From contig NC_003552.1 of NCBI RefSeq assembly GCF_000007345.1, positions 310,001 to 374,000 on the forward strand: a stretch of 64,000 bases of DNA, given 5' to 3'. The position numbers and the translations under genes were made by a program. The notes under the pieces are model-generated. The model was not told the DNA's origin. It saw only the letters and a list, made by a program, of their open reading frames with translations, and ran no database searches. The stretch's first letter is position 1. The number at the start of each line of letters is the position of its first letter. The stretch is from Methanosarcina acetivorans C2A. GTDB lineage: Archaea > Halobacteriota > Methanosarcinia > Methanosarcinales > Methanosarcinaceae. Below are positions 1 to 64,000 of this stretch, in pieces.

Positions 1-90
1 CTCAAAGTTAAACAGTTGTCCTGTTTGCGGATTTCTTAACAAATCGGATGAAAATAAATGAAACTACATGAAAATAGCCAAGAACAACCG

Positions 91-160
91 GGAATCTCTG
101 AAATTAGCTGGAAATCTCTGAAATTAGCTGGAAATCTCTGAAATTAGCTGGAAATCTCTG
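91..160. repeat. 20-bp tandem repeat, 3.5 copies
   Basis: A 20-base unit (GAAATCTCTG followed by AAATTAGCTG) is repeated head to tail 3.5 times. Flanking sequence from about 40 to 215 holds looser variants of the same words (AAAATAACTTAAAATAAATG and similar). No gene lies over it. It sits about 170 bp upstream of the first gene; no function can be read from it. Confidence 0.9.
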
Positions 161-332
161 AGAATTTCTGAAAATCATCTAAATATCTGAAAATAACTTA
201 AAATAAATGAAAAAATGAGGTTTTTTCCTGTTCTAAGGAATCATAATCCTTTGTTCCCTCCCCATTGATCATTTTTTATATATCCTCAGTAATAATATCT
301 TATGAGTTATTTATGTCATAGGAGGAGATTTC

Positions 333-1271
333 ATGAAAAGGAAGGCTCCGCCAGTTGAAACCGGAGGCTTTAACCGGCAAGACTGTTCAGGCTTCTTGCC
401 TGAGGGATTTCACGACCTTAACCCATCTGCCCCTTATTTCTCTTCTGCTTCTGCCCCTAATTTTCCCTATCTTGACCTTGGGATCTGTCGGGAATCCCAG
501 GTTAAGTCATTGATCAGGGCTCACAGCAAAGATATGTACCGGTTGCTTGAGAAGGTCCGTTTTGATGGAAAATACTATAGGGTAAAGTGTGTAAACTCCG
601 GGGATTGGGAATACTGCTGGGACCTTGCAGTCAGGATTCAGTTTTTCGGGAAAATGCAGGGGATTGTTCTTTATCCCAAACGTCTGGTTTCCCAAAATGA
701 AAAAAAGATTGTTTACAGGTCCGTAATCCTTGTTAACCCCTATCAGCTCTGGGACGAATCCCTTGTAACCCGATTCTGGAACTTGCAGGAAAGAGTCGAA
801 TTCCTTATAGCCAGAATCCTTTTTCACGAGTGCATCCATCTTATGATCTCGCTTGGAAATACCCTGCCAGCGGGTTTTGGAAATACGGATATCTATCTTG
901 AGTTCAAACAGATGCTTGAGATTCCCCACTCAAAAAAACTGATATCCGAACTTCATGAGGTACAGTTCCGCCTCTGGAATCTCGTCCTGTTTGGGGCCGA
1001 AGGATCCGAAAACGAACAGACTTTGCTCGAAAGAGTCCAGGAAATCTATGAATTTCTTATTAATGAAAAATACAGTAACCAGAAAACGGGAAAGGTTTTT
1101 CATTCCCCCTCTAACAATGAAAAATTAGCCCGGAGATATGCCTGGATTGCAGGTGTCAAAGCCGGAGGGGACGTCCATGTCAGCAAAAATATATGGAAGG
1201 TCGAAGTCCGCAGACTCAGCATAGCCCTGAGAAGGCTGTATAACGGGATTGATAGGCTGCGGGTTAGTTGA
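333..1271 (+). CDS. Uncharacterised protein with HExxH zinc-protease-like motif
   Basis: A 312-residue protein of unknown function. A strong ribosome binding site (GGAGGAG) lies 6 bases before the ATG, so the start is secure. The only recognisable motif is HECIH at residues 165-169, in a hydrophobic helix context (ILFHECIHLM), which fits the HExxH zinc site of metallopeptidases. I cannot name a third metal ligand with certainty. There is no signal peptide or membrane segment, so it is probably cytoplasmic. The first ~50 residues are Pro/Ser/Phe rich and look poorly ordered; the C-terminus is basic. It stands alone, with the Bax-inhibitor pseudogene and IS element downstream. Being a gene is well supported by the start signal and length; the peptidase assignment rests on a single short motif. 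Confidence 0.75.
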   Translation: MKRKAPPVETGGFNRQDCSGFLPEGFHDLNPSAPYFSSASAPNFPYLDLGICRESQVKSLIRAHSKDMYRLLEKVRFDGKYYRVKCVNSGDWEYCWDLAVRIQFFGKMQGIVLYPKRLVSQNEKKIVYRSVILVNPYQLWDESLVTRFWNLQERVEFLIARILFHECIHLMISLGNTLPAGFGNTDIYLEFKQMLEIPHSKKLISELHEVQFRLWNLVLFGAEGSENEQTLLERVQEIYEFLINEKYSNQKTGKVFHSPSNNEKLARRYAWIAGVKAGGDVHVSKNIWKVEVRRLSIALRRLYNGIDRLRVS

Positions 1272-1591
1272 GTCAGAGAGGCTTCTTCTCATTTTCTGGT
1301 TTTTTTCCTTATCCCTTCTCTGATCTTTTCTTTATTTCTTTCCCTTATCCCTTCTCTAATCTTTTTCTTTTTTCATTTACACGGAAGCTTCCATTTTTTC
1401 TTTATTTTGGGTTTTAGCTTTTGTATTCGGGGCTATGAGCCTTTATGGTTGCACCACAAATACTGACCTGAGTGGCGTGGGTAATTTGCTTATGACATTT
1501 GTGGTGGGCCTGATAGCAGCTCTGATTATCAATTTATATAAAGAAGCGTAAAACCCCTGAGTCTTTAGCTCAGGGGATATAAGCGTCAACT

Positions 1592-1987
1592 TCAACCCTG
1601 ATTCCGTATATAATATTCTGTGGCTTCTTTACTAACGTTTCCGATGGTAGAAGCAAAATATCCATCGCTCCACAATGTGTTTTCGCCCCTATAATACTTT
1701 TCCAGATATTCTTTTTGTGTTTTCCAAATTCTGTTCGTAGATTCATGTTTCTGTTTTCGGACAATAGATAGAACACTGACTTTCGTTTCGCTCTTAATTA
1801 AGAAATGGATGTGATCTTTGTCAGTTTCCATTTCAAGAATTTCAAAGTTTGACCCTTTTGAAATATCAATCACAATTTGTTTGAGTTCTTCGCTGATTGG
1901 TTCAAGTATAGCTTTTCGATATTTGCAAACAAAGATAATATGATACATTAACAGAAATTTGCTATGATTCCTTGTCTCATATTTCAT
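1592..1987 (-). CDS. tnpA: TnpA, IS200-like Y1 HUH transposase
   Basis: A 131-residue single-strand transposase of the REP/IS200 Y1 family. The HUH motif appears as HIH in DKDHIHFLIKS, preceded by the family-typical opening YHIIFVCKYRK. A tyrosine near the end (EATEYYIRNQG) is the expected nucleophile that joins covalently to DNA. The length is slightly under the usual 130-150 residues but covers the whole fold. It acts as a dimer, cutting and rejoining single-stranded ends at the subterminal hairpins. It diverges from tnpB across a 46-bp gap, a standard IS605-type layout. Confidence 0.9.
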   Translation of the reverse strand: MKYETRNHSKFLLMYHIIFVCKYRKAILEPISEELKQIVIDISKGSNFEILEMETDKDHIHFLIKSETKVSVLSIVRKQKHESTNRIWKTQKEYLEKYYRGENTLWSDGYFASTIGNVSKEATEYYIRNQG

Positions 1988-2033
1988 ATTTACAAAAAAA
2001 TATATGAATTGTTAAAGCATATGATCTCTTTGT

Positions 2034-3146
2034 ATGATGAAAGCGTTCAAATTTAGGCTCTATCCTACAACTACACAAGCTGATCAACTCAATCAACATA
2101 TAGGTAGCTGTAGGTTTGTCTATAATTGGGCACTTGATCAGAAAATTAAAACATACGAACAAACAGGGAAATCAATTTCCAGATTTGACTTAAACAAATT
2201 AATTCCAGCTTTGAAGACCTCTAACGAATGGTTAGGAGAAGTCAATTCTCAATCATTACAGGGGATGACTAAGCAGGTTGAGTCTGCTTTCACTCGATTT
2301 TTCCGAGAGAAGAATGGATTTCCGAAGTTTAAGTCAAAGAAAAATCCTATCCAGTCTTTTCCCGTACCCCAACACTATTCTGTGAATTTTGAAAACCATA
2401 CCGTTAAACTTCCTAAAATTGGTGAGATTAAAGCAGTTCTTCACCGAAAATTTGATGGAGAGCTTAAAACAGCTAGGGTATCAAGGACTTGTAAAGGGCA
2501 TTACTACATCAGCGTCCTTGTTGAAGACGGTAAAGAACTTCCTGAAAAACAGGGATTCTCAGAATCAACAACAGTAGGAATAGATGTGGGTATCAAAGAT
2601 TTTGCCGTCCTTTCCACAGGAGAAAAGATTGAGAATCCTAAATACCTGAAAAACTCTTTGCAAAGGTTAAAGGTCCTTCAGAAAAGAGTATCAAGGAAAC
2701 AAAAAGGCTCTAAAAATAGGGCAAAAGCCAGACAGAGGCTTGCTGTACTCCACGACAAAATAACAAATCAGAGGAATGACTTCCAGAACAAACTCTCTTT
2801 TAGACTTGTTAGCGAAAACCAAGCTGTAGCTCTGGAAACTCTGAATGTTAAAGGTATGGTTAAAAATCATCATTTGGCACAGGCTATAAGTGATTCTGCA
2901 TGGAGCAGCTTTGTAACAAAGTTAGAATATAAAGCAGAATGGTTTGGAAAAGGCGTATTAAGGATAGGACAATTTGAACCTTCTTCTAAGCTCTGTAACG
3001 TGTGTGGATACCATAATAAAGAGCTTCAGTTAAAAGACAGAGAATGGACTTGTCCTGATTGTAAAACAAAACATGATAGAGACATAAATGCCGCTATCAA
3101 TATCAAGAAATTCGCTCTCATAGATCAAAATCTAATTGGATTGTAA
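2034..3146 (+). CDS. tnpB: TnpB, RNA-guided RuvC-like nuclease of the IS605 group
   Basis: A 370-residue TnpB (OrfB), full length for the compact family. The N-terminal domain opens with the typical KAFKFRLYPT. The RuvC catalytic acids are Asp184 (GIDVGIKDF), Glu268 (ALETLNVKG) and Asp350 (HDRDINAA). The zinc-binding Cys pairs are C321/C324 and C340/C343. All three acids are present, so the nuclease should be active. Relatives are guided by an RNA from the element's right end and cut DNA next to a short motif at the left end, which helps keep the element in the genome. The right end here abuts the BI-1 remnant, so the guide would come from that gene. The second of two adjacent ATG codons could also be the start. 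Confidence 0.93.
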   Translation: MMKAFKFRLYPTTTQADQLNQHIGSCRFVYNWALDQKIKTYEQTGKSISRFDLNKLIPALKTSNEWLGEVNSQSLQGMTKQVESAFTRFFREKNGFPKFKSKKNPIQSFPVPQHYSVNFENHTVKLPKIGEIKAVLHRKFDGELKTARVSRTCKGHYYISVLVEDGKELPEKQGFSESTTVGIDVGIKDFAVLSTGEKIENPKYLKNSLQRLKVLQKRVSRKQKGSKNRAKARQRLAVLHDKITNQRNDFQNKLSFRLVSENQAVALETLNVKGMVKNHHLAQAISDSAWSSFVTKLEYKAEWFGKGVLRIGQFEPSSKLCNVCGYHNKELQLKDREWTCPDCKTKHDRDINAAINIKKFALIDQNLIGL

Positions 3147-3262
3147 CACCTACGGAACGTGGGGAAGAGCTTGGGGACTTGCCCTCAATAGAGGGAAGAA
3201 TGAACCAAGAAGCAACTCAGTCTTTAGCTGAGTGGTAGTTCACTCTTACAAAGTTCGCAGTT
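3100..3262 (+). ncRNA. Candidate omega (reRNA) guide RNA of the IS605 element
   Basis: Inference from family knowledge: TnpB guide RNAs arise from the 3' end of tnpB through the right end of the element, with the guide being the host sequence just past the boundary. The segment holds the tnpB 3' end, about 70 bases of non-coding DNA and the right-end hairpin at 3215-3233. The first guide bases would begin at about 3246 (TTACAAAGTTCGCAG...). The ends are not defined by any signal that I can see. Confidence 0.35.
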
Positions 3263-3799
3263 TGATCTCATTATCTCAAGTATCGGCGTCCTTACCTTTT
3301 CAAGGCTTACAGCCTATGATACCCAGAAACTAAAAAAGTTGAGCCAGGGAGATCTTGAGGTGCTTAACGAACTTGGGTTTTTCAATGATAAAAACAAAGA
3401 GAAAAGTGAAAATCAGACCGATGCAAAACCTGAAGGAAAAGAGAAATCCGAAAAAAAAGCCTGAGAAATAAAATCCCCAGAAATGATTGCAGCCGGATCT
3501 GCAGCTCATAAAGATCTACTCCTCGGAGCCCTCGTCCTTTATCTGGATTTTGTAAACCTCTTCCTGTACATTCTGAGGGCAATGGGAGATAATAACGATA
3601 ATGATTGAATTCAACAGAAATGATTCAACAAAAATGATTCAACAAAAATGATTAAGCCGGGAAAACCGATTTGGTATGAAAGTACTTTCAATTACTTTCA
3701 TTATTTGTGCCTGCTATTCGAAGTCGTGTGTGTTTTTTTGAAAAATAAGTGGATTGGCTCTCAGTTAATGAACTGAGAGTTTTCCAGGTATTAAGTTTC

Positions 3800-4696
3800 T
3801 TATGCACAATTTTCAATTCTGTTGTCGTGGATGTTTACATTTGTTTCTTTTGTATTCAAGTGTACTATTGCAGGAGCAGGCAAGTCATGGAAATAGTTGC
3901 CGGAAGCTTCTATGTTTTTAAGAGTTCCCTGTAATTCCAGGCCTGCATATCCGCCGCCAGATGTGGTACATTCGTTGTTTTTCATGACTCCGTTGGTAAC
4001 GGAATCGAACCGAACGGACGAATTGGTTCGGTTAATAAATTTGGAGTTCTTAACTGTAATGCCTGTTACGTGATAGGCATATACCCCATCATGCCCACAT
4101 TTGTTTACGGTTACCGTATCTATTAATATGTTGCTGGAATCTGAAATAAGCATGGCATCATTACATCCGTTCTGGAATGTAACATCCTTTACTGTTAATC
4201 CATTGCAATTTACTATAGTTGCCATGTTATAGCAGGAAGTTCCGAGCCTGACGTTAGGATAATAGTCGCTCTGGCTTCCGTCAACAGTTAAGTTTTTTAT
4301 TGCAATATCGTTTGCAGAACTGCCTCTAATCATAAGCATGGCTTTCTTATCTACAATACTGCTCTCGCGCCCACCCCATACGGGTAATCCAGATGCAAGC
4401 TTAATTTTTACACCTGACTCTCCTTCAAGGATTGTTTTGCTGCCTATCAGAAGACTGTCACCTATGACATATGTGAACGGGCCTTTAAGGTGGACAGTTG
4501 TGCCTGGATTTTTTGCTGCATATTCCAGTGCCTGGTTAATCTGGACGTGATCGTCTTTTCCATCACAGTTGTAGTCTCCGCTTCCATCTCCAGCAACAGT
4601 AATCACATTTGTGCTCTGAGCGCCCATTACGTTAGGTAAGGTTGTTAAAATAAGACATGTTGCCAGGAATAGGGTTCCTAGCTGTTTTTTCAGCAT
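3800..4696 (-). CDS. Secreted right-handed parallel beta-helix protein
   Basis: A 298-residue exported protein. Residues 1-25 form a signal peptide (basic MLKKQ start, hydrophobic core, cleavage likely after VMGA). After a short DGSGDYNCDGKDD segment, the rest resembles pectate-lyase-like beta-helix repeats: alternating short hydrophobic strands with N/D/G turns (ILIDTVTVNKCGHDGVYAYH, ITVKNSKFINR, NGVMKNNECTTSGG). These Methanosarcina surface proteins are usually longer and carry C-terminal anchoring or PKD domains. This one stops after the helix, so it is either secreted free or truncated. No catalytic residues can be assigned. Its upstream region contains two matching palindromes (4793-4903). 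Confidence 0.8.
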   Translation of the reverse strand: MLKKQLGTLFLATCLILTTLPNVMGAQSTNVITVAGDGSGDYNCDGKDDHVQINQALEYAAKNPGTTVHLKGPFTYVIGDSLLIGSKTILEGESGVKIKLASGLPVWGGRESSIVDKKAMLMIRGSSANDIAIKNLTVDGSQSDYYPNVRLGTSCYNMATIVNCNGLTVKDVTFQNGCNDAMLISDSSNILIDTVTVNKCGHDGVYAYHVTGITVKNSKFINRTNSSVRFDSVTNGVMKNNECTTSGGGYAGLELQGTLKNIEASGNYFHDLPAPAIVHLNTKETNVNIHDNRIENCA

Positions 4697-4792
4697 CGTA
4701 TCACCTTTGGGTTGGATTTTTATAGGGATTTCAGTGAAATCAAAATTTATAGGGTAATTCTCTACTTTCCCAAATATTTCTTAAAATTCCAT

Positions 4793-4903
4793 ATTACGTA
4801 CTCGTAATACCTTTTTTCCGATATCTTTAATTAGATTGGTTTAATTTCTCTAACCAGATCGGCTCTATGTTTTATTCAAAATTTCATATTACGTCTGCGT
4901 AAT
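4793..4903 (-). promoter_or_regulatory. Pair of identical-arm palindromes, candidate operators
   Basis: Two 16-base inverted repeats, ATTACG-TACT-CGTAAT at 4793-4808 and ATTACG-TCTG-CGTAAT at 4888-4903, have the same arms and start 95 bp apart. Both sit in similar context (CAT before, ACCTTTT or ACTTTTG after). They lie 97 and 192 bp upstream of the start of the beta-helix gene, which reads left. The arrangement suggests binding of a dimeric regulator, possibly with a loop. Which gene they control is inferred. Confidence 0.5.
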
Positions 4904-4908
4904 ACTTT

Positions 4909-5577
4909 TGAACCTATCCAATTCGGTTCTCTGCGATTTATGCGGGCGGACACGTGCACACAGAGTCTCCACTCTCCAACACATTATAGGGATCAGTACT
5001 GGAGGTGGCGGAGTTAGAAGTTTTGACTTCTACAAATCAAAATTTGCTACTGACCATCTGGATTTTATTCCTTCGGTCAATACCTCCTGTTTCGATTATT
5101 CATGGCCTTCAGCCAGGTCAGCTCTTACTTGAAAAAGTTTTCATTCACCTGTTATTGAATCACCGAGCTGACATTCAGAGTCTACGCAGTCCTGTTATAA
5201 AATATTTTTGGTATTTTTGTAATAAAATTAATACAGTTATCTCTCATTTTCGGCAACGGTAGGCGTTTGAATGGATTGTTAGGTAGAACTTTGGAGAGCT
5301 TATTATATTAATTATAAAACCACTTCTATATATTTAGCTCTATTCCCTGCAGAGCAATGGGTGTCAAAAAACTCCTGTGGGTTTCTAAAAAGAATTGTAA
5401 GTAGGAACGAAATATGGACGCGTATCAAAATCGGCGACTGATTTTTCTAATATTATTGGTGGAAAAATAAATCAATATATAAATCGAGTTATTATAATTA
5501 TCCTAATATTAATATTGGTTTATGTTGTCATTATAAGTGAGGAGATTTGGACTTTATTGTCATATGGTGGGGAAAAG
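4909..5577. other. Gene-poor spacer
   Basis: Between the palindrome pair and the next gene I see no convincing coding sequence. Short open frames at 4908-5262 have no start signal and no recognisable composition. An AT-rich stretch (5300-5520, with TATATATTTAG and repeated TATTAT words) probably contains the promoter for the gene beginning at 5578. Confidence 0.5.
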
Positions 5578-6501
5578 ATGAACGGTAGGTTACTTTCGAT
5601 ATCGTCGGTTCTTATGTTTTTGATTCTGGCATCGACTGCGGCGTCAGCCGCTCAATGTACAAAAATTGGCAGCGGATCTGAGCCTGCTATTGATGCTAAT
5701 AATATAGTGTGGGTAAGTGGGGGAGCAGTTCATGTTTTTGACCTGGCCTCCAAAAAAGACGCTACAATCAATTCTTCTGCAGCGTCTCATCCGGCTATCT
5801 CGGGCAGCATCCTGGTATGGCATGACGAGAGTACCGGAGTGCCGAGACTTACCTTATATGACCATGAGAGCCGGGCCAGGTCTTATATTACAAAGGGCGT
5901 GGACCACGACAGCGTTCCCGCTATTTCCGGCAGTAGAATCGTGTGGAGTGCAAATTCCTGTGTCTATATGTATGATGTCTCTACCTCCACACAGACCGGG
6001 ATAGCAGCTGGGAACAATCCTGACATTTATGGTAGCAAAATCTCATATGAATACGCTTCTGCTAAAAATACCTCGCAGATCTACGTATATGATCTCACCA
6101 CTAAAAAATCAATAGACGTCAGCCAGTATGGCGATAATATGTTTTCACACATTTATGGCGATAAAGTCATATGGTCGGATTTTTACACCCGGCTTGGCAA
6201 TATCCGCATGTATGACCTTGCTACCCGGCAACAGACAGAAGTCACAACCGGAGATGATATGACCGGCTACGATACAGGGGGTTCGACTGATATTCACGGC
6301 AATAATATTGTGTATCTAAAACACAATGACCTTGCAGATATGGATTCTGGTGATGTATATCTCTATGACATAGCTACAGGAAAGAGCATACAACTGTCTT
6401 CGGGTAACACTGCACAAACCCCGGTTATATCCGACAACATCGTTGTCTGGTCAGATTGCGGTAGTATCTATGTTACATTCCTGACAGGAGTGCATGCTTG
6501 A
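5578..6501 (+). CDS. Exported TolB-like beta-propeller protein
   Basis: A 307-residue exported protein. I chose the ATG at 5578 because a GGTGGGGA ribosome site precedes it and because it places a clean signal peptide (MNGRLLSISSVLMFLIL, cleavage near ASA-A) at the N-terminus; a longer frame from 5515 would bury the signal. The mature part has about six repeats, each with a pattern like 'ISGSILVWHD...LTLYDHES' or 'IYGDKVIWSD...IRMYDLATR', the blade signature of TolB/periplasmic propeller repeats common in Methanosarcina surface proteins. There is no anchor at the C-terminus. The partner is unknown; a role in protein-protein or polymer binding outside the cell is inferred from the fold. Confidence 0.8.
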   Translation: MNGRLLSISSVLMFLILASTAASAAQCTKIGSGSEPAIDANNIVWVSGGAVHVFDLASKKDATINSSAASHPAISGSILVWHDESTGVPRLTLYDHESRARSYITKGVDHDSVPAISGSRIVWSANSCVYMYDVSTSTQTGIAAGNNPDIYGSKISYEYASAKNTSQIYVYDLTTKKSIDVSQYGDNMFSHIYGDKVIWSDFYTRLGNIRMYDLATRQQTEVTTGDDMTGYDTGGSTDIHGNNIVYLKHNDLADMDSGDVYLYDIATGKSIQLSSGNTAQTPVISDNIVVWSDCGSIYVTFLTGVHA

Positions 6502-6509
6502 AAACGGAC

Positions 6510-6526
6510 TCCTGTAGCAGGATTTT
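6510..6526 (+). terminator. Small hairpin with T run after the beta-propeller gene
   Basis: TCCTG-TAG-CAGGA followed by TTTT, 8 bases after the stop codon. The stem is short, so support is moderate. Confidence 0.4.
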
Positions 6527-6982
6527 GACGGGGGAGTAAACTCCAAAAGTGCCGTCACTGAACTTCATATCTTTACCAGAGCTGGAAAATCTACTTTCAG
6601 CTCAATAGTGAAAAAAGAGTCTGAAGCATTATCTTAGCGAAGATGTTGAGCTGAATCAAGAGTAAATAACTCGCGGTGAAGTAAGGTAGCGATAACGATT
6701 TCGCTGCTTGCATTTTTTTATTTGCGGGTGCAAGTGGGAAATGTTCCTTTTTAAGTGGCCTGTTTAATTCTTTTTTATGTTAGATCCCGCCGCTCAGCTT
6801 ATCGGAACCAATAAGCTTGAAGTCTATTGTTAACCTGTTTTTGGCTTATTGTTAACCTATGCCTTAATAACCAGGGAATTGTTTCTCATATTATCTTCTT
6901 AATAAATATAATACCAAACTTGCACGGATGAACTGCCAAGCCGGTATTTCTACACTATTAAATACAGAGAGCGGAAAACCCC
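6527..6982 (+). other. Spacer with leader/promoter of the ThiC-family gene
   Basis: About 450 bases without a gene. It contains the paired TATTGTTAACCT repeats (6825-6858) and an AT-rich stretch (6885-6920, TTAATAAATATAATACC) suited to a promoter. I looked for a TPP riboswitch core and did not find one. Confidence 0.45.
6825..6858 (+). promoter_or_regulatory. Two 12-bp direct repeats spaced 22 bp, candidate regulator site
   Basis: TATTGTTAACCT occurs at 6825-6836 and again at 6847-6858, start to start 22 bp, i.e. two helical turns, so both copies face the same side of the DNA. Each contains the palindrome GTTAAC. They lie 125-158 bp before the ThiC-family start. Confidence 0.45.
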
Positions 6983-8230
6983 ATGAGAGACACACAGATT
7001 GATTACGCCCGTAATGGAATACTTACTCCCGAGATGAAACAAATTATTGGGAAAGAAAATATTGATGAGGATACGCTGCTTTCCCGCGTGGCCGAAGGAA
7101 GTCTTATTATAATGACAAGGAAAGGCTGTCCTCCCGTGGCTATAGGAAAAGGTGCCAGCACTAAAGTAAATGTTAACCTGGGAACATCTGCTGCAAAAAT
7201 TGATGTGGATGCCGAAATAGAAAAGGTAAGAATTGCGGATAAATATGGAGCGGATACGATCACCGATCTTTCTATGGGCGGGGATATCCGGGCCATACGT
7301 ACAGGCGTACTGGAAAACAGCAAACTCCCCATTACCACGGTTCCGATCTATCAAACGATTGTTGAATGCGGGATGAAGGAGGTTACTGCTGACGATATTT
7401 TTTCATATCTCAGGGCTCAAGTGGATGAAGGTATGAGTTCTGTGGTCTTGCATTGTGTGGAAAAAGCTACCCTTGAAAAATTGAAAGGCATGGGCAGAGT
7501 AATGGGGATGGTATCCAAGGGAGGTTCCCTTACCAGTGTTTATATGCTCATAAACGGTTGTGAGAATCCCTTCATAGAGAACTTTGACGAGGTGATTGAT
7601 GTTCTCCGGAAGAAGGATGTGGTCCTTTCCCTTGGAAACACCATGCGAAGCGGCTGCATTCATGACCTGAATGATGGTGCCCAGATGATGGAGATCAATA
7701 CCAATGTCCAGCTTGCAAAAAGAGCTAATGAGGCAGGTGTACAGGTCATAATAGAGGGCATGGGTGGGCACATACAGGCAGCCGATATTCCTGCTCACGT
7801 TAAGTTATATAAGTCAAAATCAAGTTTTCCTCTATTTGTTGCAGGGCCCCTGCCCACAGACATTGCCCTTGGGTATGACCATATTGCAGGTGCAGTGGGC
7901 GCCAGCATGGCAAGCGGGGCAGGAGCCGATTACCTGTGCTACATTACACCAGCAGAACACCTTTCCCTTCCAGGTCCAGAGCAGGTGAGAAAAGGGCTGA
8001 TAGCCTTCAAGATAGCTGCCCATATAGGGGATTCCATGAAATACGGGATGAGCAACAGAGATTTGCTGCTTGCACAAAAGCGTGCCCGTTTTGACTGGGA
8101 AGGACAAATGGAGCTTGCCCTTGATTCTGACAGGCCAAGGGATATTTGCCCCATGACAGGCCCGTGCTCCATGTGCGGCGAGTACTGTGCCATAAAAATC
8201 ATGAGAGACTACCTTGAAGGTGATAAATAA
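6983..8230 (+). CDS. thiC: ThiC-family radical SAM enzyme (phosphomethylpyrimidine synthase-like)
   Basis: A 415-residue member of the ThiC family. ThiC rearranges aminoimidazole ribotide to the hydroxymethylpyrimidine phosphate of thiamine; the related BzaA/B/F enzymes use the same substrate to make 5-hydroxybenzimidazole, the lower ligand of cobamides. Family features: RKGCPPVAIGKG, the TDLSMGGDIRAIR segment, the VEGMGGHIQ-type loop (EGMGGHIQAAD), and the C-terminal cluster motif CSMCGEYC (Cys-x2-Cys-x3-Cys). That spacing is one residue shorter than the CX2CX4C I recall for bacterial ThiC. It is monocistronic with no riboswitch visible. Methanosarcina make 5-hydroxybenzimidazolyl cobamide, so either pathway is possible; thiC is the default call. 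Confidence 0.85.
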   Translation: MRDTQIDYARNGILTPEMKQIIGKENIDEDTLLSRVAEGSLIIMTRKGCPPVAIGKGASTKVNVNLGTSAAKIDVDAEIEKVRIADKYGADTITDLSMGGDIRAIRTGVLENSKLPITTVPIYQTIVECGMKEVTADDIFSYLRAQVDEGMSSVVLHCVEKATLEKLKGMGRVMGMVSKGGSLTSVYMLINGCENPFIENFDEVIDVLRKKDVVLSLGNTMRSGCIHDLNDGAQMMEINTNVQLAKRANEAGVQVIIEGMGGHIQAADIPAHVKLYKSKSSFPLFVAGPLPTDIALGYDHIAGAVGASMASGAGADYLCYITPAEHLSLPGPEQVRKGLIAFKIAAHIGDSMKYGMSNRDLLLAQKRARFDWEGQMELALDSDRPRDICPMTGPCSMCGEYCAIKIMRDYLEGDK

Positions 8231-8243
8231 CCCCAGGTTATTT
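8225..8243 (+). terminator. Hairpin overlapping the thiC stop codon
   Basis: A perfect 8-bp stem, AAATAACC-CCA-GGTTATTT, which includes the TAA stop and ends in a short T run. It is a plausible transcript end. Confidence 0.45.
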
Positions 8244-8583
8244 TAGTACCTGAGGAGTTCTCCTAGTTCTGTAGAGTGATGTGTAGCTATAATTAACGTT
8301 ACATCTGTCCTCTATATGACTTGCTTGAATTTTTTCCATTCAAGCAGGAATAACATCACGATAATTCTTGATTAATATATGGAATCTTTTTTTCTCCTGA
8401 TCAGGTTCCTTTCTTTTATTCATCGTGAGCTACAGGAGATTATTTTTCAAAAATAGTGATTTTTAGTTGGTTATCGATTCTGTTGTTGGTTACAATCTTT
8501 GACTTCTCAAGGGCAAAGTCAGATAACAGGATATCTGAAAAGAAAATATGTAAGTATTAATATGAATTAGGTGAGTTTTTCTT
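8244..8583. other. Gene-less spacer between convergent genes
   Basis: About 340 AT-rich bases between the ThiC-family gene (reading right) and the specificity-like gene (reading left). No start signal, RNA gene or long repeat was seen. Confidence 0.5.
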
Positions 8584-9774
8584 TTACCATACCCCGTTGT
8601 TCTTCAGGGTAGCAAGAATATTTGTGAACTCATTGCTGAACTTACATTTCCGGAAATCAGGATTTTCCAGAATATTTCTCTTTATTCCTTGCAGTGCGAT
8701 TAAAAGGCTCATATCATTACTATATTCGAATTCATCTTCTGATGAGACTATATTTTCGGCAAGGATTTCGATGAATTTTGGGTCGAGATCATTTGTAATA
8801 TAAGTGTCCAGGATCAAAAGATCTGCAATTCTTTTATAAAATTCGATTAGTCTCTGGTAGTTTGATAAGGAATAAACTTTTGCTGTATGTTTTTGAATGT
8901 TAAGATAAATCAGGTAGCGCGATATTGTGTTTATCAGGGTCTCTACGGTCTCACATTCAGGAAATACAATCGGAAACCTTTTGAGCACTTTGGGATACAG
9001 GTTGCTGTTCTCTCTCACTTTTTCGCGGTTCCAGATCTCCGGAAAAACCCTTGATATCGAGGAGTTAAGTACCGCTGTTACATAATGGTAGATTGTGGGG
9101 TCTCCGAGGACAATTCCAATTCCTTCTGCAAATACATGGTTTCCGGCAAAATCATATGATGCCTGCAGACGATAGTGGTCAGTAATGATAATTTTAGGCG
9201 TGTTAATGTAATGCAGGAAGCTTTCATTTTTCAGGCGGTAACAATCAGCTGAATTCAACCCTTCTCCATCTGTCCTGAACTTATATTTGATCTCCCTAAG
9301 CCGTTTATAAGCCATCGGAAACCTTGTTTTCATCTCTTCTGGCTGAAAGATTCTGTATTCTTTTCTTACGTTGTTACCGAGTATTTCATAGGGGAGCATA
9401 AACCGGTATTGGCTGGAGTTAATAGCAAATTCATTAGACAGAGAGTCATCCATATAAGGGTACATAAGTTCCTGTTCTATACTTACACTCCTCAGCAGAT
9501 CTCTGCAGATATACGAGGTGTTTGTACAGTCTCCCCTTGAAAGATTTACTTTATGTATGAAATCATTCGTTGAGGGTATGCCTTCAAAGATCTCTATTGA
9601 AACATCCTCCAGAGTCCGAGGTATTTTGCTCAACCTTTCTATGATATTGTCTTTACTCCAGAACATACACTCCACTCCTTTGTCCTCATGCAACATCTCG
9701 GCAAATTTCTATGGATACTGGTTGCAATACTCCTGTAAAACTTCATTTATACCGCCAGATTTTGAGATCTGCAT
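8584..9774 (-). CDS. Orphan target-recognition-like protein with an in-frame amber codon
   Basis: The protein resembles the specificity (target recognition) half of Type IIG/Eco57I-like restriction-methylation enzymes: a region ending in ADCYRLKNESF, then PKIIITDHYRLQASYDF, and 'YHYVTAVLNSS...LYPKVLKRFPIVFP'. No methylase motif (NPPY) or nuclease motif is present. Two starts are possible. The ATG at 9666 has GGAGTG 7-12 bases upstream and gives 360 residues. In the same frame an ATG at 9774 precedes 21 codons, a TAG at 9709-9711, then codons running straight into the gene (NQYP-TAG-KFAEML). An AT-rich TATA-like stretch lies just beyond 9774. Methanosarcina can read TAG as pyrrolysine, so the long form may be translated; otherwise the TAG is a mutation and the short start is used. 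It looks like a relic or a stand-alone specificity factor. Confidence 0.6.
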
Positions 9775-10209
9775 ATTATTTCCGGAATCTCTTGTTAAAT
9801 TCTATATACAATTTTTATATAATAATTTTCCATAAAGCAGGTTCACAATTAAAATCGTTTTTCTCCAGACTCTGGTATTAATAGGGTTCGATAATCTTCA
9901 CGTCATTCACTCCCCTATTTTCAATGGGAGTTTAAAATTTGGTCCGAGTCCGGGTTAACAACTCAGATTAAACCGGGTTAGGACAGTTGGACAGAAGGCA
10001 ATGGTTAAAACCGGACTACAAAGTATAACTCGAAAAACTCTGAAAATTGTGAGGTAGCGAAAAAATCCCGGAATCAAAAAACAGATTCAGAATGTTGTCA
10101 AAAAATCCCTGAAGCTTTCCAAAAAAGAAACAAGAAACTCTATTATATAAATATCTGCCGCCGTCCCGAAAAGATCCTCTGGAATCAGACCTTAATTAAG
10201 AAGTACAAA
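9775..10209. other. Gene-less spacer
   Basis: The left end (about 9780-9830) is very AT-rich and holds TATAATAATTTT-type words suitable as a promoter for the leftward gene. The remainder shows no coding sequence. No methyltransferase remnant was found in it, so the specificity-like gene has no visible partner here. Confidence 0.5.
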
Positions 10210-10282
10210 GCCCCGTGCGTGATTTGAACACGCGACCTAGTGATTACAAGTCACTCGCTCTACCGGGCTGAGCCAACGAGGC
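10210..10282 (-). tRNA. tRNA-Thr (anticodon TGT)
   Basis: Read on the minus strand, the sequence folds as a complete cloverleaf: acceptor stem GCCTCGT / ACGGGGC (one T-G pair), D arm GCTC/GAGC, anticodon stem AGTGA/TCACT with loop CTTGTAA (anticodon TGT, reading ACA), and T arm GCGTG-TTCAAAT-CACGC. The length is 73 nt. No CCA is encoded, as is common in archaea, and there is no intron. Confidence 0.95.
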
Positions 10283-10465
10283 GTAATGAAACTGATTGCA
10301 GACTTATCTAAATACAATACTCACAGATAAACTTTATGGCAGAACCCTCCTTTCCCGACATATTCTAAATTGCTTTAACTGTAGGCTTATGATCTGCTTT
10401 TACAGCTTTCTACCGTTTTGACGGTGCATAAGCCTTATGGCATTCTTTATCCATATCTCGCATAG

Positions 10466-11026
10466 ATGTGGCAGGAAATGGCAAAATACGGGCGCAAGCT
10501 GGTGGGACACGGGCTTGTGGAATCAAACTTCGGGAATATCAGTGTCAGGGCCGGAGACCGGATGCTTATTACCCGGAGTGGGACTGCTCTTGATGAAATC
10601 ACCGGGGATAACGTTGTTGAGGTGGAGATTCAGGATACCTCGTCTCTGGATATAATTGCGTCTTCCGAAACGGTAGTGCACAGGGAGATCTACACGAAAA
10701 CTTCTGCTCTGGCAATAATCCACGCTCACTGCCCTTATTCGGTGGTTGAGTCCCTGCTTGCCGGTCCTGCGGGAACGATTGTTCCTGTGGACAGTGAGGG
10801 TCAGTATTTCCTCGGGAATATCCCGGTGGTAAGCGGCGGAATCGGGAGCCTGGAACTTGCCGAAAACCTTGCAGGTGAGCTTTCAGGACACAGAGGGGCT
10901 GTGGTTTTCAGCCACGGAACTTTTGCCATCGGAAGGACTCTCGGAGAAGCTTATATTGTGACCACGCAGCTTGAGCACTCCTGCAGAATAAAGTACCTGT
11001 ATGAGCTTGCAGCCGTAAAAAAGTGA
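10466..11026 (+). CDS. fucA: Class II aldolase/adducin family protein (L-fuculose-phosphate aldolase-like)
   Basis: A 186-residue class II aldolase. Members cleave L-fuculose-1-phosphate to DHAP and lactaldehyde with a zinc ion. In methanogens the homologue has been linked to supplying lactaldehyde, a precursor of lactate for coenzyme F420. Visible motifs: the glycine loop ESNFGNISVR, the phosphate-binding TRSG, catalytic Glu in VVHREIY, zinc ligands in HAHCPYS and the third histidine in SHGTFAIG. All expected ligands are present. The length is slightly short of the bacterial ~215 residues, mainly at the C-terminus. No good ribosome site precedes the ATG, so a leaderless transcript is likely. 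Substrate assignment is by family. Confidence 0.82.
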   Translation: MWQEMAKYGRKLVGHGLVESNFGNISVRAGDRMLITRSGTALDEITGDNVVEVEIQDTSSLDIIASSETVVHREIYTKTSALAIIHAHCPYSVVESLLAGPAGTIVPVDSEGQYFLGNIPVVSGGIGSLELAENLAGELSGHRGAVVFSHGTFAIGRTLGEAYIVTTQLEHSCRIKYLYELAAVKK

Positions 11027-11288
11027 AAATAGGAAGTAAAAGTGATATAAGTAAGTATTATCTATGGAGTGCACTGATATTCAAACATACAGCCTTAAGT
11101 ATAAATATCAAAAGACAGGTACACAGAGGATTAATATAAATAAGCAGATCCAACCTAAGTAAATCCAACCCAAGTGGATCCAATCCGGCATAAGATGCAG
11201 GATAAAGCTGCGCAGGATAAAGCTACTATTCTTTCAGGCCTGTCTTCTATATAACGGAAATACAACTAAAAGGAAGATCCCAAATACC

Positions 11289-11900
11289 ATGACGTTTAAT
11301 GCCCTGAGACCCGTTGCCTCGAAAGTTATCGACCCGCTGGCAGATTTTTTCATAAGATATGAGGTCTCTCCTGATACGGTTTCCATAGTTTCCCTTATCT
11401 GTGCTTTCTTTGCGGGACTCAGTTTTTATTACTCTCCTGCATATCAGGAACTTGCCCTATTGGCAGGCATCTTGGTAGTGTTTAACTCGCTTTTCGATGC
11501 CCTGGATGGGGTAATTGCCCGCAAGTCCAACAGGGCAACCCCGAGAGGAGACTTCCTCGACCACGTAATCGACCGCTATTCGGACGTGTTCATTATCTGC
11601 AGCATTTTTTTTGCAGGTTATGTGTCCTGGCAGATAGGGGTTGCGGCAATCGTGGGTGTGCTTCTTACTAGTTATCTCGGGACTCAGGCCCAGGCCCTTA
11701 ATCTCGGGAGGTACTACGGCGGGATCATGGGCAGGGCTGACCGTCTCGTAGTCATAATCCTTGCCGCTTTTGCTAATTCGGTTTATCCGGCTTCGATTGC
11801 AGGCTTTCCCATCCTGGGTTGGGCTGTTATCCTGATTGCTGTAACCAGTCATATTACTGCAATCCAGCGGATTATGTATATCTGGAGAAGGCTGGACTGA
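11289..11900 (+). CDS. CDP-alcohol phosphatidyltransferase (archaetidylinositol-phosphate synthase-like)
   Basis: A 203-residue integral membrane enzyme of ether-lipid synthesis. It has the complete family signature D-x2-DG-x2-AR-x8-G-x3-D-x3-D with Asp70, Asp73, Gly74, Ala77, Arg78, Gly87, Asp91 and Asp95; Asp95 is the expected catalytic base. About six membrane helices follow the usual pattern. Its opening (LRPVASKVIDPLADFFIRYEVSPDTVS) fits the methanogen archaetidylinositol-phosphate synthase type, which moves a CDP-archaeol head group onto inositol phosphate; archaetidylglycerol or -serine synthases are alternatives. A possible ribosome site (AAAGGAAG) lies rather far upstream. It stands alone. 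Confidence 0.85.
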   Translation: MTFNALRPVASKVIDPLADFFIRYEVSPDTVSIVSLICAFFAGLSFYYSPAYQELALLAGILVVFNSLFDALDGVIARKSNRATPRGDFLDHVIDRYSDVFIICSIFFAGYVSWQIGVAAIVGVLLTSYLGTQAQALNLGRYYGGIMGRADRLVVIILAAFANSVYPASIAGFPILGWAVILIAVTSHITAIQRIMYIWRRLD

Positions 11901-11944
11901 TACCCTTCAGCTTTTTGTTCCAGCCATTTTCTGAGCCCCCTTCC

Positions 11945-12032
11945 TTTGGTTTTCAGTCTTTGGTTTTCAGTCTTTGGTTTTCAGTCTTTGGTTTTCAGTC
12001 TTCGATTTTAGTCTTCGATTTTAGTCTTCGAG
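11945..12032. repeat. 14/13-bp T-rich tandem repeat after the phosphatidyltransferase
   Basis: TTTGGTTTTCAGTC is repeated four times exactly (11945-12000), followed by two copies of the related 13-mer TTCGATTTTAGTC and a partial. It is placed 45 bp past the stop codon and the coding-strand T runs could aid transcription termination. Confidence 0.9.
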
Positions 12033-12185
12033 TTTCGGTTTTTTGAGGTTTGGCTTCTTATGTTTATCCCTGAGGTTTAGCCTGTTAATTTCAGTCCGCC
12101 AAAATATTTTTTGCTTCTTTTTTATGCCCGAAAACCGGTTTCTGAGGCGGATAGGTTAATGTAAGACAAAACCCAATACTGGACT

Positions 12186-12626
12186 ATGCCGTCTCAAGGA
12201 AAAAAGTATGAGTATCTGGAACATACCGCAGACATAAAGTTCCTGGCCTACGGAAATACTCTGAAAGAGGTATTTGAAAATGCAGCTCTTGCCATGTTCA
12301 ATGTTATAATTGATACGGGGAAGGTTTCAGGAGAGACGGCAAGAGAGGTTTGCCTTACGTCCCCTGATCTCGAATCTCTGCTTGTGGACTGGCTTTCCGA
12401 GCTTTTGTATCTTTTCGAAGTTGATGAGATTGTTTTCTGGAAGTTCCGGGTAGAGGAAATCCGGGAAGAAGAAGGGGAATACTCAATAAAAGCCGTAGCA
12501 TCAGGTGAACAATACTATCCTGAGAGCCACCCCTTTGAAACTGAAATTAAGGCTGTCACCTATAACCAGCTGGAACTCGAGAAGACTGCAGATGGCTGGA
12601 AGGCTCAGGTTGTTGTTGATATTTGA
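12186..12626 (+). CDS. Archease, RtcB ligase activator
   Basis: A 146-residue archease. The protein speeds guanylation and turnover of the RNA ligase RtcB and broadens its NTP use. Typical features: YEYLEHTADIKFLAYG at the N-terminus with the metal-binding Asp of HTADI, the SLLVDWLSELLYLFE helix, and the ending IKAVTYNQLELEK before the last strand. The length equals that of the family. The gene for RtcB follows 360 bp downstream on the same strand, supporting the pairing. No clear ribosome site precedes the ATG. Confidence 0.93.
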   Translation: MPSQGKKYEYLEHTADIKFLAYGNTLKEVFENAALAMFNVIIDTGKVSGETAREVCLTSPDLESLLVDWLSELLYLFEVDEIVFWKFRVEEIREEEGEYSIKAVASGEQYYPESHPFETEIKAVTYNQLELEKTADGWKAQVVVDI

Positions 12627-12987
12627 GAAGCAGTTGTTTTTGATTTTTCTGTGCATGGCTGGAATGTATGGCTGCACTGCATAATCCTCATGTCTGCCTC
12701 CTGTTCATTTCTGCTACTTTATGCCATACAAATCTTCATGTACGTGAATTATTATCCTATCCTGAGCTATAAATCCGGAGTAGATTTTGATATTCCAAAT
12801 CAACCTTTCACGCTTTAACGGGTTAAATGAGTTACGCAGTCTGAAAATGTATCTTATGGATTTCCGGAGTAATCTGCAGTTGCTCTGGGGAACGCAAGGT
12901 AAATGAGTCATTTTGGGATTATATTATATCAGGATTATAATATTCAAACCATATTCATAAAACGTAAAGGAGCAGGGAGCATCAATT
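12627..12987 (+). other. Spacer with rtcB promoter
   Basis: There is no gene here. The AT-rich stretch at 12919-12945 (TTATATTATATCAGGATTATAATATTC) is a likely promoter for rtcB, so archease and rtcB are probably transcribed separately. Confidence 0.45.
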
Positions 12988-14490
12988 ATGGTAGAGAGTG
13001 AAGACATCTTAAGCGAGGAATCTAGCGCGGAAAGTGGACACCGGGATATAAGAGGTATGGTCCGGAAGCTTTCCGATAATAACTGGGAAATCCCGAAAGG
13101 TCATATCCCCAATATGAGGGTTCCGGGACGCCTGTTTGTATCCGAAAGTTTGCTTGAAGGCATCGAGCCCGGCACTATAGACCAGATTGCAAACGTTGCA
13201 ACTCTTCCTGGCATTCAGAAATATTCCATGGCAATGCCTGATGCCCACCTCGGCTATGGTTTTGCTATAGGGGGTGTTGCAGCTTTTGATGTCGAAGAGG
13301 GAATTATCAGTCCCGGTGGAGTGGGTTTTGATATCAACTGCGGGGTTCGGCTAATCCGCACAAACCTCCAGAAGGAAGATGTGGTTCCTGAAATCAAAAA
13401 GCTGACCGATGAGCTGTTTACTAATGTGCCTGCCGGGGTCGGGTCAAAAAGCCGGTTCAGGGCTTCTGATCGGGAACTGGACAGTGCGTTTCTTGAGGGG
13501 GCAAAGTGGGCAGTAGATGCCGGATATGGTGTGGATGCGGACGTGGAGCATTGTGAGGGGAATGGCTACCTTGAAGGGGCAGATACTTCTTATGTAAGCA
13601 CAAAGGCAAGGAACCGCGGGAAACCTCAGTTAGGAACTCTCGGTAGTGGCAACCATTTCCTTGAAGTCCAGTATGTGGACGAGATTTATGACCGGGAAGT
13701 AGCTTCGGCTTTCGGGCTTGAAGAGGGCCAGGTTACGGTAATGGTTCACTGCGGGTCAAGGGGTGCAGGGCATCAGATCTGCACTGACCACCTGAAAGAA
13801 CTCTCTCAGGCTGTGAAGAAATACGGGATTGAAATTCCGGACAAGCAACTTGCCTGTGCTCCGGCTCAGTCAAGGGAAGCCCAAAACTATTTCAAAGCCA
13901 TGCTCTGCGCTGCAAATTATGCCTGGGCGAACAGGCAAATGATCACTCACTGGACACGTGAGTCTTTTGAAAAGGTATTTGGCAGGGATGCCGATGAAAT
14001 GGGAATGAGCCTTCTGTACGACGTTGCCCACAACGTGGCAAAACTGGAAGAACATAACATTGAAGGCAGGAAAAAAGAGGTTTACGTGCACAGAAAAGGG
14101 GCAACAAGAGCATTTCCTGCCGGGCACCCGGAAGTTCCGGCCGCATACAGGGACGTGGGACAGCCGGTTTTAATTCCCGGAAGCATGGGTACGCCTTCTT
14201 TCATACTCTGCGGGGCAAAAGATGCTATGGACGTTTCTTTTGGCAGTGCCTGCCACGGGGCCGGAAGGGTTATGAGCAGGGCCCATGCAAAGAAAGAGTT
14301 CCGCGGACAAAGTGTAAAAGAGAACCTTGAAGCCCATGGAATCACTGTTAGGGCAACTCACCCCTCCGTAATTGCCGAAGAAGCTCCCGGGGTTTATAAG
14401 TCCAGCAGTGAGGTGGTAAATGTCGTGCACGAGCTTGGTATTGCCCGCAAGGTTGCAAGAGTCATCCCTCTTGGGGTCGCAAAGGGTTAA
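12988..14490 (+). CDS. rtcB: RNA-splicing ligase RtcB
   Basis: A 500-residue RtcB that joins 2',3'-cyclic-phosphate and 5'-hydroxyl RNA ends, completing tRNA splicing, using GTP and Mn2+. The characteristic motifs are all present: AMPDAHLGYGFAIGG, GGVGFDINCGVRL (metal Cys), GTLGSGNHFLEV, HCGSRGAGHQ, GSMGTPSFI and SACHGAGR, whose histidine is guanylated. An N-terminal acidic extension of about 25 residues precedes the conserved start. There is no intein, although archaeal rtcB genes often carry one. The ribosome site GGAGCAGGGAG lies upstream of the ATG. Confidence 0.96.
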   Translation: MVESEDILSEESSAESGHRDIRGMVRKLSDNNWEIPKGHIPNMRVPGRLFVSESLLEGIEPGTIDQIANVATLPGIQKYSMAMPDAHLGYGFAIGGVAAFDVEEGIISPGGVGFDINCGVRLIRTNLQKEDVVPEIKKLTDELFTNVPAGVGSKSRFRASDRELDSAFLEGAKWAVDAGYGVDADVEHCEGNGYLEGADTSYVSTKARNRGKPQLGTLGSGNHFLEVQYVDEIYDREVASAFGLEEGQVTVMVHCGSRGAGHQICTDHLKELSQAVKKYGIEIPDKQLACAPAQSREAQNYFKAMLCAANYAWANRQMITHWTRESFEKVFGRDADEMGMSLLYDVAHNVAKLEEHNIEGRKKEVYVHRKGATRAFPAGHPEVPAAYRDVGQPVLIPGSMGTPSFILCGAKDAMDVSFGSACHGAGRVMSRAHAKKEFRGQSVKENLEAHGITVRATHPSVIAEEAPGVYKSSSEVVNVVHELGIARKVARVIPLGVAKG

Positions 14491-14516
14491 ACTGATTGGA
14501 ATTTCAGAATTCTTCG

Positions 14517-14554
14517 GTTTTCTTTTTTACCTTCTTTTTCTTCAATTTTTTTCA
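14517..14554 (+). terminator. T-rich termination tract after rtcB
   Basis: Several T runs (TTTTCTTTTTT, CTTTTTC, ATTTTTTT) sit between the convergent rtcB and the ribbon-helix-helix gene. Archaeal RNA polymerase stops at such tracts without a hairpin. Confidence 0.4.
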
Positions 14555-14584
14555 GATTTAAGCCCCTTTTCTTTCCCAGGAGCT

Positions 14585-15715
14585 TCATTCTTTTGAAAAG
14601 AAGTCGAGCTCTTTGAATTCTTCCTCTCCGGTTAAGTCAGAGCTGTCTGCAGGTCCGTGTTCCTTATGGAATCTGAACACGATCATGCTTGAATATGAAG
14701 AAGTTACGAAAGGTGTACCCTGCTCTCTAAATATTTTTGAGAAATATTCGACAAGGCTGTTGATTACTTTTTCATTTTTGAAATCATGGAAGATAGTTAC
14801 TGATTCATCTCCAGGTTCGAGGCCGATTTCTATATTCTTTACCAGCTGGGTTGCAAGGTACATCTTCCTGAAGTACATCAGTAAATCGGGAAGAGCCATT
14901 TCGTTTACGGATTGTTTGCACAGGCGTTCCAGTATCTTTGTCGGGTTTGGGACTTCCCCGGCTGCAAAAGTTTCGAACTGGGTTCTGTGCAGAGTCACAA
15001 GGTTGTACCTTTCAACATTATATGTATACATTAGCTGGGTCCAGAACTCCGTATTATCGTCAAGTTCTCTGCATACAATGTCAAGGTAGCCAAAGTGTTT
15101 TCGGATTCCAGGCATAGTCTCATTTTGAGAAACTGAGAGGTTCTTTTTGAATGAGATCTGGGTTGAATTTGCCCGCCTGAAAATGTGTTCTACGTCCAGC
15201 TGTTTCCATCTGGCCAGAAAATGGGCTATTAGCTGGGCAAAAAACTCCCTGCTGTTTATGGTGGAATTGGAAAGGAGTAAAAGTGCAGAGTCAGGATTGT
15301 GGATATCCTCACACTTGATTGATGTTCTGATTGTCCACTGATAGTTTTTGGAGATCTGGTTAAGGTAGTCTTCGAGTTCTTTCATATCACTGATTTCAAA
15401 AGGATTGATAAGCTCATTTACCAGCTCTTCATCCGTAAGCCTTCCTTTTGTATACCTGAAAAGCCATTCGAGCATTGTTCGATTTATTATGGTATTTTCC
15501 CCGTTTTTTATTGTGTCACTCAGTTCTTCTTTTGCGGGAGTTTCTTTTAAAAATTTGATTGCTTCGTCAATGCTTTTGTGATATGTAAGTGCTGTGTCTG
15601 CAATTTCAATTGTGTCCCTTACTGCGGCGCTAAGATTCCCGTCATTGGCATCCAGGAGGGGCTGCAACTTTTTGAGGTACTTGTCATCAAGGGATATGTT
15701 TTTTCTGATCAGCAT
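14585..15715 (-). CDS. Uncharacterised protein with N-terminal ribbon-helix-helix domain
   Basis: A 376-residue protein. Residues 1-45 (RKNISLDDKYLKKLQPLLD, then GNLSAAVRDTIEIAD) match a ribbon-helix-helix DNA-binding fold: a short strand followed by two helices. The remaining 330 residues are helical and charged, with no motif that I recognise, and the C-terminus is acidic. The start is supported by GGTGA shortly before the ATG. It is probably a cytoplasmic DNA-binding regulator with a large sensing or oligomerisation domain typical of Methanosarcina-specific families. A long repeat-bearing spacer lies upstream. Confidence 0.6.
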   Translation of the reverse strand: MLIRKNISLDDKYLKKLQPLLDANDGNLSAAVRDTIEIADTALTYHKSIDEAIKFLKETPAKEELSDTIKNGENTIINRTMLEWLFRYTKGRLTDEELVNELINPFEISDMKELEDYLNQISKNYQWTIRTSIKCEDIHNPDSALLLLSNSTINSREFFAQLIAHFLARWKQLDVEHIFRRANSTQISFKKNLSVSQNETMPGIRKHFGYLDIVCRELDDNTEFWTQLMYTYNVERYNLVTLHRTQFETFAAGEVPNPTKILERLCKQSVNEMALPDLLMYFRKMYLATQLVKNIEIGLEPGDESVTIFHDFKNEKVINSLVEYFSKIFREQGTPFVTSSYSSMIVFRFHKEHGPADSSDLTGEEEFKELDFFSKE

Positions 15716-16561
15716 ATTTTCACCCGAGATGGTCTGGTTTTTCGCTCCTTTATGCTACGATCCATGATCTGTGCCCCTGATATAATGGCTTTTTATCTCT
15801 TCTGACTCAAAGCTTAGAAAAGTTATTTTTTTAATATGCAAAATATAATTTATAAGCCTAAAAACATTAGCCAGTAGCTTATATGTTGGTAAGTGCTACC
15901 AAATATTAAATGTTTCTGTTTAGTGCCATTATCTTGAGAATTTTTGCCGACTTATGTTATTTTTCAGGTAGGTAAATTTTCTGCAGTTGCACATAATCTC
16001 CTCTGTTAAAAATTCACTGAAATTTTTCTTATTTGTGCTTTTCCATTTGTTATTTTACGGTTCATATCAGGCATAACTTTCCACCTGTTTACTGAAGTGG
16101 GAAGTGGTAAAGTGTCTAAAACAGGTAATATCGGTTCACAATTCTTTATATATATATGTAAGACAGTGTACGCAATGTAAATCAAATAAATTAGAATGTG
16201 AATAGGGCACAAATAACCTTGAAAATCAGGTTGCTGATCTCCGGTATGCTCACAGTTTGCATGTCTTTGTTGTTCTCTCAAGTTATGGAAGACATTGTTT
16301 AACTCTAACAATGGTGAGCCTGGAAATGGATTTGTGTGCCTCGATTGAGTGGGGGGTCCCGTATACACTCATTCAGGTCTCTACAACATCCTCAATAATC
16401 TGGTCTTCTCCAGGGTATATTTGTTCTCCCTATAAAGCGAGTTGGGAGTGGATTCATCGTATCTGGCAGGTTCTTATACTTCCTCACCTGTCAGGTACTT
16501 TCCTTCCAAAATATGTGAATGTACGAAAATTTCTTTAAGTTCCATTCCTTTTCGCTGTTTT

Positions 16562-16690
16562 CTATTCACGTTGTTTTTTATTCACGTTGTTTTTTTATTC
16601 ACGTTGTTTTTTTATTCACGTTGTTTTTTTATTCACGTTGTTTTTTATTCACGTTGTTTTTTATTCACGTTGTTTTTTATTCATCTTTTT
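16562..16690. repeat. 16-17-bp tandem repeat, seven copies plus one degenerate
   Basis: The core ATTCACGTTG recurs at 16564, 16580, 16597, 16614, 16631, 16647 and 16663, separated by T6-T7 tracts, with a degenerate eighth copy at 16679. Spacing alternates between 16 and 17 bp because the T tract varies. All three forward frames stay open through it, giving spurious Phe-rich open frames. It is not a CRISPR: units are too short and there are no spacers. Confidence 0.92.
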
Positions 16691-16877
16691 CTCCAATGTT
16701 TACAACACCTTTTTCAATTTTTTACGATTGAGTTTTCCGGTCTCGGCCTCAATTTTCTTTAAATATTGTAGGAGATCCATAAGAAGAGGAATCTTTAAAG
16801 AGCTGTTTTAAGAACTGTTTTGGGCTGTACAAATCCACAATTGCCTACAAGGAAGCTGGATTTAATAGTGAGAACCT

Positions 16878-16976
16878 AATGATGGGTATACTGATGATGA
16901 AAAAACAGATGATGAAAGACTGATAATGAAATAAATAGATGATGAGAGACTGATGATAAAAAACTGATGATGAAAA
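16878..16976. repeat. Degenerate GATGATGA / CTGATGATGA repeats
   Basis: The words CTGATGATGA, AGATGATGA and CTGATAATGA recur about every 14-22 bases just beyond the mtr terminator. They superficially look like C and D boxes but the spacing is too short for guide RNAs. Confidence 0.7.
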
Positions 16977-17007
16977 GAATTTAAAATTAATTACAGAATT
17001 CCGTAGT

Positions 17008-17042
17008 AAAAAAGAAAGGGCAAAGAGAAAATGTCTCTTTGC
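17008..17042 (-). terminator. Terminator hairpin of the mtr operon
   Basis: Read leftward: GCAAAGAGA, loop of five, TCTCTTTGC (9-bp perfect stem, 17020-17042), then CCTTTCTTTTTTACTAC. It lies 37 bp past the mtrH stop. Confidence 0.75.
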
Positions 17043-17078
17043 TCTGGGATCTTTCGATCCTTTTAATAAATTTTGAAC

Positions 17079-18029
17079 TTATGTCAATCTGGTAACAGGG
17101 TGGTTTTCTGAATCTGCGATTTCAACACCGAGTTCCTTTGCGGTTTCTCCGAGCATGATGTCGACCATTGCGACTGCCGGGAATACCTTCTCGACGTTCT
17201 CGATCGGACCGTAGAGCAGGAAGTCAGAACCTGCAATCTGGGCGACAAGGTTGGTGCCTATGTCAGCAGGCATGTAGATTGCCTTCGGGTCAGGCTGAGT
17301 CTTCTTGAACTTGCGTAGCCAGTCCCAGGCTGAAGCCATGTTGTGGTATCCGCCACCTACAGGTAGGCCGAGTTTTCCCTTAATTGTCGGAATTGAACGG
17401 ATTGTTGCGCCAGAACCAGCACCAAGGGGCATTGCTGCAACGTCGATCAGTGGAATCTTGATTCCACATTCCTCGGCAACCTGAAGCATACCCTTTGTCT
17501 GTCCGGAACCGCCGACTTCAAGGATGTCAAGTTTTCCTTTTACGGTTGGGTCGGTTGCGTTGAAAGCCAGGACGATGGCAGCTTCCACATCACTCTCAGT
17601 GAGTATATCGATTTCGCTCTGTTCGATACTTGCGTTGATGGAGTTGTGGATTGCCCTGTTAGCAACACCTATTTCGGTACAGTACTGGGCAGCAGCTGCA
17701 CGCACTTCTCCGGCTGAAGAGTCGATAAGGAAGGGGGTCTTGTCATCGATCTCTATGAACCAGTCGATGTACTTCCTGATGGATTCAGGGGTTTCCCCTA
17801 CAATCTGGTTTACGTAGGGGTTTCCTGTGGCATCGCTCAGTGATACCTGGGTGTTCCAGAGAGTTTCTGCGGCTGCCCTGTCGAAAATCCCTTTGTCCTC
17901 ATCGGTCACGATCTTGTGCCTTGCGTAGAACATGGTACTGACTAACACGGTAGGGTATTCGCCCGGCTGCCCGCCGAACTTAACTCCACCTACTTCGTAA
18001 ACTTCCTGTTTCCTGTCAAACTTGAACAT
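17079..18029 (-). CDS. mtrH: MtrH, methyl-H4MPT:CoM methyltransferase subunit H
   Basis: A 316-residue cytoplasmic subunit that transfers the methyl group from methyl-tetrahydro(sarcina)methanopterin to the Co(I) cobamide carried by MtrA. It is a TIM-barrel methyltransferase with no membrane segment. Landmarks are the start MFKFDRKQEVYEVGG, GGQPGEYPTVLVSTMFYARHK, the SSAGEVRAAA segment and the glycine-rich LPVGGGYHNMASAWDW near the C-terminus. The length is that of the family. A ribosome site GAGGGATC precedes the ATG. It is the last gene of the eight-gene operon, 12 bases after mtrG. Confidence 0.98.
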   Translation of the reverse strand: MFKFDRKQEVYEVGGVKFGGQPGEYPTVLVSTMFYARHKIVTDEDKGIFDRAAAETLWNTQVSLSDATGNPYVNQIVGETPESIRKYIDWFIEIDDKTPFLIDSSAGEVRAAAAQYCTEIGVANRAIHNSINASIEQSEIDILTESDVEAAIVLAFNATDPTVKGKLDILEVGGSGQTKGMLQVAEECGIKIPLIDVAAMPLGAGSGATIRSIPTIKGKLGLPVGGGYHNMASAWDWLRKFKKTQPDPKAIYMPADIGTNLVAQIAGSDFLLYGPIENVEKVFPAVAMVDIMLGETAKELGVEIADSENHPVTRLT

Positions 18030-18041
18030 TTTGATCCCTCA

Positions 18042-18263
18042 TTATATTGTGAACATTGATGATACCGAGACATAGATCAGGAAGAGAAGCAGTCCTACAA
18101 CTGCACCGTACAGAATTCCGATGTCTCTTCCTACTTTCTTTCCGATCCTCTGTGCAACTTCACTGTTGACGAACTCAACCTTTTCATCGATCTTTTCGAG
18201 CCTTTTCATTACTTCGTTAAACTCAGCTGGATCTACATACGCTGCTGGTGCTTTTCCATCCAT
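18042..18263 (-). CDS. mtrG: MtrG, methyltransferase subunit G
   Basis: A 73-residue subunit with one C-terminal membrane helix (IGILYGAVVGLLLFLIYV) and an N-terminal helix that probably forms a coiled coil with partner subunits (FNEVMKRLEKIDEKVEFVN). I use the ATG at 18263, with GAGAGGTGA just before it, instead of an in-frame TTG five codons earlier. It anchors part of the soluble complex at the membrane. Confidence 0.95.
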   Translation of the reverse strand: MDGKAPAAYVDPAEFNEVMKRLEKIDEKVEFVNSEVAQRIGKKVGRDIGILYGAVVGLLLFLIYVSVSSMFTI

Positions 18264-18280
18264 ATTTTCACCTCTCAAGC

Positions 18281-18499
18281 TTAGAGACCGGCCATTAACG
18301 GGAGTATAATCACCATCAGCAGTGAAAAGAGGAAGCCTGCTGCAAAGCCAATTATTCCAGTGGACATTACCCCGGAATCCAGCTTCTGGTTCCTCGCAAT
18401 CAGCTGTGCTCTGTACCGAATGCTCTCAACAGTAGCGTCTATTGCGCCCATCTGAGGGTTGAGCACCATTGGGACTCCTTTTCCGTATTCTTCTGCCAT
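18281..18499 (-). CDS. mtrF: MtrF, methyltransferase subunit F
   Basis: A 72-residue subunit with a single C-terminal membrane helix ([18 protein letters not shown]) and a short cytoplasmic part related to the MtrA tail. The ribosome site GGAGGT lies inside the end of mtrA, 7 bases before the ATG at 18499; an ATG two codons earlier is too close to it. The stop of mtrA and this start are nearly touching, implying coupled translation. Confidence 0.95.
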
Positions 18500-18504
18500 T
18501 CTCA

Positions 18505-19227
18505 TTACCTCCCGAGCAGTAATAACCCAAGCAGGGATATGGTTACTGTCAACCCGATCATGGCACCTTCAATCTTTCCTGCATGAACCCCTGAGTGGAA
18601 CTTGTTCAAGTTTCCTATATCTAGCATCCGGGCTTCAATGGCTTTCAGCCTGCTACGGATGACTGCAATTTCTCCGGAGACCGGCCTGACGACACCGCCC
18701 TCTTCTTCTTCTTCTCCTTCTTCGCTGATTTCCACAACCATTGGTTCTGCATCGAAGGCTCCAGGGTCCTTTGCTACAAGTTCCCTTACCTTGGCTGTGA
18801 TTGCGCCCATGTCTTCCGTGTCCAGCAGGTTTACGGTCTCGATCTGCTGCTGGAAGCGGGCAACTGCATCATCGTTCAGGTTTTCTACATAAGGGATAGC
18901 GCCAACTGCACCTACAATTCTGTGTTCTTTTACACCATTTGCATGGATGCTGAGCATTGCCTGCCCTGTAACGTGCCCTTTGACTTCAGCTCCTGTTACA
19001 ACCAGGTACCTGATATTCGGGTTCGAAATTACGTGGGCGACGACTTTTTCTATACCCAGGTTTTCGGTTTTACAGGATCCGGTAATTGCTGCTCCTGCAT
19101 CGAGTACGGGTTTTCCGGGGAGGTGTGATGCGCAGGTAATGACTGCAACACAGCCCTTTACATCACCCACTTCATACTCTCCTTTCAGGATTGGCCAGCC
19201 TGATGCGGGTTCTTTTTTATCTACCAT
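18505..19227 (-). CDS. mtrA: MtrA, cobamide-carrying methyltransferase subunit A
   Basis: A 240-residue corrinoid subunit that carries the methyl group on its cobamide between MtrH and the coenzyme M-methylating MtrE side. The cobalt-ligating histidine should be His85 in [12 protein letters not shown], matching the histidine known from studied MtrA. The soluble domain is followed by a charged linker ([10 protein letters not shown]) and one C-terminal membrane helix ending in LLLLGR. The ribosome site GGGAGG is well placed. The poly-Glu linker is short and of low complexity. Confidence 0.98.
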
Positions 19228-19228
19228 T

Positions 19229-19555
19229 TTACATACCTCCCTCGATCAGTCTCTGTATGAATATGATCAGGGCAAGCAGCCCGCTGAAGGCAAGACCTAC
19301 AACGATTCCATAGAAAGCGTTCCCGTAAATTCCTGCCATATAGGAAGTGTTCTCACGGCCGGGCCAGGAATTCAGGAGCGGTTTGCTGGGCGAAAGGGAA
19401 TTCAGCAGATCCTCTGCAATCCCGTCCAGTTTATCCATTCTCTCAAAGACAGGGTCCATAGAATAGAGAATCGAGTCTTCCCTTTCTTCTGCTACAACTG
19501 CAGTGTCAGGGTCCATGACCAGATGTACTTCGGGAGCTATGCGAATCATGCTCAT
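19229..19555 (-). CDS. mtrB: MtrB, methyltransferase subunit B
   Basis: A 108-residue subunit with a hydrophilic N-terminal region ([22 protein letters not shown]) and one membrane helix near the C-terminus ([20 protein letters not shown]). Its start overlaps the mtrC stop by four bases (ATGA), and GAGGA stands just upstream. A second ATG two codons on is an alternative start. Confidence 0.96.
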
Positions 19556-20355
19556 TCCAATTCCTCCGCGCTTGGCAGCAGCCCGGTTCCAACGACCGCA
19601 TATGAGTCTCTCTTAACATATCCATAGTACTTCATAAAGGCCCAAGCCCAGATAATGACTCCTACAGCGATGTTTAATCCGGCTGCCATCAGTCCTTCAT
19701 GGAGTGAAGACGCAAAACCTGTAATTATCAATGCAATAGCTGCTTTTTCGACAGCTACAGAAAGAGTCCTGTCCTGCTTCTCGTCAGGGCCCAGGTTTGC
19801 ATTGAAGGGGTGAAGGATTCCCATGCCGCCGATGATAAAGATCAGTGCGATGTATCCGTTGGCGACCACGTATTCGACGACTTCTGCATAATCAAAGGTT
19901 CCGGCAATAACGACGCTCAATCCGATAATTACAAGAGTGCCTGCGCCTGCAATTTCCACCATGGCCTGTTCCATTATAGGAATGCCCATCCCGATTACTT
20001 TGTTTGCAAGGACACCGATAACAGCGCCTATAATTGCAGCTGCAATAAAGGATACGATAGGTCCTGCAATGCCTCCTACGGAAAGCCCGAAGAGGGCAGC
20101 GACAATCCCCATACCAAGGGAAATCATACCAATAGACGGAACTCCTGTCCCAAGTCCGTAGCTTGCAACACGGCGGACCGCATCAGCGCCCCAGACCATG
20201 GCGCAGATTGCTCCAAGCCCTCCAAAGAAGGAAAACTGTGCTGGCATGAAGTTGCCGAGGTAAATCCCTGCAAGGCCGCCTATTGCACCGATAGCCATTA
20301 TTGTTTGTGGAGGAAATCCGCCTTTAGCTTCTCCTCCTGCTCCACCTGCAGACAT
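19552..20355 (-). CDS. mtrC: MtrC, membrane subunit C
   Basis: A 267-residue polytopic membrane protein with about seven to eight glycine-rich helices, one of three (C, D, E) that form the Na+-conducting part. The start is the ATG at 20355 ([13 protein letters not shown]), placed after the ribosome site GGAGGT; a longer open frame from 20457 overlaps mtrD and is not used. The stop overlaps mtrB by four bases. Confidence 0.97.
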
Positions 20356-20357
20356 TT

Positions 20358-21107
20358 TTAGATACCTCCAAGCTGTGAAATTGCGATTACTGCCACGATG
20401 GCACAGAGTATCGTTGCTACAAAGGAAGAAATTACAGCTTTTGGCCACTTCTTCCACTTCGGGTCGTGGAACCCTTCAATTGTACCTCCGATGTTGTAGG
20501 AAGGAATCACAGCGTTTACGAAGAAGATGCCTATTGCGAACATTGCAGCAATTCCTACAAGTTCATGTCCTGTAACACCAGAGCTTGTACCTGTACTGAG
20601 TCCTGCGGTAAGGCCCACTTCAATAAGAGAATAATATACGAGGGCTCCGCCGATTCCACCAAGTAAGCCGCCAATAACACCACTGACAAAAGAAACGGTT
20701 GGAAGTCCGTGTCCTTCAGTACCCTGGGATACATACAGGTCCTGCCTGTATTTTGTAATTGGGTCGTATTTTACTTTTGCTGAAGAAGGCACACAGCCCA
20801 CACCATAGACGTAGACCCAGGTTCCGACAATCATGGTCACAGAGATCATAATCATTGCTCCCACTGCACCCGATGCGAGAATCAGCGGAAGGTTATCGGT
20901 TACGTTCATCATGAACCCTGCACTTACAAGTCCTGTCAGTCCTGCTCCGGCTGCCAGCTGCACGGTACCTGTACCGATACCAGTTGCTTGAGCCATGGCG
21001 GCAGGTGCGCCACCTACGGGTACGAAGTGGACACTCCAGGAAATCAGGACGCCACCAATTATAATGAATACCAACCACAGGATGTTTGCCATGAGAGCGT
21101 CAATCAT
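20358..21107 (-). CDS. mtrD: MtrD, membrane subunit D
   Basis: A 249-residue polytopic membrane protein with about six to seven helices and a cytoplasmic loop (VPSSAKVKYDPITKYRQDLYVSQG split by no helix). Landmarks are the opening MIDALMANILWLVFIIIGG and the GLPTVSFVSGVIGGLLGGIGG segment. It overlaps mtrE by four bases (ATGA), a tight coupling that runs through the operon. It forms the Na+ path with MtrC and MtrE. Confidence 0.97.
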   Translation of the reverse strand: MIDALMANILWLVFIIIGGVLISWSVHFVPVGGAPAAMAQATGIGTGTVQLAAGAGLTGLVSAGFMMNVTDNLPLILASGAVGAMIMISVTMIVGTWVYVYGVGCVPSSAKVKYDPITKYRQDLYVSQGTEGHGLPTVSFVSGVIGGLLGGIGGALVYYSLIEVGLTAGLSTGTSSGVTGHELVGIAAMFAIGIFFVNAVIPSYNIGGTIEGFHDPKWKKWPKAVISSFVATILCAIVAVIAISQLGGI

Positions 21108-22018
21108 GCTGAAGCCTCCTCGGTTTTGTCTTCCTTGTAGGGTCCGTAAGCATTACGGGCTTTGACTTCAATCTTCCAGTTCCAGAAAATTAAGATAAGG
21201 ACAATAATGACACCAGCAACAACAGAGATCCAGCCTCTGGAAATGCTTACTGCAGGATCAAAAACAGTGGTTACCCAGCTTCCAAGGAATACGGTCATAC
21301 CAAAAGCCATACCTGTGACAGGGCCTCCGAACTTGGCACAGAACCAGGAGTTGTCATACCCGTTTCTGACCCCGGATTCTCCATATCGAACAATGTTTCC
21401 CGAGTTTGAAGCGTTGAGCCCGGAACCGAACTCGAACTGCTGGAATTCGCGCTCTGCACCGTAGTGGACGTCACCTGTGGATGAGCCAATTGCACCTACT
21501 GTAATACCCCAGATAAAGGCCAGCATGGTTAGCGGGAAGGGGTGTCCGAGTACAACGGTCATCAGATATGACACCACAAGGATACAGAAAGTCGTTATGA
21601 ACGAATATCCCATAATTACGGGGGTGTGGCTTCTGATCATATCCAGATAAACTGGCTGTTTGAAGCGACTCTGACTGGCTGCACGGCCCATTGTAGATGT
21701 GACGGCAAAGGTACCGTGGACACATGCTGCAATAAGAGCACCCAAGACCAGTGCAAAGAGCGGAGATAAAGTGAATTCACTTATTAATACTGTAGCGACG
21801 GCTGCACCGACCGAACACATCAATGCGTTTGAGGGGGGTTCCCCTGATACCGCTTTGTTAAATATTCTGTGCGGAAACATCATTTGGGGAGCTAACTGGA
21901 CCTGTGAGTTCGGGTTACTCTGGGATCCGACATCGGATTCTAGGTCTTCTGAGGCACCTGCAATGGTTGCAGCTACGCCAATAAGTGCCAGCACTCCCAT
22001 GCCTATGAGTGGTTCCAT
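21104..22018 (-). CDS. mtrE: MtrE, membrane subunit E
   Basis: A 304-residue polytopic subunit thought to contain the site of coenzyme M methylation and Na+ transfer. It opens with a helix (MEPLIGMGVLALIGVAATIAG), then a hydrophilic loop, with further helices and the GDVHYGAEREFQQFEFGSG loop. The C-terminal tail is charged. GGAGGAA stands 6 bases before the ATG. As the first gene of mtrEDCBAFGH it follows the long AT-rich leader upstream. Confidence 0.97.
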   Translation of the reverse strand: MEPLIGMGVLALIGVAATIAGASEDLESDVGSQSNPNSQVQLAPQMMFPHRIFNKAVSGEPPSNALMCSVGAAVATVLISEFTLSPLFALVLGALIAACVHGTFAVTSTMGRAASQSRFKQPVYLDMIRSHTPVIMGYSFITTFCILVVSYLMTVVLGHPFPLTMLAFIWGITVGAIGSSTGDVHYGAEREFQQFEFGSGLNASNSGNIVRYGESGVRNGYDNSWFCAKFGGPVTGMAFGMTVFLGSWVTTVFDPAVSISRGWISVVAGVIIVLILIFWNWKIEVKARNAYGPYKEDKTEEASA

Positions 22019-22798
22019 TCATTTTCCTCCTTTATAGTTATTAACATGTTAATAAGCTGGATTCAAAAACACAATACATTTTTTTAGAATCGTCTGCCAC
22101 ATCATTGCAAAGAAAAATGATGATGACGAGCGTTAAAATTTGGATTAGAGAGGATCATTCATAAACCTTTCGAAATAAGGGTGCTTTTAAAATATTATTA
22201 TATATTTATACAATATACAATCAATTTTATATGATGTGTGATACCGGTTAAAATAAACAAAATCCTATATATATAAAAGAAAATAAATTATACTTCTTCC
22301 AGTATCATATAAAGATTCCGATTATTACTAATGAATTTTTTTATTTATTTTTAAAAATATATTAACAATTTTTATAATAATCAGTTTTCCCGATGTAGTT
22401 TTTATATTTCTAAATTTTATATAAATCAAATCCCAGTAATTTTCTTCATTTCTTCAGGGACAAAAAGGACATTTTCTCCACTTCATAAATTATAATTATT
22501 TTTTATTGTCGGTCTTTTCTTTGAAAATATATTCTCAATGACTAAACTATATATTTACTCAGAAACTATCGATGTATTTATTTCGTGAGTTGGGTCGATA
22601 ACAATCTATTATATATAAATATGTTGGCTATTTTCCGATTTTTATAGTTCTCTAAAGCCTTCTGCCCCAAGTCAAATGTAAACCGGATCTTTATTTCTAT
22701 CGGGGTTCGGTCAATTCTTATAAATTTATTCAGTTTTGGTGTCCCGATTGTTCCGGGCATCGCAAAAGAACTTTATATCTGGGCTCCTTGCTTAATGC
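22019..22798 (-). promoter_or_regulatory. Long AT-rich intergenic region before mtrE
   Basis: About 780 bases separate the divergent mtrE and the sugar-isomerase-like gene. The stretch 22180-22380 is extremely AT-rich with many TATA-like words on both strands (TATTATTATATATTTATACAATATAC). A long untranslated leader for mtr is possible. The right edge carries TTTATAT at 22772-22778, about 22-27 bases before the GTG start of the rightward gene, which suggests a leaderless transcript. No RNA gene was recognised. Confidence 0.5.
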
Positions 22799-23605
22799 GT
22801 GATTTTCGGAGCATCATCCTTTGCCGGTTCCCTGCCGGAACTGAAGGAAAGTGTAGGATCTATAGAATTATATATCCCCAAACTGGGAATTTATACCGGT
22901 TCGGTACTTGAAAAGAAAGAACTTGAACGTATCCTTGACGAAATGTCAACATACTGTTTTGCAGGCACGGTTCATGCTCCCTATTTCGCAGCTGATCCCA
23001 GATATCCTGCAGCCCTGCAGGTAAATACTGCAAAAATGGGAAACAGAGAGTTCACTCTCCTTGAAGAGTCCATGACAATTGCAAACAGAATAGGGGCTCA
23101 TGTAGTGGTGTTGCACCCTGGCAGAATCGGACCTGATAGAGAAAAATCCTTTGCTTCAATGGTCAAAAACCTAAGCTTTCTTGCTTCTAGGGCTGAAGAC
23201 CATGGGGTTGTGCTGGGACTGGAGAATAAGGAGGGTACAGACCCCTCGAACTTTTGCTGTGAAGCTGAGGAACTTGCCGGGGCCATTGAAATTGTGAATT
23301 CAGACCACCTTAAAGCTACCTTTGATATCGGGCACGCAAACCTCACCTGCGGGGGAGACTCTGGAAAACTCAGGACTTTTGTCCGGACCCTGCAGAAACA
23401 TATTATTCACCTTCACCTGCACGACAATAGCGGGAGTTGGACTGAAAAATACGATGGTGATGAACACATGGCCCCGGGAAAAGGATGTGCCGACTTTTCG
23501 GTCCTTAAACTGCTTTCCGGCTACAGGGGCATCTATAATCTGGAAGTTTTTTCCCTGGAAGATGTCAAGTTTGGGAAACAAATCATTGAAAAGGCTCTAT
23601 CTTAA
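22799..23605 (+). CDS. Sugar phosphate isomerase/epimerase-like TIM barrel
   Basis: A 268-residue xylose-isomerase-like TIM-barrel protein (AP endonuclease family 2 superfamily). Metal ligands are suggested by HAPYF, VVLHPG, LENKEG, FDIGHA, HLHLHDN and the late E of NLEVFS. The order and spacing fit a sugar phosphate isomerase/epimerase fold; the substrate is unknown. The start is GTG, apparently leaderless, with a TATA element 22-27 bases upstream. Endonuclease IV activity is less likely because the conserved nuclease motifs are only partly kept. Confidence 0.78.
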   Translation: MIFGASSFAGSLPELKESVGSIELYIPKLGIYTGSVLEKKELERILDEMSTYCFAGTVHAPYFAADPRYPAALQVNTAKMGNREFTLLEESMTIANRIGAHVVVLHPGRIGPDREKSFASMVKNLSFLASRAEDHGVVLGLENKEGTDPSNFCCEAEELAGAIEIVNSDHLKATFDIGHANLTCGGDSGKLRTFVRTLQKHIIHLHLHDNSGSWTEKYDGDEHMAPGKGCADFSVLKLLSGYRGIYNLEVFSLEDVKFGKQIIEKALS

Positions 23606-23669
23606 TATTAAACCGCAGAATTAGAATTAACTTCAGAATTTGAATTAAATCCATTGGTCATCGGTTAAG

Positions 23670-23940
23670 GAACTTTCTTGCCTGAAAGCTATCGATTTTG
23701 CACCAAAAGTCACCTTCAATTTTGGCCTTATTACATGAAATCGAAACCCAGTTCCAATCAACAATGGGATACAATTTTTGAAAACTGTTGCCAAATAGAG
23801 GTAATTTGCCCTGATTCCTCACTTAACCGAAGACGTATGCAGTAAAATTAGGAAGCAGACCAATAGATTGAATACCGCAGATTTTTATTTTTTGCCTTGA
23901 ACCGACAATCAGAACTATAGAACTTACAAATACGTGTGGC
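23670..23940 (+). other. Spacer between the left inverted repeat and TBP
   Basis: About 270 bases without a gene. Weak T-rich promoter-like words occur (TTTTTATTTTTTGCC at about 23880). The start of the TBP gene lacks a clear ribosome site. Confidence 0.4.
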
Positions 23941-24498
23941 ATGGAATCCACAATAACTATAGAGAACGTGGTGGCATCTACCGCGTTGGCGACAGAATTC
24001 GACTTGGTAAAAATAATGGATTCTGGGCTGGAAGGTGCAGAGTATAACAAAACGAAGTTCCCAGGCCTCGTATACAGAATTGATAACCCCAAAGCTGCCT
24101 TTCTAATTTTCACCTCCGGAAAAGTGGTATGCACTGGAGCTAAAACTATCAATAATGCCCATAAAGCCATAACCAATCTGGCTAACAAACTAAAGGACAT
24201 CGGCTGCGATAAAATAAATCTCGAACCTGAGATACATGTTCAGAACATTGTAGCCAGTGCTGATTTGAAAACAACCCTTAACCTGAACACCATTGCTATA
24301 GCTTTTGGTCTGGAGAATGTCGAATATGAGCCAGAGGTGTTTCCTGGGCTTATTTATAGAGTCGAGGCTCCCAAGGTAGTAGTGCTTGTGTTCAGCTCTG
24401 GCAAGCTGGTTATCACAGGTGGAAAATGTGAGGAAGATTGTAATGGGGGTCTACGGATCGTCAGAAAAGAGTTCGACAACTTAGGACTTCTCTGTTAA
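23941..24498 (+). CDS. tbp: TATA-box-binding protein paralogue
   Basis: A 185-residue TBP made of two imperfect direct repeats: [17 protein letters not shown]...[29 protein letters not shown] and [17 protein letters not shown]...[29 protein letters not shown]. The saddle-fold residues and the phenylalanines of FPGLVYR/FPGLIYR, which kink DNA, are kept. It directs RNA polymerase to promoters together with TFB. Methanosarcina encode several TBPs. From memory, one M. acetivorans paralogue lies near mtr; I believe this is it. There is no acidic C-terminal tail. It is flanked by the inverted repeat described separately. Confidence 0.95.
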
Positions 24499-24717
24499 AC
24501 ATGTCCTCAAAGTCTAGTAAACTCGTAAAGGATACCACATACAAAATCGGGAAGTACGGAAGAAGAGATGAAAAATGAAATGACAAACACTATTAGTAGA
24601 GGGAAACAAGTTCTTAACCGATGACCAATGGGAATTAAATCTAAAAAAAGAAATTTATGGCCGTGTTCCTCTGAGAACCTCAGCCTTTTTCAGTACTTCA
24701 CCTTTTAATTATCTTTT

Positions 24718-26637
24718 TTAGTAGAAGTCCAGATTAACCCCTTTCTGGCCAAGCACTTTTTTCAGCTCTTCATAAGCTGTGAAAAGCTCTTTTTTCTGCC
24801 TCCCCACGGTTTCAAGTCTTGGTTCGGCTTTGAGCCATATATCTCTTTCTTCGCTCCCCCTTGTAACAGTGACGCAGGCGAGCATGTCTCCATGAGTGAG
24901 CCTGTATACGGAATCAAGCCCTGTTGGAGTGACCCATGCCGGTGAGCTGCTTTTCAGCTTTTCTACGAGTTCGTGCCAGCTGAGAGCTCCTGAAGCCCGG
25001 AGGTTGAGCTGGAGGTGGGCGCGTTCTCCTGCGACTTTCTCATCAACGTTTTTGAGGAAAGCACCGTATGTAGGATCCTTCTCATCGATCTCGCGTGCCT
25101 CGTAATGGGCAAGCTCTTCGGCTTCCTCTTCGAAGAAGGGTGCAAGGTTAATTCTGCTTGAGGGCTTTGTCATAAGGGAAACTCCGAAGAAAGCAATGGC
25201 ACTCAGCCCCATTCCTACAATAACTCCGTGGCTCATCAGGGCTGGATGGACGCTTTCAAGGTAGTTGGCTGCCATAGGGGGGGTCTTTATCAGGTCCAGG
25301 GATACAAGGGTGACCTGAACAACAAATCCGACTACCATCCCTGCAAAAGCTCCTTCTTTCGTAGCTCTTTTCCAGTAAAGGCCTCCCATGAGGGGGAAGA
25401 AATAGGAAGCACTTGCAATAAAGGTTGCAATATGAATCGCATCAATAATATTGGGGATAACAAAGGAGCCTGCGGTTGCAGCAAGCACAATAATAAGCAC
25501 GCTGATCCTGTTTACAACCAGCATCTCCTTCATTGTAGCATCAGGCTTTATATATCTCTGGAATATGTCCCTTGAGATACAGGAAGCTCCTGAGGTTGCA
25601 AAAGTGTCCGCACATGACATGGAGGCTGCTGCAAGCCCTATTGCGCTGAGGGCTACTATCAGGGGGGCTGAGACGAAACGTTCGCTGACAAAAGCAAGGA
25701 GTGCGGGTTCTGCCTGAGCCATACCTGCAGGGAAGCCCATGCCTGCGATGTCAGGGTAAATGTTGTTAAAGGCTATTGCGATTACAGCACATGCCGCGAA
25801 AACTACAGTGATCATGAGGGACCCGAAGACCATCCCGAGTCGGGCTGATTTAGCGTCTTTTGCAGCCCAGACCTTCTGCCAGGGGTCCTGTTCCGTAATC
25901 CAGCCCGGGATAATTGCAAACACAAATATAAGGACCATGGGAATGCCGATCGAGAGAGGGTTCCACCAGTCATAAGATACGTTTCCGAAAAGTTCGGAGC
26001 TGCTTATTGCAGGAGTATTAAGGCCTCCGTCAGCTACTGTGCCTACTGCGGCAAAAGCCATTGCTATTGTGAATATAGAGAGGAAAGCAAACTGGACGAC
26101 ATCGGTCCAGACTACTGCCGAAAGCCCTCCCATGGTTACATAAAGAGAGACTGCAATTGCAACGATAGCTGCAGCATAAAGAGGATCAACGCCATAGAAT
26201 ACCTGAAGCACCAGGGAGAAACCTGTAACATCGGCTACCGCAAAAAGAATCATCACCACGGTAATGATCAGGGCAATCGGCCATCGGACTGCGCTGCCAT
26301 AGCGCTGTTCCAGAAGTTCGGGTTGTGTGATTGCAGGCAGGTTTTTGATTTTTCCCACAAGCAAAGCAATGATAAGGAGGGCGAGGATGTTCGGGGCAAC
26401 AAAAGCCCAGATTGACCCCATTCCTTGCAGCATGTAATACCCGATGACTGCAAGAATTCCTCCGGCCGTCAGCCAGGAAGCTGCGGCTGAAAATCCAAGG
26501 GCCGAGGGTCCGATCCTGCGTCCTGCAAGCCAGAAGTCCGTAACGGATTTCTGTTTTTTATTAAAGTACCAGCCAATAGCCACAAGTCCGGCTATGTAGA
26601 CTGCAAGCAGCACTATGAAGATATTATAACCATCCAT
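24718..26637 (-). CDS. Sodium:solute symporter (SSS family) with C-terminal extension
   Basis: A 639-residue transporter. Residues 1-510 form about 13 membrane helices with the family's hallmarks: WLAGRRIGPSALGFSAAASWLTAGGILAVIGY in the first part and ASMSCADTFATSGASCISRD with the Na+-site helix in the middle. A hydrophilic tail of about 130 residues follows, with no clear domain. It uses the Na+ gradient, which Mtr generates, to take up an unknown solute, possibly an amino acid, pantothenate or an osmolyte. The promoter lies in the AT-rich spacer to the right. Confidence 0.85.
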   Translation of the reverse strand: MDGYNIFIVLLAVYIAGLVAIGWYFNKKQKSVTDFWLAGRRIGPSALGFSAAASWLTAGGILAVIGYYMLQGMGSIWAFVAPNILALLIIALLVGKIKNLPAITQPELLEQRYGSAVRWPIALIITVVMILFAVADVTGFSLVLQVFYGVDPLYAAAIVAIAVSLYVTMGGLSAVVWTDVVQFAFLSIFTIAMAFAAVGTVADGGLNTPAISSSELFGNVSYDWWNPLSIGIPMVLIFVFAIIPGWITEQDPWQKVWAAKDAKSARLGMVFGSLMITVVFAACAVIAIAFNNIYPDIAGMGFPAGMAQAEPALLAFVSERFVSAPLIVALSAIGLAAASMSCADTFATSGASCISRDIFQRYIKPDATMKEMLVVNRISVLIIVLAATAGSFVIPNIIDAIHIATFIASASYFFPLMGGLYWKRATKEGAFAGMVVGFVVQVTLVSLDLIKTPPMAANYLESVHPALMSHGVIVGMGLSAIAFFGVSLMTKPSSRINLAPFFEEEAEELAHYEAREIDEKDPTYGAFLKNVDEKVAGERAHLQLNLRASGALSWHELVEKLKSSSPAWVTPTGLDSVYRLTHGDMLACVTVTRGSEERDIWLKAEPRLETVGRQKKELFTAYEELKKVLGQKGVNLDFY

Positions 26638-28149
<1,512 letters not shown>

Positions 28150-28263
28150 AAGTGAAGCTTTTTCCGCGTCCGAAAAGCTGTTTCAAACAACTGAGTTGAA
28201 GCTCAGCCCTCAAGACCCCAGGGAATCATTTAGTAATAAAAACAGCAGTAAAAAGGTATAAGA

Positions 28264-29082
28264 ATGAAAGCCAAAAACCGAAAAACCCGTAAATTCGAGC
28301 CTCTGACTTTCGTCTTCTCCTTTTTATTGCTGGTACTTTTTCTTTTTATTTTCCTGACTCTTTCAAACATGATCTTCGAGCAAATAACGGAGGACTTTTC
28401 AGGCCTGGTAAAAGCCGCAGGAAACCGGTCGGTGATCAGTTCGATTTTCCTCTCTCTATATGCGGGTTTTCTTGCAACCCTTCTTGCTCTTCTCCTGGGA
28501 GCCCCTACAGGTTACATTCTTGCAAGGTTTGATTTTCCGGGGAAAAGGCTGGTCGAGAGCATAATTGATGTACCGGTTGTAGTCCCGCACACGGTTGCAG
28601 GGATCGCCCTCCTCACTGTTTTCGGGTCAAGGGGACTTATCGGCGAGCCCCTTGAATCCTATATCCAGTTTCGCGATGCTCTTCCGGGAATTGTTGTCGC
28701 AATGCTTTTCGTGTCCATGCCCTATCTGGCAAATTCTGCAAGGGAAGGCTTCAAAAGTGTGGACCCGAGGCTTGAAAATGCAGCTCGTTCTCTGGGAGCT
28801 CCTCTCTGGAAAGCCTTTTTCTTTGTAACCCTCCCGCTTTCGGCAAGGTATCTCTTAATAGGTTCGGTCATGACCTGGGCAAGGGCTATAAGTGAGTTTG
28901 GGGCAGTTGTGATTCTTGCCTACTACCCGATGGTAGGACCTACGCTTATCTATGATCGTTTTATTTCTTACGGGCTCTCAGCGTCCAGACCTATAGCCGT
29001 ACTGCTCATCCTGGTTACGCTTTCTATATTCCTTGTAATAAGAACCCTTTCCGCAGGCTGGAGTATATATGATAGAGATTGA
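28264..29082 (+). CDS. modB: Molybdate/tungstate ABC permease (ModB/WtpB)
   Basis: A 272-residue membrane permease with six helices and the cytoplasmic EAA-type loop ENAARSLGAPLWKAFFFVTLP that contacts the ATPase. The start lies after a weak ribosome site (AAAAAGGTATAAG). The stop overlaps modC by 14 bases. The helices and loop are those of the M. acetivorans molybdate/tungstate transporter as I recall it. Confidence 0.94.
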   Translation: MKAKNRKTRKFEPLTFVFSFLLLVLFLFIFLTLSNMIFEQITEDFSGLVKAAGNRSVISSIFLSLYAGFLATLLALLLGAPTGYILARFDFPGKRLVESIIDVPVVVPHTVAGIALLTVFGSRGLIGEPLESYIQFRDALPGIVVAMLFVSMPYLANSAREGFKSVDPRLENAARSLGAPLWKAFFFVTLPLSARYLLIGSVMTWARAISEFGAVVILAYYPMVGPTLIYDRFISYGLSASRPIAVLLILVTLSIFLVIRTLSAGWSIYDRD

Positions 29083-30115
29083 ATCCCTCTCCCGGAAATG
29101 GAAGAACTTTTCCCTGGATAACCTTAGCCTGAAAGTTGAATCCGGAGAGTATTTTGTGATCCTCGGCCCTACGGGAGCCGGAAAAACCCTTTTCCTCGAA
29201 CTGATCGCAGGTTTTCATGTCCCTGATTCGGGAAGGATCCTGCTTGACGGAAAAGATGTAACTGACCTCTCCCCGGAAAAACACGACATTGCTTTCGTGT
29301 ACCAGAATTATTCGCTTTTTCCTCATATGAACGTGAAAAAGAATCTCGAGTTCGGGATGCGGATGAAAAAAATAAAAGACCCGAAAAGGGTTCTGGATAC
29401 TGCCCGGGACCTGAAAATCGAGCATCTTCTTGACCGAAACCCCCTGACGCTTTCCGGAGGAGAACAGCAAAGAGTTGCCCTTGCAAGAGCCCTTGTTACC
29501 AACCCTAAAATTCTGCTTCTGGACGAACCTCTGAGTGCGCTTGATCCCCGTACGCAGGAAAATGCCAGGGAGATGCTTTCGGTTCTCCATAAAAAAAATA
29601 AACTGACTGTGCTGCATATTACTCATGACCAGACTGAAGCCCGCATAATGGCTGACAGGATCGCAGTCGTAATGGACGGAAAACTTATACAGGTAGGGAA
29701 GCCTGAAGAGATTTTTGAAAAACCTGTTGAAGGCCGGGTGGCCAGTTTCGTAGGGTTTGAGAATGTGCTGAAAGGCAGGGTTATCTCTGCCGAACAGGGG
29801 CTACTCCGGATCAGGGTCGGGGAAGTAGTGATCGATGCTGCAGGGGATATGGAGGTCGGAGACCAGGTCTATGCTTTTCTGAGGCCTGAAAACATAGCTT
29901 TAAGTAAAAGCTCCACGCAATCCAGCATCAGAAACTCTCTGCAGGGCAGGGTTACGGAAGCCTGGGTACTTGGAGCTCTTGTGCGGGTGAAAGTCGATTG
30001 TGGGGTTCCCCTGAACGTCCTCATAACCCGGCGGTCGGCAGAAGAAATGGAGCTCTCTCCGGGGGTCCAGATCTATGCCCGGTTCAAGGCAAGTTCTGTC
30101 CATGTACTCCGTTGA
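29069..30115 (+). CDS. modC: Molybdate/tungstate ABC ATPase (ModC/WtpC) with regulatory domain
   Basis: A 348-residue ATPase. Nucleotide-binding elements: Walker A GPTGAGKT (about residues 33-40), signature LSGGEQQR, Walker B ILLLDEP and the switch His in HITHD. Residues from about 232 onward form a mop/TOBE-type regulatory domain (FVGFENVLKGRV, VYAFLRPENI, GALVRVKVDCG). In the studied M. acetivorans transporter this domain binds oxyanion and inhibits transport from the inside. The sequence matches that protein as far as I remember. Confidence 0.95.
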   Translation: MIEIESLSRKWKNFSLDNLSLKVESGEYFVILGPTGAGKTLFLELIAGFHVPDSGRILLDGKDVTDLSPEKHDIAFVYQNYSLFPHMNVKKNLEFGMRMKKIKDPKRVLDTARDLKIEHLLDRNPLTLSGGEQQRVALARALVTNPKILLLDEPLSALDPRTQENAREMLSVLHKKNKLTVLHITHDQTEARIMADRIAVVMDGKLIQVGKPEEIFEKPVEGRVASFVGFENVLKGRVISAEQGLLRIRVGEVVIDAAGDMEVGDQVYAFLRPENIALSKSSTQSSIRNSLQGRVTEAWVLGALVRVKVDCGVPLNVLITRRSAEEMELSPGVQIYARFKASSVHVLR

Positions 30116-30129
30116 AAAGGTGAAGGTCT

Positions 30130-30717
30130 GTGAAAGCGAAAACAAAGCTCTGGTTTACTGAAGATGGAAGAACGGTTATGGGTGCTGGCAGAGCCGAGTT
30201 GCTGAAAACAATTGATGAGGAAAAATCCCTTCGGAAAGCCTGCCAGAAACTCGGAATCTCGTACAAGCACGCCTGGATGATGCTTAAAAAAATGAATGAA
30301 GCTCTCGGCGAGCCGGCAGTAATTACTGTTCGAGGGGGGAAGGATCAGGGTACCTTCCTGACCGACCTCGGAAGAAAACTGCTGGCTGAATACGACGCGA
30401 ACAAAAAACTAATTTATGAAGCCGTAGAAGACGAAACCTCCTGGGAAAATGTGGGTTTCAAACTTTCAGCCCGAAACAAGCTTCCAGGAAAAGTACTTAA
30501 TGTAGAGAAAAGCGGGCTAGTCTCCAAGATCACTATCGAACTGGAACCTTCAGTCCTGACCTCCGTAGTTACGGAAGAGGCAGTGGAAAAGCTTGATGTA
30601 AAGCCCGGAGACCGGATTTATGCGGTCATAAAGTCCACTGAGGTAATGGTAGCAAAAGCTGTCAGGGAAAAAGAGTCCGTAAATCCGGGTTTGAAAAAGT
30701 CCGGTCCCTCAGACTGA
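30130..30717 (+). CDS. modE: ModE-type molybdate-responsive regulator
   Basis: A 195-residue regulator starting at GTG, preceded by AAAAGGTGAAGG. The N-terminal winged helix (TVMGAGRAELLKTIDEEKSLRKACQKLGISYKHAWMMLKKM) is the ModE/LysR-like DNA-binding domain. Residues from about 115 form one mop/TOBE domain (LSARNKLPGKVLNVEK...DRIYAVIKSTEVMVAKA) expected to bind molybdate. E. coli ModE has two mop domains, so this shorter form has one. It is in the same transcript as modABC, separated from modC by 14 bases, and likely controls that operon and perhaps the fmd genes. Confidence 0.92.
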   Translation: MKAKTKLWFTEDGRTVMGAGRAELLKTIDEEKSLRKACQKLGISYKHAWMMLKKMNEALGEPAVITVRGGKDQGTFLTDLGRKLLAEYDANKKLIYEAVEDETSWENVGFKLSARNKLPGKVLNVEKSGLVSKITIELEPSVLTSVVTEEAVEKLDVKPGDRIYAVIKSTEVMVAKAVREKESVNPGLKKSGPSD

Positions 30718-30776
30718 ATATTTCTCTTTATATCCTGTATACTTTTGATCTGTACTCAGGTAACAAAAATTTGTGG

Positions 30777-30800
30777 TTAAGATCTTTAGTTTAAGATCTT
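30777..30800. repeat. Twin TTAAGATCTT repeats
   Basis: The 10-mer TTAAGATCTT occurs at 30777-30786 and 30791-30800 (14-bp spacing), each containing the palindrome AAGATCTT, between modE and the convergent COG1361-type gene. It could be part of a terminator or a protein site. Confidence 0.4.
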
Positions 30801-30888
30801 CAATCAAAAAGGGACTGTGTGCCTGTAAGAATTATATTTACAAGCACTTTTCCTTGATTTTTTTAGTTTTTCATTTTCCCTTTTTATT

Positions 30889-31950
30889 TCAGTCCTTCTG
30901 CTGTTTCTTCCTGAAAAGGACGAAGCAGGCAGCAAGAACCATGAATACAACACCGGTTCCAAGCTGGTATCCCGGAAGACCTTTTTCGGAAGCAAGGACT
31001 TCGGTGTTGATCTTTATGCTGTCTGAGACCTGGTCGTGCCCGTCAACGTCTTCATAGAGGATCTCGCTGTTAAGGGAATATGGTTTGGGGGTTGCATCCT
31101 CGTCCACATCCATGTCAAAAATGGCAACAGCGTTTTTTCCCGGGTTCAGGGTTCCAAGGTAAGCCTGGTCATCGGTCGTACTGAAGGGATCTCCTGCACT
31201 GACTCTGACGGTTGCGTCCTTTGCAGGTTCTTCTCCCGTGTTCTTGTATGTAACATAGAGTAGTCCGCCTTCATCCGGGTAGAGGTCTCCTTTCACTTCA
31301 GTAACTTCAAAGTAAGGCTCTTTTTTGACCTGTACCTCTATAGTCTGGGTCTGGGTCTTGTTTTCGTACCAGATGCCTACTTCCTTGTTTGTCACAAGTC
31401 CAACAGTACTGTCAAAATCATCCCCGCCTACCTGCACATTGTTCTGGTACATATATGTAAGTTCAAGGGTTAAGGGATAAGTTCCGGCTGTGGCGTTCTT
31501 GTTAATCTCAATGGTGAATTTTGTCGGGCTTGAGCTCTGCTTGCCCTGTTTGAGGGTGCCTGCTTCCTGGGGTCCGGATTTCACCTTGACATTCGGGTCG
31601 TCTGATTTGAGGGTTGCAAGGATACCCACTGCCGTTACAGCCTGTGCTTCGTACTGCATTTCAGCCTGCTGAAGCATCTCCTCTGTATAGTCTCCCAGGT
31701 CTACGTCACTTTCGGATTTAAATCCGGTGACTGCTCCTTTGTTCATCATATTAATGCTCAGAGTTACCGTATCTCCCCTTGAATATTCGTTGTCTCCAAC
31801 GAGTGTTGCGGTAAGGTCAGGTCCTCCGTAGACGGTGTAATAGTTCTCACTGATATCGAAATTCTCGGGAAAAGCTGCCTGTACGGGCAGGGCAGCGGAG
31901 CAAAGAATCAGAAGGGCTGTGATTGTAGTAAAAAGTCCATTTTTATTCAT
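30889..31950 (-). CDS. NEW3/COG1361-type secreted membrane-anchored protein
   Basis: A 353-residue protein: signal peptide (LFTTITALLILCSAALPVQA), two large extracellular CARDB/NEW3-like beta domains with the pattern 'RGDTVTLSINMMNKG' and 'GLLYVTYKNTGEEPAKDATVRVS', and a C-terminal membrane anchor (LGTGVVFMVLAACFVLF) followed by basic residues. I use the ATG at 31950; the frame is open upstream but overlaps the previous gene more. The gene overlaps its upstream neighbour by 8 bases. Such proteins accompany RND exporters in Methanosarcina and may act as extracytoplasmic partners. It is paralogous to the next gene upstream. Confidence 0.82.
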   Translation of the reverse strand: MNKNGLFTTITALLILCSAALPVQAAFPENFDISENYYTVYGGPDLTATLVGDNEYSRGDTVTLSINMMNKGAVTGFKSESDVDLGDYTEEMLQQAEMQYEAQAVTAVGILATLKSDDPNVKVKSGPQEAGTLKQGKQSSSPTKFTIEINKNATAGTYPLTLELTYMYQNNVQVGGDDFDSTVGLVTNKEVGIWYENKTQTQTIEVQVKKEPYFEVTEVKGDLYPDEGGLLYVTYKNTGEEPAKDATVRVSAGDPFSTTDDQAYLGTLNPGKNAVAIFDMDVDEDATPKPYSLNSEILYEDVDGHDQVSDSIKINTEVLASEKGLPGYQLGTGVVFMVLAACFVLFRKKQQKD

Positions 31951-33088
31951 TCTCATCACCTGACGCGTTCTCATCATCATTCTTGTTTCTTTTCCGGTGC
32001 ATATTTACGATCTGGTAAAGGGCGATAAGGATAATCAGTATAATTGCTATGCCTGTTGTGCTGATCTTTTTCTCAGCAGCTTCAAGAGGCACGTGTACTT
32101 TCAGGTTATCTGAAAAGGCGGTTTCTCCGTCTTCATCAACGTATTTTATTTCGCTATCTATTCCATAGTTTTTTACGGTAGCGTCTCTGGTTGCAGCGAT
32201 TTCGAAGCTGGCAGTCTTATTCTCTCCGGGTCCTATGTCGCCGAGTCTAACTATGGACTTCTCCGTGCTCAGGGGTGTCATCACGATTATTCGGGCCATT
32301 GTGTCCTGTGCTACACTTTCTCTTGTATTCGTATAGGTGACCTCAATGACTCTATTCTCTCCCTGTTTGAGGGTGCCTTTAACCTCTGCCACCTCTAATT
32401 TCGGTTCGCTTTTTATGGAAACGGGTATTTTGAGCGTCTCTGTTTTTGTCTTGTATTCTCTGGTATATTCCGTGTCCGTAAGCCCCAGGTTTGCTACTGC
32501 CCCGGTTGCAGTCCGGACATTCGCCTGGTAGTCATAGCTTACCGGCAGGAGGAGTACATAATTCCCGGCAGGAGTATCACTGTCGACACTTATGGTGTAT
32601 TGGAGGTTTGCGGTATGTCCGGTTTCAAGCTCTTCCACATTCTGGACATTGGTTGTGGATTCAACCTCAATGTACTCTGTTTCGGAAACAAGGTAGGCAT
32701 TGATGTTTTTTGCCGTTGTGCATTCTTTTTCTTCTTCCATCTCCTCCCCTGCAAGCAGCTCTTCAGAGGAATCACTAACCCAGGTCTGATTTACGTTCAG
32801 CCTCTGAAAACTTTCAACCACTCCCTTATTTACAATTTTGATCTGCAGGGCTGCAGTCTCTCCCCTGCTTAACTCGGGATCTCCTGTGACTGATGCCTGC
32901 AGAACAGGCTCTCCGTAACTCCTGTAATAGTCTACGGTGTACCCATAGTCAGGAATAATGAAGTTTGTTTCATCATCATCCTCTCCGAAGGCTGGGAATG
33001 CAGTGGTTGAGACTATTAACAGGATTAATACAAATATGGAAGTTTTTCTCAGTATTTTCTGTCTGGTTTTTCCGGGTGCTTGAATCAT
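31943..33088 (-). CDS. NEW3/COG1361-type secreted membrane-anchored protein, second paralogue
   Basis: A 381-residue paralogue of its downstream neighbour with the same plan: signal peptide (SIFVLILLIVSTTAFPAFG), repeated Ig-like beta domains (RGETAALQIKIVNKGVV; NRVIEVTYTNTRESVAQDTMARI), and a C-terminal helix (ISTTGIAIILIILIALYQIV) ending in a charged tail. It overlaps the exporter gene by four bases (ATGA). The Glu-rich stretch after residue 110 (EEMEEEKE) is a low-complexity insert. Location and shared operon imply function with the RND protein. Confidence 0.82.
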   Translation of the reverse strand: MIQAPGKTRQKILRKTSIFVLILLIVSTTAFPAFGEDDDETNFIIPDYGYTVDYYRSYGEPVLQASVTGDPELSRGETAALQIKIVNKGVVESFQRLNVNQTWVSDSSEELLAGEEMEEEKECTTAKNINAYLVSETEYIEVESTTNVQNVEELETGHTANLQYTISVDSDTPAGNYVLLLPVSYDYQANVRTATGAVANLGLTDTEYTREYKTKTETLKIPVSIKSEPKLEVAEVKGTLKQGENRVIEVTYTNTRESVAQDTMARIIVMTPLSTEKSIVRLGDIGPGENKTASFEIAATRDATVKNYGIDSEIKYVDEDGETAFSDNLKVHVPLEAAEKKISTTGIAIILIILIALYQIVNMHRKRNKNDDENASGDENE

Positions 33089-35436
33089 ATTTCTGCCCCC
33101 TGAATTTGTTTTTTTGTCTCTTTTTCTGCCGTCGTGGCTCCTCTTCTCCTGTCTCTCCAGGTATCAAGCAGGACTATAAGCGGCGGGAAGACCACAAAGG
33201 TTGCCAGGAGAGCCAGGAGGACATCTATGACCGTAACTTTTCCGAAATTGCTGATCATCGGGAAGGGGGACGCGACCAGGGCCAGGAACCCAAACACGGT
33301 GGTGGCTCCTGAGGCAATGATTGCAGTTCCTATTTTGGAACTGGTCATATGGATCGCTTCCATAGGACTTGCTCCTGCATCCTTTTCTTCAAAGTAGCGT
33401 TCCATCATGAGGATGGCATACTCGGAACCCACCCCAAGAATCAGAGCCCCAAGGGTTGCTGTCATGGGTGTGTACTCGATGTTCAGGTAGTACATGACTC
33501 CGCCTGACCAGCCGATAACTATGAACATGGGAATGATAGGGACTATTGCCTTCAGCCAGTCCCTGTAAACTACATAAAGCCCTGCTAGCACAAGGGCAAG
33601 CCCGAGGAAAGTCATCGCTACTCTCCCGCTGGTAAGGGCGGTAATGACCTCCGTAAATACAACGTTATTCCCGGTAATCGTGACCGTCGTGCCCGGAGGG
33701 GCTGGCATCCACTGCATGTCCTGCTTGACAACATCTGTCAGTTCCTGGATTCCTGTAACCTTAATATCCGAAACCGCATTTCCTATGTTGAAGTTCAGGA
33801 GGAGCATGTTCTTTCCGTACATGTAGCGCTCTTTCTGCGCTTCCGGGATCTCGGCATATATATCTTCTATTTCCTGACTGGTGTCGGGAATTGTGCCTCC
33901 GTTCTTTTCCTTTACCAGGGATACGATGCTTGATGCGCTGTAAATATATTTTCTGCCTTCAACTTCATGCTCAGAAAACTGGTCCATCCATTTCAGGACA
34001 TCCGGGTTGGCGGTATCTTCAACCTTGATAATAAGGTTTAATTCATCAGTTCCGCCCATGATATCTCCCATATGCTGGAGATCTACAAGGGCAGGCATGT
34101 CCTGCGGCACGAAGGTCTCGACATCAGTTTGAATAGCTACGGATTGATCAGCATAAAGACCCCCAAGACAGAGCAAGCCCGCAATCCCTAATACAATAAT
34201 ATCGTATCTGATCGTCAAGTCCGTAGTTTTCTGGAGAAGTATCTCTTTGCTGTTTCCTGTTCTCTTTTTTTCCAGCTTCTCCTTTTTCCCCAACCCTGCC
34301 GGTTTTATCCTCTGAGCAACTTTCCTCAAAGGATTTTTTTCTGAATATTTGTCAAAGAGCGAGACTGTTACGACTCCTACAAATATGGACGAGAGGTAAC
34401 ACATAATAATGCCTATCAAGAGCAGTTTTCCAAAGTCCCGAATCATTGGCACCGAGGATGTAAAAAGCGAAATAAACCCGAGTCCTGTCATCCCCAGGGC
34501 TATTAAGACCGCAGGTCCGGTATTCTTTATGGTTTCCACAACTGCTCTTCTTTTACCCTCGTTTTTGTGCAGTTCTTCTTCGAGTCTGTTGTGGAACTGA
34601 ATGGCATAGTCTATCCCTACGCCTATGAGGATGGGGAATGCAGCCATGGAAACCATGGAAAGAGGAATCCCTATGTATCCCATGGCTCCGAAGGTGTAAA
34701 CGATCCCCAGGAGAACCACCGGCAGAGGAAGAAGTCCCCAGCGGACGTGCCTGAATACGAAAAACAGTACAATGACCATGAAAATGCCGGAAAGCCCCAG
34801 CAGTACGCCCATACTTGAATTCATCTCAGCATTCATGTTGACCATGAAAGCCGGATCACCTGTGACGATAATGTTGTAAGAAGGTGGAAATTCAGCAAAT
34901 GAAACTGCATCTTCAGTAGCATGAAGGATATCTTCCTGTGCAGTATCACTGGCGGAGCCGGCCATAACCACCGAGATCAGCATGTGTGTATTGTCAGGGA
35001 TGAGCTGGCTGAAGACATCAGGGTTCTGGTCTATTATGGCCCCGATTTCCTCATCGGTTTCAGGAATCACGTATCTTCCTGTCATCTGGTAATTGACCGT
35101 TTTAATCAGGGAAGCAGGGCTTGTGGTCTCTATGACCCCCTCCGTGGACTGGAGCTGATGGTCGAGCCTGTCTACGGCTTCCATCAGTTCAGCGTTTTTT
35201 ACCTCATTCCCCTCTACCATCACCACAATCGACTGTGTCTGGAATATTTTTTGATAAAGGTGATCATAGTCCTGATAGAGAGGGGAGTCTTTCCCTACAA
35301 AGGTCTCTGTCCCTGAAGCCATCTCTATTTTCTGTGCACCCTGCATTGAGATGACTATAAACAGGAAAGCTACCAGGAGTATGGAAAAACGGTTATTCTG
35401 AATAAAAAATCCCAGTTTTTCAAAAGCATTTTTAAT
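33085..35436 (-). CDS. RND superfamily (MMPL/HAE3) exporter, apparently with non-ATG start
   Basis: A large RND permease, 753 residues from the first ATG (35346). It has two halves, each with a big extracellular loop and a bundle of helices: SMGVLLGLSGIFMVIVLFFVFRHVRW..., then AMTFLGLALVLAGLYVVYRDWLKAIVPIIP.... The typical internal repeat GVGIDYAIQFHNRLEEEL / GVGSEYAILMMERYFEEK is present. The first ATG lies after transmembrane helix 1. The same frame continues upstream and reads NRFSILLVAFLFIVISM, a proper helix 1, to an ATT at 35434-35436 with GAGGGGA 7 bases upstream. No ATG, GTG or TTG exists in that extension. I therefore give the extended range; the start is inferred. The substrate is unknown. 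Confidence 0.75.
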   Translation of the reverse strand: MKNAFEKLGFFIQNNRFSILLVAFLFIVISMQGAQKIEMASGTETFVGKDSPLYQDYDHLYQKIFQTQSIVVMVEGNEVKNAELMEAVDRLDHQLQSTEGVIETTSPASLIKTVNYQMTGRYVIPETDEEIGAIIDQNPDVFSQLIPDNTHMLISVVMAGSASDTAQEDILHATEDAVSFAEFPPSYNIIVTGDPAFMVNMNAEMNSSMGVLLGLSGIFMVIVLFFVFRHVRWGLLPLPVVLLGIVYTFGAMGYIGIPLSMVSMAAFPILIGVGIDYAIQFHNRLEEELHKNEGKRRAVVETIKNTGPAVLIALGMTGLGFISLFTSSVPMIRDFGKLLLIGIIMCYLSSIFVGVVTVSLFDKYSEKNPLRKVAQRIKPAGLGKKEKLEKKRTGNSKEILLQKTTDLTIRYDIIVLGIAGLLCLGGLYADQSVAIQTDVETFVPQDMPALVDLQHMGDIMGGTDELNLIIKVEDTANPDVLKWMDQFSEHEVEGRKYIYSASSIVSLVKEKNGGTIPDTSQEIEDIYAEIPEAQKERYMYGKNMLLLNFNIGNAVSDIKVTGIQELTDVVKQDMQWMPAPPGTTVTITGNNVVFTEVITALTSGRVAMTFLGLALVLAGLYVVYRDWLKAIVPIIPMFIVIGWSGGVMYYLNIEYTPMTATLGALILGVGSEYAILMMERYFEEKDAGASPMEAIHMTSSKIGTAIIASGATTVFGFLALVASPFPMISNFGKVTVIDVLLALLATFVVFPPLIVLLDTWRDRRRGATTAEKETKKQIQGAEI

Positions 35437-35658
35437 AGCGGATTCCCCTCATAATTTTTAATATGAAGTACAATTTTGGGCCCTTGATGCATATCCTGAA
35501 CGGCAGTTCTCCCTTCTGGCAGGAGATTTGCCTTTCAAGGCTTATTAACTACCTCTCAAGGCTTATTAATATCCATCTTTTTGTTTCTGTACTGTATGAA
35601 TAGTTATTTACTGTTCTCTATCTGTTTGGTATTATATGTAGAAAAGATTTAAATCTAT

Positions 35659-35677
35659 TGTTACTTTAGGGGTAACA
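35659..35677 (+). promoter_or_regulatory. Operator-like palindrome at the TrmB gene start
   Basis: TGTTAC-TTTAGGG-GTAACA, 6-bp perfect arms, ends one base before the start codon and covers the ribosome site. It fits an autoregulatory operator for the TrmB-type protein. Confidence 0.5.
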
Positions 35678-35678
35678 G

Positions 35679-36452
35679 ATGTTTTCGCCGCTTAATCCTC
35701 AGTTAATTCGCAATCTAGAGAAGTTAGGGCTGACTGAAAACGAGGCAAAAGCCTATGTCGGGGTTGTCAGTCTGAGAGAGGCTACAGCCCGGGAAGTCCA
35801 TGAACTTACGAATGTGCCGAGAGCCAAAATATACGAGGTCCTCAAAGTGCTGGCAAAGAAGGGCTATCTGGAAATCCGCCAGGGCTCTCCAACCTATTTC
35901 CGGGCTGTTGACCCCAAGCAGGTAATAGGCAAGATAAAAGACGAATTCATCAACTGTGCAATAGAAACGCTTGACCAGCTCAACGAGTTGAGTTACGAAC
36001 TTCCTAAAACCTCTCCTGTCTGGTGTATCCAGAGTGAGTGGGGTATTAAAAACAGGATCCGAGAAATTCTCAGCGGGGTCAAGGAAGAGCTGATTGTTTT
36101 TTCTTCCAGCCTGGAGTTCTTCCAGGAATTTGAGGCTGACCTTAAAAGATTGGAAAAAACCTGCCGTTTAACCCTTATTGTGAATGACCTTGAGAGGTTC
36201 GAATCCCTGCCCTTTGAGTTTAGAGTGCCTACAAAAGAGTTTGCGGACTTCATAAGTAATATTGTAATTGATGGGGTTCGGTACGACGAACAATTCTTTA
36301 TGATTGCGGATGGAAAGGAATCAATTGGAGTCCACAGTGCGGGAAACACAAAGGAAGCAGTCGTAATCAAGCTTCCACTGGTTTGTTACATGCAGAAAAT
36401 GATCTATGACAGAGTGCTTGAACCGAATTTTATTAAAAAGGAGCTTTCTTAA
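35679..36452 (+). CDS. TrmB-family transcriptional regulator
   Basis: A 257-residue regulator. Residues 8-80 form the winged helix (LEKLGLTENEAKAYVGVVSLREATAREVHELTNVPRAKIYEVLKVLAKKGYLEI) typical of TrmB, followed by a dimerising coiled helix and the C-terminal effector domain (IVFSSSLEFFQEF..., LIVNDLERF). It diverges from the RND operon and likely governs it. The palindrome at 35659-35677 touches its start. Confidence 0.88.
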   Translation: MFSPLNPQLIRNLEKLGLTENEAKAYVGVVSLREATAREVHELTNVPRAKIYEVLKVLAKKGYLEIRQGSPTYFRAVDPKQVIGKIKDEFINCAIETLDQLNELSYELPKTSPVWCIQSEWGIKNRIREILSGVKEELIVFSSSLEFFQEFEADLKRLEKTCRLTLIVNDLERFESLPFEFRVPTKEFADFISNIVIDGVRYDEQFFMIADGKESIGVHSAGNTKEAVVIKLPLVCYMQKMIYDRVLEPNFIKKELS

Positions 36453-36619
36453 TAAGGAGCGAAATTCTGTCTGAGAACCTTAACAGCTTGCATATTCCAA
36501 GAAGTTCTACTTTCGGATACTATTGATTTGTATTATTAATTGGTCTTTGTATTATTATTTGGTCTGATATGAATTTGGCTACTATTAATATGATCTAATA
36601 TGAATTTTACATTACATTA

Positions 36620-38216
36620 GAGACTTTTTATTATTTTCTGGTTTTTCGTTTTCCCTCTATATCGTGCAAAACAATAAAATTTTAATTATATTGATATATT
36701 TTTTCTATTTATGGGAAAAGGAAACATTGCAATAGATAAATCAATGATAAAAACGATAGTTGACGGCAAAATAATAATTCCTTTGCCAAAAGTTTTGGTT
36801 GAAAATCGATACTATCCTATGTTCTCTATATTCTCCCCTACTCAGTGTGATAGTTGTGGAAGTAAATTACATGTTAACTCTCATCACACTCGTTTTATTA
36901 TATCACGTTACGGCACTATATCTCTCAATGTTACATACTGGCTTTGTCCCACTTGTAAGAAACATTATCATGATCGGGTTATTGGTGTTCAGGGTTCTGC
37001 AAATTACAGTTCTGAATATTATGATACACAAATAAATGTCAGATACGATGGACGATGCAGTCTGCACAATTCTCGGCGAATTGGGGAAACATATACAGAA
37101 GGAGTAATAAATGTCTGTGGAAGAGCTCCTTGTCCCACTTCATTGTGGTTATATGAACAGAAACTAGCAAAACTTTCAAAGCAAGAACTTTTGAACCAAG
37201 GAGTTAGCTTTGAAGAAACATTGTATGTTGATGGGAATTGGATCAAGAATGGATGGAAAAAAAAGCTTGAAGAATTTATTGGAACGAAACTCACAAAGAA
37301 AGAATGGAAAAAAATGCGATATAAATCTGTTTACGTTGTTGCTACCAAAGAGAAGGTCATTTTAGATTTTGAAGTAACTGAGAGGTTACCAACAATTGAG
37401 GCTCTGATGCCTCTTTTTATACGAATAAAGAACCGATTTCCTGAAGATAAAATCAAAAAGATTGTTTCTGATGAGGATAAAGCGATCATTGGAGCCGTAA
37501 AAATGGTCTTTCCTGAAGTGACTCATTCTTTTTGTGTGTTTCATCAATTAAAAAACGTTAGTAAGAGGTATTATGAGGAATTCAGTTCTATTGAAGAGAT
37601 TCCAGATAACGATAAGATTACCTACAATGAGATATCTCAATTGATACTTTCTGATACGGTTATCAGTGCTGTTGCGCATATTCAGAAGATACGAGAATTT
37701 AACTCTGATCTTGAACTTTCTGAAGCGTCTCATAAAGCGATTTCTTATGCCGAAGAGATTTTCAGCAAGAATGTGAGCTTCTTGAAAAAAGGTTTTACAC
37801 CTGAGACAGATAATACAATGGAACAAATATTTTCTTTGATATGTGATATAGTAGACAAAGTAAGGTCATTCAAAACCGATAATGGACTAACTAATTTTTG
37901 TTACAATCTATTTACTTTTTTCAACAAACGGTGTTTCAGCACTGGAAAATGGAAAGGTTTCTCACCTTTAATGAGAGCAAGATTCCAATATGGATAATGC
38001 TAGAATTGGAGAATAATTAGTTCTTAAACTTGATGGCTTATAGCTGTAGCTGTCGGAAATTCCCACAAAAATAGTTCCACAATTTGGAAAATTTTGGTGA
38101 ATGCTTGTGTAAATGAATCAACATTTTTAAATGAGTGAATTGATTTGCTCAAATTGGGATGAAATTTTGTGGTTGTCTTGAAATTGAAGAAAAACCAGAA
38201 AAAATTAAAAAGACTC
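36620..38216 (+). mobile_element. Insertion sequence, 1597 bp, 28-bp TIRs, 8-bp TSD (IS256/ISH6-like)
   Basis: Left end 36620-36647 and right end 38189-38216 are inverted repeats of 28 bases, 25 matching (GAGACTTTTTATT... and its complement). The 8-bp target duplication TTACATTA lies at 36612-36619 and 38217-38224. One transposase gene fills the element. The 8-bp duplication and DDE-type enzyme fit IS256/ISH6-like elements. The intact ends and matching duplication suggest recent insertion. Confidence 0.93.
36711..37997 (+). CDS. DDE transposase (IS256/ISH6/MULE-like)
   Basis: A 428-residue transposase. An N-terminal zinc-ribbon-like region has CDSCGSKLH and CPTCKKHYH. The catalytic core reads YVDGNW (first Asp), IVSDEDKAIIGAVKMVFPEVTHSFCVFHQLKN (second Asp, and the C-x2-H block typical of mutator-like enzymes) and TPETDNTMEQ (Glu). 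The frame is intact with no stop. It fills most of the 1597-bp element. Assignment to the mutator-like/IS256 superfamily is based on the core; exact family naming would need a search. Confidence 0.87.
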   Translation: MGKGNIAIDKSMIKTIVDGKIIIPLPKVLVENRYYPMFSIFSPTQCDSCGSKLHVNSHHTRFIISRYGTISLNVTYWLCPTCKKHYHDRVIGVQGSANYSSEYYDTQINVRYDGRCSLHNSRRIGETYTEGVINVCGRAPCPTSLWLYEQKLAKLSKQELLNQGVSFEETLYVDGNWIKNGWKKKLEEFIGTKLTKKEWKKMRYKSVYVVATKEKVILDFEVTERLPTIEALMPLFIRIKNRFPEDKIKKIVSDEDKAIIGAVKMVFPEVTHSFCVFHQLKNVSKRYYEEFSSIEEIPDNDKITYNEISQLILSDTVISAVAHIQKIREFNSDLELSEASHKAISYAEEIFSKNVSFLKKGFTPETDNTMEQIFSLICDIVDKVRSFKTDNGLTNFCYNLFTFFNKRCFSTGKWKGFSPLMRARFQYG

Positions 38217-38378
38217 TTACATTATAATATGGTCTGATATGAATTTGGCTACTACTAATATGATCTAATATGAATTCTACACTATAATATGGTCTGATAT
38301 TATCTGAAAATAGAGTTCTATATCCGGTTTTTTCATAGGTATGGGGGCCATAGCTAGCAGGTGTATAAGGTGTATAAT

Positions 38379-39038
38379 ATGAATAGTGTAAAAATAGAAG
38401 GCATTAATATTCAATGGTTCGGAAATTCCGGTTTTCTGCTTGAAGGGAACGGCAAAAAAATCTATATCGACCCGTATCAGATCGGTGCAGAACCGGCTTT
38501 TGATGACAGGGCAGATATTCTCCTCATTACGCATGAGCACTTTGACCACTGCAGCCCTGAGGATATACGGAAAGTACGGAGATCGGATACAACCACCCTG
38601 ATCCCTGAGAGCTGTTCCCTTGAGTTCAGAGGCGATGCCAGAAGGGTTGCCGAAGGGGATGTCCTTGCTGACGGACTTGAGATCAAGGGGGTCCGAATTG
38701 ATGTTGTTCCGGCCTATAACCTTGATAAGCCCTACCACCCCAGGGAACTTGGAGTCGGGTACATCGTAGAGCTTGGAGGGCTGAGGATTTACCATGCAGG
38801 AGACTGTGATTTCTTCCCGGAGATGGAGGATATCAGAGCCGATATAGCTCTTCTGCCAATAGGGGGTACGTATACTATGGATGAGGAAGAAGCCGCCAGA
38901 GCAGCTGCAGCTATTTCTCCGAAGGTTGTCATTCCAATGCACTACGGTTCAGAAGGGATCGACGGAGACCCCGAAAAGTTTAAAGCCTTTGTGAACAGCA
39001 AGAACCCGGATATTAATGTAATCATTCTTGATGTATAA
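38379..39038 (+). CDS. Metallo-beta-lactamase-fold metal-dependent hydrolase (UlaG-like)
   Basis: A 219-residue hydrolase. The ATG at 38379 is preceded by AAGGTG. Metal motif THEHFDHCS (HxHxDH), plus YHAGDCDFF and IPMHYGSE supply further ligands; the spacing fits the UPF0173/UlaG-like branch of the superfamily. Substrates are unknown. The gene may be influenced by the tandem repeat and IS just upstream. Confidence 0.87.
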   Translation: MNSVKIEGINIQWFGNSGFLLEGNGKKIYIDPYQIGAEPAFDDRADILLITHEHFDHCSPEDIRKVRRSDTTTLIPESCSLEFRGDARRVAEGDVLADGLEIKGVRIDVVPAYNLDKPYHPRELGVGYIVELGGLRIYHAGDCDFFPEMEDIRADIALLPIGGTYTMDEEEAARAAAAISPKVVIPMHYGSEGIDGDPEKFKAFVNSKNPDINVIILDV

Positions 39039-39119
39039 TCTTTACTCCTGATCTTGCTTTTTGAGCAAAGGACTGAAACAGAATTCTTAGACTAGAATAA
39101 CTCAGGGACCGGTCTACCA

Positions 39120-39443
39120 ATGCCTAAATTAGCCAGAAAACAGCAGAAAAACCTTATCCAGAATATAGCAGTCCAGCGTATGCAGAGGCTTTTTGAGCTT
39201 GCAAAAGCCGAGTTTCCAGAAAACCCTGAGCGCAGCAGGCGTTACGTGCAGCTCATACGAAATATCTCTATGCGAAACAGGATAAGCATCCCGAGGGATA
39301 TCAAAAGCAGAATCTGCAAGCACTGTTATGCTTTCCTGGTGCCCGGTAGCAATGCCCGTTACAGGTTGAAGAATGGGTATCTTGTCATATCCTGCGAACA
39401 ATGCGGAAAAGAAATGAGATATCCTTATAAAAAATTAAAGTAA
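39120..39443 (+). CDS. rnp4: Ribonuclease P protein component 4 (Rpp21/Rpr2)
   Basis: A 107-residue archaeal RNase P subunit that helps the catalytic RNA cut 5' leaders from pre-tRNA. It shows the helical N-terminal part (QQKNLIQNIAVQRMQRLFELA, then RRYVQLIRNISMRNRISIP) and the zinc ribbon C-x2-C (CKHC) ... C-x2-C (CEQC). The length is typical. It begins 81 bp after the hydrolase gene on the same strand. Confidence 0.93.
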   Translation: MPKLARKQQKNLIQNIAVQRMQRLFELAKAEFPENPERSRRYVQLIRNISMRNRISIPRDIKSRICKHCYAFLVPGSNARYRLKNGYLVISCEQCGKEMRYPYKKLK

Positions 39444-39473
39444 AGACTATGGTCTGTAGCCTATCTTTGCGGA

Positions 39474-39743
39474 TCATATTAGCAGTGCTGTCAACAATTC
39501 TTTTACAACGTAGGTAGCAATCAGGATCACTGCAGCGATCATAAGGTATACAAAAACGTTTCTGTAAACTACATCCTTCTCTGATCCCGCTTTTATTCCC
39601 ATGGCACCGGGGCAGTTTTCACAGGAAGCAGATCCGCATCCGCATCCGATAGTTATTTCTTTGTATGGGGGATGGACCACTTTTTTGGGACTACCTGATC
39701 CATTATTTACGACAGGTAGTATTTTCTTGTTATTTTCAGACAT
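39474..39743 (-). CDS. Small Cys-rich membrane protein of unknown function
   Basis: About 89 residues from the ATG at 39743 (a TTG seven codons earlier is an alternative). TGATATAAAC at 39767-39776 (TATA on the minus strand) is about 27 bases upstream, suggesting a leaderless transcript. A soluble N-terminal part carries IGCGCGSASCENCPG, four or more cysteines that could bind metal or an Fe-S cluster, followed by one membrane helix (VFVYLMIAAVILIATYVV). I do not recognise the family; it could be a small redox or assembly membrane protein. Confidence 0.65.
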   Translation of the reverse strand: MSENNKKILPVVNNGSGSPKKVVHPPYKEITIGCGCGSASCENCPGAMGIKAGSEKDVVYRNVFVYLMIAAVILIATYVVKELLTALLI

Positions 39744-39802
39744 ATCTGCAGGTTTTGTTTTCAAATGATATAAACGTTCTTTTTAGTTTTCAGCATTATT
39801 AT

Positions 39803-40114
39803 TCATGTTTTTGCAGGTACTCCCTTCCCTCTTTTTTTTCTTATCTCCAGTGAGATCTGCTTTGCAATGACGGATTTTGGGCCCCTGTCGTCTACTAGCA
39901 CTCTCCCGCTGACCTCCCACCAGGATTTGGGATAGGCTTTTTCAGGCTCCACTTCGGGGTTCAGGCCCAGATTCTTTGCAGCATCTTTAATCTCATTCAG
40001 GTGCGGCTCCTTTACAGCATTTTTTCGAGAGATTATCCTCCCATTGCTTCTGGATCTGGTCTGGTCGATATATGCAGGCCAGATTACAAGTTTTCCCTTA
40101 TCTTTCATCATCAT
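39803..40114 (-). CDS. srp19: Signal recognition particle 19-kDa protein
   Basis: A 103-residue SRP19. It binds the tips of helices 6 and 8 of SRP RNA and lets SRP54 join, in targeting membrane and secreted proteins. It has the family's KLVIWPAYIDQTRSRSNGR, the LNEIKDAAKNLGLNPEVEPEKAYPKSWWEVSGRVLV core and a basic tail. Three successive ATG codons begin it; any of the first three could be used. It is divergent from the next small gene. Confidence 0.93.
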   Translation of the reverse strand: MMMKDKGKLVIWPAYIDQTRSRSNGRIISRKNAVKEPHLNEIKDAAKNLGLNPEVEPEKAYPKSWWEVSGRVLVDDRGPKSVIAKQISLEIRKKRGKGVPAKT

Positions 40115-40297
40115 GCTATCTTCGTTCTAAATTGCTTTCATCAAATTTAAAACTGCCCGGCAGCTTCTGAAGTTCTGAAGGTTCTTTTTCCCGGTGCATC
40201 AATGTGAAGATTCCGGGTTTCCTCCTGATGTGATAATCTGCAATGATGACCTGTAACTATTTATCTTTCCTGAACAATTTCTGCACGGTGTATCAAT

Positions 40298-40555
40298 ATG
40301 ATTCCGGCGTTTTCAATCGACGAAAAAGTCAGAGCTTACATCAGAAAAAGCGGGCAGAACTTCAGGCTTTCCACTTCCCCGAATGGTCCTGTGCTTCTCC
40401 CGCTTGGGGAATCCTCCTTCAAACCCTCTGACATGAAAATCCTTGTTGGGAGTAATGTTCTTTACGTTTCCAAACTTCAGGCAAAATATATCAAAAAAAT
40501 TGACTGGCCTATGGTAGAAAGGTATCTGAATGCTTCAGGTGACTCAGAAACCTGA
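40298..40555 (+). CDS. Small conserved-looking protein of unknown function
   Basis: An 85-residue protein (SIDEKVRAYIRKSGQNFRLS..., YVSKLQAKYIKKIDW). No membrane segment or known motif. The composition and codon use look like coding sequence and it starts at an ATG after TGTATCAAT. I give no function. Confidence 0.55.
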   Translation: MIPAFSIDEKVRAYIRKSGQNFRLSTSPNGPVLLPLGESSFKPSDMKILVGSNVLYVSKLQAKYIKKIDWPMVERYLNASGDSET

Positions 40556-40624
40556 GCTGTTCTTACACTATAAGTTTTTACTTTTCTGTTAGCTGAGCCT
40601 GAGCGATTTTGTGTTTTTTCTTTT

Positions 40625-40759
40625 GTGAGGTTATCCGTTTTGTTTATTAAGAAGAGAGAGCATAGGATAAAGGCTGATCTGTTACAGATCCTGAAAGCTT
40701 CTCTGCATATGGGGAAGACTCAGTTTAAGAGGATTAAGAGGAAAATTACTGCAGGTTGA
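40625..40759 (+). pseudogene. Possible truncated winged-helix reading frame
   Basis: A 44-codon frame from a GTG reads IKKREHRIKADLLQILKASLHMGKTQFKRIKRK, resembling the first helices of Methanosarcina winged-helix regulators, where a similar stretch continues into the recognition helix. Here it stops instead. It is probably a small remnant; weak support. Confidence 0.3.
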
Positions 40760-40795
40760 AAAGAGATCGCTTCAAGCCCAAGGGAGAATTCTTTC

Positions 40796-41662
40796 GTGAA
40801 AATGAGAACAAAAAGTATATTTATGCTCCTTGCCCTCCTGGTGGTCTTCATGTCGGGCTGTATTGATCAAAAAAAAGAGATCGTTCTGGACGAGCCCGGC
40901 AATATCTCGAATTATGAATTTGAGGTTTTCCTGGATGATTGGGACAATAATATTCCGGCAAATACCACCACATATTACATTCTGGAAGACAAAACCGAAG
41001 TACAGGTCGTCCACATTGTCATAAATAGCAGTAAGCTTGAGATTTACCCGCCTGATACCCTTGGGGGAGGGTCCGGTGAAGAGCCGATTCGAAATTTCGT
41101 ACTTCTGGTAGAGCCTGCAAACGAAACCGTAGCAAGTCCAAAAACTTTTATGTGGCTTGCAAACAGCAGCAACGTTTCGGACCTCAATTATACTCTCACA
41201 CAGGAAATTGCCCGGAACATGAAGGTGATAAACCTTGAATTTGAGGAACCTGTTACGGGCTTTATTGCATATACCCTTGATATCCCGGCAACTCAAAGTT
41301 TTGCCTTTATGAAACCTGACTCCGAGTTCATCCGGGTAGTCCTTCCGGTAGGGTTTGCTACAGGGAACAGAATATTCGGGATAGCAAGGCCAGAGCCTTA
41401 TGATGTAAGCGTCGATGAGGAAGGAAGGCAGACTCTTCTGTGGATCTCCTCCAAGATGGGAGAAAGGGAAGAGGCTATTCAGGTTAAATATTATACCGAA
41501 TCCGCTCCAATGTATTTCTTCGCCGCAATCGTAGCTCTGCTCTTTGGGGTTGGACTGGTGATTTCACGTTATTCGCAAAGCAAAAAAGAACTGGAAAGTG
41601 TTCGAGAGGTCTTTGAACTCGAAAAGGAATATGAAGCTAAAGAACGTAGGAAAAAGAAATAA
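40796..41662 (+). CDS. Membrane-anchored lipoprotein, DUF-type, unknown function
   Basis: A 288-residue protein. GTG at 40796 or ATG at 40802 begins a lipoprotein signal ending FMSGC (Cys about 22). The extracytoplasmic domain (about 200 residues) is beta-rich with many N-glycosylation sequons (NISNY, NNT, NETV, NSSNVS). One membrane helix follows (MYFFAAIVALLFGVGLVI) and a basic coiled-coil-like tail (ELESVREVFELEKEYEAKERRKKK) in the cytoplasm. I recall such proteins as Methanosarcina DUF families; no function assigned. Confidence 0.75.
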   Translation: MKMRTKSIFMLLALLVVFMSGCIDQKKEIVLDEPGNISNYEFEVFLDDWDNNIPANTTTYYILEDKTEVQVVHIVINSSKLEIYPPDTLGGGSGEEPIRNFVLLVEPANETVASPKTFMWLANSSNVSDLNYTLTQEIARNMKVINLEFEEPVTGFIAYTLDIPATQSFAFMKPDSEFIRVVLPVGFATGNRIFGIARPEPYDVSVDEEGRQTLLWISSKMGEREEAIQVKYYTESAPMYFFAAIVALLFGVGLVISRYSQSKKELESVREVFELEKEYEAKERRKKK

Positions 41663-41771
41663 ACAAGGGGCAAGTATTCCCTTTATTTTTTGCTAAGATT
41701 TCTTTTTCAAAACTAGTCTATTTTTCATCAAACAATAACCTATTTATTCAATCTCGGCATATTATGCTAAT

Positions 41772-42455
41772 GTGAAGGAGTGGGGAAGTTTCCGGCATAG
41801 AAATTTGTATTTCCTAAAATCTTCACCCGAGGGTCTCTCTCCTATTGTCGGTTCCCTTCTCCTTCTACTAATGGTTTTTGTGCTTGCGGGCGCAATTGCA
41901 AGCAGCATTAATCTCTCCGGCTCCAGGACAAATTTTCAGTATCCTATGGCGAGAATAACTCTTGAATCCTGTGAAGGGGGGCTCTACGGGGTCGGTCCAG
42001 ACTCGGAGAGAGCCCGGCTTGAAGAAAATCAGATTGTCCTCATGCATGAGGGGGGAGATCCCCTCCCATTGGACTCTGTCTCTATAAAGATTTCCGGACA
42101 TGGAAACTCCTATCAGGGTGTCCCCGGAAATGGGGGTAGTCCTCTCAGCGGGGAACTCTCCGTCTTCTACAGGGATCTAAGTTCCGGAGGGAAAAATTCC
42201 ACCTGCTACGTTGTTCACAACAGCGTTACTCTTGAAGACGGCTTGTGGGGTGTCGGAGAAAGACTTGTGCTCTGTGGGCAGGACAGTGCAGTAGGAGCTG
42301 TAGAATCCAGCGTAAAAGTGGGCGTGGATGGGAACTATAACACCTCTGACAACTACGGTTTTAAAGCAGGTACTGAAATAACTCTAAATGTTGTTGACGG
42401 TAAAGGCAGAAATGTGATCGCCAAAAGAAAAACTATTGTCAAACTTGCCGATTGA
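41772..42455 (+). CDS. Archaeal type IV pilin-like protein
   Basis: A 227-residue protein beginning at GTG. The region EGLSPIVGSLLLLLMVFVLAGAIASSI is the archaeal pilin N-terminal segment (formerly DUF1628): a short leader, a peptidase site, then a hydrophobic stalk that assembles in pili. The rest is a globular beta domain with G/S-rich loops. Such proteins make adhesion or surface fibres. No pilus assembly genes are adjacent. A longer-than-usual leader of ~20 residues precedes the site, so the start may be slightly later. Confidence 0.72.
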   Translation: MKEWGSFRHRNLYFLKSSPEGLSPIVGSLLLLLMVFVLAGAIASSINLSGSRTNFQYPMARITLESCEGGLYGVGPDSERARLEENQIVLMHEGGDPLPLDSVSIKISGHGNSYQGVPGNGGSPLSGELSVFYRDLSSGGKNSTCYVVHNSVTLEDGLWGVGERLVLCGQDSAVGAVESSVKVGVDGNYNTSDNYGFKAGTEITLNVVDGKGRNVIAKRKTIVKLAD

Positions 42456-43761
42456 TATTCCAAAAGCTTGTGGCAGGAATTAAACGATAAATGCAAAAAT
42501 GGAAAGGTCAAATCTTTTTTGGATCTTCGCTGTTTTGAGTGGGTAACTTACATTCATCTTCTAAATGTCGAAGTAGCATATCTAAAATTTAGAAACACTT
42601 ATGGTTGAAAATCATATTCAAGCTTGATGTTTTTCTTTTTGGATTGGCAACTTTAAAACTATGCAAATATTTCCAACCCACAGGAAACAGCGAAGAGTCT
42701 CTTTTTTTATTTCCTGCTTAATTGTCTTACATCCGGTAGCGCTATTGAGCTTCCGTTGAGTTCAAGCCGGGAGCAAAAAGTGCTTTCCGAAAATTCAGAT
42801 AATATTCATCGTATTCCTCGCGTCCATGTGTACCACTGAAAACCGCCTGTCCGGAATGCGAATACGACTCGCAGATCCGCTTCCCCGTCTGTCTGTTATG
42901 CTCCGGTCTCAGGGAAGTCCTGGTCTTAGGGGGTCTGCCGCAAGGGCGGCAAAGGTTCGAAATTTGAAAAGCTTAACACTTTTTTGGGCGGAAACTTAGC
43001 TTGTTTTTGACAGAATATCGTGTATGGATTTGGAAATAAGAGTATTCTTTCTTTTTCAGGTTGGTTTTTGGGTTCAATTTCCGATCCACTCTTTAAGTGC
43101 CATTTTTTTTCTTATCAGGCTATTTAATTCTCCTCAACATTAGCATTTCTGGGTTAAGTATCTCCAAAAAGCTTCATTGGTGTTATTTCGAACTTTTTTC
43201 TTCAATCGGACTTATATGATGGGGATAAGAGTTCAATAGCAATAATAATCACCTGTTGGATTAGGGCTTTTGTCCCTAATCTCGATTGTGCTTGATTTTT
43301 AGTTTCATATGTGCAATTGATACTGAATTTAAATTCTTATGCTGAACTTCAAAATTTACTTCTTTGAGTCCTTTGTTAATTTTTCCTGTTAAAATATAAG
43401 ACATTTAGAGGCTTCGATAAGTTTTAATCCCATCACTTTAAGTTAGATTTCAAATTAATCGTATTATAAAGCTTATTTTATAAATTAATCTCGCTAATAT
43501 TCTCTGTTTTTATAAGTATGCTTTTATTTTATCCGGATAATTCCAGGGATGTCGACCGGCGGATAGTCGGCAAGACAATTGGGGCAAAGCAGGACTTATG
43601 CTTTTGAATTGGGGGAAATGGTAGCATAAGACTCCATAATGTCGAAATCTTAGTATCTATGACAGAATTGTCTGTGCTTTCTTTTTGACCTCATGTGCAT
43701 ACCATTCAGTGCATATCATGTGCATAAGTTCTATGAGAGAAAGTCCTGAGAGACGAAAACC
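42456..43761. other. 1.3-kb gene-less region with a GC-rich island
   Basis: The sequence is mostly AT-rich with no gene. The exception is about 42760-42975, where composition jumps in GC and one frame reads ACPECEYDSQIRFPVCLLC, with two CxxC pairs, for about 40 codons after a stop codon. It ends near GGTTCGAAATT. It could be a small zinc-ribbon remnant or a structured RNA; neither is secure. Confidence 0.4.
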
Positions 43762-43801
43762 ACTCTAAAGTGTATCAAAAACTACTCTAAAGTGTATCAA
43801 A
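43762..43801 (+). promoter_or_regulatory. 18-bp direct repeats spaced 22 bp
   Basis: ACTCTAAAGTGTATCAAA is at 43762-43779 and 43784-43801. The 22-bp period (two helical turns) and position 39-78 bp before the Trp-heptad gene suggest a regulator or promoter-proximal site. Confidence 0.5.
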
Positions 43802-43839
43802 TTGTATTAAATATTACAAAAATTAGGGGGTTAGGACAT

Positions 43840-44220
43840 ATGGGTAAACTAACATTTGATAGGCTAAAAAAGACCCTGTGTATGTTTACACTGGTTTTTT
43901 TTGTAATGTCATTTACAGCTGTGTCGGTAAGTGCAGAGTCAAATGATGCCAGTAAATGGAACCAGGAGAAGAAGACGTGGGATAAGGAGAAGAAGACGTG
44001 GGATAAGGAGAAGAACACCTGGAGCAACGAGAAGAAGAAGTGGGATACAGAGAAGAAGCAGTGGAGTAAGAAGAAAAGGGGCAATGAGTATAACATCTGG
44101 TTAAATAAATATAATTCCTGGTTATATAATTATTACATGTGGCTCAGCAAGTACAACAAATGGGAAAGCAATCACAGGAAATGGGAAACAAATTATAATA
44201 AATGGAGAAACAACCATTGA
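43840..44220 (+). CDS. Secreted tryptophan-heptad repeat protein
   Basis: A 126-residue exported protein. ATG at 43840 is preceded by GGGGGTTAGGA. Residues 1-32 are a signal peptide (basic start, core FTLVFFVMSFTAVSV, cleavage near SAES). The mature chain of about 93 residues carries twelve Trp in exact heptads: W40, 47, 54, 61, 68, 75, then a 12-residue step, and W87, 94, 101, 108, 115, 122. The first block is filled with Lys/Glu (DKEKKT), the second with Asn/Tyr/Lys (LNKYNS). A heptad with Trp at one position is consistent with a coiled coil or a repetitive rod. The DNA also shows a 21-bp tandem repeat. I do not recognise any family. Confidence 0.8.
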   Translation: MGKLTFDRLKKTLCMFTLVFFVMSFTAVSVSAESNDASKWNQEKKTWDKEKKTWDKEKNTWSNEKKKWDTEKKQWSKKKRGNEYNIWLNKYNSWLYNYYMWLSKYNKWESNHRKWETNYNKWRNNH

Positions 44221-44498
44221 GGATTGATGTGGAAAATCATGAGAATTGACTGTAAAATATACTGAAGGATTCTCATGAAATAGCTATGAAAAAATGAAAA
44301 ATCTGGCTGTAAAATATTCCTGATAAGGTTTAAGCACCTGGGGAGAAAAATAAAGCATGAAGATCGTCATATGAGATCCATCATAGATATCTGGACTCTT
44401 TGACGTCTCTCACTATCTATTTCTTCTTTCAGGTGCGTAATCAATATTTAAGTATAAACTTCTTTCCTTGAGCTTTGCTTTTTCACTTGCTTTTTCAC

Positions 44499-45260
44499 TT
44501 ATTTTTCCCCGCAAATCAGATGATATTTGTAGTTATAGGCTATCCGTTTTCGGTACGGCATCTTCTTTTTCTGAAGTTCCATGATATCTTTCAGATCCAG
44601 GTCCTTTACATTTTTGAATCCTGCAGCCCTGAAATATTCAAGCATTTTTTCAGGAGGGACCCCATGCCGGTTAGGAAGTTCGCTGTCTATCTCTCTGGAA
44701 TAGTGCCCTTTTCTGGGGTTCCTTCTTTCGGCAAGCAAAGTGCAGAAGTCGCTGACAAACCTCCTGGCCTTCGTTTCAAAGGAACCGTCATTCCAAACCC
44801 CGTCAACAACAATAAGCACCCCTCCTTTCTTCAGCGCATTTCTCCAGTTCATGACTGCGGTATCAGGGTGCGGAAGGGTCCAGAGCAGGTGGCGGTTGAC
44901 AACAACATCAAAGGTATCCTCTTCAAATGGAGGGGCTTCTGCATCTCCTTTTTCGAATACGCTGTCAAACCCTTTTCTGGATGCTTTTTCCCTGGCTTTT
45001 GCAAGCATTTTTTCCGAAAGGTCAAGGCCTGTAACCTGGTGTCCCATCTCCGCAAACAGGAGCCCGATTTCACAGGTCCCGCAGCCCACATCCAGGACTT
45101 TTAACCTTCCCGGGGGGAGCAGGCTTTTAAAAATACGTTTCCAGGCTTCCCTTTCCATTTCACTCTGAATCCCGTGTCCTTCATGGCTGTCATAGGTCTC
45201 GGATGAGACATCCCAGATACGAGCAATATTTTGTTTGATCTGGTTTTCCTGAATGGTCAT
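44499..45260 (-). CDS. Class I SAM-dependent methyltransferase, first of two paralogues
   Basis: A 253-residue methyltransferase. SAM motif LDVGCGTCEIG, then GLDLSEKM and the post-motif GDAEAPPFEEDTFDVVVNRHLLW. The opening RIWDVSSETYDSHEGHGIQS is shared almost word for word with the gene at 50522-51289. It overlaps the ATPase gene by four bases (ATGA) and ends the transport operon. The substrate is unknown; a metabolite handled by the transporter is plausible but inferred. Confidence 0.85.
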   Translation of the reverse strand: MTIQENQIKQNIARIWDVSSETYDSHEGHGIQSEMEREAWKRIFKSLLPPGRLKVLDVGCGTCEIGLLFAEMGHQVTGLDLSEKMLAKAREKASRKGFDSVFEKGDAEAPPFEEDTFDVVVNRHLLWTLPHPDTAVMNWRNALKKGGVLIVVDGVWNDGSFETKARRFVSDFCTLLAERRNPRKGHYSREIDSELPNRHGVPPEKMLEYFRAAGFKNVKDLDLKDIMELQKKKMPYRKRIAYNYKYHLICGEK

Positions 45261-45964
45261 GTTTTAATGCCTCTGTTTATGTTTTCAATTGTGGTAATAG
45301 TCCCGTTTTCAAGATAGGCAATTCTGTGGCAGACTTTCCTTAATACTTCAAGGTCATGGGAGATGAGCAGGTAGGAGACCCCTGTTTCTCTCTGGAGCTT
45401 CTGCATAAGGCGCAGGATCTGGGCCTGGACTGAGACGTCAAGCATGGAAGTGGGCTCGTCAGCGACTATAAAATCAGGAGATAAAGCCATGATCCTGGCA
45501 AGTACTATCCTCTGGATCTCTCCCCCGCTGAGGTGGCCCGGATAGCGGGCAAGGTGTTCCGGGCGGAGGCCGGTGAGTTCTGCCAGCTCTTCTCCTCGTT
45601 TCAGAAGGGCATCCGGCTTGAGCCCGGAATGAAGTTTCAGGGGTTCGATAAGGTTTTCAAAGGCTTTCATTCGGGGGTCAAGGGAAGTTTCAGGGTGCTG
45701 GAAGATCATCTGGATCTTAGGGCGAAGTTTCCGAAACTCTTTTTTGCCCATGCTCAGGATATCCGCTCCCTGAACCAGAATTTCTCCCCCTGTAGGTTTT
45801 TCAAGCCCTACAATACACCTACCAATAGTGGTTTTTCCGGATCCGCTTTTCCCAAAAAGTCCCAGGGTTTCTCCGCGGGCTACCGAGAAACTGACGTTTC
45901 TGAACACCTCTGAAGTCCCGAACCTCATTGCCAGTTCGTTTACTGCAAGGACCGGAAGTGGCAC
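45257..45964 (-). CDS. Oligopeptide/nickel-type ABC ATPase (OppF/NikE-like)
   Basis: A 235-residue ATPase: Walker A GKSGSGKTT, signature LSGGEIQR, Walker B FIVADEPT, switch region ISHDLEVL. It is shorter than OppF (~330) and lacks the C-terminal extension with the Cys-rich motif. It overlaps the neighbouring ATPase by 25 bases. It pairs with it as a heterodimer on the two permeases. Confidence 0.87.
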   Translation of the reverse strand: MPLPVLAVNELAMRFGTSEVFRNVSFSVARGETLGLFGKSGSGKTTIGRCIVGLEKPTGGEILVQGADILSMGKKEFRKLRPKIQMIFQHPETSLDPRMKAFENLIEPLKLHSGLKPDALLKRGEELAELTGLRPEHLARYPGHLSGGEIQRIVLARIMALSPDFIVADEPTSMLDVSVQAQILRLMQKLQRETGVSYLLISHDLEVLRKVCHRIAYLENGTITTIENINRGIKT

Positions 45965-46881
45965 CTGATCCAGCCTCCTTTGTGGTTTCTAATTTCAGGA
46001 TGTTTCCTGGAACACTCAGCCCGTGAATATCTGCACCTTTCATGGAAAAAACAGCCCTCAGGAAGCTTTATCCTGCTTGGGGTCTGTCCGCTCAGAGGGA
46101 CAAGCCCGTTTCTGGGCTGAGCCCTGACAAGCCCTTTTGTATAAGGGTGAAGGGGTATGCCGAGGACTTTTGAAGCTTCGTCCAGCTCCACAATCTCTCC
46201 TGCATACATTACGGCTATGCGGTCGCAGACCTCAAGAGCCAGGTCGAGGTCATGGGTGATCAGGAGCATTGTCTTCCCATACTCTTTTTTTATTTTCGTG
46301 AAAAGCTCCACCGCTCCTTCCTTTGCCTCAGGGTCCAGCCCTTTTGTGGGTTCGTCCGCAATCAAAAGTTCGGGCTCAAAGGAAAGGGACATACAGGCAA
46401 GCAGCCGCTGCCTCATGCCCCCGGAAAGCTGGTGGGGATAAAGGTTACAGAGTCTATCGGGGTCTCTCAAAAAGAGCTGTTTCATGAGTTTCAGGGCTTT
46501 TTTCATTCCTTCCTTTTTTTCAGCCCTACTTCCCTCGAAAACCTCCCCCACCTGAACCCCGTTTTTCAGGACAGGGTTGAGGGCTCCAGCCGGGTTCTGG
46601 GGCATGAGCGAGATGCGTTTACCCCGGATTTTCCGGAGTTCGGAAGGTTTAAGGGAAAAAAGGTCCTGGCCCTGAAAAAAGACGGTTCCTGAAACCTTTG
46701 CATTTGCCGGAAGAAGCCTTAGCAGGGCAAGCCCTATCACGGATTTTCCGGACCCGCTTTCTCCTATAATCCCGAAGGTCTCTCCTTCCCTGACCTCAAA
46801 AGAGACCTTAGATACGGCTTTTACGCTGTCTTCTCCTGCAGGAAACTCTATTGAGAGGTCTCTTATTTCCAGCAGACTCAA
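45940..46881 (-). CDS. Oligopeptide/nickel-type ABC ATPase (OppD/NikD-like)
   Basis: A 313-residue ATPase with Walker A GESGSGKS, signature LSGGMRQR, Walker B LLIADEPT and switch ITHDL. The C-terminal extension carries the typical oligopeptide-transporter motif, GCFFHERCRYSRAECSRKHPEI, with several cysteines. It overlaps the permease gene by four bases. It forms the second half of the ATPase pair. Confidence 0.9.
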   Translation of the reverse strand: MSLLEIRDLSIEFPAGEDSVKAVSKVSFEVREGETFGIIGESGSGKSVIGLALLRLLPANAKVSGTVFFQGQDLFSLKPSELRKIRGKRISLMPQNPAGALNPVLKNGVQVGEVFEGSRAEKKEGMKKALKLMKQLFLRDPDRLCNLYPHQLSGGMRQRLLACMSLSFEPELLIADEPTKGLDPEAKEGAVELFTKIKKEYGKTMLLITHDLDLALEVCDRIAVMYAGEIVELDEASKVLGIPLHPYTKGLVRAQPRNGLVPLSGQTPSRIKLPEGCFFHERCRYSRAECSRKHPEIRNHKGGWIRCHFRSLQ

Positions 46882-47780
46882 TAGATTTCCCCTCCGTCAT
46901 GGTTCGGGTCAAGGATATCCCTCATGCCGTCGCCCAGGATGCTGAAGATGACCACGATGAAGGTTATGGCAAGCCCCGGAAAGATAGTCTGGTAAGGAGC
47001 CGTTCTCATGAACTCTTTTCCTGCGGAAAGCATTGCCCCCCATTCCGGAACATCTGCAGGCAACCCCACTCCGAGAAAACTCAGGGTGGCAATTGAGAGG
47101 ATTACGTGCCCGAAGTCGATTGTTGCAAGTACCAGGAGCGGGGCAATGGCATTGGGCACGATATGCTTGCGGATTATATGGAAGTCTCCTGCTCCGCTTG
47201 TTATGGCGGAAAGGACAAACTCCTGTTTTTTGATGGAAAGGACCTGTCCTCGCATCATTCTTGCATACTTTGCCCAGTGGACAATCGAGAGGGCAAGCAT
47301 CAGGTTGAAAACCCCGCTCCCGAGCACTCCCATAATGGTGAGGGCAAAAATTACTCCTGGAAAAGAAAGGAAGATGTCTATAACCCTTGAAACGCTTTCG
47401 TCCACAATTCCTCCGTAATAACCTGCTGCACAGCCAAGAGCAGTTCCAAGCAAGAGGGAAATCAGTACCACTCCCGAAGCAATGGAAAGGGAGGTCTGTG
47501 CCCCTATCAGGATTCTGCTGAGCAGGTCCCTTCCAAGGTAATCGGTACCCAGAAGGTGCTCTCCTGAAGGGTTCAGGTTTTTGTTTTTCAGGTCAATGGC
47601 ATTGGGGTCGTAAGGAGATATCAGGGGAGCAAAAAGGGCAAGCCCGGCAAAAAGCAAAAGGGCTGCCAGGGCAAAAAGCATATCTTTTCTTTGAAAGACT
47701 CTTTTTGCAAGTTCGCTTCCGTAAGCTTCCGGCAGCAGAAAACTTTTTTTTCTTAACCTGTCAGCAAATGCGTTATTCAT
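46878..47780 (-). CDS. Oligopeptide/nickel-type ABC permease (OppC/NikC-like)
   Basis: A 300-residue permease with six helices and a long N-terminal cytoplasmic segment. LGTDYLGRDLLSRILIGAQTSL is the family signature of the DppC/NikC type; the coupling loop is around ITSGAGDFHIIRKHIVPN. It begins 4 bases after the other permease gene ends. Confidence 0.92.
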   Translation of the reverse strand: MNNAFADRLRKKSFLLPEAYGSELAKRVFQRKDMLFALAALLLFAGLALFAPLISPYDPNAIDLKNKNLNPSGEHLLGTDYLGRDLLSRILIGAQTSLSIASGVVLISLLLGTALGCAAGYYGGIVDESVSRVIDIFLSFPGVIFALTIMGVLGSGVFNLMLALSIVHWAKYARMMRGQVLSIKKQEFVLSAITSGAGDFHIIRKHIVPNAIAPLLVLATIDFGHVILSIATLSFLGVGLPADVPEWGAMLSAGKEFMRTAPYQTIFPGLAITFIVVIFSILGDGMRDILDPNHDGGEIY

Positions 47781-47784
47781 AGTA

Positions 47785-48726
47785 TCAGCCGTACCTTATC
47801 CGTGGGTCCAGATGCGTATAGAGCATATCCACAAAGAAATGCACGAGGAGGAACATCATAACAATGGCAAGCACGCAGCCCTGGACCATGGGCAGGTCCC
47901 TGGCTGAGATCGAGTCCACAAGCAGGCTTCCTATCCCGGGCCAGGCAAAGATCTTCTCAATCACAACCGCTCCTCCAAGCAGGCTTCCCATCTGAAACCC
48001 GATAACCGTGATAACAGGGAGCATGGCATTTTTAAGGGCGTGCCGGCTTATGATCTTCCATACGGGGAGCCCTTTGGCTTTTGCAAACCTGATGTATTCC
48101 TGTCCCAGGGTTTCAAGCATGCTTGTCCTGGTGACCCTCATAACCGCAGCAACGGAATGGAGGGACAGGGCTGCTGCGGGCAAAAGCAGGTTTTCCAGGC
48201 TCCCGTACCCTGACACGGGGACAAGTTTCAGCTTCAGGGAAAATATCAGGATAAGAATCAGAGCCACCCAGAATCCGGGCATTGAAACCCCAAAAAGCGT
48301 TGCAATCCTGAGGACGTGGTCCGAAATCCTGTTTTCCCGGAGGGCGGAATAAATTCCCAGACTTACTCCAACAAGTACTGAAAGGACCATACTTGCCCCT
48401 GCAAGCTGGATCGTTGCAGGCAGCCGCAAGGCCAGGAGGTAAAGGACCGGTTTCTTAAAGACATAGGAAGTCCCGATGTCTCCTCTCAATACTGCTTCTT
48501 TTACCCACCTGAGGAATTGCAGGTAAAGAGGGTCATCGAGGTTGTACCGGCTTGAGATCTGGTTAATCTGTTCTTCGGTTACGCTTTCCTCCAGCCCCAC
48601 GAAAGTATGTTTGATAATTAGCTCGGCTGTACCCCCGGGAATTACGTTCATAAGAAAAAAGGTCAGGGCACAGGCTGCAAAAAGCGTAAGTGCCATGAAA
48701 GCTGCCCTTTTCAAGAAATATTTCAT
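47785..48726 (-). CDS. Oligopeptide/nickel-type ABC permease (OppB/NikB-like)
   Basis: A 313-residue permease. A first helix (AAFMALTLFAACALTFFLMNVIPGG) precedes the conserved RYNLDDPLYLQFLRWV, with the coupling loop EYIRFAKAKGLPVWKIISRHALKN and five further helices. The length fits the family. The gene is second-to-last reading upstream to the binding protein. Confidence 0.92.
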   Translation of the reverse strand: MKYFLKRAAFMALTLFAACALTFFLMNVIPGGTAELIIKHTFVGLEESVTEEQINQISSRYNLDDPLYLQFLRWVKEAVLRGDIGTSYVFKKPVLYLLALRLPATIQLAGASMVLSVLVGVSLGIYSALRENRISDHVLRIATLFGVSMPGFWVALILILIFSLKLKLVPVSGYGSLENLLLPAAALSLHSVAAVMRVTRTSMLETLGQEYIRFAKAKGLPVWKIISRHALKNAMLPVITVIGFQMGSLLGGAVVIEKIFAWPGIGSLLVDSISARDLPMVQGCVLAIVMMFLLVHFFVDMLYTHLDPRIRYG

Positions 48727-48851
48727 GCTTCATCCTCATGCGAACAGAGGGCAGTCCCCTCGTTCTTTACGTTTTACTTTGAATGAGGAGAAACTCAGGG
48801 TACGGGCTTGAAACCCTCACCCTTTTGAGATTTCCTCTTTTTACTCCTACT

Positions 48852-50492
48852 TTACTTTTCGAGATACATATCGGCGTTTATACGGTAGTCATGAGCTGTC
48901 GGATCGAAGACGTATCCTTTTACATAGTCCTTCTTGACTATTGCGCAGCCGTAGTAAGCCACAATGATCATGGGCTGTTCGTCGTACACAATAGCCTCTA
49001 CTTCATTGAACTTCTTGTAGCGTTCTTCAAGGTCCGTTATCTTCCTGGCTTCCATAATCAGGGCATCTACTTCCGGATTGGAGTAGCCGGGTCCGTTGTC
49101 AGGCCCGCCTGTCATGTACCAGTTTGTCAGAATATATTCGGGGTCCGGAACCATTGCAATGTTGTAGGCGGCAAGGTAAAGATCCCAGTTGCCTTTTTCT
49201 TTCCTGTCACTGATTGACCCCATTTCCATTACTTCTGTCTCCACATCTATGCCTGCTTCCTTCAACTGGGCAGCCATAGCTTCAGCCATTGGAGGAAGGC
49301 CCGGCCTTGCGGAATAGGTCATCATGTTGAGCTTGAGGGGCTCTCCGTCTTTGTCCCTTATCCCGTCCCCGTCGGTGTCCACCCAGCCTGCGGCTGTCAG
49401 GAGTTCATCGGCTTTTTCAAGGTCCCTGGTGTAAGGGCTCAGGCTCTGATTTGCCCAGACCATTGTGGGGAGGAAGGGGCCTGTAGCAGCTTCCCCTACA
49501 TTGTAGAGCACGTGTTCCACGATTTCGGCCCTGTCAATTGCATAGGACATCGCCTGCCGGACTCTGACATCTTCAAGAGGTTCGTGTTTCAGGTTGACAT
49601 CGATTTTGTAAACCCTGGGAGTCTTGTACTTTTCAACATTAATGCCTTCTATAGCGTCAATCCGGTCCGTTTCACTGTAGGGTACATCTACGGTAAAGTC
49701 AACTTCTCCGTTTTCGATTGCCATCGCCCTTGTGTTCGGGTCAGGGATTCCTTTAAGGATCATCTTATCAAGCCCGACTTCTCCTCCCCACCAGTTTTCG
49801 TTCTTGACTACAGTGAGGACTCTGGTCTGTTCGTCAAAGGATTCGAACTTATACGGGCCTGTCCCTATGGGTTTTACGAACTCTCCGGCTTCGTCAAAAG
49901 AAGAGGGACTTATTACGGCGGTATCGGGGTAATGGAGAATTCCGGGAAGGATAGGGTTGATTTCCGTGGTTTTGATTTTGAGGGTATGGTTGTCAACGAC
50001 TTCCATGGAGTCTATCTTGAGCATGGAATCAACCTTCGGGTTTACTTCAATGACTTTTTCCAGGGTGAATTTGACTTCATTTGCAGTCATCGGGCTTCCG
50101 TCATGGAAAGTAACATTCTCTCTTAGCCTGAACTCCCAGGTATTTTCATCGAGCTGCTCCCAGGAACTTGCAAGCCTGGGCTTCAGGGAAAAATCTTCGT
50201 TTGCGCCAACGAGAGTCTCGGTCACTGCAGCTTTCTCGCAGATCAGCGTTCCGCCGTCTCCGTCAATAGTATTAATCGAGTCTATTTCCCACATCTCTCC
50301 AAGTATAAGGGTATTCGATTCGGAGTCACCATCTGCCTGAGAGGTGGCCTCCGATCCGTAGACAAGTTCCATCCCGGAGACCTCTTCCTGTGCTTTACTT
50401 TCTTCTGTGCTGCTGCACCCGGAAGTCACCAGGAAGGCGCAGGTCAGCAGGATAATTAACAATATAAGCAGGGGGGAATTTTTGTTCTTCAT
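48852..50492 (-). CDS. Family 5 substrate-binding lipoprotein (OppA/NikA-like)
   Basis: A 546-residue binding protein. Lipoprotein signal LTCAFLVTSGCSS, then a spacer and the family-5 core (ENTWEFRLRENVTFHDGSPMTANEVKFTLEKV, with PIGTGPYKFES). GGAGATT precedes the ATG. Family 5 proteins bind peptides, nickel (as a complex), opines or similar; this sequence alone does not tell. The pairing with two methyltransferases hints at a special ligand. Confidence 0.9.
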   Translation of the reverse strand: MKNKNSPLLILLIILLTCAFLVTSGCSSTEESKAQEEVSGMELVYGSEATSQADGDSESNTLILGEMWEIDSINTIDGDGGTLICEKAAVTETLVGANEDFSLKPRLASSWEQLDENTWEFRLRENVTFHDGSPMTANEVKFTLEKVIEVNPKVDSMLKIDSMEVVDNHTLKIKTTEINPILPGILHYPDTAVISPSSFDEAGEFVKPIGTGPYKFESFDEQTRVLTVVKNENWWGGEVGLDKMILKGIPDPNTRAMAIENGEVDFTVDVPYSETDRIDAIEGINVEKYKTPRVYKIDVNLKHEPLEDVRVRQAMSYAIDRAEIVEHVLYNVGEAATGPFLPTMVWANQSLSPYTRDLEKADELLTAAGWVDTDGDGIRDKDGEPLKLNMMTYSARPGLPPMAEAMAAQLKEAGIDVETEVMEMGSISDRKEKGNWDLYLAAYNIAMVPDPEYILTNWYMTGGPDNGPGYSNPEVDALIMEARKITDLEERYKKFNEVEAIVYDEQPMIIVAYYGCAIVKKDYVKGYVFDPTAHDYRINADMYLEK

Positions 50493-50521
50493 TTCGGAAT
50501 CTCCACTGTTTTTGATGATTT

Positions 50522-51289
50522 TTATTTCCGGCCGCAGATGAGATAGTACTGATAATTGCGTACAACCCGTTCGCCTAATGGCATGTTCTCTTTCTGAGCC
50601 TGCCGGACCTCTTTCAGGTCAAAAGTCCGGACTTCCTCAAAACCTGAAGCTACCAGGTATTCCTTTACTTTTTCAAGCGGAGCTCCTCCGGCGTGCGGGA
50701 GCCGGGCTTTGAGTTCTTCGGAATATCCGGCGTGTCCCTTTCGTGGGTCTTTTCTTTCAAGAATCAGGGTCAAAAGGGCGCCTGCGTTTTTGCGAGCCCT
50801 GTCTCCCAGGGTTCCTCTGTCCCATACTCCGTCAACGATCACAACCTTCCCATTTTTTCGGAGCACCCGTCCCCAGTTCTCCACAGCCTTTTTTGGGTTA
50901 GGAAGGGTCCAGAGCAGGTGGCGGCTGAATACAATGTCAAAAGAAGAAGGTTCAAAAGGAGGGTTTTCTGCATCTCCCTCTCCAAAGGTTACATTAGCCC
51001 TACAGGCTTCAGCCTTTGTTTTCGCGGTTTTTAGCATTTTTCTGGAAATGTCAATTCCCGTGACTCTGTGCCCCATCTCAGCAAAGAGCAGGCTTAATTC
51101 TCCTGTTCCGCAGCCGACATCAAGAATTCTCAAGCCTTTTCCCGGAAAAATCCCTCGAAAAGCATGTTTCCATTCATCTCTTTCTTTTTGACTCTGAATT
51201 CCGTGTCCTGCATGGGTATCAAAAGTCTCGGAAGCAAGGTCCCACCTATTGGCTACCATTTCTTTGATCTGGATTTCTGATGAAGACAT
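50522..51289 (-). CDS. Class I SAM-dependent methyltransferase, second paralogue
   Basis: About 255 residues. Motifs LDVGCGTGELS, GIDISRKM, GDAENPPFEPSSFDIVFSRHLLWTLPNP match the paralogue at 44499-45260, as do the opening (NRWDLASETFDTHAGHGIQS) and the end (VVRNYQYYLICGRK). It is the first gene of the operon and ends 30 bases before the binding-protein gene. The ATG at 51289 is preceded by GGTTG. The promoter should be in the AT-rich sequence to its right. Confidence 0.85.
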   Translation of the reverse strand: MSSSEIQIKEMVANRWDLASETFDTHAGHGIQSQKERDEWKHAFRGIFPGKGLRILDVGCGTGELSLLFAEMGHRVTGIDISRKMLKTAKTKAEACRANVTFGEGDAENPPFEPSSFDIVFSRHLLWTLPNPKKAVENWGRVLRKNGKVVIVDGVWDRGTLGDRARKNAGALLTLILERKDPRKGHAGYSEELKARLPHAGGAPLEKVKEYLVASGFEEVRTFDLKEVRQAQKENMPLGERVVRNYQYYLICGRK

Positions 51290-51539
51290 CAACCAGTACT
51301 TGCATATCTTACAATTAATAATTTTCTATTTTGTAATACTAATTGTAATTAAAATATATTTTCGTAGTATTAAGTTGCAGTACTATAGTGAAGATAGTTA
51401 CAAAAAGAGTAATGACGTTCGAGGATATATTACTTCAGGCTTTTTCCAAATTTTCTCTCAGTTTTCTCATTCATGATGGGGTGAGAATCTGAACAGTTTT
51501 TATTCAGGCACTGGATCTTCGGTTGTCTACTTTTACATG

Positions 51540-52090
51540 GTTGCTATCCAGGCAGAGTTGAGCCACCCGAATTGCGCCTCGGGAGTACGCGGTCCGTTTC
51601 GCTCCACTTCGCTTCGCTCAAGCGGACTACTTGATGGGTTTTTACAGTTAGTATCGCTTAAGAAGGTTAAATTATGATTTCTGTCCAATACAATGTTATT
51701 CGTTGTATTGTGCCGTTTTTGTCCCGGCAGCAGGGTTGTGGCTCTGCAGCCCGAGTTTCGCTTCGGGATCACAGGAAATCGGAGATTTTCTGGGAGTTGC
51801 ACTTGCAGTGCAACAGCACGAGGTCTTTTTCGCTGCGCTCAAGAGGACTAACTAAAAACAACGGTAAAATAAAGAAACTCAGGAGAGCGGTCTTCCCCGC
51901 AAAAAAAGAGAAAGGAAAAAAGAAGAAAATAGTAGCTAGAAAATGACAGATGCTGTAGGCGTTTGGGAGTACGAAAAAGAACTAAACAGGTCAAAGGTCA
52001 AAGTGGCAGATATTTCAGTCTTTTTTCTCTTTCATTTACTCTGCTTTTTTCCTTTTGTGAAGAGCCGTCAGACAAGCTGGTGGGGACACT
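51540..52090 (+). repeat. Mosaic dispersed repeat, copy 1 (plus sense)
   Basis: Several modules recur inverted near 61.9-62.5 kb: CAATACAATGTTATTCGTTGTAT (about 51680), GGGATCACAGGAAATCGGAGATTTTCTGGGAGTTGCACTTGCAGTGCAAC split by no gap (about 51767-51815), AGGAGAGCGGTCTT (about 51882), and CTGCTTTTTTCCTTTTGTGAAGAG with CAGACAAGCTGG (about 52040-52080). The hairpins AGAAAATC/GATTTTCT-like and GTTGCACT-TGC-AGTGCAAC are inside. It probably represents a Methanosarcina REP/MITE-like element. Confidence 0.8.
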
Positions 52091-52667
52091 ATCTTCATCT
52101 GTAATTAAAATGAGGCACTTGTCTCAAGAAAAGTATTCTCCGGCCAGAGATAATGTTTCTGAATCCCTTTTCTCCCGGTGAAGGTATGAATCCGCCGGTT
52201 ATTTTTTTGCATTGTAGAAGAGATGAGTTCAGCTCTGTCAGAAGTAGAATCGAAAAATAAAAGATTCCGGGGGGAACCAAGAAAGCTTAATAATTTCAAT
52301 CCATTGCTCCGAAATAATCCTCTATTTCTGTTTTTCCGTTGAAAAAAAGCCTTTTAAAGCTCTAGTTTTTGCTGTTCTGTTCTTTGGAGGTAAATCTTTT
52401 CTCAATCGATAATTTTATAAAATACCTGTTTATATATTTTGAACGCAAGAGTCCTGTCTTCCATTTTTATAGATGTGCCAAGCTCTACATATCTGGAAGA
52501 TGCAGAGACCTGGCTGGGTTTCGTTCAGATTCGCCGGCCAATTAAGAGGGATTCTATCCCTCAAGGGAGTTAGATCCCTTAAACTGGAATTTCGTCCATC
52601 TGAATCGTCTAAATCCGAGAAATTTCTGTCCAGAAGAAGTCAACTATAAGTACGGTGTATCCTTCTG

Positions 52668-52717
52668 TGTTATGTTGAAATCTACATAATAACTTCCCAG
52701 ATAACACAACTATCTGG
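52668..52717 (+). promoter_or_regulatory. Imperfect palindrome plus perfect hairpin before fmdE
   Basis: GTTATGTT (52669-52676) faces ACATAATAAC (52684-52693). Just downstream CCAGATA-ACACAAC-TATCTGG (52697-52717) is a perfect 7-bp inverted repeat. The GTTATGTT arm is the same as in the larger palindrome 80 bp downstream. Confidence 0.5.
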
Positions 52718-52749
52718 CATTTACCCTGTCTTGACTTCAATATCTCTGT

Positions 52750-52773
52750 CGTTATGTTTATTTAAACATAACG
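52750..52773 (+). promoter_or_regulatory. 24-bp perfect palindrome at the fmd promoter
   Basis: CGTTATGTTTA-TT-TAAACATAACG: 11-bp arms, loop of two, 56 bp before the fmdE ATG. It contains a TATA-like core (TTTATTTAA), so a dimeric protein bound here would block TBP. It shares the GTTATGTT arm with the upstream site at 52669. It is a strong candidate operator; ModE or another regulator is possible. Confidence 0.6.
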
Positions 52774-52829
52774 GTGAACCTGTGGCGGTGTATACATTGC
52801 ATAAGAATTCAGATTCAGAGAAAGCCAAT

Positions 52830-53399
52830 ATGGAAGCAATTCTAAAGCAGGTAAAGGATCCTGAGTTGCTTTCGCAGATTGAAAAGGTCGTCCCCTTTCA
52901 CGGCTTCCTGACCTCAGGGGCATTAATCGGCATCCAGATGCTCAATATTGCAAAAAGGGAGCTCGATGTCCGGGAAGGGGAACGTATATACGTGACCTGC
53001 GAAACGAAAAGCTGCATGCCTGATCCTTTCCAGATCCTTGCCGGAGCTACCATCGGAAACAACGGGTTAAAGATCAATAACCTGGGGAAGATGGCGGTTA
53101 CGGTAAACAAACAGGCGCCTGAAGGAGTTCACGGCATAAAAGGTATCCGGATCATCCTTGATCCTGAGAAGACAAAGGACTATCCCAAACTCCACGCCTG
53201 GTACCTGAACACTGAAAAGCTTCACCATGAAGAGGTCGTGCCCATCCTTCTGGCTGCAGGAGAAAAGGTGTATTCCTGGAAACCTGTGGACCTGGAAGTT
53301 CCGGTCCGGAAGAAAAAGAGGATACTACGCTGTAACAAGTGCGGTGAAATGTTCATTCAACATGATAATGAGCTTCTGTGCGGCGGATGCACAGAATAA
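52830..53399 (+). CDS. fmdE: FmdE, formylmethanofuran dehydrogenase operon protein E
   Basis: A 189-residue protein from the ATG at 52830. I chose it because it starts at the conserved FmdE region (MEAILKQVKDPELLSQIEKV); the frame is open further up but passes through the operator. FmdE core: FHGFLTSGALIGIQMLNIAKREL, ETKSCMPDPFQILAGATIGNNGL, and the C-terminal zinc ribbon RCNKCGEMF...LLCGGC. Its role may be in metal handling or assembly of Fmd. It heads fmdEFACDB. Confidence 0.9.
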   Translation: MEAILKQVKDPELLSQIEKVVPFHGFLTSGALIGIQMLNIAKRELDVREGERIYVTCETKSCMPDPFQILAGATIGNNGLKINNLGKMAVTVNKQAPEGVHGIKGIRIILDPEKTKDYPKLHAWYLNTEKLHHEEVVPILLAAGEKVYSWKPVDLEVPVRKKKRILRCNKCGEMFIQHDNELLCGGCTE

Positions 53400-53417
53400 C
53401 GCTGAGAGGTAAGCAAA

Positions 53418-54458
53418 ATGCAAAATGATATGCGATTGTCTGTCTTTTCCGAAAAAAAGGACAAACAGCTGGTCTATAAGCCTGAAATATGCATTGGCTG
53501 CGGGACCTGCGTACAGGCATGCCCTAAAGGCACCCTGGCTGTGGGGGCCGTGGGAGTTATAGCAAGAGGGCTCCTGGATGCTGATTTCCTGGAAATGACG
53601 AAAAAAGAAGAATGCCTTGTCTGCGGAATCTGCGCAAGGGTTTGCCCCACAGGAGCCCTTGAACTGAGGCAGGAAGGAAAGCCCCTCAATGACACATCCT
53701 ATATCTCAAAGGCCGTGAAGCCGACTTCAGTAAACGAAAATTGTGTCCACTGCGGGCTCTGTGAAGATATCTGCCCTCAGGGCTGTATTGAGGTAACCCG
53801 GGAGATTTCAGGGGATGGAAGCCTGAAACTGGTCGGAAAGACCAATATTGATACAGAGTGCTGTGTCCACTGTGGCTGGTGTGCTGCGGTCTGTCCCGTA
53901 AACGCTATTTCCGTGGAAAAACCCTTTGCAGGGGCCTGGACCCGGGATGAAAATGTCTGCCAGACATGCCACACCTGTATTGACGTCTGTCCTGCAAATG
54001 CCATATTCAATAAAAAGGCTAAATCCGGAGAAAGAGTCGAAAAGATCACTCATCGGCCCGATGCCTGTATTTACTGCGGAGCCTGTGCGGTTTCCTGTCC
54101 TGTAGATGCTATTGATGTCCGAAAAACTGCAATTCTGCCGGAGATGGAGAAAAAAGGTCCTCTCGAGAAAAAGCTTCTTGACGCCCCGGTCCCCGAAGCC
54201 CTACTCCGCACCCGCCTGGAAACGGATGAAGCTGCATGTCTTGGCTGTGGGAACTGTGTGATCGTCTGTCCTGTAAACGCTCTCGATAACCGTGAACTTG
54301 CTTCAGGGTACCTCAACGACATGGATGAAAAAGCTCTCCTTGAGGTCAGGAACGGGAAAGTTTCGGTTGTAAACCAGGAAGTGTGCGGAGGAGACGGGAC
54401 CTGCGCCCTTATCTGCCCTGTAAATGCTATCTGGCTTGTGAAAAAAGAGGTGGAATAA
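53418..54458 (+). CDS. fmdF: FmdF, polyferredoxin subunit
   Basis: A 346-residue polyferredoxin that passes electrons to the dehydrogenase. It has eight ferredoxin-type [4Fe-4S] motifs: CIGCGTCVQACP, CLVCGICARVCP, CVHCGLCEDICP, CVHCGWCAAVCP, CQTCHTCIDVCP, CIYCGACAVSCP, CLGCGNCVIVCP, and an eighth, CGGDGTCALICP, in which the second Cys is replaced by Asp (about residue 326). GAGAGGTAAG precedes the ATG. The stop meets the start of fmdA with no gap. Confidence 0.94.
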   Translation: MQNDMRLSVFSEKKDKQLVYKPEICIGCGTCVQACPKGTLAVGAVGVIARGLLDADFLEMTKKEECLVCGICARVCPTGALELRQEGKPLNDTSYISKAVKPTSVNENCVHCGLCEDICPQGCIEVTREISGDGSLKLVGKTNIDTECCVHCGWCAAVCPVNAISVEKPFAGAWTRDENVCQTCHTCIDVCPANAIFNKKAKSGERVEKITHRPDACIYCGACAVSCPVDAIDVRKTAILPEMEKKGPLEKKLLDAPVPEALLRTRLETDEAACLGCGNCVIVCPVNALDNRELASGYLNDMDEKALLEVRNGKVSVVNQEVCGGDGTCALICPVNAIWLVKKEVE

Positions 54459-56213
54459 ATGGCAGGAACAATTGCAATCAAGAACGGATACGTCTTTGAC
54501 CCCCTCAACGAAATAAACGGGGAGAAAATGGACATCTTCATCAGAGACGGAAAAGTCGTAAAAGAGCTTTCGTCCGCCGAGATGAAAGAGGCAAAGGTTA
54601 TCGATGCTTCGGGCATGACCGTTATGCCGGGAGGAGTCGACTCCCATTCCCACGTTGCAGGCGCAAAAGTTAATGCCGGCAGGTCGATGCGTCCTGAAGA
54701 TCACTATAAAGCAAATCTTAATAAAACTGCACTCACTCATTCAGGTTCGGGTTATACGGTCCCATCTGTCTTTAAACAGGGATATGATTACGCAGCAATG
54801 GGCTATACAACTGTTTTTGAAGCTGCGGTTCCTCCTCTTGAGGCTCGCCACACTCATGAAGAAATGCGTGCAACTCCTCTCCTTGACATGGGCGGGTACC
54901 TGGTACTCGGAAACAACTTCTTTTTGATGCGCTATATACGTAACGGGGACATGGAAAAAGCTGCTGCATATGTCGCCTGGATGATGAAGACGCACAAGAC
55001 ATACGGGATAAAATGTGTTAACCCTGCAGGCGTCGAAAACTGGGCCTGGGGTAAAAACGTAAGTGATCTTGACGAAGCCAACATCCACTTCGAAATTACT
55101 CCAAGAGAGGTCATTAAAGGGCTTACTGAGATCAATGAAACCCTCGGTATGCCAATGCCAGTCCACCTGCACGCAAACAACCTGGGACACCCCGGCTGCT
55201 ATGCAATTACCAAAGATTCTCTTAAAATTCCTGATGGTGTAAAGACCAGGCAGAACATGGACGTGGAATGGGCAGAAACCAAAATCGACCCTTTAAGAGA
55301 TCGTTCCGTATACCTTACCCACCTGATGTTTAACAGTTTTGCAGGCACAACTTGGGCAGACTGTGAATCCGGTGTTAAAGATATTGCAGATTACATCAAT
55401 AATAGGGACCATGTGGTAATCGATAGTGGATGCGTACCTTTCGGAGAAGCCACAGTTATGACAGGAGACGGACCCGCCATTCACGACCTTTACACTCTTA
55501 CAGGAAACAAATGGTCAAACACCGACATTGAGATGGAGTGCGGCTCAGGTGTTCTTCCCTTTAATTATCTCAAGTCCAATCCTGTGCATAGCTTGCAGTG
55601 GGCAATGGGTCTTGAATGTCTTTTACTTATCAATGACCCCTGGAAGACGATCATGACCACGGACAGCCCCAACGGTGGACCGTTTACGAAATATCCTGAG
55701 GTAATGACCTGGATAATGTCCGAGGCTTTCAGGAAGCAGACCTTCGGTGAATGCCACAAGTGGGCAAATGACAGGAGTGCACTCGGAGGCGTAAACCGTG
55801 AGCTTTCCCTCTACGACCTTGCGATCCTGACCAGGGCCAATCCTGCCAAGACAATTGGCATGGCTCACAGAAAAGGCTCTCTCGGAGAGGGCGCAGACGG
55901 AGATGTTACAGTCTACAACTTAAACCCTCAGCAGCTTGACCCGAACAACTACGAAGCCCTCCTCAGGACTTTCAGAAAGGCAGAATACACTGTAAAGGGA
56001 GGAGAAATTGTGGCGGTTAAAGGAGAGATTGTTTCCCTGCCTGAGAAGCGGACTTACTATTCCGAAGTGCACGTAGAAAATGAGCGGGAAAAGGAGATGC
56101 TGGCTGACGTGAAGGAATGGTTCAGGTACTATACCCTGGGCTTTGCCAACTACCCGACTCCAGAGAAATACCTGGCAAACCCGACTCCCATACAGGTAAA
56201 CGGTGAGAGGTGA
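54459..56213 (+). CDS. fmdA: FmdA, formylmethanofuran hydrolase subunit
   Basis: A 584-residue amidohydrolase-type subunit that condenses formate with methanofuran (or releases it). Binuclear metal ligands are His63 and His65 (VDSHSHVAG), a probable carboxylated Lys at 185 (YGIKCVNP), and His235/His237 (PVHLHANN). GAGGTGG precedes the ATG. The length is that of FwdA/FmdA (~570). It overlaps fmdC by 0; the next gene starts 4 bases later. Confidence 0.96.
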   Translation: MAGTIAIKNGYVFDPLNEINGEKMDIFIRDGKVVKELSSAEMKEAKVIDASGMTVMPGGVDSHSHVAGAKVNAGRSMRPEDHYKANLNKTALTHSGSGYTVPSVFKQGYDYAAMGYTTVFEAAVPPLEARHTHEEMRATPLLDMGGYLVLGNNFFLMRYIRNGDMEKAAAYVAWMMKTHKTYGIKCVNPAGVENWAWGKNVSDLDEANIHFEITPREVIKGLTEINETLGMPMPVHLHANNLGHPGCYAITKDSLKIPDGVKTRQNMDVEWAETKIDPLRDRSVYLTHLMFNSFAGTTWADCESGVKDIADYINNRDHVVIDSGCVPFGEATVMTGDGPAIHDLYTLTGNKWSNTDIEMECGSGVLPFNYLKSNPVHSLQWAMGLECLLLINDPWKTIMTTDSPNGGPFTKYPEVMTWIMSEAFRKQTFGECHKWANDRSALGGVNRELSLYDLAILTRANPAKTIGMAHRKGSLGEGADGDVTVYNLNPQQLDPNNYEALLRTFRKAEYTVKGGEIVAVKGEIVSLPEKRTYYSEVHVENEREKEMLADVKEWFRYYTLGFANYPTPEKYLANPTPIQVNGER

Positions 56214-56217
56214 AGGC

Positions 56218-57084
56218 ATGACAGAGGGAGTACTTATTAATAAAATGACCGAAACCGGAAAAAGTGCCGGAGAAATGGAAGAAGTAACGCTTATTCCTAA
56301 TAAAGCAATTGACATTAAACTGGAAGCAGACGTGATTACTCCTGACTCCTTTGCAGGCAAAAGTGCAGAAGAAATAGGAATGCTTTCCGTCTGGCAGGGA
56401 CCTACGACCTATCCTCTTTCCGATTTCTTTGAAGTGTTAGGCAATGCAGGCAGTTCTGCCGCCGAGACCCTGATCCGCATAAAAGGTGATGCAATGAGGA
56501 TCAAAAGGATCGGAGAAGGCATGAGTGCAGGCAAAATTGAAATTGAGGGTTCTGCAGGTATGCATGTCGGGACCGGAATGAAAGGAGGCGAGATCGTCGT
56601 TTACGGAGATGCCGATTCCTGGGCTGGCATGGAAATGCTTGGCGGGCTCCTGCACATCAAGGGCAATGCCGGGGACCATGTGGGCTGTGCTTACAGAGGC
56701 AAGTGGCACGGCATGAAAGGCGGGTGCATAATTATCGAAGGGTCGGCCCGGCACCAGCTCGGAGGCGGCATGGACGGCGGCGAAATTCTTGTGGAAGGCA
56801 ATGTTGAAGGCTTCTGCGGGATTCGCCAGAACGGCGGGCTCATTGTCGTAAAAGGCGGGGCTCTCCGCACAGTGGGAGTAGAAATGGCAGGCGGAACCAT
56901 AGTTGTAGGGGGTAAAATTCAGCGCTTCTCCCCGGGTTTCGAATTTGTGTCCATGGAAAACAAAGTCACTTCGGGTGAGACTGAGATAATAGGCGAGTTC
57001 AAGAAGTTCACAGGGGACTATGCGATCAGTAAGAGGGCAAAAGGAGCTCTCTATGTGTCTGCAGACGCAAACCCGGAGCTCTGA
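56218..57084 (+). CDS. fmdC: FmdC, beta-helical subunit
   Basis: A 288-residue subunit. It has repeats of the glutamate-synthase alpha-type beta-helix: GDAMRIKRIGEGMSAGKIEIEG, then GMHVGTGMKGGEIVVYGDADSWAGMEMLGGLLHIKG, with regular G-x-G-G turns. It is structural, connecting the metal subunits. The start is the ATG at 56218 (GTGAGAGGTGAAGGC upstream). Confidence 0.95.
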   Translation: MTEGVLINKMTETGKSAGEMEEVTLIPNKAIDIKLEADVITPDSFAGKSAEEIGMLSVWQGPTTYPLSDFFEVLGNAGSSAAETLIRIKGDAMRIKRIGEGMSAGKIEIEGSAGMHVGTGMKGGEIVVYGDADSWAGMEMLGGLLHIKGNAGDHVGCAYRGKWHGMKGGCIIIEGSARHQLGGGMDGGEILVEGNVEGFCGIRQNGGLIVVKGGALRTVGVEMAGGTIVVGGKIQRFSPGFEFVSMENKVTSGETEIIGEFKKFTGDYAISKRAKGALYVSADANPEL

Positions 57085-57094
57085 GGTGAGAGGC

Positions 57095-57484
57095 ATGGAA
57101 GTATTACTCATTACCGGAAGTACGATTGACGAAGGCAGGCTTGCCAAAGGCGGGGACAAGTTCACGGATGAGTACACCATGGAGTGTGCATCCTGCTGGA
57201 TTTCTCCTGTGGATTTCGTGTCCCTATGTTCCCCTGAAAAAGTAAAAGTAACAAGCAGGGACGGGAAACATTCGATTGTTGTTTATGCGAAATGTACGGA
57301 TTCGGTCCAGCCGGGACAGGTGTTCATGCCGAGGGCTATCTGGTCGAACGTTATCATCGATCCCGACACCCTTTCTACGGGTTCTCCCCTCTATAAGGGC
57401 GCCCCTGTAAACGTTGAGCCCTCGGGAGAAGAGGTTCTCAGCGCCGAAGATGTAGTATTGAAAATTTATATCGGAGGGCAGTGA
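57095..57484 (+). CDS. fmdD: FmdD, molybdopterin-dinucleotide-binding subunit
   Basis: A 129-residue molybdopterin-dinucleotide-binding domain, the C-terminal half of the split bis-MGD subunit (FmdB + FmdD). Features: EVLLITGSTIDEGRLAKGGDKF, the Cys-Ala-Ser-Cys in ECASCWISP and a central RAIWSNVIID strand. The ATG at 57095 is preceded by GAGGTGAGAGGC; a longer frame overlapping fmdC is not used. The stop lies over the fmdB start region. Confidence 0.94.
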   Translation: MEVLLITGSTIDEGRLAKGGDKFTDEYTMECASCWISPVDFVSLCSPEKVKVTSRDGKHSIVVYAKCTDSVQPGQVFMPRAIWSNVIIDPDTLSTGSPLYKGAPVNVEPSGEEVLSAEDVVLKIYIGGQ

Positions 57485-57486
57485 GC

Positions 57487-58788
57487 ATGATTTACAAAAA
57501 CATAGTCTGTCCTGTATGCGGGGCAGCCTGTGATGATATTCAGGTCGAGTACGGGGACGGAAAGATTGAGGCCAGAAATGCATGTAAAATGGGGAATGCC
57601 AAGTTCAAGGAGGTCGTAAGTTCCCACAGGATCAGGCAGCCTCTTATCAAAGATGGCGGCAAACTGACCCCTGCAGCCTGGGACGAAGCTCTTGAGAGAG
57701 CTGCCGATATCCTCGTCTCGGCAAAGCGCCCCCTCCTTTTCATGGGCAGTGAGACCTCCTGCGAAGCCCATGAAATCGGGCTCAAGATCGGGGAATACCT
57801 GGGTGCACTTGTTGACTCAAACGCAACTATCTGCCACGGCCCGACCGCAATGGGAATTCAGGAGTCCGGAAAAGTCGGTGCAACCGAAGGGCAGAAGAAA
57901 AACAGAGGTGACCTCATTGTCTACTGGGGAACCAATCCTCTCGAGTCCATGCCCAGGCAGATGTCCAGGTACGGGGTTTTCCCGAGAGGTTACTGGACCA
58001 AACGCGGGCGTTTTGACCGTACGGTCATCACCGTGGACCCGAGAAGAACTCCAACTGCTGCTGCTTCCGATCTGCACGTGCAGCTCAAACCCAGCTCGGA
58101 CTACGAACTGGCAAGTGCTCTCCTCACCATGCTCCACGGAAAAACTCCTCACCCTTCAGTAGAAGAGATCACAGGGGTCCCAATCCCGGTCATGGAAGAG
58201 ATGCTCGATATGATGAAGAACTGCAACTTCGGGGCCATTTCCGTTGGGCTCGGGCTCTCATCTTCCATTGGAAAGCACAGGAATGCCGAAATTGCAATGA
58301 ACTTGGTAAAGGAGCTGAACAACTACGCCAAGTTCACTCTCGGAGCTCTCCGTGGTCACTGCAACGTTGCAGGCTTTAACCAGGTAGCTTCCTACATGTA
58401 CGGCTACCCCTTCGGGCTCGACTTCATGCGCGGACACCCCCGTTACAACCCCGGCGAATACACAACCGTGGACGTGCTGCGAGAAAAGGACGTGGATGCA
58501 GCCCTCGTTATGTGTGCCGACCTTGTCTGCCACATCCCTGCGGATTGTGCAGCCTATCTTGCCGAAATCCCAATGGTCTGCCTGGACATCGCCCCCTGCC
58601 CGAGCACAGCCGCTTCGGATGTTGTGCTTCCTGGAGTCATTGACGCCATGGAATGTGACGGGACTTTCTACAGGCTCGACGATGTCGCAGTGCACTTCGA
58701 ACCCTTCACAAGCTCGCCCTTCGAGTTTACGAAGAGCAACGAAGACACCTTAAAACAGCTCTTTGAGAAGATAAAGGCAAGAAAATAA
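57487..58788 (+). CDS. fmdB: FmdB, molybdenum-binding catalytic subunit
   Basis: A 433-residue catalytic subunit. A [4Fe-4S] site of Cys8, Cys11, Cys15 and Cys33 (CPVCGAAC...NAC) leads to the bis-MGD Mo centre; Cys116 in NATICHGPTAMG is the probable Mo ligand, as in studied Fwd/Fmd. Cys and not Sec is encoded. I chose the ATG at 57487 because GGAGGG lies 8 bases upstream; a GTG two codons earlier is too close. It reduces CO2 to formate, which moves to FmdA. The operon ends with a hairpin at 58844. Confidence 0.96.
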   Translation: MIYKNIVCPVCGAACDDIQVEYGDGKIEARNACKMGNAKFKEVVSSHRIRQPLIKDGGKLTPAAWDEALERAADILVSAKRPLLFMGSETSCEAHEIGLKIGEYLGALVDSNATICHGPTAMGIQESGKVGATEGQKKNRGDLIVYWGTNPLESMPRQMSRYGVFPRGYWTKRGRFDRTVITVDPRRTPTAAASDLHVQLKPSSDYELASALLTMLHGKTPHPSVEEITGVPIPVMEEMLDMMKNCNFGAISVGLGLSSSIGKHRNAEIAMNLVKELNNYAKFTLGALRGHCNVAGFNQVASYMYGYPFGLDFMRGHPRYNPGEYTTVDVLREKDVDAALVMCADLVCHIPADCAAYLAEIPMVCLDIAPCPSTAASDVVLPGVIDAMECDGTFYRLDDVAVHFEPFTSSPFEFTKSNEDTLKQLFEKIKARK

Positions 58789-59237
58789 TAAGCGGTTAAG
58801 TTTTTTCTTTCTACGCCAGGGAAGAAAAACGCAGTGAATAAAAGGGGGAAAATCCCCCCTCTGTTTTTTGAAAAGTGATGTGTGACATTTCATATATTCC
58901 AAATATTCTTTTTTTACAGTTTTCAGTCCTTCTGAAAGTAATTTCTCTGTCTGCAGTACTGATGCAGTTTTTCGGCATCATTGAAGTCGAAGTAAGCGGA
59001 AATAAGAATCTTTTTTAAAAATTCCTGTTTTATGCGAATATTTATAAAACTAAAGAAAATTTAAAAAGTGTTTTATGCTCTGCCTATATCTTAAATAAGG
59101 AACCTGCACAGTTGAGCTCTGAACCCGTAGCATAAAACATCAAACTATCTAAATATGCTGCTTTTCACAAATTCGTAGGCGCTTGGTTTTGAGGTCAAGT
59201 ATGTAAAACTATTAGAATGAACTAAAGAGGAAGCTAC
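58789..59237. other. Spacer with the fmd terminator and the next promoter
   Basis: The terminator is described separately. The remainder (58880-59237) is AT-rich; no gene or RNA was seen. A ribosome site AGAGGAAG directly precedes the next start. Confidence 0.45.
58841..58872 (+). terminator. Terminator of the fmd operon
   Basis: GGGGGA-AAA-TCCCCC (58844-58858) followed by CCTCTGTTTTTTG. The stem is perfect and the T run clear. Confidence 0.8.
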
Positions 59238-60296
59238 GTGAAAATTAGCATGAAATCAATTGTAAGCATACTGATTCTATCAGTTTTGTTTCTTGGAATT
59301 GGATTGGCAGAACCTTCTGATTTAAGCGAAAACAACTCTACTGATTCTGAATACGTCGATGGAAGTCCTTTACTGCTGAGTTCGGATTCGGGTGTTCCTG
59401 ACGAGATTAAAAAGGATCCACAGTTCATAGCTAGCAGGGGGTCATTTTCTAAAGTATCAGGCGATTACGAAACAACGGATTTCTTTTCAAATCCGGTTTG
59501 TATATGTTGGGATAATGTGACAGGAAAAGATCAATTTTTTACTGAATTTGATGATCCTGTGATAGGTTTTAGTTATGCGGGTGCGGGTTATATTATAGTG
59601 GAACTGGAGTCTGATTCTTCAGAAAAGGTAAATGAAGAAACAATCGATGAGATCTATCATGTAATAAACGACTACTGTGAACAGGAAGGTGTAAGTGAAG
59701 TACCCGTGGTCTTCATGTGGTCACACATAGAAGAAGATCTTCCATTACCTGATTATGGACCCCAGGTTTTTGAAGAAGCTAGGAAGGATCCATTGTTCGT
59801 AGCTGCTCGAGGAACAATGCCTGTAATTACAGATGCCAGTAAAAAAGTGGAATGGACAGATTCACTTGTTCAGTGTAGTCAGTCACTTGGTAACCCTCAT
59901 AGTACTGATACGGGAATTCTTCCGTATTTTGTCGAATTCGGTGGTCCTGTGAACAGCTTTGGAACAAACATTAACGGATATTTAAAAGTAGGTTTCCAGG
60001 GATACAGTTCCGAAAAAGTAAATGAATCGCTAATTGATGAAATATATCAGGTAATAGACGAACAGTGTGAACAGGAAGGAATAAGTGACGTACCAGTCGT
60101 TTTTGAGTTTATAGGGCACATAAAAGAAGCTGAAGCAGAGGTTGATGAACCGGATGTGAGTGAAGTTGACGGCGCCAACTTATCAGATAATGAAGAGGAG
60201 ATTGCCGGTAACGAGACTGCCAATCAAACTCCTGGCTTTACTTCTATAATGGTTATTTTAGGGCTTTTATCGGTACTGATCATCAAGCGTCCATAA
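59238..60296 (+). CDS. Secreted two-repeat protein with PGF-CTERM sorting signal
   Basis: A 352-residue surface protein from GTG after AGAGGAAG. A signal peptide (SIVSILILSVLFLGIGLA) is followed by two copies of a ~120-residue domain, matching at PDEIKKDPQFIASRG / FEEARKDPLFVAARG and at SSEKVNEETIDEIYHVIND / SSEKVNESLIDEIYQVIDE. The acidic spacer is followed by TPGFTSIMVILGLLSVLIIKRP split into PGF, hydrophobic helix and basic end: a PGF-CTERM signal, where archaeosortase removes the tail and attaches lipid. Repeats include Cys in each copy. Function unknown. Confidence 0.82.
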   Translation: MKISMKSIVSILILSVLFLGIGLAEPSDLSENNSTDSEYVDGSPLLLSSDSGVPDEIKKDPQFIASRGSFSKVSGDYETTDFFSNPVCICWDNVTGKDQFFTEFDDPVIGFSYAGAGYIIVELESDSSEKVNEETIDEIYHVINDYCEQEGVSEVPVVFMWSHIEEDLPLPDYGPQVFEEARKDPLFVAARGTMPVITDASKKVEWTDSLVQCSQSLGNPHSTDTGILPYFVEFGGPVNSFGTNINGYLKVGFQGYSSEKVNESLIDEIYQVIDEQCEQEGISDVPVVFEFIGHIKEAEAEVDEPDVSEVDGANLSDNEEEIAGNETANQTPGFTSIMVILGLLSVLIIKRP

Positions 60297-60776
60297 GATG
60301 CACATGATCAATGGCGATTATTACATCGGTACTGCCCTTCCTACTTCTTTCAAGCAGACTTTTTTCTTTTTATTCATTTCTTCTGAACGCAGCCTTCTCC
60401 CCACAATTACTTGTGCAACTTCTTCGTTTCCCCACCTCACTGACCATAATAAGCTATTGCCAAGGGGTCAATAATTCGAGTTCAGAATTTGCAGTAATAT
60501 CTTTATTGAAGAACGGGGCAGAATAGAGAGGCGCACTTGAGCTGAGCAGAACTACCTCCCTTGCTTCGCCCTCCCACAGAGATCCCTTTTTCATCTTTCA
60601 CCCAATTTCCTCTTTCCATTACTTCGGTATATTTTTTTCTTCGATATCAGGCGACTGTCATAACTGCGGCCGTAGTTGAAGTTTAAGTAATTATTTAATA
60701 TGTGCATGTGTATCTATTACTTGCTAGAATTGGCTGAATCACAGTTAATAAAGCATTGAACAAGGAGTATGTGAAA
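60297..60776. other. Spacer before the SIMPL gene
   Basis: No convincing gene; a short open frame (60311-60526) lacks a ribosome site and has unusual composition. The promoter of the SIMPL gene should be near AATTATTTAATATG (about 60690-60705). Confidence 0.45.
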
Positions 60777-61526
60777 ATGTCACAGGAAAATAAAAACGAT
60801 AAATCTTATTACGTTATCATTGCGCTATCAGTTGTTCTGGTGCTGATGGCAGCAACAATATACGCCATTTCACAGAGTGGGTCCGAAAAGGGTGCGGAAA
60901 ATACTATTTCCATGAGTGGATATGCTGAACAGAAAGTTGTCCCTGACACGGCAACATTGAACGTAGGTGTTGTAGTTCAGTCTGAAACTGCAAAGGAAGC
61001 ATCCGATGAAAATGCAGCCCTTATGAGTGCCGTAATAGCAGAACTTAAGGCAATGGGACTTCAGGACAGGGAAATGAAGACATCCTATGTTTCCGTGTAC
61101 CCTGTATACAACTACGAGAACGAACGAACAATCACAGGTTACTCTGCATCCAACAGCGTGCAGATCACAACCACAAATCTCGACAACCTGAGTGAGATCA
61201 TTGACAGGTCCACAGCCGCTGGAGCTAATGAAATAGGAAGCATTTCCTTCTCGGTCTCAGATGATATGCAAAAGCAGCTTCGTGAAGACTTGATGAATGA
61301 GGCAGTAGCCGATGCATCATCAAAAGCCACTGCGCTTGCTAAGAGCCTGGGGGTTGAGATTACTGGTGTGCAGACCTCATCCATAAGTGAAAACGGCGGT
61401 TCCAGAGTCTATTACGATTACGCTATTGCAACGGAAGAAGCGGGCTCAGGGGCAGTTTCCACTCCTGTCCAGCCAGGCGAGTCTACGGTTTCAATGTCAG
61501 TACAGGTCACGTATTATATTGAATAA
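60777..61526 (+). CDS. SIMPL (DUF541) domain exported protein
   Basis: A 249-residue protein. ATG at 60777, after GGAG. A single N-terminal helix (YYVIIALSVVLVLMAATIYAI) anchors it outside the membrane. The rest is the SIMPL domain: SMSGYAEQKVVPDTATLNVGV, YSASNSVQITTTNLDNLSEIID, DASSKATALAKSLGVEITGVQ and a final beta strand TVSMSVQVTYYIE. Members are linked to envelope stress functions and oligomerise into rings. No partner is nearby. Confidence 0.9.
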   Translation: MSQENKNDKSYYVIIALSVVLVLMAATIYAISQSGSEKGAENTISMSGYAEQKVVPDTATLNVGVVVQSETAKEASDENAALMSAVIAELKAMGLQDREMKTSYVSVYPVYNYENERTITGYSASNSVQITTTNLDNLSEIIDRSTAAGANEIGSISFSVSDDMQKQLREDLMNEAVADASSKATALAKSLGVEITGVQTSSISENGGSRVYYDYAIATEEAGSGAVSTPVQPGESTVSMSVQVTYYIE

Positions 61527-61586
61527 GAAATCCTATAATTCAAAATTGGGCTAAGCGGTTTGAAAACTGAAGCGTACAAATGATCC

Positions 61587-61620
61587 GAAGTTGCAGACAA
61601 CGAATGCTGTTTGCAACTTC
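61587..61620. other. Hairpin with 9-bp stem downstream of SIMPL
   Basis: GAAGTTGCA (61587-61595) faces TGCAACTTC (61612-61620), with an inner ACA/TGT pair. It may fold as RNA or be part of a repeat. Confidence 0.45.
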
Positions 61621-61899
61621 CCAGGTCAATGTGTCTTTTTTGAATATTTCAATCAAAAAATGCAAAATCACTGGATTTTGGAATGGGGTCAAAATCCCTA
61701 CTTTTATATTTTTTAAGGAAATTTGGTGGTCCCTTATTAATCGGTTGACATTATCTGGATATCCGAAACCGGAATTTTTTGTTTTATTGATTCTACTCCT
61801 TGCAGGCTGAACCTGTCTCGTCTGCACCATAAAAAAGGAACGAACTAATTCATATCTTGATCCGGGGGGCCTCATTAAAATTCACAGATAAATATAAGC

Positions 61900-62480
61900 G
61901 CCTCCGCCAGCTTGTCTGGTGGCCCTTCACAAAAGGAAAAAAGCAGAAAAGGAAAAAAGCAGAAAGTAATCAGTTTCTCCTATCACTTTTAATTGTTAGT
62001 TGAAGGCATCAGGTCGATTTTACTTGCGGGCTTGCTTCTCTTCTTTCTTCTTTTCAGTCTTTTCGAGAAAGACCGCTCTCCTGCGTCGAGCGGGACAAGA
62101 ACGACACGATACAGCGAATAACATTGTATGGGGCAGAGATATTGTAATTTAGTCTGCTTGAGCTCAGCTCACTTCTCAACTCATTAAGTAGTCTGCTTGA
62201 GCGGAGCGAAACAGACAGCGCACTGCAGAGCCGCAACTCTGCCGAAACAGACAGCGTATTGCAGAGCCGCAACTCTGCCGAAACAGACAGCGTACTGCAG
62301 AGCCGCAACTCTGCCGAAACAGACAGCGTATTGCAGAGCCGCAACTCTGCCGAAACAGACAGCGCACTGCAGAGCCGCAACTCTGCCGAAACAAACAGCT
62401 TGCTGTTGCACTTGCAGTGCAACTCCCAGAAAATCTCCGATTTTCTGTGATCCCGAAACGGCTGTTCTCGGGCAGGACAG
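61900..62480 (-). repeat. Mosaic dispersed repeat, copy 2 (minus sense)
   Basis: Read on the minus strand it contains the same modules as 51540-52090: CACAGAAAATCGGAGATTTTCTGG-type hairpin with the CACTTGCAGTGCAAC arm, TCGCTCCGCTCAAGCAGACTACTT, ATACAATGTTATTCGCTGTAT, AGGAGAGCGGTCTT and CTGCTTTTTTCCTTTTGTGAAGGG with CAGACAAGCTGG. Some modules are in a different order. Together the two copies form a long inverted repeat around the fmd region. Confidence 0.8.
62208..62400. repeat. 36-bp tandem repeat, five copies plus partial
   Basis: GAAACAGACAGCG begins each unit at 62208, 62244, 62280, 62316 and 62352, with a variant at 62388. Each unit is 36 bp and contains CAGAGCCGCAACTCTG, with small C/T differences (CACTGCAG, TATTGCAG, TACTGCAG). 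There are no unique spacers. Since 36 is a multiple of three, frames stay open on both strands. Confidence 0.93.
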
Positions 62481-62508
62481 AATTCAGGAATTTGATTCAG
62501 GCGTTGTT

Positions 62509-62542
62509 TTTTCAAAAATATCAACCACGTGAAGGTTGATAT
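62509..62542 (-). terminator. Terminator of the FemAB-like gene
   Basis: Read leftward: ATATCAACC, loop of seven, GGTTGATAT (9-bp perfect stem, 62518-62542), then TTTTTGAAAAAAC. It lies 21 bp past the stop. Confidence 0.65.
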
Positions 62543-62563
62543 GGCCGGAAATTTCGTTTTTTA

Positions 62564-63571
62564 TCAATAGTTTTCCTTATGAAGGGTTTTATACAAGGTC
62601 TTCGCGATTGAATATTTTATGTTCTCCAGGCTTACGCTGTAGTATGGAATTAGCTCAGGAGAAAAGCCCATTATAAAATCCACAAATGTGGGGACATTTG
62701 CTGCCATTACGTTCATGTATTCGAAGTTTCGGGACTTCAGGTCAAGAAATTCATTATGATACAGAAGAGCATTGGAACCCAGATGACCAAAATCCGGGTC
62801 AAGGGCTGAGGTCCAGATTACAGCACATTTTTTTCCGTAAAGATTTAAGTGAGCTGCAACAGCTTCACCCTCGGGAGTTTCTGAGACAAACATGTATCCA
62901 ATGTCTTTTTCCTGAATCAAATTAAAAACTCTTTTAAAGAACTCTCCTGGCAGGGGAGGCTTTAAATTCTGTTTTTCGTAAGCCAATGAAAGCAGACGGT
63001 AATATGTTTCAGGATCATTCCATGCCCTGGTTTTAAGTCCTGCCTCAGTTGCAGTTTCAAGTTCCATCCGCCTTTCCTCTGAAAGGTTGCTGTCTATGTT
63101 TTCTTTCAGGTTCAGATAATGGGTATAACGTACAGCAGAATTCCATCCATTCCACGTAAAGGGTCTTATATCCTCAAAGCCCGGAGAGAACGTAAGATGA
63201 ATGCCATCAAATCCCTGCTTGCAGAGAAATTCCCTGAGAGAATTGAGAATTTCGTGAGTTTCCTGTTCCCGTTTACTTGCTTTGGAGCTGGCACTCTCTT
63301 TTATAATAGGTCCACTGTAGCTGGTCATATTACAGGTTGAAGTTGCCACTTTCAATATTCCTTTGATATCTTTTATAAAAAGAGGACATCCTCCCACAAG
63401 CTCGCCGTTTCTGAAACAGCCGTAGATTTTTAGATCTTTTGCCAGGACATCCCTGCTAATTTCAAGCCATTCACTGGTATGAAAGAGTGTACCGGGTTGA
63501 GCTTTTTCTACAAGCAAATTCCATTCTTTGTATTCGGATGGCAATAATTCTCTAACTTCAATTCCGTCCAA
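62564..63571 (-). CDS. FemAB/GNAT-fold acyltransferase-like protein
   Basis: A 335-residue protein with two GNAT-like halves: GTLFHTSEWLEISRDVLAKDLKIYGCFRNGELVGGCPLFI, and later YGKKCAVIWTSALDPDFGHLGSNALLYHNEFLDLKSRNFEYMNVM. This is the FemAB/BioF2-like plan, where proteins add amino acids or acyl groups to carriers or envelope polymers. Archaea without murein keep such genes, often near surface polysaccharide or lipid genes. The start is TTG (63571), with GGGGC upstream; a later start is possible. A partial gene lies to its right. Confidence 0.75.
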   Translation of the reverse strand: MDGIEVRELLPSEYKEWNLLVEKAQPGTLFHTSEWLEISRDVLAKDLKIYGCFRNGELVGGCPLFIKDIKGILKVATSTCNMTSYSGPIIKESASSKASKREQETHEILNSLREFLCKQGFDGIHLTFSPGFEDIRPFTWNGWNSAVRYTHYLNLKENIDSNLSEERRMELETATEAGLKTRAWNDPETYYRLLSLAYEKQNLKPPLPGEFFKRVFNLIQEKDIGYMFVSETPEGEAVAAHLNLYGKKCAVIWTSALDPDFGHLGSNALLYHNEFLDLKSRNFEYMNVMAANVPTFVDFIMGFSPELIPYYSVSLENIKYSIAKTLYKTLHKENY

Positions 63572-63662
63572 TTTTAAGCCCCGTGTAAATAGATAATTAT
63601 TTTTACCTGTGCTGAATGACTCGGTTCCGGTATCTGGTGATAAAGTGAATGTTACTCGTCAA

Positions 63663-63700
63663 CATAAAATAAAATAAAATAAAATAAAATAAAATAAAAT
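63663..63700. repeat. AAAAT microsatellite, about seven copies
   Basis: (AAAAT) is repeated without interruption at 63666-63700, upstream of the FemAB-like gene. Such a tract may vary in length by slippage and could alter promoter spacing. Confidence 0.9.
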
Positions 63701-63759
63701 GAATTTTTATATTTGTCTACCGAAAGCATGTTTGATTCGATCTCCATCTGAACAGCCAT

Positions 63760-64000
63760 TTAACTCCGAAATATTATTGCATGATATTTGTATTCGTAAT
63801 ACATTGATTGTACACAAATCATTTCAAAACCATTTTTATTTGCAATTTTTTTAATTTTATTGGGATAATGGGAATACCCCAAAATGTCTCTTGGGCGTCT
63901 TTTCAAGCTTGCTGATATTGAATTTTTAACCCCGCAAACCGCTTTGGATAATATTTTCCGGCAACTTTTATCCTGTGAAAACAGCCCCATTTTCCATAAG
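63760..64000 (-). CDS. Partial gene at the window edge, unknown (possibly methyltransferase C-terminus)
   Basis: The frame is open to the end of the window and continues beyond it; an ATG at 63990 is probably internal. The last 80 residues read CGVKNSISASLKRRPRDILGYSHYPNKIKKIANKNGFEMICVQSMYYEYKYHAIIF split here by no stop, then the end. The ending resembles the C-terminal strands of SAM methyltransferases, but the N-terminal motifs are outside the window, so no function is assigned. Confidence 0.5.
   Translation of the reverse strand, partial: LWKMGLFSQDKSCRKILSKAVCGVKNSISASLKRRPRDILGYSHYPNKIKKIANKNGFEMICVQSMYYEYKYHAIIFRS

Follow-up and report, generated by a model that had tools for sequence, protein, structure and literature searches.

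Two heptad ladders of tryptophan in an exported Methanosarcina protein predicted to fold as a helical hairpin

Core ladders of tryptophan facing tyrosine or lysine have been made by protein designers and, to our knowledge, are rarely described in natural proteins. Aromatic residues at the a and d heptad positions are found in the designed coiled coil CC-Type2-(YaFd)4 (PDB 7BOA) and in engineered Lpp-56 variants with phenylalanine cores (PDB 2GUV, 2GUS), all of which are parallel assemblies of separate chains. Small exported proteins that are helical throughout include those of the Spy/CpxP/Metal_resist kind. FadA of Fusobacterium (PDB 3ETW), also small and exported, folds as an antiparallel two-helix hairpin whose loop is short and whose hydrophobic chain consists of one residue type, leucine, through which it polymerises (PMC13432900). 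Here we describe an exported protein of Methanosarcina that shares features with each of these, carries twelve tryptophans in two ladders, and probably serves as a structural component of the envelope.

The gene lies in a window of 64,000 nucleotides, the whole stretch of DNA that was analysed, which corresponds to 310001-374000 of a single 5,751,492-bp chromosome. Positions are those of the window unless a genome or locus is named, and the gene and its upstream region comprise the following features:

43840 to 44220, forward strand: secreted Trp-heptad protein, predicted hairpin, an open reading frame of 126 amino acids plus stop (translation, family homologues, dN/dS)
43840 to 43935, forward strand: Sec-type signal peptide, residues 1-32 (from sequence; cleavage after SVSA placed by eye; leader common to all group A homologues)
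43826 to 43830, forward strand: GGGGG, a ribosome-binding-like stretch about 9 nt 5' of the ATG (by eye from sequence)
43756 to 43801, forward strand: 22-bp direct repeat upstream of the gene, 2.1 copies with 95% matches, apparently a local duplication (repeat search)

The signal peptide meets the mature part between MGKLTFDRLKKTLCMFTLVFFVMSFTAVSVSA and ESN, a site judged by eye, leaving a mature protein of 94 residues (33-126) that is strongly basic by computation (net charge +11, pI 9.7) and contains neither Cys nor Pro. Translation places Trp at residues 40, 47, 54, 61, 68 and 75, and again at 87, 94, 101, 108, 115 and 122. The original prediction had reported exactly these twelve tryptophans in a secreted protein, with a Lys/Glu-rich first block and an Asn/Tyr-rich second, and its observation of the pattern was correct, as was its view, judged here from the Sec-type leader, that the protein is secreted. 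The heptads that it called perfect are so within each block only; the two ladders are mutually out of phase, since the step from 75 to 87 is 12 residues. The upstream repeat, which it had taken as a hint of regulation, fared differently. The exact 18-bp core of the repeat occurs in the whole genome only as its two copies at 43756-43801, matches with mismatches allowed are close to control, and in the region upstream of the orthologue in genome G003 a related stretch is present but the exact duplication is not. A regulon site was therefore rejected, and the repeat is best read as a local duplication.

Ten pairs of Trp at +7 were observed, compared with at most seven in 200,000 random draws of 12 Trp over 94 sites, and a chance origin of the spacing is excluded. 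In the 5.75-Mb genome a run of six TGG codons spaced by 21 bp is found only three times, and both blocks of this gene are among these. Elsewhere, at G000:C1:3596863-3596970 (L006, L127), another 21-bp tandem array carries six in-phase TGG codons in an 85-codon open frame; it encodes an SVWLSxD repeat unrelated to the Trp-heptad gene.

Block 1 is partly a 21-bp tandem repeat at the DNA level, with 75-81% matches between copies, so that the Trp spacing arose by duplication of this unit. The array could be a selfish or neutral expansion that has stayed open while having no function as protein, as its overall match level of about 80% and a copy number that differs between species would allow. The pattern of substitution argues otherwise. 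Between the mature parts of the window protein and its G003 orthologue, 38 of 94 codons differ (dN 0.14, dS 1.03, ratio 0.13) and all twelve tryptophans are kept. Across six W-type pairs of group A, some of which have sequences in common, 65 of 65 Trp codons are retained while 102 of 471 other codons have changed nonsynonymously (dN/dS 0.09-0.16). Ratios range from 0.05 to 0.33 in 14 of 15 pairs, with 0.49 in the remaining one, and lie at about 0.1-0.2 in most. Judged from these codon comparisons, the mature parts are under purifying selection, and retention of Trp under divergence is stronger evidence than the random-placement statistics. The array varies between species by whole 21-bp units and yet is kept as protein, its gene slot is conserved across ten species, and a layout of two blocks around a conserved loop would not be maintained by slippage alone, making a purely neutral repeat extremely unlikely. 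The original prediction had proposed looking for conserved heptads with synonymous change among Methanosarcina homologues, and this is what is seen, the spacing being kept at low dN/dS; its caveat that slippage might have produced the repeat in this strain only does not apply to a family found throughout the genus.

Whole-genome searches of 31 Methanosarcina genomes recovered homologues in 24, in two of these by weak or broken matches only. Each genome with the family has one to six copies, the window's own genome a single one. Many further matches covered only the signal peptide and were discounted as similarity of leaders. A profile search of 393 genomes of the phylum returned only Methanosarcina and one haloarchaeal match, the family being absent from the other genera sampled. 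The haloarchaeal match is an unrelated WSSNRSSWSSSRP repeat of Ser and Trp and was rejected as a family member. When 84,980 species were scanned with a peptide pattern, a single locus came up, from a Methanosarcina MAG, and the viral contigs scanned gave no family match. In Pfam and NCBIfam nothing exceeded a curated cut-off (best 15.5 bits, against cut-offs of at least 27 bits for every family listed), in keeping with the original statement that the pattern belonged to no known family. A search for literature on Methanosarcina together with heptad tryptophan, helical hairpin or DUF7343 found no paper, and an S-layer proteomics paper makes no mention of the candidate locus tags, which were guesses. 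On these searches the family is undescribed and, among the genomes sampled, confined to Methanosarcina. It adds an uncharacterised exported family to a genus in which little is known of the envelope apart from the S-layer.

Members have in common a leader and two blocks, the first of them the Trp block, with a loop between that is close to KKHGN(D/E)Y. Two leader types were distinguished, MGKxxFDRxKK... in group A and MKKILGIFLAVCFVLSV... in group B. The leader MGKxxFDRxKKxxxILxLVFFVxSLTAASxSA also heads unrelated mature proteins in Methanosarcina (window:43840-43935; G000:C1:3653996-3654103; L030-L035), with about 50-60% identity over 35 residues, which is unusual for signal peptides; proteins bearing it may share a route of export or sorting. 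Another repetitive secreted family headed by the shared leader carries YKEGxKEGx repeats (L060:9659-10078 and 17 similar loci) and often lies a few kb from a group B gene. In one group B member, in genome G013 (L043:9464-10069), about 80 residues of a glycine-rich repeat, GAGNVGAGN, are inserted before the Trp block.

The family unit is W-[DEN]-x-E-K-[KR]-x in block 1 and W-x-x-x-Y-x-K in block 2. In the family profile the ladder residue is W in 70%, L in 14%, F in 6% and Y in 5% of 243 block-1 heptads, and W in 76%, F in 16% and C in 6% of 210 block-2 heptads. The ladder position is hydrophobic family-wide, and nearly all other residues of block 1 are polar. Heptad spacing is kept across the family and Trp itself is not obligatory; in the alignment it is mostly replaced only by other hydrophobic core residues. 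What the alignment shows to be conserved along the ladder is its hydrophobic character, not strictly Trp. This exchange is best followed at the genomic slot of the gene, which is bounded by two neighbours:

41772 to 42455, forward strand: archaeal type IV pilin N-terminal (Pilin_N) protein, upstream neighbour (PF07790, E 1.4e-8), next to the gene in eight other genomes
44499 to 45260, reverse strand: class I SAM methyltransferase, convergent neighbour on the other side of the slot (domain match, neighbourhood comparison)

The order at the slot is DUF5803 lipoprotein, Pilin_N protein, the gene, and then the convergent methyltransferase and Opp-type ABC genes, and it is recognisable in nine other genomes, either whole or in part (contig end or differing far side). 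In the window the methyltransferase gene overlaps the end of an ABC transporter operon of the Opp/Nik type, which also encodes an SBP_bac_5 protein (window:44499-50492), and the arrangement is kept in several further Methanosarcina genomes. At the window slot neither an anchor nor a cell-wall motif nor a conserved partner was identified. Trp occupies both blocks in the window genome and in G003, where three tandem copies have 6+6, 5+5 and 4+4 heptads. The orthologues of G009 and G019 combine Leu/Phe/Met in block 1 with Trp in block 2, and in six other genomes a Leu/Ile-type block 1 (e.g. LLLLLL or YLLILLL) accompanies a block 2 of the W-F-C-W-C-L type. Members of the Leu-type group agree with the window protein in leader, loop and heptad layout, in having Tyr at W+4 and, mostly, in gene slot, but their block 1 ladder consists of Leu/Ile/Phe/Met instead of Trp, and in seven of them block 2 is mixed (W/F/C/S/L/H). 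In the tree, whose midpoint root is for drawing only, the Leu-type members make up a single clade within group A (support 99/97) that is surrounded by Trp types, so that Trp is more simply the older, ancestral state of the ladder.

A function specific to Trp, either the binding of flat ligands (methanophenazine-like molecules or carbohydrates), as the original prediction had offered, or electron hopping along the ladder, would suit an exported protein that keeps every ladder Trp in its W-type pairs, and Trp and Tyr are well suited to stacking. Such a function is nevertheless very unlikely: the same ladder positions carry Leu, Ile, Phe, Met or Cys in orthologues from the same neighbourhood, these forming a derived clade within the W-type tree; the tryptophans would be largely buried in the seam of a hairpin; and neither a cytochrome nor a sugar enzyme was noted in the conserved neighbourhood. 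Because Leu/Ile/Phe/Met occur in block 1 and some Phe/Cys in block 2 within one and the same neighbourhood, the simplest reading is that the ladder forms the hydrophobic seam of an aromatic coiled coil, W/K in block 1 and W/Y in block 2, and not an aromatic-only ligand site or electron path.

Structure prediction places one Trp block on each of two helices:

43939 to 44064, forward strand: predicted helix 1, mature residues 2-43, bearing the W40-W75 ladder (AF2 model, heptad profile, 21-bp tandem repeat)
44065 to 44082, forward strand: hairpin loop SKKKRG, mature residues 44-49, non-helical; family consensus KKHGN(D/E)Y (AF2, alignment)
44083 to 44214, forward strand: predicted helix 2, mature residues 50-93, bearing the W87-W122 ladder with Tyr/His at W+4 (AF2 model, profile)

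AlphaFold2 (AF2), which readily yields helices and hairpins for charged repeats and was here given a shallow alignment of three sequences (the window protein and two paralogues), returned a two-helix hairpin with a six-residue loop for the window protein (pLDDT 93, pTM 0.75) and the same hairpin for a 5+5-heptad paralogue (pLDDT 90). The predicted fold is therefore an antiparallel two-helix hairpin. Hydrophobic residues follow the 3-4 spacing of coiled coils in block 2, with W/F at d in 92% and Y/H at a in 97% (Y 87% and H 10% at W+4). Block 1 is hydrophobic at d only, with K/R at a in 91%, and so provides half a seam. The two arms vary in length by whole heptads, in group A roughly together (4+4, 5+5, 6+6; r = 0.44, 79/5000 permutations, members not independent); in group B their lengths are uncorrelated (r = 0.07), so that pairing along the whole of both arms is not required. 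The Trp-lined coiled coil of the original prediction thus stands as a helix of coiled-coil type, but the model suggests a two-helix hairpin with one ladder on each arm in place of one continuous coil. A Foldseek/VIA-align fold search of the PDB with the model gave nothing significant and one non-significant coiled-coil match (3hhm_B). The PDB profile search likewise had no significant match; below threshold it returned the Lpp-56 variants with Phe cores, the designed Tyr-a/Phe-d coil and FadA.

A DUF7343 membrane-anchored regulator is found nearby in groups B and A2. At a second group of loci (L071-L076, L079) the surroundings are conserved and comprise an ArsR-type regulator, a lipoprotein and a DUF7343 regulator, with a weak Metal_resist-like protein on the other side. 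The slot that in many species contains the group B gene holds, in the window's genome (L066:9292-9618(+), 9802-10185(+), 11011-11946(-), equal to G000:C1:2454-2457 kb), two tandem secreted proteins with the group B leader and different Trp-rich mature parts (IWVPGHWE, WIPGFWSWGWFW); both genes are convergent with a DUF7343 membrane-anchored regulator, so that leader and slot are kept and the mature part is exchanged.

An envelope chaperone or stress buffer in the style of Spy, CpxP or Skp would be an exported helical protein, made on demand under envelope regulators, whose aromatic and basic surface holds unfolded exported proteins. That 19 of 23 group B loci adjoin a DUF7343 regulator with an extracytoplasmic domain, and that the second group of loci adjoins regulators, a lipoprotein and a Spy/CpxP-like Metal_resist protein (E 0.005), is consistent with this idea. 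The Metal_resist match of that neighbour is below cut-off, however, and the function would be read from neighbours only. Neither a DUF7343 regulator nor such a partner is present in the window slot neighbourhoods compared, and in the window's genome it is other Trp-rich secreted proteins that fill the group B slot; the regulator is thus not bound to the hairpin fold. By eye the window protein lacks an LTxxQ motif, and it has no match to PF13801 (Spy/CpxP/Metal_resist), with the precursor searched up to E 10 and the mature part up to E 0.1. We consider a chaperone unlikely.

The hairpin could also be the subunit of a surface filament or adhesin, joined end to end into fibres for aggregation or attachment in the manner of FadA. 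Its size class and architecture are those of FadA (signal peptide, about 100 residues, antiparallel helical hairpin, short loop, one hydrophobic chain; PMC13432900), although for the window protein the hairpin is a prediction (H2-43, H50-93, 94 residues, pLDDT 93). The tandem paralogues of differing arm length at one locus in G003 would fit this reading. The best profile similarity to FadA, at E 0.56, lies above any usual threshold and can arise from coiled-coil composition alone, and the leucine-chain contacts of FadA do not involve the same residues as here. A filament of this kind is rather unlikely.

The reading that we tentatively favour, at slightly less than an even chance, is a secreted structural hairpin that packs on itself as an element of the envelope or extracellular space. 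The small basic hairpin would present on each helix a face with a hydrophobic residue, here always Trp, at every seventh position, with Trp occupying d, and with Lys/Arg at a in helix 1 but Tyr/His at a in helix 2. Since a residues of one helix meet d' residues of the other in antiparallel coiled coils, layers of Trp on Tyr and of Lys on Trp would be expected: Trp of helix 1 would pack on Tyr of helix 2, and Lys of helix 1 would stack on Trp of helix 2 through cation-pi contacts. The aromatic seam might support lateral or end-to-end self-association, and the positive charge could bind acidic surface polymers. A structural role is what we infer for the protein. More doubtful is the stronger form, a natural aromatic zipper in which Trp-Tyr stacking and Lys-Trp cation-pi layers lock hairpins into an extracellular, Methanosarcina-specific fibre or lattice; if true, it would show in nature a mode of assembly for which designed coiled coils have so far been the main examples. 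The natural series of 4 to 9 heptads, with Trp-type and Leu-type orthologues at one slot, lets the cost and benefit of Trp versus Leu in a seam be measured.

Among the known systems, 7BOA aligns in register with block 2, its Tyr at a facing Tyr at W+4 and its Phe at d facing Trp. In contrast to the window protein, 7BOA and the Lpp-56 variants are designed or engineered as separate chains, they match at E 0.1-0.4, and block 1 of the window protein has aromatics at d only. FadA differs in having a chain of Leu and not Trp, and it was not returned by the Foldseek search with the window model; its likeness is likely one of analogy and not of kinship. The protein thus resembles FadA and the designed aromatic coiled coils by analogy, being homologous to neither, and if the prediction holds it would be a natural coiled coil with a continuous Trp-ladder core set against Tyr and Lys.
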